A stretch of DNA of 64,000 bases. Origin: Salibaculum griseiflavum. GTDB taxonomy: Bacteria; Pseudomonadota; Alphaproteobacteria; Rhodobacterales; Rhodobacteraceae. This document shows positions 1-64,000 of this stretch, piece after piece. Numbering within the stretch: the stretch's first letter is position 1; the number at the start of each line of letters is the position of its first letter. The position numbers and the translations under genes were made by a program. The DNA lies in contig NZ_QETF01000004.1 of NCBI RefSeq assembly GCF_003129565.1, positions 62,001-126,000 on the forward strand. Reading direction: 5' to 3'. A model generated the notes under the pieces. That model was not told the DNA's origin and searched no databases. It saw nothing but the letters and a program-made list of their open reading frames with translations.

Positions 1-679
1 GCGCAATCCCTGCATGTTCCAGCCGATAGCCGAATTCACGGTCGCCGCCGCCATAGCGGATGCGCGCATCGAAGCCCCGCACGCGCAGGGCATCCGTGCG
101 CCAGCACGAGGAATTGTTGCCGTTGAAGGTCTTCTTGGCGGGGGAGAGCCTGTCGAGCAAAGCGTTGATCCGCCATGCCATCCCCAGGACCTTGAGCCAT
201 TTGAGGCTGAACCCCAGCCCGTGTGCACGCAGCCATCCCAGCCGGAACGCCGCCCCGGTGCGGATCGCGTCGAGCGTGATCGCCCGACTTGTCGCCATGG
301 GCAGACGGAAATATCCGCCCGACAGGAACCGGCCCGGCGCGGCCAGCCGGGCATGGGTGGCCACAAGATCGGGATGCGGGATGCAATCGCCATCGGTAAA
401 GATCAGGTAGTCGCCCCTGGCCGCTGCGATGGCAGCATTGACGATCTCCCATTTGCGGAACCCGTCATCCTCGTGCCGGACATGGGTCAGTCGAAAGCGG
501 CCGCTGTCCTGGCCCAGCCCTGTGAAGCGGTCGATCAGCTGCGCGGTCTCCGGGCCGGAGCCGTCATCGGCGATGACGATCTCGAACGGGGCGGCATTCT
601 GGCAGGCATAGCCCGTCAGGACCTTTTCAAGCCAGTCCGGCGAATTGTAAGTCGAGATGATGACGGAGATTTCGGGCAT
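1..679 (-). CDS. Family 2 glycosyltransferase, 3' end cut by the window edge
   Basis: This is a GT-A fold glycosyltransferase that transfers an activated sugar to a surface-polymer acceptor; donor and acceptor are unknown. Reading from the ATG at 679, the protein begins MPEISVIISTYN. It carries the nucleotide-sugar motif IADDGSG near residue 38 and a DGDC metal-binding motif near residue 95. A C-terminal galactosyltransferase-type segment (GGGDREFGYRLEHAG) lies close to the cut end. About 226 codons are visible and the stop lies outside the window. The next genes on the same strand (another glycosyltransferase and a sulfotransferase) suggest a capsule, exopolysaccharide or LPS decoration locus. 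The family call is firm; the substrate is not inferable. Confidence 0.85.
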   Translation of the reverse strand, partial: MPEISVIISTYNSPDWLEKVLTGYACQNAAPFEIVIADDGSGPETAQLIDRFTGLGQDSGRFRLTHVRHEDDGFRKWEIVNAAIAAARGDYLIFTDGDCIPHPDLVATHARLAAPGRFLSGGYFRLPMATSRAITLDAIRTGAAFRLGWLRAHGLGFSLKWLKVLGMAWRINALLDRLSPAKKTFNGNNSSCWRTDALRVRGFDARIRYGGGDREFGYRLEHAGIA

Positions 680-726
680 GGCCTGTCACGCGGGCATCTG
701 GGTTGCACCCCGCCTTGTGCCGGTTT

Positions 727-1569
727 CTACAGCCAAACGCCATAGGTCTCCTGGAAATAGCGCACGGCAGCGGCGTCGGCCTGCCGACGGTTGTGCCCTT
801 CGATGACCGAATGCAGAAGTGGCGTCGCACTGTCGGCCTCGGTCAGGCGCGGTTGCAATTCCGCCGGGGCTGCAATCGCCCAGATCGGCACCCCGCGACG
901 GGCCATGTGGCCCGACAACATGTAGTCATCGACCGCCCAGATCACCGGCGGGATGTCGAAGCAAAGGTCATCGAACCAATCGGGATCGACGCAGACACCG
1001 CAGACCCCGGCGAAATGGTCGACCCGACCGGCCTTGCGATAATACTGGCGCTTGGGCTTGTCTCCCAGCGTCGCACGGAATGGTCGAGTGGACTTCTGCA
1101 CCAGCCGCTGGGCCTGGTAGCGCAGGTTGCGCCGCTTCGGAATCGTGACCGCGTCGGGCAGCCCCCAGGTTTCACGCGGCGGAGCAAAGCCGAGGCTGTC
1201 GATCCGCGCGCCGCGCAGGCAGACGGCCTTGTCAGGATGATCGCGTGCCGCTTCGATCAGGGCCGCCGCCCAACCTTGCGGGTAGTCCTGGTCGTCGTCG
1301 CAGAACAGAATACGCCGACCGCTGCCGCGCAGGTCACGCGCGCTGAACAAAACCTTGCTGGCCGGGCCGAGATCGGTCTCGGGCCGGATCAACTTGATCC
1401 CTTCGGGCAGTTTCGGCGCGCGTCCATCGTAGTCGGGAAACCGGCGATAATGGTGTGGCACGTGCAGGCGGATTTCCTCGATATCACCGCGCTGGGCCAA
1501 CAGGCTTTCCAGCGTCGGTCCGATCTTGTCGAAGCGGGTGGGAATGGTGGACAGGGAAATGACGGTCAT
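727..1569 (-). CDS. Putative glycosyltransferase (GT-A fold)
   Basis: A 280-residue protein beginning MTVISLSTIPTRF. A strongly acidic CDDDQDYP motif near residue 90 looks like the DxD metal/nucleotide-sugar site of a GT-A enzyme, and the opening strand (VISLSTIPTR) fits the first beta strand of that fold. The rest is basic and soluble, with no membrane segment. It lies between a family 2 glycosyltransferase and a sulfotransferase on the same strand, which supports a role in surface glycan assembly. The ATG at 1569 has only a weak ribosome binding site. I recognise the motif but not a named subfamily, so the call stays general. Confidence 0.65.
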   Translation of the reverse strand: MTVISLSTIPTRFDKIGPTLESLLAQRGDIEEIRLHVPHHYRRFPDYDGRAPKLPEGIKLIRPETDLGPASKVLFSARDLRGSGRRILFCDDDQDYPQGWAAALIEAARDHPDKAVCLRGARIDSLGFAPPRETWGLPDAVTIPKRRNLRYQAQRLVQKSTRPFRATLGDKPKRQYYRKAGRVDHFAGVCGVCVDPDWFDDLCFDIPPVIWAVDDYMLSGHMARRGVPIWAIAAPAELQPRLTEADSATPLLHSVIEGHNRRQADAAAVRYFQETYGVWL

Positions 1570-1673
1570 CGGTCAAAAGTCTGGGACGTCTCGAAAATCA
1601 TGGCACACGGGCATCTTGGGCTGACGCCTACCCGGTGCGCAGCCGGTTGCCAAGGCGATGCACCCGGCCTGCG

Positions 1674-2399
1674 TCAAAGTTCGGCGATAAAGGCGTAATC
1701 CTCGGCATAAAGCCGCCGGATCAGGCGCATGTCGTCTGCCGAGATATCCTGTGCCGCACGGGCGCTGGCGCCTGTCCTGTCGACCGGAGACGTGGCGGGC
1801 GCGGCGGCGCTGCCGAATATGCGTTCCATCACATGCGGCAAGTCGGTTTCGATCCGCTCCACCCGGCCGACAAAGTCGAACGCCCGCCCGCCATCGACCA
1901 GCATCAGCGTCTGCGGGCACCAATGCAGATCCTTGTCCAGCAACCCCGCGTCCAGGCGCCGCAGGAAGTCCGAAAACGCGATTGGTCTACCGGGTGCCTT
2001 CGGGTCTTCGAGACCATATCGCCGCATGTATTTCGTGTTGTGGCCCTTGTCGCGCCATGCCGAAAGGACCCGCGTCGCCGGGTCGCGAACGAAGGTGAAA
2101 CTGAAGCTGTCGGCGAATTGCTCGGGCGAGGGGAGGCGGCGCAGGCGGCCCTTGGCTCGGGCGCCGTGCCCGTCGCGTCGGATCGCCTCGTTGCCCAGGA
2201 TATGTGCGGCCAGGGTGCGGGCGATGGTGGAATTCGCCGCTTTCGGCACCCTCTGATAGGTGAAGCCGTGCTTGGGCGAAAAAATGAAGCGCTTGGCGAT
2301 ATTGTCTCGCAAATGATCTGGCAAACCGCGCAACAGAGGATGCCGGGCAAGGCCACCATAGCGCAAAAGGACGCCCAGCTTGATCAAGTGATAATCCAC
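1674..2399 (-). CDS. Sulfotransferase family 2 protein
   Basis: Likely transfers sulfate from PAPS to a carbohydrate or other surface acceptor. The 5'-phosphosulfate loop is seen as RVPKAANST near residue 52, and the 3'-phosphate motif as FVRDPATRVLSAWRDK further on, the usual order in the Sulfotransfer_2 family. The GTG at 2399 is preceded by AAGGGG six bases upstream, so I prefer it (241 residues). A TTG at 2462 would add 21 mostly polar, basic residues and has no ribosome binding site. It is the first gene of the left-edge glycan block and diverges from the acyl-CoA synthetase operon. The acceptor is unknown. Confidence 0.75.
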   Translation of the reverse strand: MDYHLIKLGVLLRYGGLARHPLLRGLPDHLRDNIAKRFIFSPKHGFTYQRVPKAANSTIARTLAAHILGNEAIRRDGHGARAKGRLRRLPSPEQFADSFSFTFVRDPATRVLSAWRDKGHNTKYMRRYGLEDPKAPGRPIAFSDFLRRLDAGLLDKDLHWCPQTLMLVDGGRAFDFVGRVERIETDLPHVMERIFGSAAAPATSPVDRTGASARAAQDISADDMRLIRRLYAEDYAFIAEL

Positions 2400-2491
2400 G
2401 CGGTGCCCCTTCTTGCGCTGCGCCCGTCGTGTTTCCCTAGTCGCTGCCTGCTGTTCCGTCAATCTGGCCCGCTTCGGTCACCTAGGGGCCA

Positions 2492-2505
2492 TTGATCTGG
2501 GTCAA
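2492..2505 (+). promoter_or_regulatory. FNR/FnrL-like box
   Basis: The sequence reads TTGAT-N4-GTCAA. The FNR/FnrL/DNR consensus is TTGAT-N4-ATCAA, so 9 of 10 defined positions match, and TTGAC is a common variant half-site in this family. It is centred about 54 bp before the ATG at 2553 of the acyl-CoA synthetase operon. It sits between two divergent genes, so it could act on either. The match is read directly; control by an oxygen-responsive regulator is inference. Confidence 0.5.
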
Positions 2506-2552
2506 GGCGCCTTTTGAGTGGCGGCGAAACACTGTCTGCAGGGAGGATGACC

Positions 2553-4298
2553 ATGCAGACAGACAGCCCCAATGCGCTGTCTCGGGCAAAGGGTTCCCGG
2601 CCCGAGATGTCGCATCCTGATTCCGTAGAGGCCGAGCGCTGGCGCATGGCCGCTGAACTGGTCGACGGGTTCGACGATGGCCTCAACATATGCCACGAGG
2701 CGCTGGATCGGCACGTGGAGAACGGCCATGGCGACCAGGCCGCCCTGCGGTGGCTCGGCAAATCCGGCGAGACCCGCGACCTGTCCTATGCCGATATGCG
2801 GGCATTGGCTGCCCGGTTCGCCAATGTTCTGACCGCCCACGGATTGCAGCCGGGCGATGCTGTCTTCGGCCTCATGGGGCGGGTTCCCGAACTCTATGCC
2901 GGGGCCTTGGGCACGTTGAAGGCCGGCATGGTCTTCACCCCGCTCTTTTCCGCCTTTGGTCCCGAACCGATCCGCACCCGGATGGAGATCGGGAGTGCCA
3001 CCGCCTTGATCACCACCGCGTCGATCTACAAGCGCAAGATTGCCGCCTGGCGGGACGAGCTGAAGAGCCTGAAACTGGTCCTGATCCTGGGGGACGAAGC
3101 GCCCGAGGGCTGCGTGGCGCTGGGCCCGGCGCTGGGCGCCGCCGCCCCCGAGTTCGACACGGTCCATACCGCCCCCGAGGATCCGGCGCTGATCCACTTC
3201 ACATCCGGCACAACCGGCAAGCCGAAGGGTGCGGTGCATGTTCACAACGCGGTGCTCTATCACGCCTTTTCGGGCCGCCATGCGCTCGACCTGACACCGG
3301 GCACGATCTATTGGTGCACGGCCGATCCCGGCTGGGTCACGGGCACGTCCTACGGGATCATCGCGCCATTGGTGAACCGGGTGACCATGATCGTCGACGA
3401 GGCCGAGTTCGACCTGGACCGCTGGTATGGCACGATCCAGCGTGAAAGGGTCGAGGTCTGGTATTCCGCCCCCACGGCGATCCGCATGATGATGCGCACC
3501 GGGGCCGAGGCGGCCCGGCCCTACGATTTTTCATCCCTGCGGTTCCTGGCCAGCGTCGGTGAGCCGCTCAATCCGGAGGCGGTGACCTGGTCTGCCAAGG
3601 TGTTCGGAAAACCGTTTCACGACAATTGGTGGCAGACCGAAACCGGGGGCATCATGATCGCCAACCAGCCGGGGATGGAAGTGCGGCCGGGGTCGATGGG
3701 CAAGCCGATGCCCGGCATCGAGGCCGGGATCATCGACCGCGCCGAAGACGGCACCCTGACCGAGCTGGGCGATGGTCAGGTGGGCGAGCTTGCGCTGCGG
3801 CCCGGCTGGCCCTCGATGATGCGCGCCTACCTTCACGAGCAGGCCCGCTATGACAAGTGTTTCGTCGATGGCTGGTACCTGTCCGGTGACCTGGCGATGC
3901 GCGATGCCGATGGGTATTTCTGGTTCGTCGGCCGGGCTGATGACCTCATCAAGACCTCGGGGCACTTGATCGGCCCCTTCGAGGTGGAAAGCGCCCTGAT
4001 CGAACACGAGGCCGTGGCAGAGGCCGGCGTCATCGGTGTGCCGGACGAGACCGCCGGAGAAGTCGTGAAGGCCTATGTCACGCTCAATCCCGGCCACGAG
4101 CCGAGCGCAGAACTCGAACGCGCCCTTCGCGGCCATGCGCGAAAGGCCCTTGGCCCTGCCGTGGCCCCGCGTGAGATCGTCTTTCGCGAAACCCTGCCCA
4201 AGACCCGGTCGGGCAAGATCATGCGCCGACTTCTCAAGGCGCGCGAACTGGGATTGCCCGAAGGCGATATCTCGACATTGGAGACCGACGAGTCATGA
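2553..4298 (+). CDS. Acetyl-CoA synthetase-like AMP-forming acyl-CoA ligase
   Basis: An ANL-superfamily ligase that activates a carboxylate through an acyl-AMP and then forms the CoA thioester (or possibly loads the carrier protein encoded downstream). The P-loop [11 protein letters not shown] is near residue 216. The hinge/adenylation motif [23 protein letters not shown] follows near residue 440 (in full: YLSGD, then DGYFWFVGR). The catalytic lysine motif RSGKIMRR is near residue 553. The general layout is that of acetyl-CoA synthetase, but at 581 residues it is shorter than Acs. The ATG at 2553 has GGAGG with good spacing; upstream in-frame starts do not. It overlaps the next gene by 4 nt (ATGA). 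The acyl substrate is not known. Confidence 0.85.
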
Positions 4299-6289
4299 CA
4301 CGAAGCGATAAGCCGAAGCTGGACCGGGGCCATGTGCTGGCGCTTTTGCGGGACATGATCCGGGTCAGGAAATTCGAGGACAAATGCGCCGAGCTATACA
4401 CCCAAGAGAAAATCCGCGGATTCTTGCATCTCTACGATGGTGAAGAGGCGATTGCCGCCGGGATCATCCCGGTTCTGGGGCCTGAGGACAGGGTGGTGGC
4501 CACTTACCGTGAACATGGTCATGCGCTGGTGCGGGGCGTGCCGATGACCGCCATCATGGCCGAGATGTATGGCAAGGCCGAGGGCTGTTCGGGCGGGCGC
4601 GGCGGCTCGATGCACCTGTTCGATGCGGGGAAGAATTTCTATGGTGGCAACGCGATCGTGGGTGGTGGGCTTCCGTTGGCGGGTGGTTTGGCGCTGGCCG
4701 ACCGAATGCGCGGCGAGGCCAGGGTCACTGTGTGTTTCTTCGGCGAAGGCGCCGTGGCCGAGGGTGAGTTCCACGAGACAATGAACCTGGCCGCGCTTTG
4801 GGGTCTGCCCGTTCTGTTCGTCTGCGAAAACAACGGCTACGCCATGGGCTCCGCGCTGGACCGCACGGAAAGCGCCACCGATATCCACGCCAAGGCGGCA
4901 TCCTACGGGATCGAGTCGCACCAGATCGACGGGATGGATGTGGTTGCGGTCGAGGCCGCGGCACGCAAGGCCGTGGCGCGTATCCGTGAGACTGGCCAAC
5001 CGGTCTTTCTCGAATGCAAGACCTACCGGTTCCGGGCGCATTCGATGTTCGATGCGCAGCTCTACCGCGACAAGGACGAGGTCGCCGATTGGCGCAAGAA
5101 GGGGCCGATCGTGCGGTTCCAGGGCTGGCTGCTGGAAAACGGACTGATCCATCAATCCGATATCGACGAGATCGAAAAAGCGAGCGAGGCCGAGATCGCC
5201 GAAGCGGTGTCCTTTGCCGAGGCTGGCACATGGGAACCGCTGGAAACGCTGACCAACCATGTGCTGGGCGAACAGCCCCCTGCGCCGCCTGCGCCCGCGG
5301 CGTCTGGTGAGACGGTCGAAATGACCTACCGAGAGGCGGTCAAACAGGGCATTCGCGACGCCATGAACCGCGATGACCGGGTTTTCCTGATGGGCGAGGA
5401 CGTGGGCGCCTATGGCGGCTGCTACGCGGTGTCCAAGGGTTTGATGGATGAATTCGGCCCGGAACGGATCCGCGATACGCCACTGTCGGAATCCGGGTTC
5501 ACCGGGGCCGGCATCGGGGCGGCTGCGGCCGGAATGCGGCCCATCGTCGAGCTGATGACGGTCAATTTCTCCCTGCTCGCGCTCGACCAGATCATGAACA
5601 CCGCCGCCACGATCCGGCATATGTCCGGCGGGCAGTTCGGCGTTCCGGTGGTGATCCGCATGGCGACAGGCGCCGGCAAGCAACTGGCCGCCCAGCATTC
5701 CCATTCGCTGGAGGGGTGGTATGCGCATATTCCCGGTCTCAAGGTTCTGGCCCCGGCGACTCTGGAGGACGCGCGCGGCATGCTCTGGACAGCGATACAG
5801 GACCCCGATCCGGTGCTGATCTTCGAGAACGTCATGCTCTACAACATGACAGGCCGGATCGACGCCAAGGCTGGCCCGGTGGATATCGCGGGCGCCGCCG
5901 TTCGGCGCGCCGGAACGGATTTGACGCTGATCACCTATGGTGGCTCGCTCTTCAAGACGCTGGAGGCGGCCGAGGCCCTGGCCGGGGATGGCATCAACGC
6001 CGAAGTGATCGACCTGCGCAGCCTAAGGCCGCTGGATGACGCGACGATCATGGCGTCGGTCAACAAGACGCGCCGGGCGCTGGTTGTGGACGAGGGCTGG
6101 CGCAGCGGGTCGCTCTCGGCAGAGATATCGGCCCGGATCATGGAACAGGCGCTCTGGTCGCTGGATGCGCCGGTGGGCCGGGTCTGTGCGCAAGAGGTGC
6201 CAATTCCCTATCCCAAACACCTCGAGGATGCTGCGATCCCGCAAGTGCCGGGCATCGTCGCGGCGGCCCGGGCGATGATGGGGCGCTGA
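4295..6289 (+). CDS. Fused alpha/beta E1 subunit of a 2-oxoacid (pyruvate/acetoin-type) dehydrogenase complex
   Basis: A ThDP-dependent E1 with both subunits in one 664-residue chain. The alpha half (about 1-325) has the ThDP-binding motif [12 protein letters not shown] near residue 150 and ENNGYAM near 178. A short Pro/Ala linker near 325-335 ([10 protein letters not shown]) joins it to the beta half, which begins near residue 342 (TYREAVKQG) and carries [12 protein letters not shown]. Alpha and beta subunits are usually separate polypeptides in this family. It is translationally coupled to the ligase before it (ATGA), and the E2 gene follows after one base. The substrate could be pyruvate, acetoin or another 2-oxo compound. 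The complex type is clear, the substrate is not. Confidence 0.88.
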
Positions 6290-6290
6290 G

Positions 6291-7484
6291 ATGGGGGTGT
6301 TCAGCATGCCCTCGCTCGGGGCGGACATGGAGGCCGGCAAGCTGGTCGAATGGTCGGTGCAACCCGGTGACCAGGTCAATCGCGGCGATGTGGTTGCCGT
6401 GGTCGAAACCCAGAAAGGCGCGATCGAGATCGAGATTTTCGAGAGCGGCACGGTGCACGAGCTCATCGCTGAACTGGGCGCGGAACTCCCGGTGGGTGCG
6501 CCCCTCGCCGTGATCCTTGCCGAAGGTGAAGCGCCGCCCGCCGAGGCCCCGGCGGCGCCCGAGCCGGTCCAGGAGGACATGACCGCACAAAGCCCTGCTG
6601 ACGACATCACCGCGCCCCCGCCGACGCCCGACATTGCCCCGCATGCGGGCGCTGGCCCCGCCGCCTCGCCGGCGGCGCGGGTGCGGGCGCACGAACTGGG
6701 CCTTGACCTGTCTGCCATCACGGGCAGCGGGCCGGGCGGGGTGATCGTTCTGGCCGATGTCGAAGTCGCTGTGCCTGGGCCAGCCCGGCCGCAAGCCCGG
6801 ACCGGCGGGACGGGGTCAGCGGTCGACGAGATGCGCAAGGCCATCGCCGCCGCGATGACCCGGTCCAAGCAGTCTATCCCGCATTTCTACCTGTCCGAGA
6901 CCATCGACGTGCAGCCGGCAATGGACTACCTCGCCGCCCTCAATGCCGACCGGCCCCCGCCCGAACGGGTGCTGCTGGGCGCGCTGTTCGTCCGCGCGGC
7001 GACGCGGGCCGCGGCCAAGATCAAGGTGATGAACGGGCATTTCACCGATGGCGCATTCCGACCTGCCGACCGTGTCAATCCGGGGGTCGCCGTTGCCTTG
7101 CGCGGCGGCGGGCTCGTCGCGCCTGCCTTGATGGATGCCCAGGACATGACGCTGGACCAGACCATGAGCGGGATGCGCGACCTGGTGACCCGCGCCCGCG
7201 CCGGGCGCCTGCGCAGTTCGGAAATGACACAAGGCACCATCACGATTTCCAGCCTCGGGGAAACCGGAGCCGAGGCGATGACCGGCGTGATCTTCCCGCC
7301 GCAGGTGGCCCTGGTGGGCATCGGGGCACCGCATCGGCGACCCTGGGTGGTGGGCGACGCAGTCGTGCCGCGCCACGTCGTGACCCTGACCCTCTCCGCC
7401 GACCACAGGGTCAGCGATGGCCGCCAGGTTGCCCGCTTCATCTCGGAATTCGAAACGCTGATGTCAGAACCGGAGGCCCTATGA
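6291..7484 (+). CDS. Dihydrolipoamide acyltransferase (E2) with atypical lipoyl site
   Basis: Core acyltransferase of the complex whose E1 is encoded just upstream. Domains in order: one lipoyl domain (1-80) with the modified lysine at about residue 42 in ETQKGAIE; a Pro/Ala linker; a peripheral subunit-binding domain near 124-157 (SPAARVRAHELGLDLSAITG); and a catalytic domain ending with the active-site motif ADHRVSDGRQ. The lipoyl site reads ETQKG rather than the common ETDKA/V, which the 2-oxoglutarate E2 in this window does have. At 397 residues it is a normal single-lipoyl E2. No E3 gene lies in the operon, so the Lpd at 17.5 kb is a candidate partner. It overlaps the next gene by 4 nt. 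Confidence 0.88.
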   Translation: MGVFSMPSLGADMEAGKLVEWSVQPGDQVNRGDVVAVVETQKGAIEIEIFESGTVHELIAELGAELPVGAPLAVILAEGEAPPAEAPAAPEPVQEDMTAQSPADDITAPPPTPDIAPHAGAGPAASPAARVRAHELGLDLSAITGSGPGGVIVLADVEVAVPGPARPQARTGGTGSAVDEMRKAIAAAMTRSKQSIPHFYLSETIDVQPAMDYLAALNADRPPPERVLLGALFVRAATRAAAKIKVMNGHFTDGAFRPADRVNPGVAVALRGGGLVAPALMDAQDMTLDQTMSGMRDLVTRARAGRLRSSEMTQGTITISSLGETGAEAMTGVIFPPQVALVGIGAPHRRPWVVGDAVVPRHVVTLTLSADHRVSDGRQVARFISEFETLMSEPEAL

Positions 7485-7723
7485 CCGATTTTCGCGCCGC
7501 CTACCTGGAGGAATTGACCAATATCGCGCCCGATATCGACCCTGATACCGTGGGCGATGACGAGCATATCCAGGATGATCTTGAACTCGACTCCATGGAT
7601 GTCCTGAACCTCGTCATGGCGCTGCATAAACGGTTCGGCGTCGATATCCCCGAGGCCGATTATCCCCGCATCGCCACCGTGGCGCTGGCCACGCGATACC
7701 TGGAGAGCCACGTGGCAAGCTAG
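7481..7723 (+). CDS. Acyl carrier protein
   Basis: An 80-residue acidic carrier protein. The phosphopantetheine attachment serine is about residue 38 in DDLELDSMDVLN, followed by the usual helix II/III pattern (MALHKRFGVDIPEADY). Its ATG overlaps the E2 stop (ATGA), so it is co-translated with a 2-oxoacid dehydrogenase-like complex and an acyl-CoA ligase. It is not next to fatty acid synthesis genes, which argues for a dedicated carrier for the acyl group made or used by this operon. That role is inference. Confidence 0.85.
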   Translation: MTDFRAAYLEELTNIAPDIDPDTVGDDEHIQDDLELDSMDVLNLVMALHKRFGVDIPEADYPRIATVALATRYLESHVAS

Positions 7724-7734
7724 GCCGCGCGGGA

Positions 7735-8805
7735 TCAGGGATGTTCTGCGAAAAGGTGCGCCTGTTCGGTGTCGAAGGTCAGGCCGATCTCGGTGCCGGG
7801 GTCCAGCATCCTGTCTTCCGACAGGGCGGCGATGATTTTGGTGCCGTCCTTCATGGCGACATCGACGATGGTTTCCGCGCCCAGCCGCTCGGTCAGCGCC
7901 ACGGTGCCGTGCAACATGCCCTTGTCGGGGTCCGTCGGGTGCAGGTATTGCGGGCGAATGCCAAGCGTCGCCTTGTGTCCAACGGCGACCGGTTGCTTGA
8001 CCGAGCCAATCCGCACCGGGTCGAGCGACGGGTTTGACACCAAGGCCACGCCGTCGGCGACCTCGGAGACATCGACGCTCAGGAAGTTCATGGACGGTGC
8101 CCCGATGAAGCCCGCGACGAAGAGATTTGCGGGATTATGATAAAGCTCCATCGGGGTGCCGACCTGCATCACCTCGCCATCTCGCAGCACCACGATTTTG
8201 TCGGCCAGGGTCATCGCCTCGACCTGGTCGTGAGTGACATAGATCATCGTCGCCTCAAGCTGCTGATGCAGCTTGCCGATCTCCATACGCATGTCCATGC
8301 GCAACGCGGCATCGAGGTTCGACAGCGGCTCGTCGAACAGGAAGACGGACGGTTTGCGGACGATCGCCCGTCCAATGGCGACCCGCTGGCGCTGGCCGCC
8401 CGACAACTGGCTGGGGCGGCGGTCCAGCAGGTGTTCCATCTGCAGGATGCGAGCGGCTTCGTTCACGCGGCGGTCCTTTTCCTCCTTGCCGGCACGGGCG
8501 ATGGTCAGGCCGAACCCCATGTTCTCGCGCACCGTCATATGGGGGAAGATGGCGTAGGTCTGGAACACCATGCCGACGCCCCGCTCTTTCGGGGGCATCT
8601 CGTTGACGACGGTGCCGCCGATACTGAGCGTGCCGCTCGTGATATCCTCCAACCCGGCGATCATCCGCAACAAGGTTGATTTGCCGCAGCCGGATGGGCC
8701 GACGAAGACGACGAATTCGCCGTCCTCGACCTCGATATCCACGCCGTTGATCACATCGACCGCGCCGAAGCTCTTGCGCACGTTCTTCAGTCTTACATCC
8801 GCCAT
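7735..8805 (-). CDS. Carbohydrate ABC transporter ATP-binding protein (MalK/UgpC type)
   Basis: The ATPase subunit that energises import through the two permeases encoded upstream. Walker A is GPSGCGKST near residue 37, the signature is LSGGQRQR, and Walker B is VFLFDEPLSNLD. A C-terminal TOBE region (about 240-356) is typical of the MalK/UgpC/SmoK group. At 356 residues it has the usual length. It is the last gene of a six-gene operon, 4 nt after the glycosidase gene, and ends convergently with the acyl carrier protein operon. Confidence 0.92.
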   Translation of the reverse strand: MADVRLKNVRKSFGAVDVINGVDIEVEDGEFVVFVGPSGCGKSTLLRMIAGLEDITSGTLSIGGTVVNEMPPKERGVGMVFQTYAIFPHMTVRENMGFGLTIARAGKEEKDRRVNEAARILQMEHLLDRRPSQLSGGQRQRVAIGRAIVRKPSVFLFDEPLSNLDAALRMDMRMEIGKLHQQLEATMIYVTHDQVEAMTLADKIVVLRDGEVMQVGTPMELYHNPANLFVAGFIGAPSMNFLSVDVSEVADGVALVSNPSLDPVRIGSVKQPVAVGHKATLGIRPQYLHPTDPDKGMLHGTVALTERLGAETIVDVAMKDGTKIIAALSEDRMLDPGTEIGLTFDTEQAHLFAEHP

Positions 8806-8809
8806 GTCC

Positions 8810-9805
8810 CTACTCCGCCGCCTGCGTCCGGGGGCGAACCTGCAACAGCCTGTCCGACCGGATGTCCACCGGTTCGGGGTCCATTACATGCCCCAGGAAA
8901 TGCCCGTCCTCGCCGCGGTCGGCGAAACCCATGATCATCAATTGCCCGTTATCCTCGACGATCCGTGCCGCGTAGCGCCGGCACGGGTTGGCCCCGTCCA
9001 GAAACGGGCCGGGCGCGATGCGCCATGGCCCGCGCGGGCCATCCCCGATCAGGTAGTGGTTTCCGGTGACCGGACCGCCCGGCGTCTGTTCGGCCTGTTC
9101 CTTGGAGAAGTGCTCGGCCGCGGTGCAGAACAGGCAATACCAGCTGCCGCCCGCCTCGAAGACCTGCGGCACCTCCAGTTGCCCATATCCGCCCGCGAAG
9201 ACCGGCGGTTGCAGGGTCCAGGTCATCAGGTCGGGCGAGGTCGCGAAACCGATCGCTCCGCCGGCATTGGGCTCGCGCACATCCGGCACCCGTGCGGTGA
9301 AGAACATCAGGTATCCGTCGCCTTCGGGGTCGGGCATGACCCAGGGGTCGCGCATGGCCCGGTCATGCCAGTGACCCTCGGCAAAGTCCGCCTCGTAGAA
9401 TTTCGCGTTTGGCCCCACCAGGTCAAGGCAAAGGCCATCGCCGACCCGCTCCCAGCTGTGCAGGTCGGTCGAAGTCGCGTGGCCCAGGCGTTGGTAAAGC
9501 CCCTCTTCGGATTGGCGGCTGCCGGTGTAGAACAGGTGCCAGATCCCATCTGGCCCTTGCAGCACCGACCCGGTCCAGGTGGTGAAATCGTCCCAGGCTG
9601 GTCCTTCGGCCGGGGCAAGCGAGGTGCCCAGATGTGTCCAGTTCACCAAATCATCACTGACCGCATGGCCTTGGCTGACGTTGAAATGGCGCAGTTCTGG
9701 ATTGATCAGGGATTTGTCTGCCTTGAGAAACCAGGCATGCCAGCGTTCCCCGTCATGGGCATACCAGCTGTCCCAGATCCATTGGTCGGGAAGTGCGAGA
9801 ACCAT
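8810..9805 (-). CDS. Intracellular glycoside hydrolase, GH32/GH68-like (clan J) beta-fructosidase candidate
   Basis: A 331-residue five-bladed beta-propeller enzyme without a signal peptide, so it probably cleaves the imported sugar in the cytoplasm. Clan-J landmarks are present in the right order: WIWDSWY with the candidate nucleophile Asp12, RDPW at about 152-155, and the candidate acid/base Glu211 in EVPQVF. WDSW and E-x-PQV resemble GH68 more than the WMNDPNG of GH32. AAAGGA precedes the ATG at 9805. Its place between the permease and ATPase genes of a sugar ABC operon suggests the transported sugar is a beta-fructoside such as sucrose. A GH43-type specificity cannot be excluded. Confidence 0.72.
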   Translation of the reverse strand: MVLALPDQWIWDSWYAHDGERWHAWFLKADKSLINPELRHFNVSQGHAVSDDLVNWTHLGTSLAPAEGPAWDDFTTWTGSVLQGPDGIWHLFYTGSRQSEEGLYQRLGHATSTDLHSWERVGDGLCLDLVGPNAKFYEADFAEGHWHDRAMRDPWVMPDPEGDGYLMFFTARVPDVREPNAGGAIGFATSPDLMTWTLQPPVFAGGYGQLEVPQVFEAGGSWYCLFCTAAEHFSKEQAEQTPGGPVTGNHYLIGDGPRGPWRIAPGPFLDGANPCRRYAARIVEDNGQLMIMGFADRGEDGHFLGHVMDPEPVDIRSDRLLQVRPRTQAAE

Positions 9806-9811
9806 CGGTGA

Positions 9812-10690
9812 TTATCCTTTCACGCCGGTCGAGGCGATTGATGCGATGAAGGCCCGCTGGAGGACCAGGTAGAAGGCGAGCACCGGCACCGTGATCAGCG
9901 TCAGGTAGGCCATGACCTCGCCCCATGCGATGTTGAGTTGGAAGAAGTATTGCAGCCCCACCATGACCGGCCGGTAGCTTTCCTGCTGCACCACGATCAG
10001 CGGCCAGAGATATTGGTTGTACATGACCAGAAACTTGAGGATCGCCGCCGTGGCCAGTACCGGGCCGGCCAGCGGCATGACCACCTTGTAGTAGATCTGG
10101 AACCAGCTGGCGCCCTCGACCCGTGCCGCCTCGATCAACTCCCGCGGCAGGTCCTTGAAATACTGGACGAAGAGGAAAATCGTCAGGCCATCGGCGATCC
10201 AGGGGATGATCTGCACCCGGTAACTGTTGAGCCAGCCCCATTCCAACCCTTCGAAACCGATCCACGGCAGCTTGCTGACCAGAAGCAGAAGCGGGATCGC
10301 GATGGTCTCGAACGGGATGATGAGCGTTGCCAGAATGATCGACAGGATCAGCCCGCGACCCCTCCATTCAAGATAGGTAAAGGAAAACGCCGCGAGCGAG
10401 CAGATCGCGAGGCTGAGCAGGACCGTTGTTCCGGTCACGAGCACCGAGTTGAACACGAACAGCCCGACCGGCGCGCGCTCGAACGCCTCGCGGTAGTTCT
10501 CCAGGCTCAGGTCGCCCACCGGCAGGAAGGCCCGCAGGCTGCTGGTGTCCGCCAGCAATTGCTGGTCGGGCTTGAGGCTGGACATGCCCATGAAGAGCAG
10601 CGGAAAGATGAAGATGATCGCGATCAGGGTCAGAACCGCATAGCGCACGACCAGCCGCAGACCGCGATTGTCGGGAGTGATGACGGCCAT
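9812..10690 (-). CDS. Carbohydrate ABC transporter permease (MalG type)
   Basis: An inner-membrane permease of 292 residues with about six hydrophobic segments. The family's cytoplasmic EAA loop reads ELIEAARVEGASWFQIYYKV near residue 185 and contacts the ATPase. The first membrane segment lies near residues 10-35. It starts one base after the stop of the partner permease and is followed 6 nt later by the glycosidase gene, so it is a member of the same operon. Confidence 0.92.
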   Translation of the reverse strand: MAVITPDNRGLRLVVRYAVLTLIAIIFIFPLLFMGMSSLKPDQQLLADTSSLRAFLPVGDLSLENYREAFERAPVGLFVFNSVLVTGTTVLLSLAICSLAAFSFTYLEWRGRGLILSIILATLIIPFETIAIPLLLLVSKLPWIGFEGLEWGWLNSYRVQIIPWIADGLTIFLFVQYFKDLPRELIEAARVEGASWFQIYYKVVMPLAGPVLATAAILKFLVMYNQYLWPLIVVQQESYRPVMVGLQYFFQLNIAWGEVMAYLTLITVPVLAFYLVLQRAFIASIASTGVKG

Positions 10691-10691
10691 G

Positions 10692-11759
10692 TTATTTCTC
10701 CCTCGTCAGCCAGCGCTGGATCAGACTGATCGTCAGCACCAGAAGGAACAGGATCACCGAGATAGTCGAGCCGCCCGAGATGTCCTGCTTTCCATAGCCC
10801 CGTTCGACCGCCTGGAAGACGACCGTCTGCGTGCTGTCCAGCGGTCCGCCATTGGTCATCACGTCGATTTGCGCAAAGAGCGCGAAGGCCTGCATGGTGA
10901 TCACGATCAGGACCAGGACGGCGGTGTTGCGCAGCCCCGGCCAGGTGACATAGCGGAAGGTCTGCCACTTCGACGCCCCTTCGATTTCAGCCGCCTCGTA
11001 GAGCGTTGGGCTGATCGTCTGCAGGCCGGAGAGCCAGATCACCATATGAAAGCCCACAGCCTGCCAGATGGACATGGCCATGATGGACCCCAGCGCGGTG
11101 TCGGGGTTGCCCAGCCAGTCCACCGGTTGCCAGCCGCCGAAGGTGATCGCTGACAGCAGGTTGTTCAGCAGCCCGTCATTGCCGTCATAGATGAACCGCC
11201 ACAGCAGCGAGACGACGACGATGGAAACGACCACGGGCATGAAATAGATCGCCCGGTAGATATTGATGCCCCTGAGCTTCTGGTTGATCAGCAGCGCAAG
11301 GATCAGCGCCAGCCCACCCTGAACGGGGGCCACCACCAGAACGAACATGAGCGTGTTCACCAGCGCTTTCATGAAGACCACGTCGCTTGCGATGACCACC
11401 CGGGCGGTTTCGGCGGATTGCCAACGGAACCATTCGCGCATGCCGCGATATTGCGGAAAGTCGTCGGACCGGGTGATCGTCCTCACACGAGGATATTCGA
11501 TTTCGCCATCCTCATCGCGGATGACCGCACCGCTGTCATCGCGTTCGGGTTCGAGCGTGATCACGGACAGGCTCAGCAGGTCGCGGTAATTCTCGAAGCC
11601 CACGTATTCCGTCGGGTTCGGCGAAATCAGCCGCTGGTTCGTCAGCGACAGGCCAAAGGCAAAGAAGAAAGGCACGATGATGAAAAGCGCGATCAAGCCA
11701 AAGCCCGGCAATGCAAAGGCCCAGCCGGCCCCCGTGGACCGGGTCAGTTTCGACGCCAT
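10692..11759 (-). CDS. Carbohydrate ABC transporter permease (MalF type)
   Basis: The inner-membrane partner of the MalG-type permease. It has 355 residues, an N-terminal membrane segment near 15-38, a long polar periplasmic insertion (about 60-115, rich in Asp/Glu/Arg), and then further membrane segments. The EAA loop reads YEAAEIEGASKWQTFRYVTW near residue 250. The gene lies 75 nt downstream of the solute-binding protein gene, with a strong hairpin in the gap. Confidence 0.92.
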   Translation of the reverse strand: MASKLTRSTGAGWAFALPGFGLIALFIIVPFFFAFGLSLTNQRLISPNPTEYVGFENYRDLLSLSVITLEPERDDSGAVIRDEDGEIEYPRVRTITRSDDFPQYRGMREWFRWQSAETARVVIASDVVFMKALVNTLMFVLVVAPVQGGLALILALLINQKLRGINIYRAIYFMPVVVSIVVVSLLWRFIYDGNDGLLNNLLSAITFGGWQPVDWLGNPDTALGSIMAMSIWQAVGFHMVIWLSGLQTISPTLYEAAEIEGASKWQTFRYVTWPGLRNTAVLVLIVITMQAFALFAQIDVMTNGGPLDSTQTVVFQAVERGYGKQDISGGSTISVILFLLVLTISLIQRWLTREK

Positions 11760-11798
11760 GGTCGTTCTCCGTCGTCGTGTCGCATGGGCAAGGGGACC

Positions 11799-11823
11799 GC
11801 GCCCCGGAAATCCTCCGGGGCGC
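11799..11823 (-). other. Hairpin between solute-binding protein and permease genes
   Basis: A perfect 10-bp stem (GCGCCCCGGA / TCCGGGGCGC) with a 5-nt loop lies between the solute-binding protein stop (11835) and the first permease start (11759). No T-run follows on the minus strand, so it looks like an mRNA stabiliser or partial attenuator. Such an element would let the binding protein be made in excess over the membrane subunits, as known for malE-malF arrangements. The effect on expression is inference. Confidence 0.6.
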
Positions 11824-11834
11824 GGATCTCTGCG

Positions 11835-13094
11835 TTAGTGGCCGTAACCGCTATTGGCCTCGATATCGGCGTCGATCTCGTCGACGGCGGCATCAAGGGT
11901 ATCGGCCACATCCGCGCCGTTGGCGATATCGGCCATCGCCTTCTCGAAGACCTTGGCGGCAACCACGTAGCCGGGCGAAACCGGGCGCACCAGCGCCTGG
12001 CCCTCGGACAGGCCGAAGAACGGCTCCAACGCACCGCCGGGGGCGTAGTTCTCGGTCATTGCTGCGGCTTCCTCGGTTGCCGGAATCAGGCCGATACCAT
12101 CCGAGAATGCAGCCAGGTATTTGTCCTGAAGCGCAAATTCGACGAACTCCGCGACGCCATCAGGATGTTCACAAGTGCCTGAGGCTCCGAATTGCCACGA
12201 CCCGGCGCCGATGGTCGGGCCGTTGCCAAAGTCGGGCGCCGGCAGGAACACCACGTCATCGACGCCGCCTTCAAGCGTTGCGACAGCGGCCCAGTTGCCG
12301 TTCCAGCTGAACGCATACTTGCCTTCGATGAAACCGTTGTCGCGGTCGGCGGGGTCCTGGCTGGTGCCGGGCGCGTAGCCCTCGGTGAAGAGGCTCTGCC
12401 ACCATTCCCCGAATTCCATCGCGGCCTCACCGTTCAACGCACCTTCGGCGGTCTGGTAGGTGGAGCGGTCAACGATGTCGCCGCCAAAGCTTTGCAGGAA
12501 GGGCGAGAAGGCATAGGGATACCATTCCCCGGTCCAGGCCATGCCCGGATCGAAGGCGTATTCGAACTCGCCCGAGGCCTTGGCCGCTTCGAGCGCAGCC
12601 ATGAATTCCTCGCCCGTCCAGGGGTTGTCCAGGGTCGGCGTGCGCAGGCCCAGCGCGTCCAGCGTGGCCTGACGGGTGTAAAGCGCCACGGCCGCATCCC
12701 ACAGGCCGACCGAGTAGATCTCGCCATCCCAGCGACCGACGGTCGAGTCCAGATGCCCGGCAATTGCCTCTTCCGAGATCGGCAGTGGCTGCATGTAGCC
12801 CGACCAGGCCCAGTTGGGCATGACAGGGCCATCCACGTCGAGGATGCAAGGCAGGTTGCCCGACAGCGCACCGGCCACGACGGAATCGTTGTAGCTGCCC
12901 TGCGGGAAGCTTTCGACGCTGACGGTCCAGTCGGATTGCGCGGCGTTGAAATCCTCGATGATGCCACCCAGGATGTTGCTTTCCACCTCGTTACCTGCAC
13001 CGTGATACCACATCGACAATTCGGTCTGGGCCATGGCCCCGGTTGCGATCAGCGTGGAGCTGGCAAGAAGGCCAGCTTTCGTCAGTCGTTTCAT
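11835..13094 (-). CDS. Carbohydrate ABC transporter substrate-binding protein
   Basis: A periplasmic sugar receptor of 419 residues. A signal peptide (MKRLTKAGLLASSTLIATGAMAQ) ends near residue 23, followed by ELSMWYHG, the usual first strand of extracellular solute-binding family 1. The ATG at 13094 has GGGAGGAAG eight bases upstream. A longer in-frame start at 13163 would place a polar stretch before the signal peptide and is rejected. The start overlaps the LacI regulator stop by 4 nt (ATGA), so regulator and receptor are translationally coupled. The ligand is unknown; the operon's glycosidase points to a beta-fructoside or similar sugar. Confidence 0.92.
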   Translation of the reverse strand: MKRLTKAGLLASSTLIATGAMAQTELSMWYHGAGNEVESNILGGIIEDFNAAQSDWTVSVESFPQGSYNDSVVAGALSGNLPCILDVDGPVMPNWAWSGYMQPLPISEEAIAGHLDSTVGRWDGEIYSVGLWDAAVALYTRQATLDALGLRTPTLDNPWTGEEFMAALEAAKASGEFEYAFDPGMAWTGEWYPYAFSPFLQSFGGDIVDRSTYQTAEGALNGEAAMEFGEWWQSLFTEGYAPGTSQDPADRDNGFIEGKYAFSWNGNWAAVATLEGGVDDVVFLPAPDFGNGPTIGAGSWQFGASGTCEHPDGVAEFVEFALQDKYLAAFSDGIGLIPATEEAAAMTENYAPGGALEPFFGLSEGQALVRPVSPGYVVAAKVFEKAMADIANGADVADTLDAAVDEIDADIEANSGYGH

Positions 13095-14182
13095 GTCTTC
13101 TTCCTCCCAATTGGTGTGACATTCGTGTTCGGTTTGACGAGCGGCACGACACTGTCGCGCCAACAGACGGGACCGCTGACAAGCTGCGGCTCCGAGGGGG
13201 CTTGGCCCTCTTCCCGGATCAGGGACATGAGAAGCTGGGCCGCCCGCACCCCCATTGCCGCGTAAGGCAATTCGACCGTGGTCAGGGGCGGGTAGAGCGT
13301 TTCGGCGAGCGTGCGGTAATTGTCATAGCCCGCAATCGAAATATCCCCAGGCAGGTTCAAACCGCGTGACCGCAGGATGCCGTAGGCGCGCATCGCCATC
13401 CGGTCATTGCCCATGCACAGCAAGGTCGGTGGGTTTTCCAGCCCGAGCATGCGGTCGATCGCGTCCCAAAGCAGCTGTGTCTCGACTTCGGGGTCGGGTT
13501 CTGCCATGTCGGCCTCGATCACCAAGGCCGGGTCGTAGGCGATCCCGGCGTCGGCCAGGGCACGGGCATAGCCCGCCGTGCGCAGCCGCGTGGCGTCGAG
13601 CGCATTGGCCAACGTGAGGTAGCCGATACGGCGATGCCCTTTGGTGATCGCCTCCGAGACAAGGGCGTATTGCCCTTTTTCATCATGTGGCAAGACGCAG
13701 GGCGTGCCCTGTTCGTCATAGCCGTTGGCGATAACCACCTTGCCGATGCCGGGCGTGTCGGGCAGGTCAACCTTCTTGTGGTAGTCCGCCACGTAGATCA
13801 GTCCCTCGACCCGGTGTTCGGCGAAGGTCCGCATCAATTGCGGCACCCGATCAAGGCGGCCACCGGTATCCGAGATCATCAGCGTCATGTTCAGCGGCTC
13901 GATGGCGCGCTGAATACCCTGCACGATGAACAGTTCCGGCAGGCCGGACAGCTCGACATTGGAGGGTGTGCTGGAAATCGCCCCCGTGATTAGACCGACC
14001 AGTCCGGATCGGTTCGATCGCATGGCACGCGCGGCGTTGGACGGGACATAGCCGAGTTTCGACATGGCCTTTTCGACCTTGTCGCGGGTGCGTTGCCCGA
14101 CAGGCCCATCACCATTCAGCACCCGGCTGACCGTCTTGGGCGAAACCCCCGCCGAGCGGGCGACATCATAGATCGTGGCCAT
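13091..14182 (-). CDS. LacI-family transcriptional regulator of the sugar ABC operon
   Basis: A 363-residue regulator. The N-terminal LacI helix-turn-helix is TIYDVARSAGVSPKTVSRVL (residues 3-22), followed by the hinge region (PSNAARAMRSNRSGLVGLITG) and a periplasmic-binding-protein-like sensor domain to the C-terminus. It is the first gene of the operon and overlaps the binding-protein start, so it probably represses its own operon and is relieved by a sugar effector. Two exact tandem 14-bp palindromes lie 38-65 bp upstream of its start, which fits autoregulation. Confidence 0.92.
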   Translation of the reverse strand: MATIYDVARSAGVSPKTVSRVLNGDGPVGQRTRDKVEKAMSKLGYVPSNAARAMRSNRSGLVGLITGAISSTPSNVELSGLPELFIVQGIQRAIEPLNMTLMISDTGGRLDRVPQLMRTFAEHRVEGLIYVADYHKKVDLPDTPGIGKVVIANGYDEQGTPCVLPHDEKGQYALVSEAITKGHRRIGYLTLANALDATRLRTAGYARALADAGIAYDPALVIEADMAEPDPEVETQLLWDAIDRMLGLENPPTLLCMGNDRMAMRAYGILRSRGLNLPGDISIAGYDNYRTLAETLYPPLTTVELPYAAMGVRAAQLLMSLIREEGQAPSEPQLVSGPVCWRDSVVPLVKPNTNVTPIGRKKT

Positions 14183-14219
14183 CGAATCCTCCCAGCACGG
14201 ATGTCAGCGATTCGCTCTG

Positions 14220-14233
14220 TGACATCGGTGTCA
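14220..14233. promoter_or_regulatory. LacI-type operator, copy 1
   Basis: TGACATCGGTGTCA, an inverted repeat with TGACA/TGTCA arms around a central CG-type core, as is usual for LacI-family operators. It is immediately followed by an identical copy. Placed 38-51 bp before the lacI-type start at 14182. Confidence 0.7.
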
Positions 14234-14247
14234 TGACATCGGTGTCA
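14234..14247. promoter_or_regulatory. LacI-type operator, copy 2
   Basis: The second exact copy of TGACATCGGTGTCA, abutting the first, so the two centres are 14 bp apart. Side-by-side identical operators could bind two dimers or present overlapping registers. The binding protein is inferred to be the LacI-type regulator at 13091-14182. Confidence 0.7.
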
Positions 14248-14453
14248 CAAGGTGCGGAGCTTTGCAACAGGTTCTTGGCTTCTGGTGCTCGCAAGTCGGT
14301 GACGATGCGGGCCTCTACCAAGGGCGCGAAAACACATACCCGCATCATGGTTCGGACGATACTGTCTGTGCCGTCTACGTCATCACATCCGACAGAACGA
14401 CAGGCTTTGACCGCGCCAAACGCGGCCTTGCATAGGATTTTTCTTGGGGGATT

Positions 14454-14529
<76 letters not shown>

Positions 14530-14625
14530 ATCCTGGTGTCGCCCAGGGGCGACGACGTGCTCTCTAAGCACGGGCGCGGGCGAGATCAAGCGAAAAATCC
14601 CGCCCTGCCGAAAATCATTCGACGA

Positions 14626-14955
14626 TCAGCTGTCGTCGTCCGGTGCGGCCACGTCGGCCAGGTCGTCCAGCGACACGTCATCGCTGTCATCGTCGTCTTC
14701 GAGAACGTCATCGCCCAGGTCGACATCGGACTCGTCGTCATCGTCTTCAAGGACGATTTCTTCGTCGTCGGACGATTCCTTGAGCTTCTTGGTCTGGGCG
14801 TCCTCGGCGTCGGCAACCATGGTGCGGGTCTTTCCGGTCTCCACCTCGACGATCTCGCCCGTGTAGGGGCTGACGATCGGATCGGCGTTCAGGTCATAGA
14901 ACCGCTTGCCGGTGGTCGGGCAAACCCGCTTGGTTCCCCATTCTTCCTTGGGCAT
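14626..14955 (-). CDS. TIGR02300 family (FYDLN acid domain) protein
   Basis: A 109-residue protein of unknown function that is conserved in alphaproteobacteria. It begins MPKEEWGTKRVCPTTGKRFYDLN, containing the family's FYDLN signature, and ends with a highly acidic tail of Asp/Glu from about residue 60. The N-terminal KRVC...KRFYD part resembles a small zinc-ribbon-like fold, but only one Cys is present. The ATG at 14955 is preceded by AAGGAAG; a longer frame upstream is rejected. It follows tRNA-Ala and is divergent from the metallopeptidase gene. Confidence 0.85.
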   Translation of the reverse strand: MPKEEWGTKRVCPTTGKRFYDLNADPIVSPYTGEIVEVETGKTRTMVADAEDAQTKKLKESSDDEEIVLEDDDDESDVDLGDDVLEDDDDSDDVSLDDLADVAAPDDDS

Positions 14956-15066
14956 CGTTTCTTCCTTTGTGCAAACTGACAGCACTTGGCGTGATCGCCG
15001 CCACCTGCCATAAGCGTGGGGGCGTGTCAAAGGCTAAGACACGCGGGAAATTCATGAAGGGCGGAT

Positions 15067-15756
15067 ATGGGCCGTCTTGTCCTTGAAGGCAACCCCCCGG
15101 TCGAGGTGAATATCCGCCGCAGCGCGCGGGCGCGGAGGCTGAGCTTGCGCGTCTCCCGCCTGGATGGAACGGCCACGCTGACCTTGCCGCGCCGGGTGCC
15201 TGAACGCGAGGGCCTGGCCTTCGTGCAGGACAGGGCCGACTGGCTGCGCCGGCAATTGGCGGACCTGGCGCCCGAGGTCAGGCCCGGTTTTGGGCAGTCG
15301 CTTCCTTTTCGCGGCCGGCCGGTGCTGCTGGAGCCCACGTCGGAGCGGCGGGTGCGGCTGGACGGGGACCGATTGCTGGCCCCGGCCGATCCCGAGCGAC
15401 TGGCGCCGCGGCTGGTTGCCTTTTTCAAGACACAGGCCCGCGATGCCCTGGCCGAGGCCAGCGATCGTCACGCGGCCCGGCTGGGGCGGGGCTATGGCCG
15501 GATCACGCTGCGCGATACGCGGTCGCGGTGGGGGTCCTGTTCGGCGCGTGGTGACTTGATGTATTCATGGCGACTTATCATGGCGCCGCCCGAGGTGCTG
15601 GATTACGTGGCCGCCCACGAGGTCGCCCACCTGCAGCAGATGGACCATTCGCCAGCGTTCTGGGAGATCGTCGAGCGCTTGTTCCCCGACCATGCGCCGG
15701 CCCGGCGCTGGTTGCGCACCGAGGGCACGGCCTTGCACCGAATCCGTTTCGATTGA
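15067..15756 (+). CDS. YgjP-like (DUF45) metallopeptidase domain protein
   Basis: A 229-residue soluble protein of the M48-related YgjP/WLM group. The zinc motif HEVAHLQQMDHS lies near residue 182 and is preceded by the family's WGSCSARG and LMYSWRLIMAP blocks. The substrate is unknown, as for most of the family. The N-terminal half (NPPVEVNIRRSARARRLSLRVS) is the characteristic beta-rich region. It stands alone, divergent from the TIGR02300 gene and upstream of the GntR regulator. Confidence 0.85.
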   Translation: MGRLVLEGNPPVEVNIRRSARARRLSLRVSRLDGTATLTLPRRVPEREGLAFVQDRADWLRRQLADLAPEVRPGFGQSLPFRGRPVLLEPTSERRVRLDGDRLLAPADPERLAPRLVAFFKTQARDALAEASDRHAARLGRGYGRITLRDTRSRWGSCSARGDLMYSWRLIMAPPEVLDYVAAHEVAHLQQMDHSPAFWEIVERLFPDHAPARRWLRTEGTALHRIRFD

Positions 15757-15781
15757 CGGCATGGATTGACGGCTGCGGAAT

Positions 15782-15793
15782 TTGTGATCACAA
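15782..15793. promoter_or_regulatory. Palindromic operator candidate before the GntR/FCD gene
   Basis: TTGTGATCACAA, a perfect 12-bp palindrome ending six bases before the ATG at 15800. Binding here would block transcription or initiation of the regulator gene. The same core GTGATCAC occurs as pairs upstream of sucC and sdhC in this window, which suggests the GntR/FCD protein binds all of these sites. Confidence 0.6.
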
Positions 15794-15799
15794 GACCGC

Positions 15800-16450
15800 A
15801 TGCTCATTCATTCCAAGACCACGGAACCGACCGGCGCGGCCCATGATCGCGTCTATCGAACGTTGCGCCTGCGCATCCTGCATGGCGAGATGCATCCCGG
15901 CCAGCAGCTGACCCTGCGCGGCATTGGCAAGGAATTCGGCGTCTCGATGACCCCGGCACGCGAGGCGGTCCGGCGATTGGTGGCGGAAGGGGCGTTGTCG
16001 CTGTCTTCGTCCGGGCGTGTGTCGACGCCGGAATTGTCCAACGAACGGATCGAGGAACTGGCCGCCCTTCGGGCCCTGCTGGAACCGGAACTGGCCAGCC
16101 GGGCGCTGCCGCGCGCCCACCTTGCGCTGATCGAAAGGCTGGAGGAGATCAACGGCCGGGTGCGGCAGGTGATCGCGCGGCATGACGCCAGCGGCTATAT
16201 CCGGCTGAACCTGGAATTCCACCGCACGCTCTACCTGCGTGCCCAGGCTCCGGCGATGCTGGCGATCGCGGAAACCGTCTGGCTTCAGCTGGGGCCGACC
16301 ATGTCCAAGCTCTATGGCAAGCTGCGCCGGACGGAACCCCCGTATAACCACAAGTTGATCCTCGCCGCGCTCAAGGCGGGCGACGAACCAGGCCTGCGTC
16401 TGGCCGTGCGCAGCGACGCCACGCAGGGCCTTCGGATGCTCAAGGTCTGA
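15800..16450 (+). CDS. GntR-family (FCD/FadR-type) transcriptional regulator, candidate TCA-cycle regulator
   Basis: A 216-residue regulator. The winged helix-turn-helix covers about 15-78 (LRGIGKEFGVSMTPAREAVRRL) and the FCD effector domain about 85-210. FCD domains usually bind metal through an Asp/Asn and three His. Here N137 and H141 (NLEFH) and H184 (NHKLI) are visible, but the third His position reads RSDATQG, so the site may be altered. There is no clear ribosome binding site. A perfect palindrome sits just before the start, and the same core recurs before sucC and sdhC. It ends against the convergent TerB-like gene. Confidence 0.88.
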   Translation: MLIHSKTTEPTGAAHDRVYRTLRLRILHGEMHPGQQLTLRGIGKEFGVSMTPAREAVRRLVAEGALSLSSSGRVSTPELSNERIEELAALRALLEPELASRALPRAHLALIERLEEINGRVRQVIARHDASGYIRLNLEFHRTLYLRAQAPAMLAIAETVWLQLGPTMSKLYGKLRRTEPPYNHKLILAALKAGDEPGLRLAVRSDATQGLRMLKV

Positions 16451-17299
16451 TCAGGCGGGGGTGGATTCCCGCAGCGTGGCGGAAATCCGGGTCAGCGCCT
16501 CGCGGAATTCAGTTCCGCCGATGCGCAGCCGGTTCGCGATCTGGCTGACCAGCTGGTATTCGGTGGGGTGGATCTGGCCATCGGCCACCGCGACATGCAG
16601 AGCCGATTCCATCACGATCCGGCGTTCCGCATCGCTCAGCCCTTCGCCCAGGGCGTCGATATCGCCAATATGGTTTTGAACCTGGTAGATCATGTCGCGC
16701 ACCCGGTCCCGAGGATAGTCGCGCCCGGTCAGGCGGGCCAGGACCCCGGCGATGTGGCTGACCTCGCGTTCATCCACGTCCCCATCGGAAATCGCCACAT
16801 GGGCCATGGCGGCGAGAGCGTTGATGGCCAGGGTGTCCGAAACCCTGGACTTGCGACGGCGAGGCTTGCGGCCATGAATAACCCACGCCAGCAGCGCGAA
16901 CAGCCCCGCGACGGCCAGCAGGAGCGGCCCGGCATGGCCGACAACCATATCCCTGGGGGACAGGCGTGGATCGACCGGCAGATCGGCAGGGAACGCACCA
17001 ATGGACTGGCCGCGCGCGAACATCTCCGGCGTCAGCGGGCGATAGGACGTGCCCGTGCAATCCTCCTCGGACATCGCGTAGGACGTGACCGTGGTGTAGA
17101 CGGGGATGAAGGCCACGGCCATTGTCTCGACCAGGTGGCACAGGGCAAAAGTGCCGCCGGTGGCGGTCGGCACATCGGTTCTTGCCACGAAGACAAGGCC
17201 GTCGCCCCAACTGCCGGCACCACGCGCGGCCTGGGCCGGGCCGGACAGGCTCAGTGTGAAGGCGAGGGCGAGGGGCAGCAAGAAAAGCCACTTTCTCAT
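16451..17299 (-). CDS. Exported membrane protein with TerB-like domain
   Basis: A 282-residue protein. The signal peptide is near 1-24 (FLLPLALAFTLSLSGPAQA), followed by an extracytoplasmic part with three Cys (to about 120). One membrane segment lies near 123-142 (GPLLLAVAGLFALLAWVIHG), then a basic stop-transfer patch GRKPRRRKSR, and a cytoplasmic TerB/DjlA-like helical domain near 150-275. The two acidic motifs ISDGDVDEREV and VADGQIHPTEY are the paired motifs of that fold. The function is unknown; TerB-type domains are often linked to membrane stress responses. It is a single gene, convergent with the GntR regulator. Confidence 0.7.
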   Translation of the reverse strand: MRKWLFLLPLALAFTLSLSGPAQAARGAGSWGDGLVFVARTDVPTATGGTFALCHLVETMAVAFIPVYTTVTSYAMSEEDCTGTSYRPLTPEMFARGQSIGAFPADLPVDPRLSPRDMVVGHAGPLLLAVAGLFALLAWVIHGRKPRRRKSRVSDTLAINALAAMAHVAISDGDVDEREVSHIAGVLARLTGRDYPRDRVRDMIYQVQNHIGDIDALGEGLSDAERRIVMESALHVAVADGQIHPTEYQLVSQIANRLRIGGTEFREALTRISATLRESTPA

Positions 17300-17390
17300 C
17301 GGAAATGTCCTGGTTGCGATTTCTCAACCATAGGTTTTTCCAAGAACGGGGCAGGTTTTGGGCCGCACCGGGGCGATTTGCGGCCCAGAC

Positions 17391-17427
17391 CAAAAACAAG
17401 GGCCCCGGCGCAATGCGGGGCCCTCGT
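17391..17427 (-). terminator. Rho-independent terminator of the odh-lpd operon
   Basis: An 8-bp stem (GGGCCCCG / CGGGGCCC) with an 8-nt loop, followed on the minus strand by TTGTTTTTGG. It lies 23 nt after the lpd stop (17450) and is the only clear terminator between odhA and this point. Confidence 0.75.
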
Positions 17428-17449
17428 GGCGTCCATCGCTGGGGACGGA

Positions 17450-18838
17450 TCAGCTGTGGATCGGGCCGTCGCCGCAGGCCAGTGCCGCCTCGCGCACCGC
17501 CTCGGAATAGGTCGGGTGGGCATGGCAGGTGCGGGCCAGGTCCTCGGCCGCCGCGCCGAATTCCATCGCGACGCAGACCTCGTGGATCAGGTCGCCGGCC
17601 GCCGGGCCGATGATGTGGCAGCCCAGGATGCGGTCGGTTTCCTTGTCGGCCAGGATCTTGACGAAACCGTCGCCCGCGAAGTTGGCCTTGGCGCGGCCAT
17701 TGCCCATGAAGGCGAACTTGCCGACCTTGTAGGCGCGACCCGCCTCTTTCAGTTGCTCTTCGGTCTGGCCGACATTGGCAACCTCGGGATGGGTATAGAT
17801 CACGCCGGGGATCACGTCGTAATTCACATGCGGCTTCTGACCGGCCAGCCCCTCGGCGCAGGCCATGCCCTCGTCCTCGGCCTTGTGGGCCAGCATCGGG
17901 CCGGCAATGGCGTCGCCGATGGCATAGATGCCCTTAACGCTGGTGGCGTAATGGTCGTCGGTCTTGATCTGGCCGCGCTCGGTCATCTCGACGCCAAGCG
18001 CCTCCAGGCCCAGCCCGTCGGTATAGGGTTTGCGGCCCGTGGCGACCAGAACCGTGTCGGCATCCACGGTGTGCTCGCTGTCGTCCTTCTTGAGCTTGTA
18101 GGTGACCTTGGCCTTGGTCTTGAGGGTCTCGACACCCTGCACGGCGGCGCCCATGACGAAATCCATGCCCTGCTTCTTGAGCAGCCGCTGGAAGGTCTTC
18201 TGAACCTCACCATCCATGCCCGGCGTGATCGCGTCGAGATATTCGATGACGGTCACTTCGGCGCCGAGGCGCTGGTAGACGCTGCCCAGTTCCAGGCCGA
18301 TGACGCCGGCCCCGATCACCACCAGTTTCTTGGGCGGCTTCTTGAGGCTGAGCGCCCCGGTCGAGGAGACCACGGTTTCCTCGTCGATCTCGACGCCGGG
18401 CAGGCTGGAGGCTTCGGAGCCGCTGGCGATGATGATGTTCTTGGCCTCGTGCACCTCGTCACCGACCTTGACCTTGCCGGCCTCGGGGATCGAGCCCCAG
18501 CCCTTGAGCCAATCGACCTTGTTCTTCTTGAACAGGAACTCGATGCCCTTGGTATTCTGGCCGATCGTGTCCTCCTTGTAGGACAGCATCTGGTCCCAAT
18601 CGACCGACGGGCTTTTCCCCTTGAGGCCCATGGCGGCGAAGTTGTGCTCGGCCTCGTGCAGCATGTGGCTGGCATGGAGCAGCGCCTTGGAGGGGATGCA
18701 GCCCACGTTGAGGCAGGTGCCGCCCAGCGTCTCGCGCCCCTCGACAACGGCGGTTTTCAGGCCCAGCTGCGCGCAGCGGATGGCACAGACATAGCCGCCG
18801 GGGCCGGAACCGATGATGATGACGTCATAGGATGCCAT
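17450..18838 (-). CDS. lpdA: Dihydrolipoyl dehydrogenase (E3)
   Basis: The flavoprotein E3 that reoxidises dihydrolipoamide using NAD+, serving the 2-oxoglutarate dehydrogenase complex and possibly the other E2-containing complex in this window. It has 462 residues, with an FAD dinucleotide fold [10 protein letters not shown] near residue 8. The redox disulfide is C42/C47 in [13 protein letters not shown], there is an NAD-binding [11 protein letters not shown], and the C-terminal catalytic dyad is in HAHPTYSEA. It is the last gene of the TCA operon, and a terminator follows. Confidence 0.97.
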
Positions 18839-18881
18839 GGGAATGTGTCCTTCGTGTTTCGGGCGGGGCAGGGGCCCGCGA

Positions 18882-19271
18882 TCAGATCAAGGCTGCCAGA
18901 AGCATGGCCATGGTTGCAAGGAATCCCGCCACCCAGATCAGGCTTCGGCCCGGGGCCCAGCCCATCAGGTAGGCGGGAACGTAGAGAAGGCGGGCCGCCA
19001 GGTAGACCCAGGCGCAGGCCGCCGTGAAGGCGGTGGATTTGTCGGCGAGGGTTATCACCAGAACGGCGGGCGTAAAGAGGGCAAGACTCTCAAAATGGTT
19101 ATTCAGCGCCCTCTGCGCCCGCCCCGCCGTGCCGGTCAGCTGCCGCGGCTCGTCGCGGGGCGAGGCGGCGTATTTCGTGCCCACCTGTTTCTGGGCCAGC
19201 GCCGAGTAGAGCACGAATTGGACGCCTTGCAGCAAGACGGCGAGGGTGAGGGCGAGGAGTTCGGGGGTCAT
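18882..19271 (-). CDS. MAPEG family membrane protein
   Basis: A 129-residue integral membrane protein with four hydrophobic segments, typical in length for the MAPEG (membrane-associated eicosanoid/glutathione metabolism) family. The characteristic polar stretch [19 protein letters not shown] between helices one and two is present (R..RA..N..E). The bacterial role is uncertain. It sits inside the odhB-lpd interval on the same strand, so it is probably co-transcribed with the TCA genes. Confidence 0.85.
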
Positions 19272-19277
19272 GTTTGT

Positions 19278-19526
19278 CTAAAGTCGCAGATAAGCCAAAT
19301 ACAATCCCGCAAGTGTGAGTGCGAAGCCAGAGATCCATTTCCATTCACGCTTACAGAATCCGACAATGCTTCTCGCCCAGGTTGCGGTCCAGTGACGTTC
19401 AAATCCGATGAAAAAGAAGCCGTCGCCTTTGTCGCCAACGAACTCACCTTCCCACCATTTTGATACTCGCGTCTTTAGGCTGCACAAAAAATTTCGAATA
19501 GAACTGGCTCCATTTCGCAACCGCAT
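19278..19526 (-). CDS. Small hypothetical protein with C-terminal membrane segment
   Basis: An 82-residue protein (ATG at 19526) between odhB and the MAPEG gene, on the same strand. The N-terminal part is basic and aromatic (KTRVSKWWEGEFVG), and the C-terminus has one membrane segment (WISGFALTLAGLYLAYLRL). It stops 6 nt before the MAPEG start and begins 23 nt after the odhB stop. The base composition is visibly more AT-rich than its neighbours, which fits recent acquisition or weak constraint. I do not recognise the family, and the ribosome binding site is weak. Confidence 0.5.
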   Translation of the reverse strand: MRLRNGASSIRNFLCSLKTRVSKWWEGEFVGDKGDGFFFIGFERHWTATWARSIVGFCKREWKWISGFALTLAGLYLAYLRL

Positions 19527-19549
19527 TTCCAAGCCGCTTCACACTCAAG

Positions 19550-21079
<1,530 letters not shown>

Positions 21080-21083
21080 TGGA

Positions 21084-24047
21084 TTAGTTCCCTTCGATGG
21101 TCAGCGCGTCGTTCACGAGCGCCTCTTGTTCTGCCTTGTGGCGCGAGGCCAGGCCCGTGGCGGGCGAGGCGGCGGCGGCGCGGCCCGCATAGACGGGGCG
21201 CGTGTGCTTGGCCTTGATGCGGGTCAGCACCCATTCGATGTTCGGCTCCATGAAGAACCAGGCGCCCTGGTTCTTGGGCTCCTCCTGGCACCAGACCATG
21301 TCGGCATTGGGGAAGCGCTGAAGCTCTTTCACCGCGGATTGCGCCGGGAACGGGTAGAACTGCTCGAACCGCATCAGGTAGATGTCGTCGATGCCTCGGC
21401 GGTCGCGTTCTTCCAGCAGGTCGTAATAGACCTTGCCGGAACACATGACGACACGCTTGATCTTGTCATCCGCGACCAGCTGGGTGTCAGAATTGCCGTA
21501 TTGCGCATCGTCCCACAGCACCCGGTGGAAGCTGCTGCCTTTCTGGAATTCCTCGGCCTTGCTGACGGCCAGCTTGTGGCGCAGCAGGGATTTCGGCGTC
21601 ATCAGGATCAGCGGCTTGCGGTAGGTGCGGTGCAATTGACGGCGCAGGATGTGGAAATAGTTGGCCGGCGTGGTGCAGTTGGCCACGATCCAGTTGTCCC
21701 CGCCGCTCATCTGCAGGAACCGTTCCAGCCGGGCCGAGGAGTGCTCCGGCCCCTGGCCCTCGAAACCGTGGGGCAAGAGGCAGACAAGACCCGACATGCG
21801 CAGCCATTTCGATTCACCGGAACTGATGAACTGGTCGAACATGATCTGGGCGCCGTTGGCGAAATCGCCGAACTGGGCTTCCCACAGAACAAGCGCGTTG
21901 GGTTCGGCCAGCGAATAGCCGTATTCGAAGCCGAGCACCGCGTATTCCGACAGCATCGAGTCGATGACCTCGTAGCGGGCCTGCCCGTCACGAATGTGGT
22001 TGAGCGGGAAATAGCGTTCCTCGGTCTCCTGGTTGACGATGCCGGAATGGCGCTGGCTGAACGTGCCGCGGGTGCTGTCCTGGCCGGCCAGCCGCACCGG
22101 GTAGCCTTCGGTCATCAGGCTGCCGAAGGCCAGCGCCTCGGCCGTGGCCCAGTCGAAGCCCTGGCCGGTCTGGAACATCTTCTGCTTGGTTTCCAGAAGG
22201 CGGCCCACCGTCTTGTGCATGGGAAAGCCGTCGGGGACGGTCGTCAGCGCCTTGCCGATTTCGTCAAAGGTCTTTTTCTTGATGGCGGTTTCGCCGCGCT
22301 GGTAGTCTTCTTGCTTGCGGTCCATGTGGGACCACTTGCCGTCCAGCCAGTCGGCCTTGTTGGGCTTGTAATCCTTGCCGGCCTCGAACTCATCATTGAG
22401 GTAGCTCTGGAACCCGGCCTTCTGTTCCTCGACCTCGCCCTCGGGGATCAGCCCGTCCTTGACCAGCCGTTCGGTATACAAGGTCAGCGTGGTCTTCTGC
22501 TGCTTGATCTTCTTGTACATGATCGGGTTGGTGAACATCGGTTCATCGCCCTCGTTATGGCCGAAGCGGCGATAACAGATCATGTCGATGACCACGTCCT
22601 TGTGGAACTTCTGGCGGAACTCGGTGGCGACCTTGGCGGCGTGGACCACGGCCTCGGGATCGTCGCCGTTCACGTGGAAGATCGGCGCCTCGACCATCAG
22701 CGCGATATCCGTGGGATAGGGCGAAGAGCGCGAGAAATGCGGCGCGGTGGTAAAGCCGATCTGGTTGTTGACGACCAGATGCATCGTGCCACCGGTGCGG
22801 TGGCCGCGCAGGCCCGACAGGCCAAAGCCCTCGGCCACCACACCTTGCCCGGCAAAAGCCGCATCCCCATGCAGCAGGATGCCCATCACCGCCGTGCGGT
22901 CGGTGTCATTCAGCTGGTCCTGCTTGGCGCGGACCTTGCCGAGGACAACCGGGTTCACGGCTTCAAGGTGCGACGGGTTCGCCGTCAGCGACAGGTGCAC
23001 GGTGTTGCCGTCGAATTCCCGGTCGCTGGAGGCGCCGAGGTGGTATTTCACGTCGCCGGAGCCATCCACGTCCTCGGGCTTGAAGCTGCCGCCCTGGAAT
23101 TCGTTGAAGATGGCGCGATAGGGTTTGCCCATCACGTTGGCCAGGATGTTCAGGCGCCCGCGGTGGGGCATGCCGATGACGATTTCCTTCAGGCCCAGCT
23201 GACCGCCGCGCTTGATGATCTGCTCCATGGCCGGGATCAGCGCTTCGCCGCCGTCCAGGCCGAACCGCTTGGTGCCCATGTATTTGACGTGCAGGAACTT
23301 CTCGAAGCCTTCGGACTCGACCAGCTTGTTCAGGATTGCCTTTCGGCCATTCTGGGTGAAGGCGATTTCCTTGCCCAGACCCTCGATCCGCTCCTTCAGC
23401 CAGGCGGATTCCTCGGGGTTGGAGATGTGCATGTATTGCAGGGCAAAGGTGCCGCAATAGGTGCGCTGGACGATGGCCAGGATCTCGCGCATGGAGGCCA
23501 CTTCGAGCCCCAGCACATTGTCGATGAAGATCGGCCGATCCATGTCCTTTTCGTCGAACCCGTAGGATTTCGGGTCGAGCTCGGGATGCGGGGTCTGGTC
23601 GCGCATGCCCAGCGGATCGAGATCCGCCACAAGGTGGCCGCGAATCCGGTAGGCCCGGATCAGCATCAGGGCCCGGATCGAATCCAGAACGGCATGGCGC
23701 ACCTGCTCCTCGGTGATGGCAATGCCCTTCTCATCGGCCTTGGCCTTGATCTTGTCCCCGGCAGCCTTCGCGTCCTTTGGGTCGGCGGGCCATTGGCCAT
23801 CGAGTGCGGCGGTCAGGTCGTCGGCCGGCTGCGGTGGCCAATCGTTGCGGGCCCAGGATGGGCCGGCCGCTTCCGCGCGGGCCTCCGAGGGGGCGTCCCC
23901 CAGCGCCTTGAAGAACTCGCGCCAACTTTCATCGACCGCGCCGGGATTCTCGGCGTATCGCGCATAAAGCTGCTCGATATATTCCGCATTGTGCCCCTGC
24001 ATGAAGCTGGAGGCGTGGAAGACGTCGTTGGGGGATTGGTCGGTCAT
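21084..24047 (-). CDS. odhA: 2-oxoglutarate dehydrogenase E1 component
   Basis: ThDP-dependent decarboxylation of 2-oxoglutarate and succinylation of the E2 lipoyl group in the TCA cycle. It is a 987-residue single-chain E1. The N-terminal E2-binding segment reads [19 protein letters not shown], and the conserved blocks [27 protein letters not shown] and [11 protein letters not shown] are present in order. The length is normal for the family. The start overlaps the stop of a 60-residue membrane protein (ATGA), and odhB follows after 4 nt. Confidence 0.97.
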
Positions 24048-24226
24048 TTTGACGATCCTTCGATGCAGCAGGGTGCGTGGCCTGCAGATGCAAGTGATCC
24101 GGGCGACTGCGCCCGGACCTGTGCGGCGATGATGACAAGACCCAGCACCAGGAACAGGGCCGCGAACAGGCGGGGGGCCAGGGCCTCCCGCCGGAGCACG
24201 CGGATATCCCGGTGCGGCCGCTGCAT
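24044..24226 (-). CDS. Small single-span membrane protein coupled between sucD and odhA
   Basis: A 60-residue protein starting at the ATG at 24226. Its A is shared with the sucD stop (TGATG), and its own stop overlaps the odhA start (ATGA). The N-terminus is basic (HRDIRVLRREALAPR), followed by one hydrophobic helix (LFAALFLVLGLVIIAAQV) and a short tail with a CC pair. The double overlap argues that it is translated; it may mainly act as a translational relay or be a small membrane partner. I do not recognise a family. Confidence 0.6.
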   Translation of the reverse strand: MQRPHRDIRVLRREALAPRLFAALFLVLGLVIIAAQVRAQSPGSLASAGHAPCCIEGSSK

Positions 24227-25110
24227 CACTTGCCGATCGCTTCCATCACGGCCTCGCCCAGGGTGGCGGGGCTGTCGGCGACGACGATGCCGGCGGATTT
24301 CATGGCCTCGATCTTGCTTTCGGCGTCGCCCTTGCCGCCCGAGACGATCGCGCCGGCATGGCCCATGCGGCGGCCCGGAGGCGCGGTGCGACCAGCGATG
24401 AACCCGGCGACAGGCTTCCAGCGGCCCTTCTTCTTCTGTTCGGCCAGGAATTCGGCGGCTTCTTCCTCGGCGGTGCCGCCGATCTCGCCGATCATGATCA
24501 TGGACTGCGTCTCGTCATCGTCCAGGAACATGTCCAGCACGTCGATATGCTCGGTCCCCTTGATCGGGTCGCCGCCGATGCCGACGGCGGTGGACTGGCC
24601 CAGCCCCATATCCGAGGTCTGCTTGACGGCCTCGTAGGTCAGCGTGCCGGAGCGGCTGACGACGCCGACCGACCCGCGCTTGTGGATATGGCCCGGCATG
24701 ATGCCGATCTTGCAGGCCTCGGGGGTGATGATGCCGGGGCAGTTCGGCCCGATCAGGCGCGACTTCGACCCTTCCAGAGCGCGTTGCACCTTCATCATGT
24801 CCAGAACCGGGATGCCCTCGGTGATGCAGACGATCAGTTCCATCTCGGCGTCGATCGCTTCGAGGATCGAGTCGGCGGCGAAGGGCGGCGGCACGTAGAT
24901 GACGGAGGCGTTCGCCTCGGTCTTGGCCTTGGCTTCGTGGACCGAGTTGAAGACCGGCAGGTCCAGGTGGGTCTGTCCGCCCTTGCCCGGTGTCACGCCG
25001 CCAACCATCTTGGTGCCATAGGCAATGGCCTGTTCCGAGTGGAAGGTGCCCTGCGAGCCGGTGAAGCCCTGACAGATCACTTTGGTGTTTTCGTCTACAA
25101 GAATGGCCAT
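24226..25110 (-). CDS. sucD: Succinyl-CoA synthetase (ADP-forming) alpha subunit
   Basis: Substrate-level phosphorylation step of the TCA cycle (succinyl-CoA to succinate), partner of SucC. It has 294 residues, with an N-terminal CoA-binding Rossmann fold ([17 protein letters not shown]). The phosphorylated histidine motif [14 protein letters not shown] is near residue 251. Unusually, it is separated from sucC by two genes (a methyltransferase and a glycosyltransferase family 25 protein) on the same strand. It ends in a TGATG overlap with a small membrane protein gene. Confidence 0.96.
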
Positions 25111-25143
25111 GGATTGCCTTTCACTTTCTTTGGTGTTTCGCGG

Positions 25144-25962
25144 CTAGGTCGAGCCGACCGGGGTAAGGGAAACGGTGAGCCGCGCTAGGCGCGCCTGTCC
25201 CGTGATAAGTTGCCAGATATGCCGTGGCAGGTTGCGCAACTGCGCCCAGCCACGCAGCCAGGCCTGCCGACGCAGGTCGCGTTTGTCGGCGGCCTTCTTA
25301 TGCGTCCGCACCGTCTGCTCATGGCCCGGATCGTTGCCTTGGCCGACCAAGCCAGGGGAGACTTGGTAGATGGATGCCTCGCGGGCCACGCCCGACACAT
25401 AAGGGTCGAATATGAAGGAGTCCGTGGACAAGTTGATCCGATCAACTCGGAGCATCCGCTGCGCATGTTGGCGCGTGACGAGATATCCAGCGGCGCCAGG
25501 ATGCCGTGAATAAAGACGCGCGATAGAGCGGCCTCGGAATTCGGAAGCGCGGCGCGACAGGATGTGAACCATGCGCGTATCTGGCCAGACTTCCAACTTC
25601 ACGATATCGGCGTCGGCGGGCCACCATGAAAGATCTTCCAGCCATTCGCCCATTTCTGGTGCGATATACACGTCGTCTTCCAGCACGAGTGCGATATCCG
25701 CAGCAGTCGCCAAGAATTCTTGCCAGATGTTCTGGTGACTCCAGGTGATAGCCATATTCGTGACTGGCACGATGCCCCAAGGCCCGAAATCATCAAAGCG
25801 GGCAAGTAATGCCGCTTCACCGACTTCGGCGGCGTCCACGGCTGGCAGAAATTCACCGTTTATACCCGCACCTGCGAGTTCGCGTTCCATGGTTTCGCGG
25901 CGGATCACCGCCCGATCCAAGTTGACCACAAAGGTGGCGACTTTCGCAGGCGTATTCGTCAT
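25144..25962 (-). CDS. Glycosyltransferase family 25 (LPS/lipooligosaccharide type) protein
   Basis: A 272-residue protein starting [18 protein letters not shown], with the GT25 opening strand and the LVLEDDVYIAP motif near residue 90 that carries the acidic metal-binding residues. The ATG at 25962 has GGAGGTGGGGG upstream and overlaps the methyltransferase stop (ATGA); a longer in-frame start at 26034 is rejected. It sits between sucC and sucD, an unexpected place for a glycan gene. The region looks somewhat less GC-biased than the suc genes around it, compatible with insertion into the operon. Confidence 0.78.
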   Translation of the reverse strand: MTNTPAKVATFVVNLDRAVIRRETMERELAGAGINGEFLPAVDAAEVGEAALLARFDDFGPWGIVPVTNMAITWSHQNIWQEFLATAADIALVLEDDVYIAPEMGEWLEDLSWWPADADIVKLEVWPDTRMVHILSRRASEFRGRSIARLYSRHPGAAGYLVTRQHAQRMLRVDRINLSTDSFIFDPYVSGVAREASIYQVSPGLVGQGNDPGHEQTVRTHKKAADKRDLRRQAWLRGWAQLRNLPRHIWQLITGQARLARLTVSLTPVGST

Positions 25963-26645
25963 GCCCCCACCTCCTCGGCCGCTTTCGCCGCAGCGCGGGC
26001 GTCGAGCACGGCGATGATCTGCTCGCGCGTCCACAGCCCCATGGAGCGGTGCTTGCGGCCCTCGTCGCGCTCGGCGATGTCGGCGGGCAGGTCGTCTGCG
26101 GTTTCATGGATCATGTCGATGGGGGCGGGAAAGTTGAACGGCGCGGCCATCGGGTTGAACTTGGTGAAGCCGCCGTTCTTGCCCAGTTTCTTGTTGGCCT
26201 TGATGTGATGCATCGTGGTCAATAGCAGGGGCGTTCCCGAGGCGACGAAGTTTTCCAGGAATTTCCAGCGCAGCCAGAATTTCAGGTGAAACAGCACATC
26301 GCGCGCCATCATCATGTCGGCCTTGGGCAGCGGGTCCGAGGTGATATCGAGCAGAATGAAGTCCCGGTTGGGGCCACCATGGGCCGCGCGCACCTCCTCG
26401 ACCACGGCATCGGCGATATCCCCGCCGATATACTGGATATCGCCCAGATCGACCGAGGCCATCCAGTTCCAGTCGCCGCAGGGCGCGTCGAGGAACGTGC
26501 CGACACCGTGCTTTTCGAGAAACGCGGGAAGCTGCGCCCGAAGACGTTCGGTGAAAGCCAACGTCGATCCGGCGCCCGAGCGGCTTTCGTCCTGCTGCCC
26601 GTGCCAGATCTTGTCGTTGAATTCCTTGCGCAGGTCGTCCCGCAT
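25959..26645 (-). CDS. Class I SAM-dependent methyltransferase
   Basis: A 228-residue protein. The SAM-binding motif I reads [12 protein letters not shown] near residue 50, and motif II region includes [20 protein letters not shown] resembles the post-motif catalytic segment of small-molecule or glycan methyltransferases. The ATG at 26645 is only 4 nt after the sucC stop, so the two are tightly co-translated; longer upstream frames run through sucC and are rejected. Coupled to the GT25 gene (ATGA), the pair probably modifies a glycan, but the substrate is unknown. Confidence 0.78.
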
Positions 26646-26649
26646 TGCC

Positions 26650-27843
26650 TCAGCCCTTGACCGCCTTGACGATCTTCTGGGCGCCGTCCTTGAGGTCGTC
26701 GGCCGCGATGACGTCCAGACCGGAGGTGTTGATGATCTCCTTGCCCTTCTCGACATTCGTGCCTTCCAGGCGCACGACCAGCGGCACTTGCAGGCCGACT
26801 TCCTTTACAGCGGCCACCACGCCCTCGGCGATCACGTCACAGCGCATGATGCCGCCGAAGATGTTCACCAGGATGCCTTTGACGTTGGGGTCGGAGGTGA
26901 TGATCTTGAACGCCTCGGTGACCTTTTCCTTGGTCGCGCCGCCACCCACGTCGAGGAAGTTGGCAGGCTCCGCGCCGTAGAGCTTGATGATGTCCATGGT
27001 CGCCATGGCCAGGCCTGCGCCGTTCACCATGCAGCCGATCTCGCCATCGAGCGCGATGTAGTTGAGGTCGTATTTCGACGCCTCGAGCTCTTTCGGATCT
27101 TCTTCGGTGGTGTCGCGCAGCTCGCCGATATCGGCGTGGCGGTAGATCGCGTTGCCGTCGAAGCCCATCTTGGCGTCAAGGCATTTCAGGTCGCCCTTGT
27201 CGGTCACGATCAGCGGGTTGATTTCCAGCTGCTCCATGTCCTTCTCGACGAACATCTTGTAGAGCGTGCCCATCAGCGCGACGCATTGCTTGACCTGCGG
27301 GCCTTCCAGCCCCAGCGCAAAGGCGATGCGGCGACCGTGGAACGGCTGGTAACCGGTGGCCGGATCAACCGAGAAAGACAGGATCTTCTCGGGGTTGGTC
27401 TCGGCGACCTCTTCGATATCCATGCCGCCCTCGGTGGAGGCGACGAAGGACACCCGCGACGTGCCGCGGTCGACCAGCAGGGCGAGGTAAAGCTCACGGT
27501 CGATGCCGGAACCGTCCTCGATATAGATGCGGTTGACCTGCTTGCCGGCGGGGCCGGTCTGCTTGGTCACCAGGGTGCGGCCCAGCATTTTCTTGGCTTC
27601 GTCGGCAGCTTCTTCCACCGATTTGGCCAGGCGCACGCCGCCCGCTTCGCCGGCACTGTCTTCCTTGAAGGACCCCTTGCCGCGTCCGCCCGCATGGATC
27701 TGCGCCTTGACCACCCAGAGCGGGCCGTCCAGTTCGCCGGCCTTGGTCTTGGCCTCTTCCGCTTTCAGGACAACGCGCCCGTCGCTGACCGGTGCCCCGT
27801 AAGAACGCAGCAGCGCCTTAGCCTGGTATTCGTGGATATTCAT
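26650..27843 (-). CDS. sucC: Succinyl-CoA synthetase (ADP-forming) beta subunit
   Basis: Carries the ATP-grasp nucleotide-binding domain of succinyl-CoA synthetase. It has 397 residues and starts [19 protein letters not shown], the classic SucC N-terminus. The glycine-rich HAGGRGKG loop is near residue 53, and the C-terminal [12 protein letters not shown] and [12 protein letters not shown] blocks are present. The upstream region holds a tandem pair of GTGATCAC palindromes. It is the first gene of the suc-odh-lpd run on the minus strand, after a terminator behind mdh. Confidence 0.97.
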
Positions 27844-27938
27844 GGGTGTCCCTCATCAGATGGATTTGGATTACGGAAAGCACAGGGCTACCTCTGACAA
27901 AAAGCGTTATTTTGAGGTGAAGGCCGAAAAAGCGACAT

Positions 27939-27950
27939 TTGTGATCACAC
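27939..27950. promoter_or_regulatory. GTGATCAC operator candidate, sucC copy 1
   Basis: TTGTGATCACAC, 11 of 12 positions identical to the palindrome before the GntR/FCD gene. It is centred about 101 bp upstream of the sucC start and 20 bp from the second copy, i.e. two helical turns on the same DNA face. Confidence 0.55.
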
Positions 27951-27958
27951 CGGAATAA

Positions 27959-27970
27959 GCGTGATCACAA
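27959..27970. promoter_or_regulatory. GTGATCAC operator candidate, sucC copy 2
   Basis: GCGTGATCACAA, 10 of 12 positions identical to the GntR-gene palindrome, with the 8-bp core intact. It is followed four bases later by TGGTATACAA. Confidence 0.55.
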
Positions 27971-27974
27971 AATT

Positions 27975-27984
27975 TGGTATACAA
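27975..27984 (-). promoter_or_regulatory. TTGTATACCA element upstream of sucC
   Basis: Read toward sucC (minus strand) it is TTGTATACCA within the 14-mer CCATTGTATACCAA, which is repeated exactly upstream of sdhC in the same orientation to its gene. TTGTATACAA-like sites are known operators for FCD-type GntR regulators. It may alternatively be part of the promoter (TATACC as -10). Confidence 0.45.
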
Positions 27985-28094
27985 TGGTATTCCGGTGGAT
28001 GGGCGTAGAATCACTGATCTTTGCGACGTGACGCGTTCCCATTGCGACGGAGTGGCCCTGCGTCTTGGTCAATCGGATCGGCCAGGTCCGATGA

Positions 28095-28125
28095 AAAAAG
28101 GCGCCCGAGACCGGGCGCCTTTCGA
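28095..28125 (-). terminator. Rho-independent terminator of mdh
   Basis: Stem GGCGCCCG / CGGGCGCC with a 4-nt loop, flanked by an A-tract on the plus strand so that a run of T follows the stem on the minus strand. It lies about 30 nt after the mdh stop and separates mdh from sucC transcription, at least partly. Confidence 0.85.
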
Positions 28126-28153
28126 GTTTTGATCAGGGTGACGGTCAGCCGTG

Positions 28154-29227
<1,074 letters not shown>

Positions 29228-29316
29228 CTAAAGCACCCCCGACCACCCGGCCCGCATGCGGCCCGGTTGGGGCCGAAACGACTGATTCCCCCAGGGCCGA
29301 GAGGAGCCGAGACACG

Positions 29317-30063
29317 ATGGAAGGACCCCTGTTCTGGGCGTTGGCGTTGATCGCCTCGGTCTCGGTCGGACTGGGCAAGGGGGGGCTTCCCGCCGTGGCG
29401 ATGCTGTCGGTGCCCGCCCTGTCGCTGGTGATCAATCCGATCACCGCGGCGGGGTTGCTTCTGCCAGTCTATATCCTGTCGGACATTTTCGGCGTCTGGG
29501 CCTATCGCAAGGATTTCGATGGCAAGGTGCTGAAGATCGCCATGGTCGGCATGGTGATCGGGACGGGCATCGGCTGGGCCACGGCGGAACTGGTGCCCGA
29601 ATGGGTTGTTCGGCTGATCATCGGCGTGATCGGCGTCAGCTTCGCGCTCAATCTGCTTCTGCGTCAGGGGCGTGATGCCCCGGCCCGCCCGGTGCGCGCC
29701 GCGCCCGGGTTGTTCTGGACCAGCATCTCGGGTTTCACCAGTTTCGTCAGCCATTCCGGCGCGCCACCCTGGCAGGTCTGGGTTCTACCCCTGCGCCTGT
29801 CCAAGATGGCCTTTGCGGGGACCACCACGATCGTCTTCGCTTTCGCCAACGCGCTCAAGCTGGTGCCCTATTACTTCCTCGGCCAGTTGGGCCTGGAAAA
29901 CCTCAAGATCGCGCTGGTGCTGGCCCTGCCGGCGATCGTAGCGGTCTTCCTGGGGCTGAAACTGGTTAGGATCATCCCCGAGGCACTGTTCTTCCGCTTC
30001 GTCAATTGGGCGCTGCTGGCGATCTCGGCCAAGCTGATCTGGGACGGGTTGGCAGCGGCCTGA
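29317..30063 (+). CDS. TauE/SafE (DUF81) family membrane permease
   Basis: A 248-residue integral membrane protein with about eight hydrophobic segments and the family's repeat organisation, including a central SISGFTSFVSHSGAPPW block. Family members export or import sulfur- or carbon-containing organic anions; the substrate here is unknown. The ATG at 29317 has GAGGAG upstream, and the longer in-frame extension is polar and rejected. It is divergent from mdh. Confidence 0.85.
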   Translation: MEGPLFWALALIASVSVGLGKGGLPAVAMLSVPALSLVINPITAAGLLLPVYILSDIFGVWAYRKDFDGKVLKIAMVGMVIGTGIGWATAELVPEWVVRLIIGVIGVSFALNLLLRQGRDAPARPVRAAPGLFWTSISGFTSFVSHSGAPPWQVWVLPLRLSKMAFAGTTTIVFAFANALKLVPYYFLGQLGLENLKIALVLALPAIVAVFLGLKLVRIIPEALFFRFVNWALLAISAKLIWDGLAAA

Positions 30064-30076
30064 CCGCGCCGGGGCC

Positions 30077-30205
30077 TCAGCAGGAGGCCCGCTGGTCGAT
30101 GATCACGTGTTGAGGGGTGAAATCACCCATCCCGGCCTGTGCCTTCTGGGCGGCCAGCGCGGCCCCGGTCAGCGCCATGGCGCAAAGCATCATGCGACGT
30201 GACAT
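30077..30205 (-). CDS. Tiny secreted peptide candidate (42 residues)
   Basis: Starts MSRRMMLCAMALTGAAL, a signal-peptide-like basic/hydrophobic N-terminus with a possible AQA cleavage near residue 24. That would leave a mature peptide of about 18 residues ending in a single Cys. AAGGACAAGG precedes the ATG at 30205 at good spacing. It is convergent with the TauE gene and divergent from the malyl-CoA thioesterase gene. The ribosome binding site and signal sequence support translation; there is no family I recognise. Confidence 0.5.
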   Translation of the reverse strand: MSRRMMLCAMALTGAALAAQKAQAGMGDFTPQHVIIDQRASC

Positions 30206-30407
30206 GCCTTGTCCTTTCTATGTGCGGCCGGAAACGGGTGTCCGGCATCCACCGGCGATCCTGCGAGAGCGCGGGCGAAAAACTGGTTAATGACCCGACA
30301 CGTGGGCGTTGCGTGCGTCCCGTTTCTGCGACGCGGCATTTTTCGGGTTGCAAGATCGGGAATTATATGGCCCTTTCCGCGCAACATTGTTACCTGGAGG
30401 CCAGATC

Positions 30408-31256
30408 ATGACCCGCCCCTATCGCTCGGCGCTGTATATCCCCGGATCGAAACCCCGCGCCCTGGACAAGGCACGCGGCCTGGCCACGGACGTGATCCTG
30501 TTCGACCTCGAGGATGCCGTCGCCCCCGACGAGAAGCCGTCCGCCCGCGTCACGCTGGCCGCCGAGCTCGCCAAGGGCGGTTATGGCCCGCGCATGCGGA
30601 TCGTGCGCATCAACGGGCTGGATACCGAATGGGGCGCCGATGACGCGCAGGCCGCCGCCGAGATGGAGTGCGATGCGGTGCTGCTGCCCAAGGTGAACGG
30701 GCCGGGCGATCTGGATGCGATCTCCGGGATGGTCCCGGACAAGCCGGTCTGGGCCATGATGGAATCGCCGCGCGGCATCCTGAACGCCGCCGCCATTGCT
30801 GCGCATCCGGCTCTCGAAGGGTTCGTGATCGGAACCAATGACCTGGCCAAGGATCTCGGCACCCGGACGACCCCGGACCGCGCCGCGCTCTGGACAGCGT
30901 TGCAGACCTGCGTGCTGGCCGCCCGCGCCCATGGCGTTGTGGTGCTCGATGGGGTCTATAATGCCTTCAAGGACGAAGAGGGCCTGCGCGCCGAATGCGA
31001 ACAGGGCCGTGATTTCGGCATGGACGGCAAGACCCTGATCCACCCCGCTCAGCTCGAGATCGCCAACGCGGTCTTTGCCCCGACCGAAGCCGAGGTCGAC
31101 CTCGCGCGGCGTCAGATCGAAGCTTATGACGCCGCGATAGCCGAGGGGCAGGCGGTTGCCGTCGTGGATGGCAAGATCGTCGAGAACTTGCATGTCGCAA
31201 CCGCGCGCGCGACGTTGGCCAAAGCAGAGGCAATCGCGGAACTGGAATCGGCATGA
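30408..31256 (+). CDS. mcl2: (3S)-malyl-CoA thioesterase / CitE-like protein (Mcl2 type)
   Basis: A 282-residue HpcH/HpaI aldolase-fold protein. The CitE landmarks are SALYIPGSKPRALDKA at the N-terminus, FDLEDAVAPDEK with the metal-binding acidic residues, VLLPKVN, and MDGKTLIHPAQ near the C-terminus. In Rhodobacter sphaeroides the CitE homologue in the same position (before mch and sdh) is the malyl-CoA thioesterase of the ethylmalonyl-CoA pathway; I call it by that context. A lyase activity cannot be excluded from sequence. GGAGG precedes the ATG. It overlaps nnrU by 4 nt. Confidence 0.8.
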   Translation: MTRPYRSALYIPGSKPRALDKARGLATDVILFDLEDAVAPDEKPSARVTLAAELAKGGYGPRMRIVRINGLDTEWGADDAQAAAEMECDAVLLPKVNGPGDLDAISGMVPDKPVWAMMESPRGILNAAAIAAHPALEGFVIGTNDLAKDLGTRTTPDRAALWTALQTCVLAARAHGVVVLDGVYNAFKDEEGLRAECEQGRDFGMDGKTLIHPAQLEIANAVFAPTEAEVDLARRQIEAYDAAIAEGQAVAVVDGKIVENLHVATARATLAKAEAIAELESA

Positions 31257-31798
31257 CACTTCTTATAATCGGTATCCTTCTTTGGGTCGGGGCCCATATG
31301 TTCAAGCGCCTGGCCCCCGAGGCGCGCGCCCGCATGGGCGACAAGGGCAAGGGGTTGGTGGCACTGGCGCTGCTGGCCAGTATCGTGTTGATGGTGATCG
31401 GCTATCGCGGCGCGGCCTTTGTCAACGTGTGGTATCCACCGAGCTTCATGGTGCATATCAACAACCTTCTGATGTTGATCGCCTTCTTCGTCTTCGGCCT
31501 GTCGGCAACCACCGGCAGCCTGCGTGGCAGGCTGCGCCACCCGCAGCTGTTGGCCGTCAAGATCTGGGCGGTGGCGCACCTTCTGGTCAATGGCGACCTG
31601 GCCTCGATCGTGCTGTTCGGGTCGATGCTGATCTGGGCCGGGTCCGAGGTTGCGGTCATCAACCGCGCCGAAAGCTGGGAGCGGCCCGCGCCGGGCGACC
31701 CCAAGCGCAATCTGCTTCTGGTGGTCATCACTGTCGTGACCTTCGCCATCACCGCTGCCATCCACGCCTGGCTGGGCGTCTGGCCTTTCCCGGGGTGA
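31253..31798 (+). CDS. NnrU family membrane protein
   Basis: A 181-residue membrane protein with about five hydrophobic segments and the family's internal pattern (RHPQLLAVKIWAVAHLLVNGD). NnrU proteins are linked to nitric-oxide/nitrite metabolism or to related enzyme maturation, but the function is not settled. The start overlaps the thioesterase stop (ATGA). DUF1737 follows within 5 nt. Confidence 0.85.
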   Translation: MTLLIIGILLWVGAHMFKRLAPEARARMGDKGKGLVALALLASIVLMVIGYRGAAFVNVWYPPSFMVHINNLLMLIAFFVFGLSATTGSLRGRLRHPQLLAVKIWAVAHLLVNGDLASIVLFGSMLIWAGSEVAVINRAESWERPAPGDPKRNLLLVVITVVTFAITAAIHAWLGVWPFPG

Positions 31799-31802
31799 GA
31801 CC

Positions 31803-32006
31803 ATGAAACTCTATCGTTTTCTGACCGCCGATGACACCTCGGCCTTCTGCCACAAGGTCACCGAAGCCCTGTCCAAGGGTTGGGTGCTTTACGGCGACCC
31901 GCAATACACCTTCGACCAGGCAAATGGCGTGCTGCGCTGTGGCCAGGCCGTGACCAAGGAAGTCGAGGGGGAGTACCACCCCGACATGAAGTTGGGGCAG
32001 CAATGA
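31803..32006 (+). CDS. DUF1737 domain protein
   Basis: A 67-residue soluble protein (MKLYRFLTADDTSAFCHKV...) of a widespread small family. Its conserved GWVLYGDPQYTFD segment is characteristic: a YxF pattern preceded by a strongly predicted helix. Function unknown. It is located between nnrU and the mesaconyl-CoA hydratase gene, whose start it overlaps (ATGA). Confidence 0.85.
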   Translation: MKLYRFLTADDTSAFCHKVTEALSKGWVLYGDPQYTFDQANGVLRCGQAVTKEVEGEYHPDMKLGQQ

Positions 32007-33034
32007 CGACCAAGACCAATCCGGGCCGCTTTTTCGAGGATTACCAGCTGGGCCAGGTGATCGCGCATGCGGTGCCGCGCACCGTCGGGGCAGGGGAACG
32101 GGCGCTTTACCATGCGCTCTACCCGGCACGGCATGCCCTGTATTCCTCCGATGAATTCGCGCGGGCCTGTGGTTTACCCGAGAGCCCGCTGGACGACCTG
32201 GCGGCCTTTCACGTGGTCTTCGGCAAGACAGTGCCGGACATCTCGCTGAATGCCGTCGCCAATCTGGGCTATGCCGAGGGGCGCTGGCTGCAACCCGTCT
32301 ATGCGGGTGACACGCTGCGATCCTCGTCCGAGGTGATCGGGCTGAAGCAGAATTCCAACGGCAACACCGGCGTTGTCTGGGTCCGCACCACCGGCACCAA
32401 CCAGCGCGGCGAGGCGGTCATGGAGTATGTGCGCTGGGTCATGGTGCGCAAGCGCGATGCCGATGCGCCCGCGCCGGCAACCACCGTGCCCGAGCTGAAG
32501 AAGGCCTTGGCGGTCGAGGACCTGACCCTTCCCGAGGGACTGGATTTCTCAAGCTACGATTTCACCCTGGCGGGCGAGCCGCATCGCTGGGGCGATTACC
32601 AGGTGGGCGAAGTGATCGACCATGTCGATGGCGTCACCATCGAGGAAGCCGAGCACATGATGGCGACGCGCCTTTGGCAGAACACCGCCAAGGTGCATTT
32701 CGACCTGACCTTCCGCCCCGAAGGCCGCCTGATCTATGGCGGGCACGTGATCTCGATGGCGCGGGCGCTGTCGTTCAACGGGTTGGCCAATGCCCAGATG
32801 ATCGTGGGTCTGAATGGTGGGGCCCATGCGAACCCCTGTTTCGCAGGTGATACGATCAAGGCCTGGTCCGAGGTGCTGGACAAGGCCGAGACAACGACCC
32901 CCGGTGTCGGCGCGGTCCGGTTGCGCCTGGTGGCCACCAAGGACGGCCATGTCGGTCATGCTCATGGCGAGGACGGCAAATACCTTCCCGGCGTCCTGCT
33001 GGATCTCGACTATTGGGCGCTTATGCCACTGTGA
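32003..33034 (+). CDS. mch: Mesaconyl-CoA hydratase (2-methylfumaryl-CoA hydratase)
   Basis: Hydrates mesaconyl-CoA to beta-methylmalyl-CoA in the ethylmalonyl-CoA pathway. It has 343 residues and two MaoC-like hotdog domains. The first begins FFEDYQLGQVIAHAVPRTVG and the second near residue 195 (HRWGDYQVGEVIDHVDG). The length matches the characterised Rhodobacter enzyme, and so does the position directly before sdhC. The ATG at 32003 overlaps the DUF1737 stop; longer upstream frames run through that gene. Confidence 0.92.
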   Translation: MTTKTNPGRFFEDYQLGQVIAHAVPRTVGAGERALYHALYPARHALYSSDEFARACGLPESPLDDLAAFHVVFGKTVPDISLNAVANLGYAEGRWLQPVYAGDTLRSSSEVIGLKQNSNGNTGVVWVRTTGTNQRGEAVMEYVRWVMVRKRDADAPAPATTVPELKKALAVEDLTLPEGLDFSSYDFTLAGEPHRWGDYQVGEVIDHVDGVTIEEAEHMMATRLWQNTAKVHFDLTFRPEGRLIYGGHVISMARALSFNGLANAQMIVGLNGGAHANPCFAGDTIKAWSEVLDKAETTTPGVGAVRLRLVATKDGHVGHAHGEDGKYLPGVLLDLDYWALMPL

Positions 33035-33114
33035 CCGACCCCGCCATCGAGCGCGGGCCGGGGCGGCGATGCTACCGCGACGACCGGAATCGGTTGCGCT
33101 AACAGATTGGCGAT

Positions 33115-33126
33115 GCGTGATCACAG
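33115..33126. promoter_or_regulatory. GTGATCAC operator candidate, sdhC copy 1
   Basis: GCGTGATCACAG with the 8-bp palindromic core GTGATCAC intact. It is centred about 172 bp before the sdhC start and 21 bp from copy 2, nearly the spacing seen at sucC. Confidence 0.55.
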
Positions 33127-33135
33127 TGACTTTTC

Positions 33136-33147
33136 ATGTGATCACAA
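33136..33147. promoter_or_regulatory. GTGATCAC operator candidate, sdhC copy 2
   Basis: ATGTGATCACAA, 11 of 12 positions identical to the palindrome before the GntR/FCD gene, about 151 bp before the sdhC start. Confidence 0.55.
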
Positions 33148-33248
33148 ACCTAAAAAAGTGCCGTCCTGCGGCAAGATTCACCCTATCTTCCCCTGTCCAA
33201 AGGCGTGACTCTTCTGACAAGATGGCTAAAACGGGAGATGATATGCCA

Positions 33249-33258
33249 TTGTATACCA
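33249..33258 (+). promoter_or_regulatory. TTGTATACCA element upstream of sdhC
   Basis: Part of the 14-mer CCATTGTATACCAA, identical to that upstream of sucC and in the same orientation to the gene. Here it is only about 35-44 bp before the start codon and forms one arm of an inverted repeat with ACAATGG. Confidence 0.45.
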
Positions 33259-33292
33259 AGACAATGGTCCCGATCACAAAAGGGAGCCGGAC

Positions 33293-33676
33293 ATGGCCGA
33301 CGTGAACCGGGGGGATCGCCCCCTTTCGCCTCACCTTCAGATCTACCGTCCGCAATGGACATCCGTCACCTCGATCTTCGTGCGCATCACGGGCAATGCC
33401 CTGCTGATTTCCGCGCTGCTCGCGATCTGGTGGTTTGCCGCTCTGGCGCGCGGCCCCGAGGCCTACGCGGTCGCGAATGGCGTGCTGACAAGCTGGTTCG
33501 GTGACCTGGTAATGTTCCTCAGCGTTGGTGGTATCTGGTATCACCTGCTGGGCGGCGTGCGTCACCTGATCTGGGACAGCGGCCACATGCTCGACGTGAA
33601 CCGATCCGAGATGTTCGGCCAGGGCATGGTCATCGTGTCGGTCCTGCTGACAATCTTCACCGTTATCGTGCTGTAA
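33293..33676 (+). CDS. sdhC: Succinate dehydrogenase cytochrome b556 subunit
   Basis: Membrane anchor of complex II that helps bind heme b and ubiquinone. It has 127 residues and starts RPLSPHLQIYRPQWTS after a short polar lead (SdhC signature), with three membrane helices. The heme-ligand His region reads HLLGGVRHLIWD near residue 84. First gene of the sdh operon, and GGGAG precedes the ATG. Confidence 0.96.
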   Translation: MADVNRGDRPLSPHLQIYRPQWTSVTSIFVRITGNALLISALLAIWWFAALARGPEAYAVANGVLTSWFGDLVMFLSVGGIWYHLLGGVRHLIWDSGHMLDVNRSEMFGQGMVIVSVLLTIFTVIVL

Positions 33677-33686
33677 GGAGGTCCTG

Positions 33687-34058
33687 ATGCGTTATCTGAC
33701 AGACCGCAAACGCGCCGCGGGCCTTGGTTCGGCCAAATCGGGCACCGAACACCACTGGCACATGATGATCTCCTCGGTCGCGCTGGTCGGCCTGGTGCCG
33801 CTCTTCGTCTTTACCTTCGGGCGGGCGCTGGGCATGGGATACGAGGACGCGCTCGCCTATTATGCGCGCCCTTTCCCGGCGATCGTGGGGATCCTGACCC
33901 TGCTGGTGGGCTTCTACCACTTCAAGGGCGGCGTGCAGGTGTTGATCGAGGACTATGTCCACGGTTTCGCCCGCAAGGCGCTTATCATCGGCATGACCTG
34001 CCTTTCCTATGCGGCTGCCGCGGTGGGCGTTTTCGCCATCGTGCGCATCGCCCTCTGA
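33687..34058 (+). CDS. sdhD: Succinate dehydrogenase hydrophobic membrane anchor subunit
   Basis: The second membrane anchor of complex II. It has 123 residues, three membrane helices, an N-terminal EHHWHMM, and a helix-end YHFKGGVQVLIEDYVHG segment with the expected heme-proximal His. TAAGGAGG precedes the ATG, 10 nt after sdhC. Confidence 0.95.
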   Translation: MRYLTDRKRAAGLGSAKSGTEHHWHMMISSVALVGLVPLFVFTFGRALGMGYEDALAYYARPFPAIVGILTLLVGFYHFKGGVQVLIEDYVHGFARKALIIGMTCLSYAAAAVGVFAIVRIAL

Positions 34059-34075
34059 TCCGGGACTGAAAAGAC

Positions 34076-35881
34076 ATGGCTGAATACGAATACGAAACGC
34101 ATGAATACGATGTGGTCGTGGTTGGCGCCGGTGGCGCCGGACTGCGCGCCACGTTGGGCATGGCCGAACAGGGCCTGCGCACGGCCTGTATCTCGAAGGT
34201 GTTCCCGACGCGCTCGCACACGGTTGCCGCGCAGGGGGGCATCGCCGCCTCGCTCGGCAACATGGGCCCCGACAGCTGGCAATGGCACATGTATGACACC
34301 GTCAAAGGGTCGGACTGGCTGGGCGACACGGACGCCATGGAATACCTCGCCCGCGAGGCGCCCAAGGCGGTCTACGAGCTGGAGCACTACGGCGTGCCCT
34401 TCAGCCGCACCGAAGAGGGCAAGATCTACCAGCGTCCCTTTGGCGGCCATACCACCGAATTCGGCGAAGGCCCCCCGGTGCAACGCACCTGTGCCGCCGC
34501 CGACCGGACCGGCCACGCCATCCTGCACACGCTCTATGGTCAGAGCCTGAAGCAGAAGGCGGAATTCTACATCGAGTATTTCGCCATCGACCTGCTGATG
34601 TCCGAGGACGGCCAGTGCGAAGGCGTGCTGTGCTGGAAGCTCGATGATGGCACCATGCATGTCTTTGCCGCCAAGATGGTCGTTCTGGCCACCGGCGGCT
34701 ATGGGCGCGCCTATTTCAGCGCCACCAGCGCCCACACCTGCACCGGTGATGGCGGCGGCATGGTGGCCCGCGCGGGTCTGCCGCTTCAGGACATGGAATT
34801 CGTGCAGTTCCACCCCACCGGCATCTACGGCGCCGGCTGCCTGATCACAGAGGGCGCGCGCGGCGAGGGCGGCTACCTGACCAATTCCGAAGGCGAGCGG
34901 TTCATGGAGCGCTACGCCCCCAACTACAAGGACCTGGCCCCGCGCGACTATGTCAGCCGCTGCATGACCATGGAAATTCGCGAAGGCCGCGGCGTGGGGG
35001 CCAATGGCGATCATATCCACCTGAACCTCAACCACCTGCCTGCCGAGGCACTGGCCGAACGCTTGCCGGGCATTTCCGAAAGCGCCCGGATCTTCGCCGG
35101 TGTGGACGTGACCAAGGAACCGATCCCGGTCATTCCCACCGTGCATTACAACATGGGCGGCGTGCCGACGAATTACTGGGGCGAGGTTCTGAACCCGACC
35201 GAGAAGGACCCCAACGCCATCGTGCCCGGGCTGATGGCCGTGGGCGAGGCGGGCTGTGCCAGCGTGCACGGGGCCAACCGCCTCGGCTCCAACTCGCTGA
35301 TCGACCTCGTGGTCTTCGGCCGCGCCGCCGCGATCCGCGCGGGTGACGTGGTGGATCGCGCCAAGGCGGTGCCGACACCCGCGAAGGCGGCGATCGACAA
35401 GGCCTTCGACCGGTTCGACGGGCTGCGCCATGCCAATGGTGGCACGCCGACTGCCGAGCTGCGCCTGGAGATGCAGAAGACCATGCAGCAGGATGCCGCT
35501 GTCTTCCGCACCGACGAAACCCTGAAGGCCGGTGTCGAAAAGATGAAGGGCGTTGCCGCCAAGATGGACGACCTGCATGTCACCGACCGCAGCCTCGTGT
35601 GGAACAGCGACCTCATGGAAACGCTGGAGCTGGACAACCTGATGCCCAATGCGCTGGCTACGATCTTCGGCGCAGAGGCTCGCAAGGAAAGCCGCGGCGC
35701 CCATGCCCACGAGGATTACGCCGAACGCGACGACAAGACCTGGCGCGTCCACACGATTTCGCGGGTCGAGGGCAATAAGGTCGACCTGTCCTATCGCCCG
35801 GTCATCGAGGCGCCGCTGACCAAGGAAAAAGAAGGCGGCATCAACCTCAAGAAGATCGCGCCCAAGGAACGGACCTTCTGA
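34076..35881 (+). CDS. sdhA: Succinate dehydrogenase flavoprotein subunit
   Basis: Oxidises succinate to fumarate with covalently bound FAD. It has 601 residues. The FAD fold is [12 protein letters not shown], and the FAD-linked His is in [16 protein letters not shown] near residue 45. The catalytic Arg region lies near 280 ([14 protein letters not shown]), and the C-terminal domain is normal. The stop overlaps the next lipoprotein gene (TGATG), so sdhA and sdhB are not adjacent here. Confidence 0.98.
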
Positions 35882-36162
35882 TGTTGCGCGTCGTGCCCGT
35901 TCTGCTGGCCCTTGCGGCCTGCGCCCCGCAGCCGATCAGCCCCGAACGGGCGGCGGAAATCTGCGAGCAAAGGGCGCGGGCCGCGCAAGGGCCGACGGGC
36001 CGTGTTACGATCGGAGCCAGCAGCAGCGACGGACCCTTTGCCGGTGCCGAGATCGGGCTGTCGGCCGACTACCTGGCCGGGCGCGACCCGGTCGAGGTCT
36101 ACGAAGAGTGCGTGTTCGAGCGCACCGGGGCGGCCCCGATCCGGCCTCCGGTGCTGCGCTAG
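35881..36162 (+). CDS. Small lipoprotein encoded between sdhA and sdhB (first)
   Basis: A 93-residue protein whose ATG shares its A with the sdhA stop (TGATG). The N-terminus [16 protein letters not shown] has a lipobox LAAC, so it is probably exported and lipidated at Cys14. The remainder is small and polar with two further Cys (near 28 and 79) and a GASSSDGPFAGAEIGLSADYL segment. I do not recognise a family. Its coupling to sdhA implies co-expression with complex II. Confidence 0.75.
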   Translation: MLRVVPVLLALAACAPQPISPERAAEICEQRARAAQGPTGRVTIGASSSDGPFAGAEIGLSADYLAGRDPVEVYEECVFERTGAAPIRPPVLR

Positions 36163-36179
36163 AAACAAGGAGTATGAAG

Positions 36180-36500
36180 ATGAAAAGAATCATTCTGTCC
36201 CTGATCGCCGCAACCGCGCTTGCGGGGTGTGACATGCCCGGCTTCATGGCCGACCCGACCGCGACCACCGCGACCGACCTCGTCACCGCCTCGATGGTAG
36301 GCACCGAATTGTCCGGCGGCATCGTCGTGACCGAACGCATCGCCCGCCCCCTGGCCGAATGTGTGGCAGAGCACGCCACCGACGAGGAACTGGCCCAGAT
36401 CGTCGCGGCCACGGATGATGCCACCCGCAATGCCATCACCAGCGCCGTGCTGGCCCGCCCCGAAGCCATCAGCTGCGCCACTGCAGCCCTGACCGCCTGA
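36180..36500 (+). CDS. Small lipoprotein encoded between sdhA and sdhB (second)
   Basis: A 106-residue protein with a lipoprotein signal [19 protein letters not shown] (lipobox LAGC, lipidated Cys17). The start at 36180 is chosen because AAGGAG lies seven bases before it; the ATG at 36174 is too close. The rest is Ala/Thr-rich with two further Cys (AECVAEH and ISCATAAL). It sits 22 nt before sdhB. Unknown family. With the preceding gene it makes two lipoproteins inside the sdh operon. Confidence 0.75.
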
Positions 36501-36522
36501 ACCTGAAAGGAGCCAGACCGCC

Positions 36523-37302
36523 ATGGTCCAGCTGACCCTTCCCAAGAACAGCCGGATGACCACCGGCAAGACCTGGCCCAAACCCGAGGGCGGGACGAAC
36601 CTGCGCAAGGTGCAGATCTATCGTTGGGACCCCGATGACGGGCAGAACCCGCGCCTGGATACCTACTGGGTGGACATGGATGAGTGCGGACCGATGGTTC
36701 TCGACATCCTGATCAAGATCAAGAACGAGATCGACCCGACCCTGACCTTCCGCCGGTCCTGCCGCGAAGGCATCTGTGGGTCCTGCGCGATGAATATCGA
36801 CGGGATCAACACGCTGGCCTGTATCTACGGCGCCGACGAGATCAAGGGCGATATCAAGATCTACCCGCTGCCGCACATGCCGGTGGTCAAGGACCTGATC
36901 CCGGATCTCACGCATTTCTACGCCCAGCATGCCAGCATCATGCCCTGGCTGGAAACCAAGACGAACCGTCCCGCCAAGGAATGGAAACAGTCCATCGAGG
37001 ACCGCAAGAAGCTGGACGGTCTTTATGAATGCGTGATGTGCGCCAGTTGCTCGACGGCCTGCCCGTCCTATTGGTGGAACGGTGATCGCTACCTCGGGCC
37101 GGCAGCGCTTCTGCATGCCTATCGCTGGATCATCGACAGCCGCGACGAGGCGACGGGCGAACGGCTGGACCAGCTTGAGGATCCGTTCAAGCTCTATCGG
37201 TGCCACACGATCATGAACTGCGCCAAGACCTGCCCCAAGGGTCTGAACCCGGCCGAGGCCATCGCGCATATCAAGAAGATGATGGTGGAACGCCGGGTCT
37301 GA
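36523..37302 (+). CDS. sdhB: Succinate dehydrogenase iron-sulfur subunit
   Basis: Relays electrons from FAD to ubiquinone through three Fe-S centres. It has 259 residues. The [2Fe-2S] ligands are in CREGICGSC...C near 78-97, the [4Fe-4S] ligands in [11 protein letters not shown] near 170, and the [3Fe-4S] ligands in [11 protein letters not shown] near 228. AAAGGAG precedes the ATG. Last sdh gene; a ZIP-like transporter gene follows after 4 nt. Confidence 0.97.
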
Positions 37303-37306
37303 ACCC

Positions 37307-38023
37307 GTGCAAGACGCCGTTCTGATTGCGCTTGCCCTAGCCGCGCTGGCGGGGTTGTCGATACCCGTCGGAGCGTGGCTGGGCAGCCGCGAGAACCTTT
37401 TCCCGCGCTGGCTGGAGGACGAGTTCCGCCACACGATCATCGCGTTCGGGGGCGGGGCACTTCTCGCGGCGGTGGCACTTGTGCTGGTTCCCGAGGGCGT
37501 TCGATATGTCAGCCCGTTGACCGCGATGCTGGCCTTCTGCGCCGGCGGCGCGGTGTTCTGGCTGGTCGATAGCGCGCTGGAACGGCGCGGTGGCCACGGG
37601 GCGCAGTTCATGGCGATGCTGCTTGATTACGTCCCCGAAGCGATGGCCCTGGGTGCGCTGCTGAGCGATGCGACGGGCGTGGCCGTGCTGATGGCCGGTC
37701 TCATCATGGTGCAGAACCTTCCCGAAGGCTTCAATGCCTACCGCGAGATGGAAGGTGGCAAGCAACGCAAGCGGCGGTCGCTGTTCTGGCTGTTTGTCCT
37801 GGTGGTGCCATTCGGGCCGCTTGCTGCCTGGCTGGGGGTGTCCGTCCTGGCCAGCAATACAGCGGTGCTCGGCGCGATCATGCTCTTTGCCGCGGGTGGC
37901 ATCGTCTACTTGCTGTTCGAGGACGTGGCGCCGCAAGTGCGGCTTGAACGGCGATGGAGCCCGCCGCTGGGCGCCGTTGCGGGCTTCGCGCTGGGCCTCG
38001 CGGGCAGTCTCGCCACCGCCTGA
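37307..38023 (+). CDS. ZIP-family metal transporter-like membrane protein
   Basis: A 238-residue membrane protein with about eight hydrophobic segments. The ZIP-type transport motifs are recognisable but altered: DYVPEAMALGALLS in one helix and MVQNLPEGFNAYREM in the next, where HxxPEG is common. The substrate is unresolved; Zn or Fe would be usual. It begins with a GTG 4 nt after sdhB and has no good ribosome binding site, so it probably depends on read-through from the sdh operon. Confidence 0.72.
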   Translation: MQDAVLIALALAALAGLSIPVGAWLGSRENLFPRWLEDEFRHTIIAFGGGALLAAVALVLVPEGVRYVSPLTAMLAFCAGGAVFWLVDSALERRGGHGAQFMAMLLDYVPEAMALGALLSDATGVAVLMAGLIMVQNLPEGFNAYREMEGGKQRKRRSLFWLFVLVVPFGPLAAWLGVSVLASNTAVLGAIMLFAAGGIVYLLFEDVAPQVRLERRWSPPLGAVAGFALGLAGSLATA

Positions 38024-38101
38024 CATCCAGACGGCAGAATTCTTTGCAGGCCCCCGTCACCGCCGATTGCCAATTCCCGGGTGCTGGTGTTTCCTGCGGC
38101 C

Positions 38102-38941
38102 ATGGAACCCAAAGATGCCGATGCACGCCGGGCCGTGGCCCCGGTGATTTGCTACCCGACCGATGACCTGCCGGCGCCAGACCTGGCGCTCTACCGAAAG
38201 GCCGCAGAGGGGGCGCGGGTCGTCGAGACGGTTATCGTCCCGCCGCGCGATGCGGCGTACGTCGAAATACCTGCCGGGTCGCTCCTGAGGATCACGTCCG
38301 TCGAGGGGCCACAGGTTGGCGATCTGAACCTCTTCAACGCGCATGACCTGTCTGAACGGTTCTATTCCGGAAAGACCCGCGCCCTCCACGGCACCCATGT
38401 GACGACGGGCGACAGGCTCTGGTCGTCCTTTCCGGCGCTGCGGCCCATGGCGACCGTGGTCGAGGACACGTTGCACTGGTACGGGATCGACGCCTATGGC
38501 GGCTCGGTCCATGACGTGATCGGCACGCGCTGTGACCCCTACACCGGCAATCTTTTATCCGGCAGCCAATACCACCATTGTTGCCATTCCAACCTGACGC
38601 GGGCGCTGGCCGGGGCGCGGAACCTATCGCTGGACGAGGCCGAGCGGCATGTTCATGACGTGCTCAACGTCTTCATGTGCACCGGGTTCACCCGCGATAC
38701 CGGCCAGTATTTCATGAAGGCCAGCCCGGTGCGACCCGGCGACTATATCGAGCTCCTGGCCGAGATCGACCTGTTGGCGGTGCTGAGCGCCTGCCCAGGC
38801 GGCGATTGCGGGGCCGAGCATTCCAGCGATACCGCGGCCTGTCACCCGCTGCGGATGGAATGCCGACAGCCCGCGGAGGGGGCGCTGAGAGGCTGGGCGC
38901 CCCCGCCGGTCAACGGCTATGACCGCAGCCACGGCACCTAG
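38102..38941 (+). CDS. DUF1989 (urea carboxylase-associated family) protein
   Basis: A 279-residue protein of the DUF1989/UAAP family, with [25 protein letters not shown] and a Cys cluster SACPGGDCG in the last third. Family members are often beside urea carboxylase or amidase genes, but none is here, so the function is open. The ATG at 38102 is chosen over the GTG at 38081; neither has a strong ribosome binding site. The last bases overlap the convergent deoD gene by 4 nt. Confidence 0.78.
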
Positions 38942-39642
38942 GCAAACGCGGCGTTCAGGGCAATTTCGATCATGTCGGCAAAGCTGCGCTCGCGGTCTTC
39001 GGCGGGCAGGGCCTCGCCGGTCTGAAGGTGGTCGCTGACGGTCAGAACGGCCAGCGCGCGGCGACCATAGCGGGCGGCCAGCGTGTAAAGCTCGGCCGCT
39101 TCCATCTCGACCCCGAGGATTCCGTGGCGGGTCATCTGCTCGTTCAGGTCCGGGCGCTCGTTATAGAAGGTATCCGAGGAATAGATGCCGCCCACATGCA
39201 CCCCGACCGACCGGTCCTGCGCGGCCTGCGCCGCGGCGGACAGGAGGCCGTAATCGGCGCAAGGGGCGTAATTGAATTCCCGGAAGATGGTCGAGGACGG
39301 GGTGGACACCGTCGAGGCGGTCATGGCGAGAATGACGTCGCGCACCTTGACTTGCGGCTGCATGCCACCACAGGAGCCAACCCGGATCAATGTCTGCACG
39401 TCGAAATCGCGGATCAGTTCATTGGCGTAGATCGACATTGACGGCATGCCCATACCGGAGCCTTGTATCGTCACCCGGTTGCCGTTCCACATACCGGTGA
39501 AGCCCAGCATGCCACGGGTTTCGTTGATGCAGGTCGGGTCGGTCAGAAAACGCTCCGCTGCCCATTTCGCGCGATAGGGGTCGCCGGGCATCAGAACCGT
39601 GTCCGCGATCTGGCCTTTCTCCGCTCCGATATGAATGGTCAT
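38938..39642 (-). CDS. deoD: Purine nucleoside phosphorylase (DeoD type)
   Basis: Phosphorolyses purine (deoxy)nucleosides. It has 234 residues, the hexameric NP-II type: [22 protein letters not shown] at the N-terminus with the phosphate-binding Gly/Arg region, the RVGSCGG phosphate motif, and the base/ribose-site block [13 protein letters not shown] near residue 178. This is the second purine nucleoside phosphorylase class in the window; a trimeric type lies at 57454-58257. It is transcribed opposite to DUF1989 and DUF4329. Confidence 0.93.
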
Positions 39643-39705
39643 CTTTGATCCCCCGTTTGCAATGGCCTAGAATGATTTTGGTAGCCGCAGACGGAGCATT
39701 TGCCA

Positions 39706-40242
39706 ATGAGAGCTTTCGCGCTGGCCACGGCCCTTTTGGTGGCGGCCGGGGTGCAGGCCCAACATGTGCCTGATCCCAGCTGGGAAGAGATCGATTTCGC
39801 CAAATCGGTTTTTCTGGAGATCCAGGATAGGTCCATTGCCAAGCGACGCGAATATTGCGGCTATATCGGGCGCGACGCCACCGGTGCGTTGGTCGCGACC
39901 GAGGCGGTGCCGGGCACCATGGCCTCTTGCCTTCCGGTCTGGCCCCCCTCTGCGGAGATGGAGGTTATTGCATCCTATCACACCCACGGTGCGTTTGATC
40001 TTGGCTATTTCAACGAGATCCCGTCTGACATTGATCTCGAAGGCGACATCTCTCTGGGTATCGACGGCTGGATCGCCACGCCCGGCGGCAGGCTGTGGTT
40101 CAATGACGGAAAGGCGGGTGAGGCGCGGCTGATCTGTGGCGTGGCCTGCCTGCCGGTCTCGCCGGAATTCTACAAGGGCGCGAATGGCCATATCGCAAAG
40201 CGCTATGCCCTTGATGACCTGATTGCGAAAATGGGCCGCTGA
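39706..40242 (+). CDS. Exported DUF4329 domain protein
   Basis: A 178-residue protein with a signal peptide MRAFALATALLVAAGVQAQ. The DUF4329 core follows: YCGYIGRDATG, then ASYHTHGAFD with a His-x-His pair, then NEIPSDIDLEGD. This domain often ends large polymorphic-toxin or RHS proteins and resembles a metal-dependent hydrolase (JAMM-like His-x-His plus Ser/Asp). Here it stands alone and secreted, with no obvious immunity gene next to it. GGAG lies nine bases before the ATG at 39706; the upstream TTG is rejected. Confidence 0.75.
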   Translation: MRAFALATALLVAAGVQAQHVPDPSWEEIDFAKSVFLEIQDRSIAKRREYCGYIGRDATGALVATEAVPGTMASCLPVWPPSAEMEVIASYHTHGAFDLGYFNEIPSDIDLEGDISLGIDGWIATPGGRLWFNDGKAGEARLICGVACLPVSPEFYKGANGHIAKRYALDDLIAKMGR

Positions 40243-40390
40243 GAACCCGGCCGGGATCAGAGAACGCCAGTTTGTCGATTGGCCTCACGATGCCCTTTTG
40301 CGGTTCTGGCCGACGACCTGCGTGCGGGCGTTGAAAACCCATGCCCTCGAATTGTGGGCTGGGCAGGCTTGACGTAATGTGCTGCCCCAT

Positions 40391-40412
40391 TAACGGAATC
40401 TGGATTCCGTTA
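40391..40412. promoter_or_regulatory. Perfect 10-bp inverted repeat in the DUF4329/H-NS intergenic region
   Basis: Arms TAACGGAATC and GATTCCGTTA with a 2-bp TG centre. No T-run follows on either strand, so it looks like an operator rather than a terminator. The surrounding 263 bp (40243-40505) has no gene I can support. The binding protein is unknown. Confidence 0.5.
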
Positions 40413-40505
40413 CAGATTCAACCGGGACTATCAGCGCATTAACTTGCGTCGGCGAAGGCACCCCGAAAACGGGTGAATTGAAAACGGACCCCGCAGGGCC
40501 CGGCT

Positions 40506-40841
40506 TCAAAGCTCCATGCTTTCGGGTGATTTCCCGGCTGCAATGGCATCCTTGTACCATTGCGGCTGGCGGCCCTTGCCGGTCCAGGTCTGCGACGGGT
40601 TCTCCGGATTGGCGTATTTCGGTGCTCCGGCAGACTTGGCTTTGCCTCGGCTGGCACGGGGCTTCTTGCCGCCATCACCGATCACCTCGTCCAGCGAGAA
40701 CCCCAACGAGGCGGCGGCCTTCTCGGCAGCTTCGCGCGCTTTCTTGAGGTCCTGTTTTTTCAGGCGTTCGATCTGTTTGTCGACGTCGCGACGGAGTTTT
40801 TCCAACTCCTTGCGGGTCATGGTCTTGAGGTCAGTTGACAT
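40506..40841 (-). CDS. H-NS family nucleoid-associated regulator (HvrA/Spb-like)
   Basis: A 111-residue protein. The N-terminal coiled coil covers about 5-50 (KELEKLRRDVDKQIERLKKQDL), followed by a basic linker. The C-terminal H-NS DNA-binding domain (about 75-111) reads NPSQTWTGKGRQPQWYKDAI, containing the GRxP AT-hook-like motif. In Rhodobacter the related HvrA and Spb proteins regulate photosynthesis and nitrogen genes. Its upstream region (40842-40949) is AT-rich with a small inverted repeat AGTAGG/CCTACT at 40880-40898. It may silence foreign AT-rich genes. Confidence 0.9.
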   Translation of the reverse strand: MSTDLKTMTRKELEKLRRDVDKQIERLKKQDLKKAREAAEKAAASLGFSLDEVIGDGGKKPRASRGKAKSAGAPKYANPENPSQTWTGKGRQPQWYKDAIAAGKSPESMEL

Positions 40842-40949
40842 GAGTGGTCCTTGAAAAGGCTGTCAGTTAATAGAAACCTAGTAGGTGCTAATCCTACTTT
40901 CGTGAAGCAAGATTACGTCCCTATTGGACTAAAGACCACTAAATTGATG

Positions 40950-40975
40950 GAATAGGGCGGAAAAGCGCCCTATTC
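40950..40975 (-). terminator. Hairpin at the 3' end of ecm
   Basis: A perfect 10-bp stem GAATAGGGCG / CGCCCTATTC with a 6-nt loop. It overlaps the ecm stop codon at 40970-40972. Only a weak T-rich tail follows on the minus strand, so it is either a poor terminator or an mRNA 3'-end stabiliser. Confidence 0.5.
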
Positions 40976-42949
40976 GGCGGCGATCCTTTCGGGATCGGCA
41001 AGTTGAATGATGTCGCGCATGATCGTATTGAGTTCGAAATCCTTGGGCGTATAGACCCGTGCAATTCCCATGGCACGCAAACGCTCAGCATCATCTTCCG
41101 GAATGATTCCACCCGCGACGACGGGCACGTGCCCGAGGCCGTTTTCGCGCATTTTTTCCATGAAATCGGAAATCAGCGGAATATGCGACCCGCTGAGAAT
41201 CGACAGGCCGACAACATGGGCATCGTCGCGTTTCACCGCGGCGATGATCTCGTCCGGGGTCAGGCGGATGCCTTCATAGGTGATGTCCATGCCGCAATCG
41301 CGGGCCCGTGCGGCGATCTGTTCGGCGCCGTTGGAATGGCCGTCCAGCCCCGGTTTGCCCATGATGAATTTCAGCCGCCGGCCCAGCTTGTCCGAGACCG
41401 CGTCGACCATCTCGCGCAGATCGTCCAGCCCCTCGGTGCGGTTAGACGGGTTCGGCGAAACGCCCGTCGGGCCGCGATACTGGCCGAAGGCCGCGCGCAC
41501 CACGTCGGCCCACTCGCCTGTGGTCACGCCGGCCTTGGCGCAGGCGATCGAGGCGGGCATGACATTGGCGCCGGTGATCGCTGCCTCGTTCAGGTCAGCC
41601 AGTGCCTGCTTGACGGCCGCCGCATCACGGCCGGCGCGCCAATCGTTCAGTCGCCCGATCTGGTCGGCCTCGACTTCCGGGTCGACGGTCATGATCGAGT
41701 CCTCGCCACTGGTCAGCGGCGATGGCTCTCCGGCCTCGTATTTGTTGACGCCGACCACGACGGTCTCGCCGCCCTCGATCCCTGCGATGCGTTCGGCATT
41801 GGCCTCGACCAGCCGCGATTTCATGTAGTCGATGGCACCGACGGCGCCGCCCATGGAATCGATCTGGGCCAGTTCGGCACGGGCCCCTTCCTTGAGCGCG
41901 GCGACCTTCGCGTCTACTGCCGGATTGCCCTCGAACAGGTCTTCATACTCCAGCAGGTCGGTCTCGAAGGCCAGGATCTGCTGCATCCGCAAGGACCATT
42001 GCTGGTCCCAGGGGCGGGGCAGACCGAGCGCCTCGTTCCAGGCGGGCAGCTGCACGGCGCGGGCGCGGGCCTTTTTCGACAGGGTCACGGCCAGCATCTC
42101 GATCAGGATGCGGTAGACGTTGTTTTCGGGCTGCTGCTCGGTCAGGCCGAGCGAATTGACCTGAACGCCATAGCGGAAACGGCGGAATTTCGGGTCCTCG
42201 ACGCCATAGCGGTCGCGGCAGATCTCGTCCCACAGCTCGACGAAGGCGCGCATCTTGCACATTTCGGTCACGAAGCGGATGCCGGCATTCACGAAGAAGC
42301 TGATACGCCCGACCATGGCCGGGAAATCCTCTTTGCTGACCTTGCCCTTGAGGTCGTCCAGAACGGCGGTTGCGGTGGCCAGTGCAAACGACAATTCCTG
42401 CTCCGGCGTCGCGCCGGCCTCTTGCAGGTGGTAGGAACAGACGTTCATCGGGTTCCATTTGGGCAGGTGTTCGCGGGTATAGGCCGCGACATCGGTGATC
42501 ATCCGCAGGCTGGGCTCCGGCGGGCAGATATAGGTGCCGCGCGACAGGTATTCCTTGATCAGGTCGTTCTGAACGGTGCCCTGAAGCTGGCTGACATCGG
42601 CACCCTGTTCCTCGGCCACGGCGATATAGAGCGCCAGAAGCCAGGGCGCGGTCGCGTTGATGGTCATCGAGGTGTTCATCTGGTCCAGCGGGATCTGGTC
42701 GAACAGCATCCGCATGTCGCCCAGATGGCAGATCGGCACACCGACCTTGCCGACCTCGCCGCGGGCCAGCTCGTGGTCGCTGTCATAGCCGGTCTGGGTG
42801 GGCAGGTCGAAGGCCACGGAAAGGCCGGTCTGCCCTTTGGCCAGGTTCGACCGATAGAGCGCGTTGGAGGCCGCCGCGGTGGAATGACCGGCATAGGTCC
42901 GGAACAGCCAGGGGCGGTCCTTGGGGCGATCGTGCTGCATCTGCGACAT
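40970..42949 (-). CDS. ecm: Ethylmalonyl-CoA mutase (MeaA-like, adenosylcobalamin-dependent)
   Basis: Converts ethylmalonyl-CoA to methylsuccinyl-CoA in the ethylmalonyl-CoA pathway. With the ATG at 42949 it has 659 residues, normal for Ecm; an upstream in-frame ATG at 43012 adds 21 polar residues without a ribosome binding site. The mutase domain begins WLFRTYAGHSTAAASNALY and contains DQMNTSMTINATAPWLL. The C-terminal B12 domain has the GKPGLDGHSNGAEQI loop (D-x-H-x-x-G). The MeaA-type sequence, the absence of a second subunit, and ccr nearby distinguish it from methylmalonyl-CoA mutase. Confidence 0.93.
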   Translation of the reverse strand: MSQMQHDRPKDRPWLFRTYAGHSTAAASNALYRSNLAKGQTGLSVAFDLPTQTGYDSDHELARGEVGKVGVPICHLGDMRMLFDQIPLDQMNTSMTINATAPWLLALYIAVAEEQGADVSQLQGTVQNDLIKEYLSRGTYICPPEPSLRMITDVAAYTREHLPKWNPMNVCSYHLQEAGATPEQELSFALATATAVLDDLKGKVSKEDFPAMVGRISFFVNAGIRFVTEMCKMRAFVELWDEICRDRYGVEDPKFRRFRYGVQVNSLGLTEQQPENNVYRILIEMLAVTLSKKARARAVQLPAWNEALGLPRPWDQQWSLRMQQILAFETDLLEYEDLFEGNPAVDAKVAALKEGARAELAQIDSMGGAVGAIDYMKSRLVEANAERIAGIEGGETVVVGVNKYEAGEPSPLTSGEDSIMTVDPEVEADQIGRLNDWRAGRDAAAVKQALADLNEAAITGANVMPASIACAKAGVTTGEWADVVRAAFGQYRGPTGVSPNPSNRTEGLDDLREMVDAVSDKLGRRLKFIMGKPGLDGHSNGAEQIAARARDCGMDITYEGIRLTPDEIIAAVKRDDAHVVGLSILSGSHIPLISDFMEKMRENGLGHVPVVAGGIIPEDDAERLRAMGIARVYTPKDFELNTIMRDIIQLADPERIAAE

Positions 42950-43089
42950 GGGGCGGGCCTCGTGAATCGGCTGGAGTAATTTTCTTACGTTGCGACCGGG
43001 TTTATCGGACATTTTATGGCGCTGTCAATTCGCTGCATCGCGGCATGTGTGCATTTACCCCCCTTGGGTTTCCTGCCAACGTGGCGTCC

Positions 43090-44463
43090 ATGTTCCAAAT
43101 GGTCACTCTGCCGCTCTGGCTGTTCATCCTGATCGTTCTGTTCGCGGCGGTGACCTTCGCGTCGCATTTTCTGTTTCCGTCCGTGCGCTGGTTCTTTCGG
43201 CGTCGGGCCGAGAGGGTGGTCGCGCGGCTGAACGAGCGGCTGCAGAAGCCGATCGAGCCGTTCAAGCTGGCCCGACGCTACGACATGATCCAGCGTCTGG
43301 TCTATGACCCGCAGGTGGCCGAGGCGATCAACGATCATGCGCGGCGCAACGGGGTCCCCGAGAACGTCGCCTTCGAACGCGCCCGCCGATATGCCCGAGA
43401 GATCGTGCCGTCCTTTTCCGCGACGCTCTATTTCACGGTCGGGGCGCGTCTGGCCAAGTGGTTGTCTCGGTCGATGTATCATGTGCGGGTCGGGCGGTTC
43501 GACCGTGACCTTTACGAGCAGATCGACCCGGAGGCGACGGTGGTCTTCGTGATGAATCACCGATCCAACATGGATTACGTGCTGGTCACGCATCTGGTCA
43601 GCCAGACCTCGGCCCTGTCCTATGCGGTGGGCGAGTGGGCGCGGGTCTGGCCGCTCTCGGCGCTGATCCGGATGATGGGGGCCTATTTCATCCGCCGCAA
43701 ATCGCGCGGCGACCTCTATCGCCGGGTTCTGGCGCGCTACGTGCAGCTGGCCACGCAGGGCGGCGTGACACAGGCGGTGTTCCCAGAGGGCGGGCTGAGC
43801 CTGACTGGGGGGCTGGGCCAGCCCCGGCTTGGCATCCTGTCCTACATCGCCTCGACCTACGACCCCGAAGGACGCGATATCGTCTTCGTTCCGGTCGGGC
43901 TGAATTATGACCGGGTGCTTGAAGACCAGATCCTGCTGGATGCGGGCAAGTCCGAGCATCGGCGGTTCCGGCCGCCGATCCTTCCGGCGGCTTTGCGCGT
44001 GCTGCGCCATCTGGGCCAGAGGATAACACGCCGGTTCCGCAAGTTCGGCACCGCTACGGTCAGTTTCGGTGAACCATTGTCCCTGCGCGACCTAGACGAT
44101 CCCAAGGATATCGAGGCGCTGGGCGGCGAATTGATGGCGCGGATTGCCGAGGTCGTGCCGCTGTTGCCAGTGCCGCTTGTGGCCCATGCGCTGGTCAGCG
44201 GTGCGACTAACCCGAGCGATGTGCGTGCACATATCGACACAGTGATCGGCGGCCTGAACGATGCCGGCGCGGTGCTGCCGCGCCGCTCGGTTGAAAAAGT
44301 GGTCGAGGACGGACTCTCGATCCTGGTGCGGCGCGGCCTCGTCCGGAAAGGAGCCGGCAGCCTTGCCCTAGTCGAGGGCAGCCGCGACCTGCTTGGCTAT
44401 TATGCCCGGTCGATTGCCCATCATGTTCAGTCCTCCGATGACGCCGCGACGCGGCAGACATAA
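43090..44463 (+). CDS. Glycerol-3-phosphate/lysophosphatidate acyltransferase family protein
   Basis: A 457-residue PlsB/PlsC-type acyltransferase. An N-terminal membrane segment (LPLWLFILIVLFAAVTFASH) is followed by the catalytic HX4D motif in NHRSNMDYV near residue 156 and the FPEGGLSLTG block III near 235. It probably acylates glycerol-3-phosphate or a related alcohol in phospholipid synthesis. It lies between divergently transcribed ecm and downstream ccr, which ties membrane lipid synthesis to C2 assimilation only by position. The ATG at 43090 (MFQMVTLP) is preferred; an earlier start at 43045 is possible. Confidence 0.82.
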   Translation: MFQMVTLPLWLFILIVLFAAVTFASHFLFPSVRWFFRRRAERVVARLNERLQKPIEPFKLARRYDMIQRLVYDPQVAEAINDHARRNGVPENVAFERARRYAREIVPSFSATLYFTVGARLAKWLSRSMYHVRVGRFDRDLYEQIDPEATVVFVMNHRSNMDYVLVTHLVSQTSALSYAVGEWARVWPLSALIRMMGAYFIRRKSRGDLYRRVLARYVQLATQGGVTQAVFPEGGLSLTGGLGQPRLGILSYIASTYDPEGRDIVFVPVGLNYDRVLEDQILLDAGKSEHRRFRPPILPAALRVLRHLGQRITRRFRKFGTATVSFGEPLSLRDLDDPKDIEALGGELMARIAEVVPLLPVPLVAHALVSGATNPSDVRAHIDTVIGGLNDAGAVLPRRSVEKVVEDGLSILVRRGLVRKGAGSLALVEGSRDLLGYYARSIAHHVQSSDDAATRQT

Positions 44464-44491
44464 AATTACAAAATTTACCCCGTATTGGTTG

Positions 44492-44502
44492 CAATGTTTC
44501 GC
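44492..44502 (+). promoter_or_regulatory. CAATGTTTCGC element upstream of ccr
   Basis: An 11-mer about 78-88 bp before the ccr start. It differs at one position from the reverse complement of bases 30379-30389, just before the malyl-CoA thioesterase gene. A TTGCAA hexamer (44489-44494) overlaps it; TTTGCAAA repeats are known operator elements of ScfR/PccR regulators. Weak evidence. Confidence 0.25.
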
Positions 44503-44579
44503 ACTCGCCGCTATTCCTCCGGTGGCGCGCCGATTCTGCGGCGCGGCAAAGCCATTTTTACTTGCCGACGGAGACACCC

Positions 44580-45857
44580 ATGGCCCTCGATCAGACGCCC
44601 CCGGTCAGCTACGATGCCCCGGAGAAGGACCTTTACGAAATCGGTGAAATCCCGCCCATGGGCTACGTGCCCAAGAAAATGTATGCTTGGGCGATCCGTC
44701 GTGACCGTCATGGCGAACCCGAACAGTCCTTTCAGCAGGAAGTGGTCGATACCTGGGAAATCGACAGCCATGAGGTGCTGGTCCTGGTGATGGCGGCAGG
44801 CGTCAACTACAACGGCGTCTGGGCCGGTCTTGGTCAACCGATCAGCCCCTTTGACGGGCACGGCGCCGACTATCACATTGCCGGTTCCGATGCGTCCGGC
44901 ATCGTCTGGGCCGTGGGCGACAAGGTGAAGAACTGGAGGGTCGGCGACGAGGTCGTGATCCACTGTAACCAGGATGATGGCGACGACGAATTCTGCAATG
45001 GCGGCGATCCGATGTATTCGCCGAGCCAGCGCATCTGGGGCTATGAGACCCCCGATGGGTCATTCTCGCAATTCACCCGCGTGCAGGCCCAGCAGCTGAT
45101 GCCGCGCCCCCAGCACCTGACCTGGGAAGAAAGCGCCTGCTACACGCTGACGCTGGCCACCGCCTACCGTATGCTCTTCGGTCATGAACCGCATGACCTC
45201 AAGCCGGGACAGAACGTTCTGGTCTGGGGCGCGTCGGGTGGCCTTGGGTCCTATGCAATCCAGCTGGCCAACACTGTTGGTGCGAACGCGATCGGCGTCA
45301 TCTCGGACGAATCCAAGCGCCAGTTCGTCATGGACCAGGGCGCCAAGGGCGTCATCAACCGCAAGGACTTCAACTGCTGGGGGCAACTGCCCACGGTCAA
45401 CACGCCCGAATACAATGAATGGCTGAAAGAGGCGCGCAAGTTCGGCAAGGCGATCTGGGACATCACCGGCAAGGGCGTGAATGTCGACATGGTCTTCGAA
45501 CATCCCGGCGAAGCGACCTTCCCGGTCTCGACCCTCGTCGTGAAAAAGGGCGGCATGGTCGTGATCTGCGCCGGGACCTCCGGGTTCAACTGCACCTTCG
45601 ACGTGCGCTACATGTGGATGCACCAGAAGCGCTTGCAGGGCAGCCACTTTGCCAACCTCAAGCAGGCCGCCGGCGCCAACCGTCTTATGGTTGAACGCCG
45701 CCTGGACCCCTGCATGTCCGAGGTCTTCCCCTGGGACGAGATCCCGCAGGCCCACACCAAGATGCTGCGCAACGAACACAAGCCGGGCAACATGGCCGTG
45801 CTGGTTCAGGCCCCGCGTACCGGGTTGCGCACCTTCGAGGACGCGCTCGAAGGCTGA
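44580..45857 (+). CDS. ccr: Crotonyl-CoA carboxylase/reductase
   Basis: Reductive carboxylation of crotonyl-CoA to ethylmalonyl-CoA with NADPH and CO2, the key step of the ethylmalonyl-CoA pathway. It has 425 residues in the medium-chain dehydrogenase fold. Characteristic Ccr segments are GYVPKKMYAWAIRRDRHGEP at the N-terminus, AAGVNYNGVWAGLG, and the cofactor loop VWGASGGLGSYAIQLA. The acidic HCNQDDGDDEFCNGGDP insertion distinguishes Ccr from ordinary enoyl reductases. GGAG precedes the ATG at 44580; a TTG at 44562 is rejected. A terminator follows, so it is probably monocistronic. Confidence 0.97.
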   Translation: MALDQTPPVSYDAPEKDLYEIGEIPPMGYVPKKMYAWAIRRDRHGEPEQSFQQEVVDTWEIDSHEVLVLVMAAGVNYNGVWAGLGQPISPFDGHGADYHIAGSDASGIVWAVGDKVKNWRVGDEVVIHCNQDDGDDEFCNGGDPMYSPSQRIWGYETPDGSFSQFTRVQAQQLMPRPQHLTWEESACYTLTLATAYRMLFGHEPHDLKPGQNVLVWGASGGLGSYAIQLANTVGANAIGVISDESKRQFVMDQGAKGVINRKDFNCWGQLPTVNTPEYNEWLKEARKFGKAIWDITGKGVNVDMVFEHPGEATFPVSTLVVKKGGMVVICAGTSGFNCTFDVRYMWMHQKRLQGSHFANLKQAAGANRLMVERRLDPCMSEVFPWDEIPQAHTKMLRNEHKPGNMAVLVQAPRTGLRTFEDALEG

Positions 45858-45875
45858 AGCGGCCGAGACATCGCC

Positions 45876-45908
45876 GGGGCGCGGTCCGTTGGCCGCGCCC
45901 CTTCTCTA
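45876..45908 (+). terminator. Rho-independent terminator of ccr
   Basis: A 9-bp GC stem (GGGGCGCGG / CCGCGCCCC) with an 8-nt loop and a following TTCTCTATT, 19 nt after the ccr stop. The T-run is modest. Confidence 0.7.
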
Positions 45909-46005
45909 TTGACGCACCTGCCGCTGCGATCTGGCCCCGATCCGCCCTTTCCAAATGGCACCGGACTGGCTATCTGGCCCGGTAATGCCCGAAAGGAAGG
46001 CCGTC

Positions 46006-47136
46006 ATGACGCAAAGCTTCGAAAAACCCGGACCGGTGGAACAGGATTGGGGCGATGCCATTTCCTCGATCGAGGAGATCATCGACGATGCCCGCAACGG
46101 GCGCATGTTCATCCTCGTCGATCACGAGGACCGCGAGAACGAGGGCGACCTGGTGATCCCGGCCCAGATGGCCACCCCGGATGCGATCAACTTCATGGCC
46201 ACCCATGGCCGCGGGCTGATCTGCCTGTCCCTGCCGGGTGAACGGATCGATTCGCTCGGGTTGGAACTGATGTCGACCAACAACAGCAGCCGTCACGAAA
46301 CCGCCTTCACCATTTCCATCGAGGCGCGCGACGGGGTGACCACGGGCATCTCCGCCGCCGATCGGGCGCGCACCGTGGCCGTGGCGATCGACCCGTCCAA
46401 GGGGCCGCAGGATATCGCGACGCCGGGCCATGTCTTCCCGCTGCGCGCGCGCGAGGGGGGCGTTCTGGTCCGTGCCGGCCATACCGAGGCCGCCGTCGAT
46501 ATCAGCCGGCTCGCCGGGTTGAACGCCAGCGGCGTCATCTGCGAGATCATGAACGAGGATGGCACCATGGCGCGGCTGCCCGACCTTGTGGCCTTCGCCC
46601 AGCGGCACAACCTCAAGATCGGGACGATTTCCGACCTGATCGCCTATCGCCGCCGCAACGATAACCTTGTCCGCGTCCGCACCGAGGAAACCATCGAGAG
46701 TGAATTCGGCGGCGAATGGCAGATGAAGATCTACACCGATGAAACCCATGGCGATGAACATATCGTGCTGACCAAGGGCGACATTTCAGGCAATGATCCG
46801 GTGCTGGTGCGGATGCATGCCATGGATCCGATGCTCGACGTTGTCGGGACAGGGCCGAAGGGGCGCGCAGACGAATTTGCCGATGCGATGCGTCTTGTCG
46901 CGCAAGAGGGGCGTGGCGTGGTCGTGCTCTTGCGGGATACCTCGATGAAGATGGATGTGGGCGACGAGGTCAGCCCGAAAACGCTGCGCCAATACGGGCT
47001 GGGGGCGCAGATCCTGTCGTCGCTCGGGTTGTCGGATATCGTCCTGCTGACCAATTCGCCCAAGCCGAAGGTTGTTGGCCTTGATGCCTATGGCCTTGAG
47101 ATCGTCGGCACGCGCAAAATCTCGGAGCTTGGATAA
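46006..47136 (+). CDS. ribB: 3,4-dihydroxy-2-butanone-4-phosphate synthase with degenerate GTP cyclohydrolase II domain (RibBX type)
   Basis: Makes the four-carbon riboflavin precursor from ribulose 5-phosphate. The N-terminal RibB domain (about 1-210) has the metal site DHEDRENEGDL and the RAGHTEAAVDI motif. The C-terminal part is RibA-like but lacks the cysteines that bind zinc (canonical block HSECLTGDVFGSxRCDCG reads MHAMDPMLDVVGTGPKG here), so GTP cyclohydrolase activity is unlikely. Such proteins are called RibBX. AAGGAAGG precedes the ATG at 46006; longer upstream frames are rejected. It overlaps ribH (TAATG). Confidence 0.9.
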   Translation: MTQSFEKPGPVEQDWGDAISSIEEIIDDARNGRMFILVDHEDRENEGDLVIPAQMATPDAINFMATHGRGLICLSLPGERIDSLGLELMSTNNSSRHETAFTISIEARDGVTTGISAADRARTVAVAIDPSKGPQDIATPGHVFPLRAREGGVLVRAGHTEAAVDISRLAGLNASGVICEIMNEDGTMARLPDLVAFAQRHNLKIGTISDLIAYRRRNDNLVRVRTEETIESEFGGEWQMKIYTDETHGDEHIVLTKGDISGNDPVLVRMHAMDPMLDVVGTGPKGRADEFADAMRLVAQEGRGVVVLLRDTSMKMDVGDEVSPKTLRQYGLGAQILSSLGLSDIVLLTNSPKPKVVGLDAYGLEIVGTRKISELG

Positions 47137-47675
47137 TGGCCGGACAATCACATTACATCATGCCCCTGCCTGAGTTTGACGAGGCGCCAAAGCTGCTGAT
47201 CGTCATTTCACCCTACTACAAGGACATCGCCGACAATCTTCTGGCGGGGGCACGGGCGGAGATCGAAAAGGCCGGTGGCACCCACGAGACGATCGAAGTC
47301 CCCGGCGCGCTGGAGATTCCGACCGCAATCGGCATTGCCGAACGGATGAGCAATTTCGACGGCTACGTCGCCTTGGGCTGTGTCATTCGCGGTGAAACCA
47401 CCCATTACGAAACGGTGTGCAATGACAGTTCTCGGGCCCTGCAATTGTTGGGGCTGCAGGGCCTTTGCATTGGCAACGGCATCCTGACCGTGGAAAACCA
47501 CGAACAGGCCGCCGTGCGCGCCGACACGGCAGACCAGAACAAGGGCGGCGGGGCGGCCGCTGCGGCCTTGCACCTGATCGCGCTTGCCCGTAAGTGGGGC
47601 CGCGCCGAGAAGAAGGTCGGGTTCACCAGCGACATCCTTCTGGCCGGTTCAACCGACGGAAACAGCACGGCCTGA
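47136..47675 (+). CDS. ribH: 6,7-dimethyl-8-ribityllumazine synthase
   Basis: Condenses the RibB product with the pyrimidine precursor to form lumazine. It has 179 residues. The conserved VPGALEIPTAI and GCVIRGETTHYETVCND blocks carry the substrate site. NGILTVENHEQA follows, then a slightly extended C-terminus ending KVGFTSDILLAGST. The start shares the A of the RibBX TAA stop. The nusB gene follows after one base. Confidence 0.95.
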   Translation: MAGQSHYIMPLPEFDEAPKLLIVISPYYKDIADNLLAGARAEIEKAGGTHETIEVPGALEIPTAIGIAERMSNFDGYVALGCVIRGETTHYETVCNDSSRALQLLGLQGLCIGNGILTVENHEQAAVRADTADQNKGGGAAAAALHLIALARKWGRAEKKVGFTSDILLAGSTDGNSTA

Positions 47676-47676
47676 C

Positions 47677-48144
47677 ATGACCCTGTCCAACAACCAGAAA
47701 CGCAAGATGCGGTCCGCCGCGCGGCTTTACGCCGTTCAGGCCCTGTTCCAGATGGAAAGCAGCGGCCAGACGGTCGAGCAGGTGGCCCGCGAATTCGAGG
47801 ATCACCGTTTCGGCGCGGTCTACGAGGGCGACGAAATGGCCGAGGGCGACCCCGACCTGTTCCGGTCGCTGGTCGATGGGGCGGTGAACAACCAGGCCCG
47901 GATCGACCAGGCAACGGACCGGGCGCTGGTGGCCAAGTGGCCCATCGCGCGTATCGATCCGACCCTGCGCGCCCTGTTCCGGTCCGCCGGGGCCGAGTTC
48001 GTCGATGACGCCACGCCGCCAAAGGTGATCATCACCGAATATGTGGACGTTGCGCGGGCCTTCTTCCCCGAAGGAGAAGAACCGAAATTCGTCAACGCCG
48101 TGCTGGATCACATGGCACGGGAATTCCGGCCCGAGGCCTTCTGA
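47677..48144 (+). CDS. nusB: Transcription antitermination factor NusB
   Basis: RNA-binding factor of rRNA antitermination. It has 155 residues, all-helical; conserved features are RSAARLYAVQALFQMES at the N-terminus and IARIDPTLRALFRSAGAE with the typical helix pattern, then ITEYVDVARAFF. The ribH-nusB pairing is common in proteobacteria and supports the call. The ATG at 47677 is one base after the ribH stop. Confidence 0.95.
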   Translation: MTLSNNQKRKMRSAARLYAVQALFQMESSGQTVEQVAREFEDHRFGAVYEGDEMAEGDPDLFRSLVDGAVNNQARIDQATDRALVAKWPIARIDPTLRALFRSAGAEFVDDATPPKVIITEYVDVARAFFPEGEEPKFVNAVLDHMAREFRPEAF

Positions 48145-48226
48145 GATTTTGCACAGGTATCTGCGCATTATCTGACTTATGTGCGTCGATCGACATGGTT
48201 ATCTTCCTCGGCGAAAGGAACATGCC

Positions 48227-48724
48227 ATGACATATACTGCCCCTCCCGAGGCCCGGATCGGCCATATCCACCTGAAAGTCGCGGACCTGGACCGCGCTAT
48301 CGCCTTCTATTCGGGCGTGCTGGGCTTTGATGTCGTGCAGCGCTATGGGTCCGGTGCGGCCTTTCTTTCGGCTGGCGGCTATCACCACCATCTCGGCCTG
48401 AATACCTGGGAAAGCAAAGGCGGCACACCGCCGCCGCCAGGATCGACCGGGCTCTATCATACCGCGTTTCTCTATCCCGACCGGTCCAGCCTGGGCGCGG
48501 CCGTGCAGGCCGTTCTCGACGCGGGCATCCCACTGGACGGGGCCGCTGACCACGGGGTGAGCGAGGCGGTCTACCTGCGCGATCCGGATGGCAACGGGGT
48601 CGAGCTCTATCGCGACCGGCCCGAACCCGACTGGCCCCGCGACGAAGATGGTGGCCTGGCCATGGTCAACGCCCCGCTGGATGTCGCCGCGCTCATCGCC
48701 GAGGCCGATGCCGCCGCGTCATAA
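48227..48724 (+). CDS. VOC family (glyoxalase/extradiol dioxygenase-like) protein
   Basis: A 165-residue protein of the vicinal-oxygen-chelate fold with one module: IGHIHLKVADLDRAIAFYSGVLGFDV (to about 40), metal His near residue 13, HHHLGLNTWESKGG near 60, and YLRDPDGNGVELYRD containing the last metal-binding Glu. Catechol 2,3-dioxygenase-like; the substrate is unknown. AAAGGAA precedes the ATG at 48227; an ATG at 48179 is in frame but has no ribosome binding site. Confidence 0.85.
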   Translation: MTYTAPPEARIGHIHLKVADLDRAIAFYSGVLGFDVVQRYGSGAAFLSAGGYHHHLGLNTWESKGGTPPPPGSTGLYHTAFLYPDRSSLGAAVQAVLDAGIPLDGAADHGVSEAVYLRDPDGNGVELYRDRPEPDWPRDEDGGLAMVNAPLDVAALIAEADAAAS

Positions 48725-48846
48725 ATCTGAATCCGACTCACCGCATCCTGCGCGCCGGATCACCTCTGTCCCGCGGTGATCGCTGGCCTCGCGACACCTG
48801 TCCGTCCTCGTTTGGCCGCAGCCGGCACCCACCGGCACCCCTGAGA

Positions 48847-48878
48847 GCGCCCGGGTCCCCCTGGCCCGGGCGCATTTT
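48847..48878 (+). terminator. Rho-independent terminator downstream of the VOC gene
   Basis: A 9-bp stem GCGCCCGGG / CCCGGGCGC with a 9-nt loop and a following ATTTTC. It lies about 120 nt after the VOC stop and 60 nt before the aminotransferase gene. Confidence 0.7.
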
Positions 48879-48937
48879 CAATGGACCTTCCGGACCGCCG
48901 CGCCTAACGTCCCGATCACGACGCAAAGGACAGGACC

Positions 48938-49798
48938 ATGGCGACCGGCACAAATATCCGCACCTATTTCGATGGCACCTGGCACGATGGCGACATCTCG
49001 GTCATTCGCGCCGCCGATCACGGCGCCTGGCTTGGGTCCAACGTGTTCGACGGGGCACGGTTCGTGAACGGGCTGGCCCCTGATCTCGACAAGCATTGTG
49101 CCCGGGTCAATCGCTCGGCCGAGGCCCTGATGCTGACCCCGCACCTGTCCACCCAGGAGATCGTCGACATCGTCCACGAGGGGCTGAAAGCCTATCCGAA
49201 GGACGCCGCGGTCTATATCCGGCCCATGTATTGGGGCGTGGCCTGCGGCATGTCGGCCATCGTTCCGGGCGAGGGGCAACCGGGGTTCGCCATCTGCCTC
49301 GAGGAAATCCCCATGCCGCCCGCCGATCAGGCGATCCAGGTCACGACCACCCGGTTCCGCCGCCCGGTGCTGGAAGATGCGGTGGTCAATGCCAAGGCTG
49401 CCTGTCTTTACCCCAACAATGCCCGCATGCTGGCCGAGGCGCGCAGCCGCGGCTTTCACAACGCGCTGGTGGCCGATGCCATGGGCAACCTCGCCGAAAG
49501 CGCCACCGCCAATGTCTTCCTCGTGAAGGATGGCGAGGTCTTCACCCCGATCCCCAATGGCACTTTCCTGGCCGGGATCACCCGTGCCCGCCATATCGAA
49601 AACCTGCGCGCCGATGGCGTCACCGTTCATGAAACGGTGCTGAGTTTCGAGGATGCCCGGCAGGCTGACGAACTCTTTCTGTCCGGCAATATGACCAAGG
49701 TCATGCCGATCACGGCCTTCGACGATACCCGATACGAGGTCGGCCCCATCACCCGCCGCACCCGCGATCTCTACTGGGACTGGGCCGCGAGCGTGTGA
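48938..49798 (+). CDS. Class IV aminotransferase, branched-chain amino acid aminotransferase type
   Basis: A 286-residue PLP enzyme of fold type IV. The PLP lysine lies in AVVNAKAACLYPNN near residue 156, with the preceding RFRRP arginine and the AESATANVFLVKDG block near 186 that binds the cofactor phosphate. The length fits IlvE-like or D-amino acid/4-amino-4-deoxychorismate aminotransferase relatives; the IlvE-like assignment is the most common for this form. The promoter is behind a terminator, so it is transcribed separately. Confidence 0.85.
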   Translation: MATGTNIRTYFDGTWHDGDISVIRAADHGAWLGSNVFDGARFVNGLAPDLDKHCARVNRSAEALMLTPHLSTQEIVDIVHEGLKAYPKDAAVYIRPMYWGVACGMSAIVPGEGQPGFAICLEEIPMPPADQAIQVTTTRFRRPVLEDAVVNAKAACLYPNNARMLAEARSRGFHNALVADAMGNLAESATANVFLVKDGEVFTPIPNGTFLAGITRARHIENLRADGVTVHETVLSFEDARQADELFLSGNMTKVMPITAFDDTRYEVGPITRRTRDLYWDWAASV

Positions 49799-49854
49799 CA
49801 TCTTGCACGGGCCGGCGGCCTCGGTCACACTTGCCCGGCCAAGGGAGGGCACCA

Positions 49855-50310
49855 ATGCGCAAGTTTCTCGTCATTCTGGACGACAGCCGTGAATGCCTCA
49901 ACGCCATGCGGTTTGCTGCCATGCGTGCGGCCAAGTCGGGCGGCGGGGTCGAAATCCTGTCGATCATCCCGCCGGACGAATTCAACCACTGGATCGGCGT
50001 TGGCGAGGTGATGCGTGCCGAGGCCCGTGAACGCATCGAGGTGCATTTCGAGGTCTTCGCCAAGTGGATGCGCGACAAGCAGGGGATCGACCCCGAACTG
50101 GTCATCCGCGAGGGCGAGGCGGTCAAGGAAATCCTGGCACAGGTCAGGGAAGACCCAGAGATCGGCGTGCTCGTGCTGGGTGCGGGGACCGACAAGAAAG
50201 GGCCGGGGCCGTTGGTCACGCAGCTGACCAAGAATGCCGGATCGTTGCCGATCCCGATTACCATCGTGCCCGGTGACATGTCCAAAGAGCGGCTTGAAGC
50301 GATCACCTGA
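49855..50310 (+). CDS. Universal stress protein family (UspA) protein
   Basis: A 151-residue single Usp domain. It starts MRKFLVILDDSRECLNAMRFA, the first strand and helix of the fold, and has the C-terminal nucleotide-loop region LVLGAGTDKKGPGPLV, which is a degenerate form of the usual GxxGxnG(S/T) ATP-binding loop. AAGGGAGG precedes the ATG at 49855. Its function would be stress-related but is not specified. It follows the aminotransferase gene. Confidence 0.85.
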   Translation: MRKFLVILDDSRECLNAMRFAAMRAAKSGGGVEILSIIPPDEFNHWIGVGEVMRAEARERIEVHFEVFAKWMRDKQGIDPELVIREGEAVKEILAQVREDPEIGVLVLGAGTDKKGPGPLVTQLTKNAGSLPIPITIVPGDMSKERLEAIT

Positions 50311-50500
50311 AGCCGGACGCGCGTGGTTTCCGCGCTGTCGGATTCAAGGGATATGCTACTGAAGACACATTGAAAAATTCGTGACCGGCCGGCCCCTTTT
50401 CGTGGCGCCGGCGGGGCACCACGTCTGTGCCAAGCCGCAGCGGAAGGCTGTGGTTGTATTGTAAATCCAATCCGCCCGAACAGGGCAGAAAGGACACGAC

Positions 50501-50845
50501 ATGTTTGACAAGAAATGGATCTATGCCTCTGCCGCCGCCGTGATGACCACCGCTGGCGTTGCAACGGCCGACACCTATTTCGGCCTCACCGGCGTGATGG
50601 AGGAAGATTCCTCGCTGATGATCGAGACCGTGACGGCCGACAGCGCGGGTGTTCTGGAGATCTATGACTATCATACCGGAGAACGCGGTGAATTGCTCGC
50701 GACCGAGCCGCTGAATGCGGGTGCGAACAACGACGTTCTGGTCGATCTCGGGGCCGCGCCGCGCGGCGATGTTCTTGCTGTCGTGATGATCGACGGCGAG
50801 ATGGCCGCGATGGCTGAAATCGAGCTTGAGGACGACGACATGTAA
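50501..50845 (+). CDS. Small exported protein of unknown function
   Basis: A 114-residue protein with a signal peptide MFDKKWIYASAAAVMTTAGVATA. The mature part is acidic and beta-rich (TYFGLTGVMEEDSSLMIETVTAD, then several Asp/Glu pairs at the C-terminus). AAAGGACAC precedes the ATG at 50501. A terminator follows, so it is a single transcription unit. I do not recognise the family. Confidence 0.7.
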   Translation: MFDKKWIYASAAAVMTTAGVATADTYFGLTGVMEEDSSLMIETVTADSAGVLEIYDYHTGERGELLATEPLNAGANNDVLVDLGAAPRGDVLAVVMIDGEMAAMAEIELEDDDM

Positions 50846-50869
50846 CCGATGCAGGCTCACCTGCGACTT

Positions 50870-50901
50870 GGGGCCGGTCCTTTCGGGGCCGGCCCCTCTT
50901 C
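50870..50901 (+). terminator. Rho-independent terminator of the small exported protein gene
   Basis: An 8-bp stem GGGGCCGG / CCGGCCCC with an 11-nt loop, followed by TCTTCATT. It lies 25 nt after the stop codon. Confidence 0.7.
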
Positions 50902-50927
50902 ATTGGTGGGGTGCCGAAATCACGAGA

Positions 50928-50942
50928 TTGGAACCGTTCTAA
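50928..50942. promoter_or_regulatory. Irr (ICE)-like palindrome upstream of nfu
   Basis: TTGGAA-N3-TTCTAA. The Irr box in alphaproteobacteria is described as TTAGAA-N3-TTCTAA, so one position differs (G for A). It is centred about 67 bp before the Nfu start. Iron control of an Fe-S carrier would make sense. Binding is inference. Confidence 0.4.
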
Positions 50943-51001
50943 ATCTTGACTTCGGCCCTTGGCGCGCGCATATCTGACCTGCGCGATAAGGATTAGACCA
51001 G

Positions 51002-51562
51002 ATGTTCATACAGACCGAATCCACACCGAACCCGGCCACCCTGAAATTCCTGCCTGGACAGGCCGTTCTGGACAGCGGCACCGCGGATTTTCCGACCGAG
51101 GATGCTGCCGGAACCAGCCCATTGGCGCGCCGTATCTTTGCGGTCGAAGGTGTCACGGGCGTCTTTTTCGGCACCGATTTCGTGACGGTGACGAAGGCCG
51201 ATGCGGTCGAGTGGGACCACGTGAAGCCCGCGATCCTGGGCGCCATCATGGAGCATTACCAGTCCGGCGCCCCGGTGATCGAGGGTGAGCGTGCCGCCTC
51301 GGCCCATGCCGAGCACGAGGGCGAGGATGGCCAGATCGTCGACCAGATCAAGGAATTGCTGGATACCCGTGTGCGCCCCGCCGTGGCTCAGGATGGCGGC
51401 GACATCACCTTCCACGGGTTCGACCGTGGCATCGTCTACCTGCATATGCAGGGCGCTTGTGCCGGTTGCCCTTCGTCGACGCTGACGCTCAAGATGGGGA
51501 TCGAGAACCTGCTGCGCCATTACATCCCCGAAGTGATCGAGGTGCGGCCTGTTGCGGCCTGA
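51002..51562 (+). CDS. Nfu-type iron-sulfur cluster carrier protein
   Basis: A 186-residue two-domain protein. The N-terminal Nfu_N domain (1-90) begins MFIQTESTPNPATLKFLPG. The C-terminal NifU-like domain has the cluster-binding CxxC in GACAGCPSSTLTLKMGIE near residues 155-158. It delivers Fe-S clusters to target enzymes; the aconitase/succinate-dehydrogenase type clients fit the context. tsaB follows with a short overlap. Confidence 0.92.
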   Translation: MFIQTESTPNPATLKFLPGQAVLDSGTADFPTEDAAGTSPLARRIFAVEGVTGVFFGTDFVTVTKADAVEWDHVKPAILGAIMEHYQSGAPVIEGERAASAHAEHEGEDGQIVDQIKELLDTRVRPAVAQDGGDITFHGFDRGIVYLHMQGACAGCPSSTLTLKMGIENLLRHYIPEVIEVRPVAA

Positions 51563-52133
51563 CCCGGCGATCCTGGTTTTCGACACATCGGCGGCGCATT
51601 GCGCCGCCGCTTTGCTGTGCGGTGACGAGATCGCCGACCTGCGCATCGAAGACATGGCGCGCGGGCAGGGCGAGCGTCTGATGGGCTTGCTGGAGGAGGT
51701 GCTGACCGGGGCCGGCATGAGTTGGTCGGACCTGTCGGCGCTTGCGGTTGGCACCGGCCCGGGCAACTTCACCGGCATCCGGATCTCGGTCAGCGCGGCC
51801 CGTGGTCTCGCGTTGGGCCTCGGCATCCCGGCGATTGGCGTCACCACGCTCGAGGCGCTGGCCCACGGGCGGCCGCGCCCGGTTTCCGTCGCGCTGCCCG
51901 CGCCCCGTGACCAGTCCTATCGCCAGGAGTTTGATGCCTCGAGCGCCGGTGCCGCCCGGCTCGACACGCGCCCGGCTCCTGCGCCTGACTGGTCTGCGAC
52001 CCTGACGGCCATGGCTCGGATCGCGGCGGGCCGCCTGGCCGAGGGCGTCGGACAGGCGCGTCCCGTGCCATGCTATGTGCGCCCGCCCGATGCCGCACCG
52101 GCCCGCGACACCGGCCCGAAGATCCTGACATGA
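51552..52133 (+). CDS. tsaB: tRNA threonylcarbamoyladenosine biosynthesis protein TsaB (YeaZ)
   Basis: Component of t6A tRNA modification with TsaD and TsaE. It has 193 residues. ASKHA-type N-terminal motifs are ILVFDTSAAHCAAALLCG and the VGTGPGNFTGIRI phosphate loop near residue 74. The length is slightly under the usual 220-230. The start is a TTG at 51552 that overlaps the Nfu stop, the only in-frame candidate close to the first conserved strand. rimI follows in an ATGA overlap, the usual tsaB-rimI pairing. Confidence 0.88.
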   Translation: MRPDPAILVFDTSAAHCAAALLCGDEIADLRIEDMARGQGERLMGLLEEVLTGAGMSWSDLSALAVGTGPGNFTGIRISVSAARGLALGLGIPAIGVTTLEALAHGRPRPVSVALPAPRDQSYRQEFDASSAGAARLDTRPAPAPDWSATLTAMARIAAGRLAEGVGQARPVPCYVRPPDAAPARDTGPKILT

Positions 52134-52540
52134 CGCCCGCGGACATGGCCGTCTTGATGGCCCGTGCGATGCCTGATGCGCGGCCCTGGTCCGAGGCGGA
52201 ATTCGCCGACCTTGCCGCGCGACCGGGCACGATCCTGACCGGCGATGCCCGCGTTCTCGTCATCGGGCAGGTGGTCGCCGAAGAGGCGGAAATCTTCATG
52301 GTGCTGACCGATCCTGCGCATCGGCGGACGGGTCTTGCCAGGGACGCCCTCGCGCGGTTCGAGCAGGCCGCGCGGGAGGCGGGCGCGATCCGGACGATTC
52401 TCGATGTGGCGGCCGACAATGACGCGGCGCGTGCGCTCTATGATCGCGCTGGCTATGTCTGCATCGCCGAGCGGCGGGCCTATTACCCGCGTCCGGAGGG
52501 CGACGCTGTCGCGGCGCATATGCTGGAAAAACGGCTCTGA
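52130..52540 (+). CDS. rimI: GNAT-family ribosomal protein S18 alanine acetyltransferase-like protein
   Basis: A 136-residue N-acetyltransferase. The acetyl-CoA loop is in LTDPAHRRTGLARDAL (the R/Q-x-x-G-x-A pattern) near residue 65, and the C-terminal region ALYDRAGYVCIAERRAYY is typical of RimI. Coupled with tsaB (ATGA). The start at 52130 is chosen; a longer upstream frame overlaps tsaB entirely. Confidence 0.88.
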   Translation: MTPADMAVLMARAMPDARPWSEAEFADLAARPGTILTGDARVLVIGQVVAEEAEIFMVLTDPAHRRTGLARDALARFEQAAREAGAIRTILDVAADNDAARALYDRAGYVCIAERRAYYPRPEGDAVAAHMLEKRL

Positions 52541-52697
52541 CCCGGCGTCAGTCCGGCCAGTTGCCGCAGGCGCGGCAAAAACCGGTTGACCCCCGCCCGT
52601 CCCCGTTGCCTAAATTGCGCATGATAGCGAACTGCTCGCTTCACGCCGGTGACGGCCTCGAAGGCCGCGCCGCATAACAAGAACCTGGGAGATATAC

Positions 52698-53696
52698 ATG
52701 ACCCTCATGACGAAATTCCTTGGCGCGTCCGCCGCGCTGGCCCTGTCCGCCGGCGCCGCGCTGGCCGATCCCGCGATCATCTTCGACCTGGGCGGCAAGT
52801 TCGACAAGTCGTTCAACGAATCCGCCCATAACGGTGCACAGCGCTGGGCCGAGGAAACCGGAGAATCCTACAACGAGTTCGAAATCCAGTCCGACGCGCA
52901 GCGTGAACAGGCGATCCGCCGCTTCGCCGAGAACGGCAACAACCCGGTCGTCATGGCCGGTTTCTCCTGGGCGACCCCGCTGGCCGAGGCCGCCGGTGAC
53001 TACCCCGATACCAAGTTCGTCATCATCGACGGCGTGGTCGAGGCCGAAAACGTGCAATCCGTGCTCTTCGCTGAAGAGCAGGGCTCCTACCTCGTGGGCA
53101 TGATGGCCGCCATGGCGTCTGAATCCGGCACGGTCGGCTTCATCGGGGGCATGGATATCCCGCTGATCCGTAACTTCGCCTGCGGCTATGCCCAGGGCGT
53201 GAAGGCCGTCAACGAAGACGCCGAGGTCATCGCCAACATGACCGGCACCACCCCGGCTGCATGGAACGACCCCGTGAAAGGCTCTGAACTGACCCGCGCC
53301 CAGATCAGCCAGGGCGCCGACGTGGTCTATGCCGCTGCCGGTGGCACCGGCGTGGGTGTCCTGCAGACCGCCGCCGACGAGGGCATCCTGTCGATCGGCG
53401 TGGACAGCAACCAGAACTACCTGCATCCGGGCCAGGTTCTGACCTCGATGATGAAGCGCGTGGACAACGTCGTCTACCAGAGCTTCATGACCGGTGAGGA
53501 CATCGAAACCGGCGGCCTGCGCATCATGACGCTGGACAATGGCGGCGTCGGCTACGCGCTGGACGAGAACAACGCGGAACTGGTCACCGACGAGATGAAG
53601 GCCGCCGTGGACGAGGCCGCCGCTGCCATCGCCGCTGGCGAAATCTCGGTGCACAACTACAACAGCGACGAAAGCTGCCCGGTGATGAGCTTCTGA
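52698..53696 (+). CDS. BMP/PnrA-type substrate-binding protein of a nucleoside ABC transporter
   Basis: A periplasmic binding protein of 332 residues with signal peptide MTLMTKFLGASAALALSAGAALA. The BMP-family opening ADPAIIFDLGGKFDKSFNES is present, and the ligand region with GFIGGMDIPLIRNFACGY is typical. PnrA-type proteins bind purine nucleosides, and the downstream purine nucleoside phosphorylase supports a nucleoside substrate. GGGAG precedes the ATG at 52698. Confidence 0.92.
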   Translation: MTLMTKFLGASAALALSAGAALADPAIIFDLGGKFDKSFNESAHNGAQRWAEETGESYNEFEIQSDAQREQAIRRFAENGNNPVVMAGFSWATPLAEAAGDYPDTKFVIIDGVVEAENVQSVLFAEEQGSYLVGMMAAMASESGTVGFIGGMDIPLIRNFACGYAQGVKAVNEDAEVIANMTGTTPAAWNDPVKGSELTRAQISQGADVVYAAAGGTGVGVLQTAADEGILSIGVDSNQNYLHPGQVLTSMMKRVDNVVYQSFMTGEDIETGGLRIMTLDNGGVGYALDENNAELVTDEMKAAVDEAAAAIAAGEISVHNYNSDESCPVMSF

Positions 53697-53722
53697 AGCT
53701 CGGCCGCGGATTGAAAAGGGCC

Positions 53723-53752
53723 GGGGCCGCGCTGAGGGATCGGCGCGGCCCC
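53723..53752 (+). other. Hairpin between the binding protein and ATPase genes
   Basis: A perfect 10-bp stem GGGGCCGCGC / GCGCGGCCCC with a 10-nt loop, in the 98-nt gap between the binding-protein stop and the ATPase start. No T-run follows, so a stabiliser or partial attenuator is more likely than a full terminator. The same type of element lies in the same place in the sugar ABC operon at 11.8 kb. Confidence 0.6.
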
Positions 53753-53794
53753 GCGCGCTAGGGGCGGAACGGCCCCCAGGGGAGAGGGACAGTC

Positions 53795-55399
53795 ATGAGC
53801 GAGACCGCACCCGCCATCGAGCTGAAGGGCATTTCCAAGTCCTTCGGGCCGGTCCAGGCGAACAAGGATATCTCGATCCGGGTCATGCCCGGCACGATCC
53901 ACGGGATCATCGGCGAAAACGGCGCGGGCAAGTCGACGCTGATGTCGATCCTCTACGGCTTCTACAAGGCGGATGCCGGCGAAATCTTCATCAACGGGAA
54001 GAAGACCGAGATTCCCGACAGCCAGTCGGCGATCGCCGCCGGGATCGGCATGGTGTTCCAGCATTTCAAACTGGTGAAAGTGTTCACCGTGCTGGAAAAC
54101 GTGGTGCTGGGCGCCGAAGACGGCGAGATGCTGACCCCGTCGCTGGTCAAGGCGCGCGACGAGCTGACCAACCTGGCCCAGGAATACGGCTTGAACGTGG
54201 ACCCCGATGCCCTGATCGAAGAGATCGGCGTCGGCATGCAGCAGCGGGTCGAAATCCTCAAGGCGCTCTACCGCCAGGCCGATATCCTGATCCTGGACGA
54301 ACCGACCGGGGTGCTGACCCCCGCAGAGGCGGATCAGCTGTTCCGTATTCTCGCCCGGCTCAAGGAAGAGGGAAAGACGATCATCCTGATCACGCACAAG
54401 CTGCGCGAGATCATGGAAATCACCGATACGGTCAGCGTCATGCGCCGCGGCGAGATGACCGCGACGGTCAAGACCGCCGATACCAACCCCGCCGAACTGG
54501 CCGAGCTGATGGTCGGCCGCAAGGTGCTGCTGCGCGTCGACAAGACCCCCGCCAAACCCCGCGAAACCGTGGTCGAGGTGCGCGGCCTGAACGTGACGGA
54601 CAGTGCGGGTGTGCACCGCGTCAAGGATGTCAGCTTCGAGATTCGGGGCGGCGAGATATTGGGCATCGCCGGCGTGGCGGGCAACGGCCAGTCCGAGCTT
54701 CTGGAGGTTCTGGGCGGCTACGAGAAGGCCACCGGCGAGATTCTGATCAACGGTCAGGCCATCGACCTGACCGGTGCCCATTCCGACGGGCAAAGCCGCC
54801 GCAAGCGCGGCATCGCCCATGTGCCCGAGGATCGCCAGAACGAAGGCCTGATCATGGATTTCCAGGCCTGGGAGAACATGGCGTTCGGTTATCATCATGA
54901 TCCGAACTACCAGAAGAATCCCCTGCTCATGGACAATCGGAAGATCCGCGACGAAACCCAGGCCAAGATGGAGCGCTTCGACGTGCGCCCGCCGAACCCC
55001 GACCTGATGGCCAAGAGCTTTTCGGGCGGCAACCAGCAGAAGATCGTCCTGGCCCGAGAGATCGAGCGCAACCCGGACCTCCTCCTGGTGGGGCAGCCGA
55101 CGCGCGGGGTCGATATCGGCGCCATCGAATTCATCCACCAGCGCATCATCGAGCTGCGCGACGAGGGCAAGGCGATCCTGCTGGTCTCGGTGGAGCTGGA
55201 CGAAATCCTCGGTCTTTCGGACCGGATCGCGGTCATGTTCGACGGCCGGATCATGGGCGAACGCCTGCCCGAGGAAACCGATGAAAAGGAACTGGGCCTG
55301 CTGATGGCCGGGATCACCGACACCAAGACGGATCATTCCGTCGCGGAGGTCGAGGCGCAGCTGGCCAATGCGGGCGGCGCACCGCGCAAGGAGGTCTGA
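53795..55399 (+). CDS. Nucleoside/BMP-type ABC transporter double ATP-binding protein
   Basis: A 534-residue protein with two ATPase halves. The first Walker A is GENGAGKST near residue 42 and the second half carries GVAGNGQSE near 295. In the first half ILILDEPTGVLTP is the Walker B. The second half has SFSGGNQQKIVLARE as signature and RGVDIGAIEFIHQ near Walker B. This tandem form is standard for RbsA/YufO-type importers. Confidence 0.94.
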   Translation: MSETAPAIELKGISKSFGPVQANKDISIRVMPGTIHGIIGENGAGKSTLMSILYGFYKADAGEIFINGKKTEIPDSQSAIAAGIGMVFQHFKLVKVFTVLENVVLGAEDGEMLTPSLVKARDELTNLAQEYGLNVDPDALIEEIGVGMQQRVEILKALYRQADILILDEPTGVLTPAEADQLFRILARLKEEGKTIILITHKLREIMEITDTVSVMRRGEMTATVKTADTNPAELAELMVGRKVLLRVDKTPAKPRETVVEVRGLNVTDSAGVHRVKDVSFEIRGGEILGIAGVAGNGQSELLEVLGGYEKATGEILINGQAIDLTGAHSDGQSRRKRGIAHVPEDRQNEGLIMDFQAWENMAFGYHHDPNYQKNPLLMDNRKIRDETQAKMERFDVRPPNPDLMAKSFSGGNQQKIVLAREIERNPDLLLVGQPTRGVDIGAIEFIHQRIIELRDEGKAILLVSVELDEILGLSDRIAVMFDGRIMGERLPEETDEKELGLLMAGITDTKTDHSVAEVEAQLANAGGAPRKEV

Positions 55400-55401
55400 A
55401 G

Positions 55402-56502
55402 ATGAACGAACTACCCCGCTGGGCCGACGTTGTCCTGGTGCCGCTGATCAATATCGCCCTGGCCTTCATCGTCGCGGGCCTTGTGGTGCTGGCCATCGGC
55501 CAGAACCCCATCGACATGGTCTATTTCATGGTCAAGGGCGCGCTGGGGTCCACCAGCAGCATCGGCTACACCCTTTATTATACCACCAATTTCATCTTCA
55601 CCGGGCTGGCCTTCGCCGTGGCGATGAACGCCAAGCTGTTCAATATCGGCGGCGAGGGGCAGGCGGCGATCGGCGGGCTTGGTGCCGCGCTGGTGCTTCT
55701 GGCGATCGACTGGCCGCATTGGACGTTGGCCTTGCCGGCCGCGATCATCGGCGCCAGCGTGTTCGGCGCCGGCTGGGCGGCGATCCCGGCCTATCTGCAG
55801 GCCAAGCGCGGCAGCCACATCGTGATCACGACGATCATGTTCAATTTCATCGGCGCGGCGATCCTGGGCTATCTTCTGAACGGGTTGCTCAAGAAACCCG
55901 GTCAACAGGTGCCGGAATCGCGCAGTTTCTCGGAAGGGGCGCATCTGCCCAATTTCCACGAGATGCTGCAACCCTTCGGCATCGCCTTCAACAAGTCGGC
56001 CCCGGCGAATATCAGTTTCTTCCTCGCCATCGGCGCCGCCATCCTGGTCTGGCTGCTGATCTGGCGGTCGCGCATCGGCTATGAGATCCGCGCTTTCGGC
56101 AATTCGCCCGGCGCAACGCTTTACGCGGGGATTTCCTCGGTCCGGGTGACGATCATCGCCATGCTGATCTCCGGCGCGCTGGCCGGGATGATGGCAATCA
56201 ACGTCGTGATGGGCGAACAGGAACGGCTGATCAAGGACTTCGTCGAGGGCGCGGGCTTCATGGGCATCGCCGTGTCGTTGATGGGCCGCAATCACCCGTT
56301 CGGCATCGTTCTGGCGGCCTTCCTGTTCGGGATGCTGAACCAGGGCGGGTTCGAACTGATGTGGGAAATGCCCGAAATCAGCCGTGAAATGGTGCTGGTG
56401 ATCCAGGCGCTGATCATCATCTTTACCGGCGCACTGGTGAACATGACCCGCGACCCGATCGAGAAGATCTTCCTGCGCCTGCACAAGAAAGGGGCCGCGT
56501 GA
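55402..56502 (+). CDS. ABC transporter permease (BMP/nucleoside type), first
   Basis: A 366-residue membrane permease with about nine hydrophobic segments, BPD_transp_2 (RbsC-like) type, containing AMNAKLFNIGGEGQAAIGG near residue 78. This NIGxEGQ motif is typical of nucleoside (YufP-type) permeases. It begins 2 nt after the ATPase stop and overlaps the next permease (TGATG). Confidence 0.93.
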   Translation: MNELPRWADVVLVPLINIALAFIVAGLVVLAIGQNPIDMVYFMVKGALGSTSSIGYTLYYTTNFIFTGLAFAVAMNAKLFNIGGEGQAAIGGLGAALVLLAIDWPHWTLALPAAIIGASVFGAGWAAIPAYLQAKRGSHIVITTIMFNFIGAAILGYLLNGLLKKPGQQVPESRSFSEGAHLPNFHEMLQPFGIAFNKSAPANISFFLAIGAAILVWLLIWRSRIGYEIRAFGNSPGATLYAGISSVRVTIIAMLISGALAGMMAINVVMGEQERLIKDFVEGAGFMGIAVSLMGRNHPFGIVLAAFLFGMLNQGGFELMWEMPEISREMVLVIQALIIIFTGALVNMTRDPIEKIFLRLHKKGAA

Positions 56503-57470
56503 TGGACTTTCTGCAATTCATCCTGACGCTGGATTCCACGCTGCGGCTGTCCACTGTCCTGTTGCTGGCCTGCCTTGCGGGTCTGTTCTCGGAACGCTCG
56601 GGCATCGTCGATATCGGGCTGGAAGGGAAGATGCTGATCTCGGCTTTCGTCGCTGCCGCCATCGCCTACGAGACCGGCTCGGTCTGGATGGGGCTTGCGG
56701 CGGGCATGCTGGCCTCTCTGATATTTGCCATGATCCACGGCGTTGCCTCGATCATCTATCGCGGCGACCAGATCATTTCCGGCGTCGCGCTGAATTTTCT
56801 GGCCTCGGGGCTGACGGTTGTTGTCGGCGATGCGCTTTATCGTCAGGGCGGACAGACGCCGACCCTGGCCGGGTCCGCCCGGTTCAGCGAGATCACCTTG
56901 CCTTTCGCCGACGCGCTGCGCGATGTGCCGATCCTCGGCCCGATCTATTCCGAGCTGATCTCGGGCCACAAGCCGCTGGTCTACGTGGCGTTCCTCGCGG
57001 TGCCGCTGGTCTGGTGGGTGCTGTTCCGCACCCGGTTCGGGCTGCGTCTGCGCGCGGTGGGCGAAAACCCCTCGTCGGTTGATACCGCCGGGGTCTCGGT
57101 TGTGGGCATGCGCTTCAAGGCGCTGCTTATTACAGGCCTGCTTTGCGGGATTGCCGGGGCCTACCTGTCCACCTCGCAGGCGGCGGGCTTCGGCAAGGAA
57201 ATGACCGCCGGGCGTGGCTATATCGCGCTGGCCGCGCTGATCTTTGCAAAGTGGCGGCCGCTCCATGCCATGGGGGCCTGCCTCTTGTTCGGTCTGCTAG
57301 AGGCCGTGTCGAACCTCTATCCGAATATCGATGTCTTCGGGTTGTTCACCATCCCGGTGCAGTTCACCCAGACCTTGCCCTACATCCTGACCGTCATCAT
57401 CCTTGGCGGTTTCATCGGCCGCGCCATGCCGCCCAACGCGATCGGACAGCCCTATGTCAAGGAACGCTGA
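56502..57470 (+). CDS. ABC transporter permease (BMP/nucleoside type), second
   Basis: A 322-residue membrane permease with the same family features (RSGIVDIGLEGKMLISAFVAA near residue 32) and about nine helices. The ATG at 56502 shares the A of the preceding stop. Its last 17 nt overlap the purine nucleoside phosphorylase gene, so transport and salvage are translationally linked. Confidence 0.93.
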   Translation: MDFLQFILTLDSTLRLSTVLLLACLAGLFSERSGIVDIGLEGKMLISAFVAAAIAYETGSVWMGLAAGMLASLIFAMIHGVASIIYRGDQIISGVALNFLASGLTVVVGDALYRQGGQTPTLAGSARFSEITLPFADALRDVPILGPIYSELISGHKPLVYVAFLAVPLVWWVLFRTRFGLRLRAVGENPSSVDTAGVSVVGMRFKALLITGLLCGIAGAYLSTSQAAGFGKEMTAGRGYIALAALIFAKWRPLHAMGACLLFGLLEAVSNLYPNIDVFGLFTIPVQFTQTLPYILTVIILGGFIGRAMPPNAIGQPYVKER

Positions 57471-58257
57471 GGAGCTGGCCGACAAGATCCGCGAGATCGC
57501 GGGGGATGCGCCGGTGCGTCTGGGCCTGATCCTCGGGTCGGGCCTGGGCCATCTTTCGGGCGCGGTGGACGGCGTGGCAATCGCTTATGACGAGCTCGAA
57601 GGCTTTCCCCATGCCGGGGTCTCGGGGCACGTCCCGCAACTGGTGATCGGCCAGCTGGAAGGCCAGCGCGTTGCCGTTTTCGGTGGCCGCGCGCATTACT
57701 ACGAAACCGGGCGCGGCGATATCATGCGCCTGCCTTTGGAAGTGCTCAAGGCGCTGGGCGCCGAGGCGATGATCGCCACCAATGCCGCCGGGTCGCTCGA
57801 TCCGGACATGCCGACCGGCGACATCATGTGCCTGTCCGATCACATCAACTTCTCGGGCCGGAACCCCCTGATCGGAGAGCCGACCGATGCCCGCTTCGTG
57901 CCGATGACCGAAGCCTATGACCCGGATTTCCGCGCTGCGCTGCACAATGCGGCCCAAGCCGAAGGGATCAAGATGCATGACGGTGTCTATGCCTGGTATT
58001 CGGGTCCGTCCTTCGAAACCCCGGCCGAGATTCGCGCCATTCGTGGCATGGGCGCCGACGCGGTCGGCATGTCCACGGTGCCCGAGGTGATCCTGGGCCG
58101 ATTCCTGGGTCTGCGCTGCGCCGCGATCTCCACGATCACCAACATGGCCGCCGGGATGAGCGACGAAGCCATCAGTCACGAACACACCAAGGCCATGGCG
58201 CCCTTGGGCGCGGCAAAGCTGGAAAAGGTGCTGCGCGGGTTCCTCAGGGCGCTTTAG
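57454..58257 (+). CDS. Purine nucleoside phosphorylase, trimeric (PunA/NP-I) type
   Basis: Cleaves imported purine nucleosides with phosphate. It has 267 residues, with ILGSGLGHLSGAVDG (phosphate loop), GRAHYYETGRG, TNAAGSLDPDMPTGD and GPSFETPAEIRAIRGMGADAVGMSTVPE (in two parts: GPSFETPAEIRA and GADAVGMSTVPE). These blocks define the trimeric PNP/MTAP class, in contrast to the DeoD type at 38.9 kb. The start at 57454 lies inside the preceding permease gene. It closes the nucleoside operon. Confidence 0.92.
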   Translation: MSRNAEELADKIREIAGDAPVRLGLILGSGLGHLSGAVDGVAIAYDELEGFPHAGVSGHVPQLVIGQLEGQRVAVFGGRAHYYETGRGDIMRLPLEVLKALGAEAMIATNAAGSLDPDMPTGDIMCLSDHINFSGRNPLIGEPTDARFVPMTEAYDPDFRAALHNAAQAEGIKMHDGVYAWYSGPSFETPAEIRAIRGMGADAVGMSTVPEVILGRFLGLRCAAISTITNMAAGMSDEAISHEHTKAMAPLGAAKLEKVLRGFLRAL

Positions 58258-58299
58258 CGGGCATTTCCCTTAGCTTTGAGTTGCACTTGACCGTGTGGC

Positions 58300-59238
58300 A
58301 TGGCTATTGGGGATATGTTGATCTACCTCCCGATAGCCGAGGTGTCGGTGAACGCCTTCCTCCTTCTTGGGCTGGGCGGCATGGTGGGTGTGCTTTCGGG
58401 CATGTTCGGGGTCGGCGGCGGCTTCCTGATGACGCCGCTTCTGTTCTTCATCGGCATCCCGCCGGCGGTGGCTGTCGCGACCGAGGCAAACCAGATCGTC
58501 GCCTCGTCCTTTTCCGGTGTGCTGGCACATCTGCGGCGCAAGACCGTGGACCTCAAGATGGGCACGGTGCTGCTGGTCGGCGGTCTGATCGGCGCGGCGC
58601 TGGGTGTCGTGATTTTCAATTACCTCAAGGCGATGGGCCAGGTCGACCTGCTGGTGCGCCTGTCCTATGTCGTGTTCCTCGGCATCGTCGGCGGGCTGAT
58701 GTTCATCGAAAGCCTGCGCGCCCTGCGCAAGACCCGCGCGGCCGGCGGCGCCTCCGTCAGCGAGCGGCGCAAGCATACCTGGGTCCACAACCTGCCCTTC
58801 AAGATGAAGTTCCGGGTGTCCGGCCTCTATATCTCGGTCATCCCGCCGCTTCTGGTCGGGGTCTTTGTGGGTATCCTGTCCGCCATCATGGGTGTGGGCG
58901 GTGGCTTCATCATGGTGCCGGCGATGATCTACCTTCTGGGCATGCCGACCAAGGTGGTCGTGGGCACCTCGCTGTTCCAGATCATTTTCGTGACGGCCTT
59001 CACCACGCTGCTGCATGCGACGACGAACTTCACCGTCGACATCGTGCTGGCCGTGTTGCTGTTGGTCGGCGGTGTGATCGGGGCGCAGATCGGCACCCGC
59101 ATCGGAACCCGGATGAAGGCGGAACAGCTGCGCATCCTGCTGGCGGCGCTGGTGCTGGTGGTCTGCGGCAAGCTGGCGCTCGACCTGTTGCTGACGCCCT
59201 CGGAGATCTATTCGCTCGGCACGGCGGGGGGGCACTGA
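58300..59238 (+). CDS. TauE/SafE family membrane permease
   Basis: A 312-residue membrane protein with two half-repeats typical of the family: GMVGVLSGMFGVGGGFLMTP in the first half and GILSAIMGVGGGFIMVPAM in the second. Substrate unknown; sulfoacetate, sulfite or similar anions are known for relatives. It is the second TauE-type gene in the window and is coupled (TGATG) to the TIGR02186 gene, a common pairing in Rhodobacterales. The start could also be at 58315. Confidence 0.85.
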   Translation: MAIGDMLIYLPIAEVSVNAFLLLGLGGMVGVLSGMFGVGGGFLMTPLLFFIGIPPAVAVATEANQIVASSFSGVLAHLRRKTVDLKMGTVLLVGGLIGAALGVVIFNYLKAMGQVDLLVRLSYVVFLGIVGGLMFIESLRALRKTRAAGGASVSERRKHTWVHNLPFKMKFRVSGLYISVIPPLLVGVFVGILSAIMGVGGGFIMVPAMIYLLGMPTKVVVGTSLFQIIFVTAFTTLLHATTNFTVDIVLAVLLLVGGVIGAQIGTRIGTRMKAEQLRILLAALVLVVCGKLALDLLLTPSEIYSLGTAGGH

Positions 59239-59993
59239 TGCTGCGCTGGCTCGTCCTGTTCATGGTTCTTGCCCTGCCACTGCGGGCGGAGCAGGTCGTG
59301 TTGGGCCTGTCACGCGACGAGGTGGCGATCACCGCCACCTTCGACGGTTCCGACATCCTGATCTTCGGCGCGATCAAGCGCGAAGAGCCGATCCCGGAGG
59401 ACTCGAACCTTGAGGTGATCATCGCCCTGGCGGGCCCGTCCGAGCCCATCACGGTACGCCGCAAGGACCGCGTGGCCGGGATCTGGGTGAATGTCGACGC
59501 GGTCGAAGTGGACGAGGCGCCCTCCTTCTACGCCGTACTCAGCTCTGCCCCGATGGAGACCGCCTTGCGCCAGGTCGAGGACCTGCGCCACGACATCACC
59601 ATTCCCCGCGCCATCCGGTCGGTCGGTGCGCCCATGAACGTGACCGACGCGGAAGCCTTCACTGAGGCGCTGATCCGCATCCGCGCCGGGGCCGGGCTCT
59701 ACCAGGTGCTGGAAAACGCTGTGGACCTGGAAGAGGACACGTTGTTTCGCGGCCAGGTTACGCTTCCCGCGAACCTGACCGAGGGGCCGTATCGGACGCG
59801 CATTTTCCTGACGCGGGACGGCAACGTGGTGGACATCTACGAGACCTCGATTGCGGTGAACAAGGTGGGGCTGGAACGCTGGCTCTACGAACTGTCCCGT
59901 AACCAGCCCCTGATCTACGGCCTGATGTCGCTGGCGATCGCCATCGCGGCGGGGTGGGGGGCCTCGGCCGCGTTCCGCTTGTTGCAGCGTTAG
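59238..59993 (+). CDS. TIGR02186 family membrane-anchored protein
   Basis: A 251-residue protein with a signal peptide (MLRWLVLFMVLALPLRAEQ), a long extracytoplasmic beta-rich part (VVLGLSRDEVAITATFDGSD onward) and a C-terminal membrane segment (LIYGLMSLAIAIAAGWGASAA). The family is restricted largely to alphaproteobacteria and often follows a TauE permease, so the two probably form a transport unit. The ATG shares its A with the preceding stop. Function unknown. Convergent with the RecD-like helicase gene, 3 nt apart. Confidence 0.83.
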   Translation: MLRWLVLFMVLALPLRAEQVVLGLSRDEVAITATFDGSDILIFGAIKREEPIPEDSNLEVIIALAGPSEPITVRRKDRVAGIWVNVDAVEVDEAPSFYAVLSSAPMETALRQVEDLRHDITIPRAIRSVGAPMNVTDAEAFTEALIRIRAGAGLYQVLENAVDLEEDTLFRGQVTLPANLTEGPYRTRIFLTRDGNVVDIYETSIAVNKVGLERWLYELSRNQPLIYGLMSLAIAIAAGWGASAAFRLLQR

Positions 59994-59996
59994 GCG

Positions 59997-61526
59997 CTAT
60001 TCGGCTTCCAGTTCCAGCGGCGCGGCCGGCGCTTTCAGATCGGCGATGGTCAAGGTGCCGCTCGGGCGGGCCAGGCGGTTGCGCACCACCCAGAACAGGC
60101 GCTCCTCGGCCCGGGTGATCGCGACGTAGGCAAGGCGCTTCCACAGGGGTTGCCCGGCCTCGACCCGGCCCATGCGGCTGGCGGCGTAGATGTCGGGCGC
60201 GAAGACCTGCACGTTCTCCCACTGAGACCCTTGTGCCTTGTGGATCGTCACCGCCGCGCCGTGCAGAAATGTTGCCCCCATGCGCGCCGCGAAGGGGATG
60301 AAGGGCTCCTCGTCCTCGACCTGGCTTTCGATCTTGACGATTGACGCGGCGCTGACCTGCGGATCCTCGGCCCCGATCACGTGCAGCCGGCTGAACCCGG
60401 GCCGGCGGCCCGGTCCCATATAGATCACCTGTGCGCCCTTGATCAGGCCGCGCGCCTCCAGGTCCAGCCGCTTCTTGCGGTGCTTGAGCGGCAATTCGAT
60501 CCCGTCGCAGATCAGCGGCTCGCCTTCCAGCAATTCGTCATCCGGCGCGCCAAAGGCCGCACGGAAGGCGTGGATCAGGCGGATTCGCGTGGCATTGCGC
60601 CAGACCAGAACGGGGGACCGCGCCATCAGGTCGGATTCGACCCGTTGCGCCATCACCACCCGGTCGTCCTTGGCTGCGATCTCTTCGATCATCCGCTCGA
60701 AGCCGTGGAAATCCAGCTGCGGGTCTGCCAGCGCATGGGCGAGGTCGAGGATCGGGTTGTCCGCGTCCTGCCGGTGGATGCGGTGCAGCTCCAGCTTGTG
60801 CTTGTCGGGCAGGCTGTCGAAGACCATGCCACCGCCTTCGGACTTCACAGGCGGCAGCTGGGCGGGGTCACCGAACAGGACCAAAGTCGGAAAGATCTCT
60901 TGCAGGTCTTCCAGTTGCTTCGCATCCAGCATCGAGCTTTCGTCGACGAACCCGATATCCAGCGGATCGTCACGCCGTTTCCAGCCGGTGATGAAATCCG
61001 ATCCGCGCAAACCGGCGGCCGCAAGGGCGGCAGGGACCGAGCTGTTCACCTGATAGGAGGCCCAGGCACGGTCCAGCGCGGTGTCGCTCAGTCCCTCGAT
61101 CTCGGGTTTTTCGCCTTCTCCGGCCAGCCATTCGGCGACCTTTTCGTATTCCGGGTCGTAGACGGGGGTATAGAGGATGCGATGGATCGTGGTCGCGGGC
61201 ACGCCCCGTGTGCGCAGGACACTGGCCGCCTTGTTGGTCGGGGCAAGGATCGCCAGGGTGCGTTTGTCCTTGCGCCGGCGTCCCTCCCAATCGCCTGATA
61301 CGACGCGCACGCCAGCGTCTTTCAGGGCCTCGTAGAGGCGAGCCAGAAGCATCGTCTTGCCGCTGCCGGCCTTGCCCAGAACCGCAAGGGTGCGATCCCC
61401 GTCGCCGTCGCGCGGCGGGGTCGTCGTTGCCTCGAACAGATCGACGCCGGCCCCCCTCAGCGACTCGGCGATCACGTCCCAGGCCTCGGCCTGATCGTCG
61501 GAGAAGGTAAGGGCGGTCTGCGGCAT
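59997..61526 (-). CDS. RecD-like ATP-dependent DNA helicase (AAA_30/UvrD C-terminal type)
   Basis: A 509-residue superfamily 1 helicase. Walker A is GKAGSGKTMLLARL near residue 51, and Walker B is GFVDESSMLD. The C-terminal motifs are AVTIHKAQGSQWENVQVF and VAITRAEERLFWVV (motif VI). It lacks the long N-terminus of RecD2 and no RecB/RecC partners are near, so it is a stand-alone enzyme. Probably DNA repair or recombination. Single gene. Confidence 0.85.
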   Translation of the reverse strand: MPQTALTFSDDQAEAWDVIAESLRGAGVDLFEATTTPPRDGDGDRTLAVLGKAGSGKTMLLARLYEALKDAGVRVVSGDWEGRRRKDKRTLAILAPTNKAASVLRTRGVPATTIHRILYTPVYDPEYEKVAEWLAGEGEKPEIEGLSDTALDRAWASYQVNSSVPAALAAAGLRGSDFITGWKRRDDPLDIGFVDESSMLDAKQLEDLQEIFPTLVLFGDPAQLPPVKSEGGGMVFDSLPDKHKLELHRIHRQDADNPILDLAHALADPQLDFHGFERMIEEIAAKDDRVVMAQRVESDLMARSPVLVWRNATRIRLIHAFRAAFGAPDDELLEGEPLICDGIELPLKHRKKRLDLEARGLIKGAQVIYMGPGRRPGFSRLHVIGAEDPQVSAASIVKIESQVEDEEPFIPFAARMGATFLHGAAVTIHKAQGSQWENVQVFAPDIYAASRMGRVEAGQPLWKRLAYVAITRAEERLFWVVRNRLARPSGTLTIADLKAPAAPLELEAE

Positions 61527-61662
61527 GGCGGGACACTAGGCAGCGCTTTGTCGAATGCCAAGCGTGAAGCGGCAGCCCCATGGCAAAAGGTCGCTGGCCA
61601 ATGGGCCACCACTGGACTCATGACGTTTCGTTGTTACGTTACATGCAAAGGAGGCTGTTCCA

Positions 61663-61983
61663 ATGACCACTCAGAAAACGCCCGACCTCATCAAGCTCTA
61701 TATCAAAAGCTGCGCAATCGGCTTCGCTGCGGCGGCTGTCTTCGTCGGGATGCTTCTTGCATTCGACGTGGTGGGTCTGTGGGGGCTGGTCTCGGGGTCG
61801 TCGGCCGGTATCCTCGCGGTGATCATGATGTGGATCTTCAACGGCATCGTCTTTGCCGGTGTGCAGTTCGGCATCAAGATCATGTCGATGGCCGAGGATG
61901 ACGACGACGATCGCGGCGGCAAGCATATCCCAGTCCACTTGGCCGAACCGATCCCGGTGCGCCACGCCGACCAGCGCGGCTGA
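61663..61983 (+). CDS. Small membrane protein of unknown function
   Basis: A 106-residue protein. Two membrane segments lie near 18-38 (GFAAAAVFVGMLLAFDVVGL) and 42-66 (LVSGSSAGILAVIMMWIFNGIVF), followed by an acidic stretch EDDDDDR and a short tail. AAAGGAGG precedes the ATG at 61663. The HdeD-like gene follows after 21 nt. I do not recognise a family. Confidence 0.7.
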   Translation: MTTQKTPDLIKLYIKSCAIGFAAAAVFVGMLLAFDVVGLWGLVSGSSAGILAVIMMWIFNGIVFAGVQFGIKIMSMAEDDDDDRGGKHIPVHLAEPIPVRHADQRG

Positions 61984-62004
61984 AGCAAGCCGCGCGGCTC
62001 TGCC

Positions 62005-62556
62005 ATGACCGACCCTCTGAACCAGTTTCCCGGCGAACTTCTGGACCGGCTGCGTGAAAATCGTGGCCGGATCTTCTGGCTCGGGGTGATCCTGAGCCTG
62101 ATCGGATTGCTGCTGATCGTGTTCCCGGTCGTCGGGTCCATCCTGACCAAGGTGATGATCGGTTGGGTGTTCTTGCTGGCCGGAGCGGTGATGCTGTGGC
62201 AAGCCTTTCAGGCAAGACGCTGGAACGCGGCGCTCTGGACAGGGCTCGTCGCGGTGCTGCACCTCGCGCTCGGTGTCTACCTTTCCTTCTTTCCGCTGAC
62301 CGGGCTTGTCGGGCTGACCATTCTGATGGCGGCGCTCTTCGCCATTCAAGGGGTCGTGGAACTGTGGATGGGGCTGACCCATCGTGCGGCACGGGGCTGG
62401 GTCTGGATGGTGCTGTCGGGGATCGCGTCGCTGGTCCTGGCGTTTCTGCTGGTCCTGGGCCTGCCGGGGGCGGCGATGTGGGCGCTTGGCCTTATGGTGG
62501 GGCTGAACCTGTTGACCAGCGGCATCGGTTTCATCGCGCTGTCCCGCTCGGTCTGA
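62005..62556 (+). CDS. HdeD family (DUF308) membrane protein
   Basis: A 183-residue protein with six membrane segments in the paired-helix layout of HdeD/DUF308 (LGVILSLIGLLLIVFPVVGS, then GWVFLLAGAVMLWQAFQARR). HdeD proteins are linked to acid and general stress tolerance in enterobacteria; the role here is not established. It follows the 106-residue membrane protein on the same strand. Confidence 0.85.
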   Translation: MTDPLNQFPGELLDRLRENRGRIFWLGVILSLIGLLLIVFPVVGSILTKVMIGWVFLLAGAVMLWQAFQARRWNAALWTGLVAVLHLALGVYLSFFPLTGLVGLTILMAALFAIQGVVELWMGLTHRAARGWVWMVLSGIASLVLAFLLVLGLPGAAMWALGLMVGLNLLTSGIGFIALSRSV

Positions 62557-62614
62557 AGTCGAAGGAAGGGGTGGCGGGCACCACGACAACCGTTTGGGTG
62601 TGCTATTCCCGAGG

Positions 62615-62630
62615 ACCTGTTTGAACAGGT
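62615..62630. promoter_or_regulatory. Inverted repeat downstream of the HdeD gene
   Basis: ACCTGTT-TG-AACAGGT, a perfect 7-bp inverted repeat. It could form a short hairpin (ACCTG stem, six-base loop) or be an operator. It differs from a lux box, which has 10 bases between the ACCTG/CAGGT arms; here there are six. Confidence 0.35.
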
Positions 62631-62785
62631 GGGCGCCAGGTAATCAGACCACGGCCTGAACAGAGCCAGCTCCCTCGGATTTGCTTAAGGCCACCGGAAT
62701 GAACCCGTTTCACGCGAAGCGCAGACACCCGCCGAGTCGCGACATAGGCTGCGCAGGGCCGAGCGACAAGGGGGTCCGTTCCCGG

Positions 62786-62929
62786 TCAGGCCAGATCGCG
62801 CCGCAAGAGCCAGCCCTCGGGGCCAACCATTGTCGCTGGCGCAAACCGGCACAGCAGGGTTTCGACGGCACCCACGGTCAGAACGGCGAGTGCGATCTCC
62901 AGCGGTGTGATCTGGGAAAGAATGGACAT
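62786..62929 (-). CDS. Small hydrophobic protein candidate (47 residues)
   Basis: Starts MSILSQITPLEIALAVLTVG, with one hydrophobic segment (LEIALAVLTVGAVETLLC) and a C-terminal RRDLA. GGAG lies six bases before the ATG at 62929. It is read as a plausible small membrane protein; there is no homology I recognise. Confidence 0.4.
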   Translation of the reverse strand: MSILSQITPLEIALAVLTVGAVETLLCRFAPATMVGPEGWLLRRDLA

Positions 62930-63064
62930 GGCAGGCTCCGTTTAGCAGATGTGACCTGAATCGCCTGCCGCTCTGTTCAAAATGTGGCGGGGGCGCGGAA
63001 ATGCAGTGTGCAGCCGGGTGCATTCCGCCGCATTCTCGTCACATCGGGCGAAGCCTTGATTAAT

Positions 63065-63079
63065 GTTCACGAATTGTTC
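63065..63079 (+). promoter_or_regulatory. LexA (SOS) box before mmcB
   Basis: GTTC-N7-GTTC, an exact match to the alphaproteobacterial LexA direct-repeat box. It ends 11 bp before the ATG at 63091, a position suited to repression. The neighbouring gene is an MmcB-type DNA repair gene, which is SOS-induced in Caulobacter. Confidence 0.85.
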
Positions 63080-63090
63080 ATGTTTGACCC

Positions 63091-63555
63091 ATGCCCGAGG
63101 ATCGTCCAATCGATGCCCTGATGCCCGGTCAGGTGCTGGCCCGCGGTGTCTGCCGCCATTTGCGGCAGGCGCACGGATTTGCCTGCGTCGAAGAACTCGT
63201 GCCGACGCGCGGGTTGCGCGTGGACGTGATGGCGCTGGGCCCCAAGGGCGAGATTTGGGTGGTGGAATGCAAATCGTCGCGTGCCGACTACCGGTCGGAT
63301 CGCAAATGGGACGGCTATCTCGAATGGTGCGACAGGTTCTTTTGGGCGGTGGATGCGCATTTCCCGACCGAGCTGTTGCCCGAGCAAACCGGCCTGATCA
63401 TCGCCGATGCCTATGACGCGGAAATCATTCGTATGGGGCCGGAGGACAAATTGGCCGGCGCGCGTCGCAAGGTCATGACCCAGAAATTCGCCCGGCATGC
63501 CGCGCTGCGGTTGCAGGGGCTGCGTGATCCGGGCGTTCTGGAATCCTGGGGTTAG
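63091..63555 (+). CDS. mmcB: MmcB family DNA repair protein
   Basis: A 154-residue protein related to restriction-endonuclease-like (PD-(D/E)XK-type) nucleases: VDVMALGPKGEIWVVECKSSRADY carries an Asp, then ExK with the E-C-K triad near residues 47-62, followed by DRKWDGYLEWCDRFFWAV. MmcB proteins of alphaproteobacteria are involved in DNA damage tolerance with the ImuABC/DnaE2 system. A canonical LexA box lies directly before the start, which strongly supports SOS control. Confidence 0.9.
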   Translation: MPEDRPIDALMPGQVLARGVCRHLRQAHGFACVEELVPTRGLRVDVMALGPKGEIWVVECKSSRADYRSDRKWDGYLEWCDRFFWAVDAHFPTELLPEQTGLIIADAYDAEIIRMGPEDKLAGARRKVMTQKFARHAALRLQGLRDPGVLESWG

Positions 63556-63637
63556 CCCAACCCTCTTCGAACAGGGCATTTGGTGACTTGGGCCGTCGAA
63601 CATGCTTTGCTTGGGAGGCACATAATCGGAGCCTGAC

Positions 63638-64000
63638 ATGCCGTCCTCTTACGAAGACCTGACACGCCGTATTTCCGAACTGGAAGACGCATTGGAAGCC
63701 GAGCTTGCAGAAAAGCGGCGCAAGTTTCGATACCAACTGGAAAGAAGCCGCGTGGTTTTCGACACGGAGATGCGGGCCCGTCATCGGGCCGCGCGGGAAC
63801 GTCTGTCCAGCTTCCTGTCGCGAACCCGCCCGCTGGTCGTGCTGACCGCGCCGTTCATCTATATCCTGATCGTGCCTCTGGTGTTGCTGGACCTCTTCGT
63901 CAGCCTGTACCAGGCGATCTGTTTTCCGGTCTACGGTATCGCCAAGGTGCCGCGACGCGAGCATATCGTGATCGACCGGCAGCACCTGGCCTATCTCAAT
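63638..64000 (+). CDS. Conserved membrane-associated protein, 3' end cut by the window edge
   Basis: The visible 121 residues begin MPSSYEDLTRRISELEDALEAELAEKRRK, a helical coiled-coil region to about 50. A hydrophobic segment follows near 66-93 (LVVLTAPFIYILIVPLVLLDLFVSLYQ), then ICFPVYGIAKVPRREHIVIDRQHLAYLN at the cut (in two parts: ICFPVYGIAKVP and EHIVIDRQHLAYLN). I recall that family members in proteobacteria continue with a conserved Cys-containing segment, which is outside this window. GGAG precedes the ATG at 63638. Function unknown. Confidence 0.75.
   Translation, partial: MPSSYEDLTRRISELEDALEAELAEKRRKFRYQLERSRVVFDTEMRARHRAARERLSSFLSRTRPLVVLTAPFIYILIVPLVLLDLFVSLYQAICFPVYGIAKVPRREHIVIDRQHLAYLN

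What the first reader, a model, noticed from the sequence alone, without database searches (positions are those of the whole stretch)
25144..26645. A methyltransferase and a GT25 glycosyltransferase inserted between sucC and sucD
sucC and sucD encode two subunits of one enzyme and normally stand next to each other. Here two genes unrelated to the TCA cycle separate them on the same strand. The methyltransferase starts 4 nt after sucC and overlaps the GT25 gene by ATGA, so the insertion was kept in a way that keeps translation linked. Either a glycan-modification pair was captured by a strong promoter, or the two enzymes act on something tied to growth rate.
Basis: partly seen in the sequence, partly recalled or inferred. 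Interest (0 to 1): 0.62.

Follow-up and report, generated by a model that had tools for sequence, protein, structure and literature searches.

The report
Variable gene slot between sucC and sucD
Two genes that probably modify a cell-surface sugar sit between the two genes of a central-metabolism enzyme; they are one example of a swap-in, swap-out gene slot that most members of this bacterial family carry at exactly this spot and that appears to be refilled by DNA recombination, without any transposase or integrase.

Summary
It is not a one-off capture of a pair. In 111 family genomes the sucC-sucD gap runs from 7 to 3,159 nt, over 250 nt in 86; in 80 other alphaproteobacterial families it is 60 nt or less in 73. 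The inserts are packed co-directional genes, mainly diverse exported two-cysteine proteins plus methyl-, glycosyl- and sulfotransferase-like enzymes. Turnover is fast: within this genus one relative is empty, one has the MT with only a GT25 remnant, one has unrelated cargo. Six inserts hold a truncated sucD start between cargo blocks; in one genus the scarred locus equals the sum of two sister loci. This points to recombination through the sucC/sucD flanks. The GT25 belongs to a subfamily whose 12 best hits all lie in this slot. Cargo often starts 4-5 nt after the sucC stop, where sucD starts in empty operons. Extra genes in sucCD of Roseobacter strains were reported in 2012 (PMC3305630). New here: breadth, cargo types, slot-private families, scars. 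The function of this MT+GT25 is inferred, not shown.

The parts
26650..27843 (-). sucC, upstream boundary of the slot (succinate-CoA ligase beta)
   Evidence: NF001913 588 bits against cut-off 370
26654..26658 (-). AAGGG Shine-Dalgarno-like motif inside the last sucC codons, ahead of the first cargo gene
   Evidence: sequence; AAGG within the last 15 nt of sucC in 99 of 100 family genomes
25959..26645 (-). class I SAM-dependent methyltransferase (P0001, 228 aa), first cargo gene
   Evidence: motif I DAPCGD at residues 53-58; AlphaFold pLDDT 89.7 and methyltransferase fold matches; dN/dS about 0.1 against G245
25959..25962 (-). ATGA stop-start overlap of MT and GT25
   Evidence: sequence
25144..25962 (-). 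GT25 glycosyltransferase (P0002, 272 aa), second cargo gene, slot-private subfamily
   Evidence: PF01755 64 bits; EDD motif invariant; solved GT25 relatives; 12 best family-wide hits in the same slot
25111..25143 (-). 33-nt spacer with the sucD ribosome-binding region; shared with G245
24226..25110 (-). sucD, downstream boundary of the slot (succinate-CoA ligase alpha)
   Evidence: NF004230 468 bits against cut-off 336
21084..24047 (-). sucA, downstream in the same operon
19550..21079 (-). sucB; the sucA-sucB junction is the never-invaded control junction (1-21 nt in 59 of 59)
28154..29116 (-). mdh, upstream neighbour
   Evidence: PF00056/PF02866

Best explanation
The region between sucC and sucD is a recombination-refilled cargo slot of Rhodobacteraceae, and the MT+GT25 genes are its present filling in this genome. 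SHOWN: the slot is at a fixed position, its content varies even within genera, the cargo is co-directional, and some families were found nowhere else in 244 genomes. STRONGLY SUPPORTED: incoming DNA carrying cargo plus sucD recombines with the resident operon through sucD, and sometimes sucC, homology. When the upstream end joins illegitimately inside sucD, the resident cargo is kept and a truncated sucD start is left as a scar, which builds multi-gene inserts; deletions empty the slot again. INFERRED: natural transformation or the gene transfer agent (RcGTA packages about 4.5 kb) delivers the DNA. SUPPORTED: cargo often lands 4-5 nt after the sucC stop, where sucD starts in empty operons, behind a Shine-Dalgarno motif inside sucC, so it can be expressed on the TCA transcript without a promoter of its own. 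INFERRED: the MT and GT25 methylate and glycosylate a surface glycan (LPS or exopolysaccharide type), consistent with the exported proteins and sulfotransferase-like enzymes in other fillings; the selection is probably for surface variation.
For: Slot: gaps of 7-3,159 nt, 86 of 111 over 250 nt, against 6 of 80 outside the family, Fisher p 1e-23; one genome per genus 34/48, p 6e-14. sucA-sucB 1-21 nt in 59/59 as control. Coding-model calls put 113 of 114 cargo ORFs on the sucC strand. Genus: empty (8 nt) in G244, MT plus GT25 remnant in G245, sulfotransferase plus lipoprotein in G083. Genus g22 has different inserts at about 91-95% flank identity. Scars: sucD 5' fragments in L066, L070, L074, L078, L079 (E 1e-12 to 1e-57) and G033; in L078 sucD[1-133] is fused to about 36 nt of sucC 3' end and then an MT. 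L066 = L018 bases 1-756 (ungapped, 89%) + L057 bases 463-1921. sucA 5' scars in the next slot. Slot-private families: cluster 0, 33/33 hits; GT25 subfamily, 12 of the 12 best. Landing site. GTA gene in this genome; RcGTA fragment size (PMC9690577).
Against: Only 6 of roughly 90 filled slots checked show a scar, so most fillings give no direct trace of how they arrived, and the window's own filling has none. The GT25 tree largely follows the flank tree, so for GT25 an old slot resident with many losses fits as well as slot-to-slot transfer. No experiment links any cargo to surface glycans; most cargo families are unknown. The vehicle (GTA, transformation, conjugation) is not shown. Gap counts use genomes whose sucC and sucD were both listed, ranked by similarity to the query, so they are not a random sample.
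Confidence: 0.72

Rival explanations
1. One reading: a functional MT+GT25 pair was captured once, as a unit, by the strong sucCDAB promoter, and kept translationally coupled.
For: Tight spacing and ATGA overlap; both genes share the likely glycan theme; GT25 GC3 (0.67) is unlike that of the operon (0.85-0.88).
Against: The pair occurs together only here; MT and GT25 have different partners elsewhere. MT GC3 (0.84) matches the host, so the two genes have different composition. Most of the family has other cargo in the same place.
Confidence: 0.1
2. Old vertical residents: the slot held several genes in the family ancestor and lineages differ by loss, with little recombination between slots.
For: Cluster 0 and the GT25 subfamily were found only in the slot; the GT25 tree broadly matches the flank tree; cargo is shared between very close genomes.
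Against: Scars with sucD 5' ends and a sucC 3' end show additive joining; 48 singleton ORFs and 18 families are too many for one ancestral 3-kb insert; genus g22 has many different fillings; the MT family also occurs outside the slot.
Confidence: 0.17
3. A dedicated mobile element (integron-like cassette, IS or phage satellite) uses the sucC end as an attachment site.
For: Fixed landing position; modular cargo.
Against: No integrase or transposase was among the Pfam hits of the 164 cargo proteins; no recurrent repeat at the boundaries; scars are sucD or sucC pieces of varying length, not fixed att sites; the same kind of insert occurs at sucD-sucA with sucA scars.
Confidence: 0.05

Closest known systems
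Extra genes in sucCD, sucAB-sucCD and sdhCDAB of Roseobacter strains (Christie-Oleza et al. 2012, PMC3305630)
   Same: Same junction; variable, poorly conserved genes; co-transcription of SPO_PG006 with sucCD shown by RT-PCR.
   Different: That work compared eight genomes, called it exclusive to Roseobacter strains, and in the passages read here gave no cargo classes, landing rule, slot-private families or recombination scars.
Homology-facilitated illegitimate recombination (PMC3240628)
   Same: Linear DNA integrates with a homologous crossover at one end and an illegitimate joint at the other, as the sucD and sucA scars imply.
   Different: Described as an experimental route in competent bacteria and E. 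coli; here it would be a recurrent natural route at one operon junction.
Integron gene cassettes (from general knowledge)
   Same: Works like a cassette array in effect: a fixed site behind an existing promoter and exchangeable promoterless genes.
   Different: No integrase or attC sites found; homology of the flanking genes appears to do the work.
Glycosyltransferase family 25 (PF01755; solved relatives 8xc8, 8xlz)
   Same: Domain, EDD motif, length.
   Different: Forms a subfamily so far seen only in the sucC-sucD slot; acceptor unknown.

Membership tests
GT25 glycosyltransferase (PF01755) | score above the curated cut-off over the domain | tested here: met
   64.4 bits against 24, residues 10-182, profile 4-197 of 199
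GT25 glycosyltransferase (PF01755) | acidic metal/nucleotide-sugar motif | tested here: met
   E95 D96 D97 invariant in seven slot homologues
GT25 glycosyltransferase (PF01755) | sugar-transfer activity | not testable with these tools
   needs an enzyme assay
class I SAM-dependent methyltransferase | Rossmann-like methyltransferase fold | tested here: met
   pLDDT 89.7; Foldseek top hits are methyltransferases, best E 1.9e-7, TM about 0.4-0.6
class I SAM-dependent methyltransferase | motif I and acidic motif II | tested here: met
   D53, P55, C56, G57, D58 invariant and D76 nearly so in 29 homologues
A named Pfam or NCBIfam methyltransferase family | score above a curated cut-off | tested here: not met
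   P0001: 0 families in both libraries; a homologue reaches only a sub-threshold Methyltransf_25 match
Variable sucCD insertion of Roseobacter (PMC3305630) | non-conserved genes between sucC and sucD on the same strand | tested here: met
Variable sucCD insertion of Roseobacter (PMC3305630) | co-transcription with sucCD | not testable with these tools
   shown by others for R. pomeroyi only; no sigma-70-like promoter or terminator match inside the insert
Integron cassette array or other site-specific element | integrase and recurrent attachment sites | tested here: not met
   no integrase among Pfam hits of cargo; no recurrent boundary repeat
Homology-facilitated illegitimate recombination | one homologous and one illegitimate joint | tested here: inconclusive
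   consistent in scarred loci: L066 against L018 and L057, L078 sucD::sucC joint; the window's own filling has no scar, so it is untested for this genome

The most novel reading that the evidence does not exclude
A core-metabolism operon junction serves as a recombinase-free cassette site: a gene pool private to it (GT25 subfamily, cluster-0 two-cysteine exported proteins) circulates between genomes only by recombination of the conserved sucC/sucD flanks, probably through gene transfer agents, which puts surface-variation genes under TCA-cycle expression.
Probability: 0.4. Interest if true: 0.75.

Novelty: new variant of a known kind. Interest (0 to 1): 0.57.

Why it matters
It would be a clear natural case of how operons take up and shed genes without mobile-element enzymes, with a readable scar of the event. 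It names gene families of unknown function whose only known address is inside a core metabolic operon, and gives a testable landing rule (Shine-Dalgarno inside the upstream gene). It also ties surface-glycan and exported-protein variation to a growth-linked transcript in an abundant marine family.

Tried and rejected
Chance or assembly artefact: rejected, another genome of the genus has the same MT junction. MT+GT25 as a conserved unit: rejected. Recent origin of GT25 in this genome alone: not supported, about 80 nt of its 3' end survive in G245 (alignment score 68, best of 500 shuffles 41). Fold of cluster 0 as a clue to function: no significant match (best E 0.05), not used. Context of MT homologues elsewhere (L124, L126): no clear polysaccharide locus, so no functional support from there. 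Promoter and terminator scan: nothing inside the insert, weak evidence only. The 3.2-kb ceiling of inserts fits RcGTA capacity minus homology arms but was not tested; no weight put on it. Simple ORF picking on GC-rich inserts gives false antisense ORFs; strand counts therefore come from the codon-trained calls, which miss atypical genes.

Full report
Observation. The reported arrangement is exact. On the minus strand the operon reads mdh, sucC, MT, GT25, sucD, sucA, sucB. The MT starts 4 nt after the sucC stop, overlaps the GT25 gene by ATGA, and 33 nt separate GT25 from sucD. SucC and SucD pass their equivalog cut-offs, GT25 passes PF01755. The MT matches no Pfam or NCBIfam model, but its predicted structure (pLDDT 89.7) is a class I methyltransferase, and motif I (DAPCGD) is conserved in 29 homologues. 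Between this genome and its relative G245 the MT has dN 0.042 and dS 0.435, so it is under purifying selection.

It is a slot, not a single insertion. I took sucC and sucD positions from 244 family genomes. In the 111 where both were listed on one contig the gap runs from 7 to 3,159 nt, median 646, and exceeds 250 nt in 86. In 80 genomes from other alphaproteobacterial families (one per family) it is 60 nt or less in 73 and over 250 nt in 6 (Fisher p 1e-23, or 6e-14 with one genome per genus on our side). In 59 operons read in full, mdh-sucC and sucD-sucA also vary (213-2,283 and 57-1,744 nt), while sucA-sucB is 1-21 nt in all. So insertion is junction-specific.

Prior work. Christie-Oleza and colleagues reported in 2012 that Roseobacter strains carry poorly conserved extra genes inside sucCD, between sucCD and sucAB, and in sdhCDAB, and showed by RT-PCR that the one in R. 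pomeroyi sucCD is co-transcribed (PMC3305630). No later paper on this was found in the library. The existence of the slot is therefore not new.

What fills it. One hundred junctions were read. Codon-trained calls give 114 ORFs, 113 on the sucC strand. A broader set of 164 forms 18 shared families and 48 singletons; some of these ORFs will be spurious, given the GC content. Recognisable enzymes are SAM methyltransferases including an FkbM type, GT25, and sulfotransferase or sulfotransferase-like proteins (the naming of the 7-member sulfotransferase-like family rests on its N-terminal motif and at most one weak hit). Most of the rest are exported or lipoprotein-like; of 90 such proteins 51 have exactly two cysteines after residue 32, usually 41-68 residues apart. 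Profile comparisons link several of these families weakly, so one hyperdiverse superfamily is possible but not proven.

Turnover. At about 91-95% flank identity the genomes of genus g22 carry different fillings. In the window's own genus, G244 is empty with an 8-nt gap, G245 has the MT (92% identical) but only about 80 nt of the GT25 3' end, and G083 has a sulfotransferase-like gene and a two-cysteine lipoprotein. GT25 was thus probably present before G000 and G245 split and was later deleted in G245.

Mechanism. Five of 87 filled slots hold a fragment of the sucD 5' end inside the insert, as a rule between two cargo blocks (47-133 nt, E 1e-12 to 1e-57); a sixth was seen in G033. In L078 sucD bases 1-133 are fused to about 36 nt of the sucC 3' end, then an MT and the intact sucD follow: the trace expected if a 'sucC-MT-sucD' piece joined into a resident sucD. 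In genus g83, G225 equals the sum of its sisters: bases 1-756 match G180 (sucC, small gene, first 60 nt of sucD) without a gap at 89%, and bases 814-2272 match G189 (GT25, sucD) at 88.5%. Three sucD-sucA gaps carry the analogous sucA 5' scar. This is what homology at one end and illegitimate joining at the other would leave (PMC3240628). No integrase or transposase appears among the cargo hits. The window's own filling has no scar, so its route is inferred by analogy. A gene transfer agent is a plausible vehicle: this genome encodes a GTA_TIM protein and RcGTA carries about 4.5 kb (PMC9690577), but this is not tested.

Slot-private families. A profile of the seven slot GT25 proteins finds 12 genomes with E of 4e-83 or better among 244, and all 12 lie between sucC and sucD, including five not used to build it (G033, G027, G233, G181, G231); the next hit, G125, is elsewhere. 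Cluster 0 (exported, two cysteines) has 33 hits, all in the slot, 12 of them in genomes not used for the profile (for most of these 12 only one flanking gene was checked). The GT25 tree broadly follows the flank tree, so long residence with loss and slot-to-slot exchange both remain possible for it. The MT family is different: it also occurs outside the slot and in distant phyla.

Landing rule. In the empty operons read, sucD starts 4-5 nt after the sucC stop (7-8 nt after its last codon), and AAGG lies within the last 15 nt of sucC in 99 of 100 genomes. In filled slots 52 of 86 have an ORF of at least 60 aa starting within 12 nt of the sucC stop, with a peak at 4-5 nt, against 25% for random positions. 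The first cargo gene therefore often takes over sucD's translation-start context. The MT here does so at 4 nt.

Function. For this filling I propose methylation and glycosylation of a surface glycan. The basis is family knowledge of GT25 (LPS-type transfer), the co-occurring cargo classes, and probable co-expression with the TCA operon. A palindrome pair TGTGATCACA stands ahead of both sucC and sdhC in the window, consistent with shared control. None of this is direct evidence of function.

Noticed in passing
35881-36500 (+), between sdhA (34076-35881) and sdhB (36523-37302): Two small lipoprotein-like ORFs (35881-36162 and 36171-36500) without Pfam hits separate sdhA from sdhB: the same kind of intra-operon filling in the second TCA operon of the window, as reported for R. 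pomeroyi sdhCDAB.
   Followed up: partly
27940-27969 and 33116-33146: Pairs of TGTGATCACA palindromes about 20 bp apart stand upstream of sucC and of sdhC (5 matches in the window, 1.4 expected): a candidate shared operator of the two TCA operons. A further perfect copy is at 15783-15792.
   Followed up: partly
G000:C34:60221-60916, just left of the window (L133:10222-11067): A second GT25 gene, distant from the slot subfamily, next to a GH42 beta-galactosidase gene.
   Followed up: no
L172, L195, L211 (sucD-sucA gaps): Truncated sucA starts inside sucD-sucA inserts: the next junction of the operon shows the same scars.
   Followed up: partly
slot inserts of L016-L115: Exported proteins with two cysteines about 50 residues apart are the commonest cargo and may form one hyperdiverse superfamily; no known fold matched a cluster-0 member significantly.
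   Followed up: partly
G314, G327, G249, G255, G307, G248: Six alphaproteobacterial families outside Rhodobacteraceae also have sucC-sucD gaps of 294-796 nt; their contents were not read.
   Followed up: no
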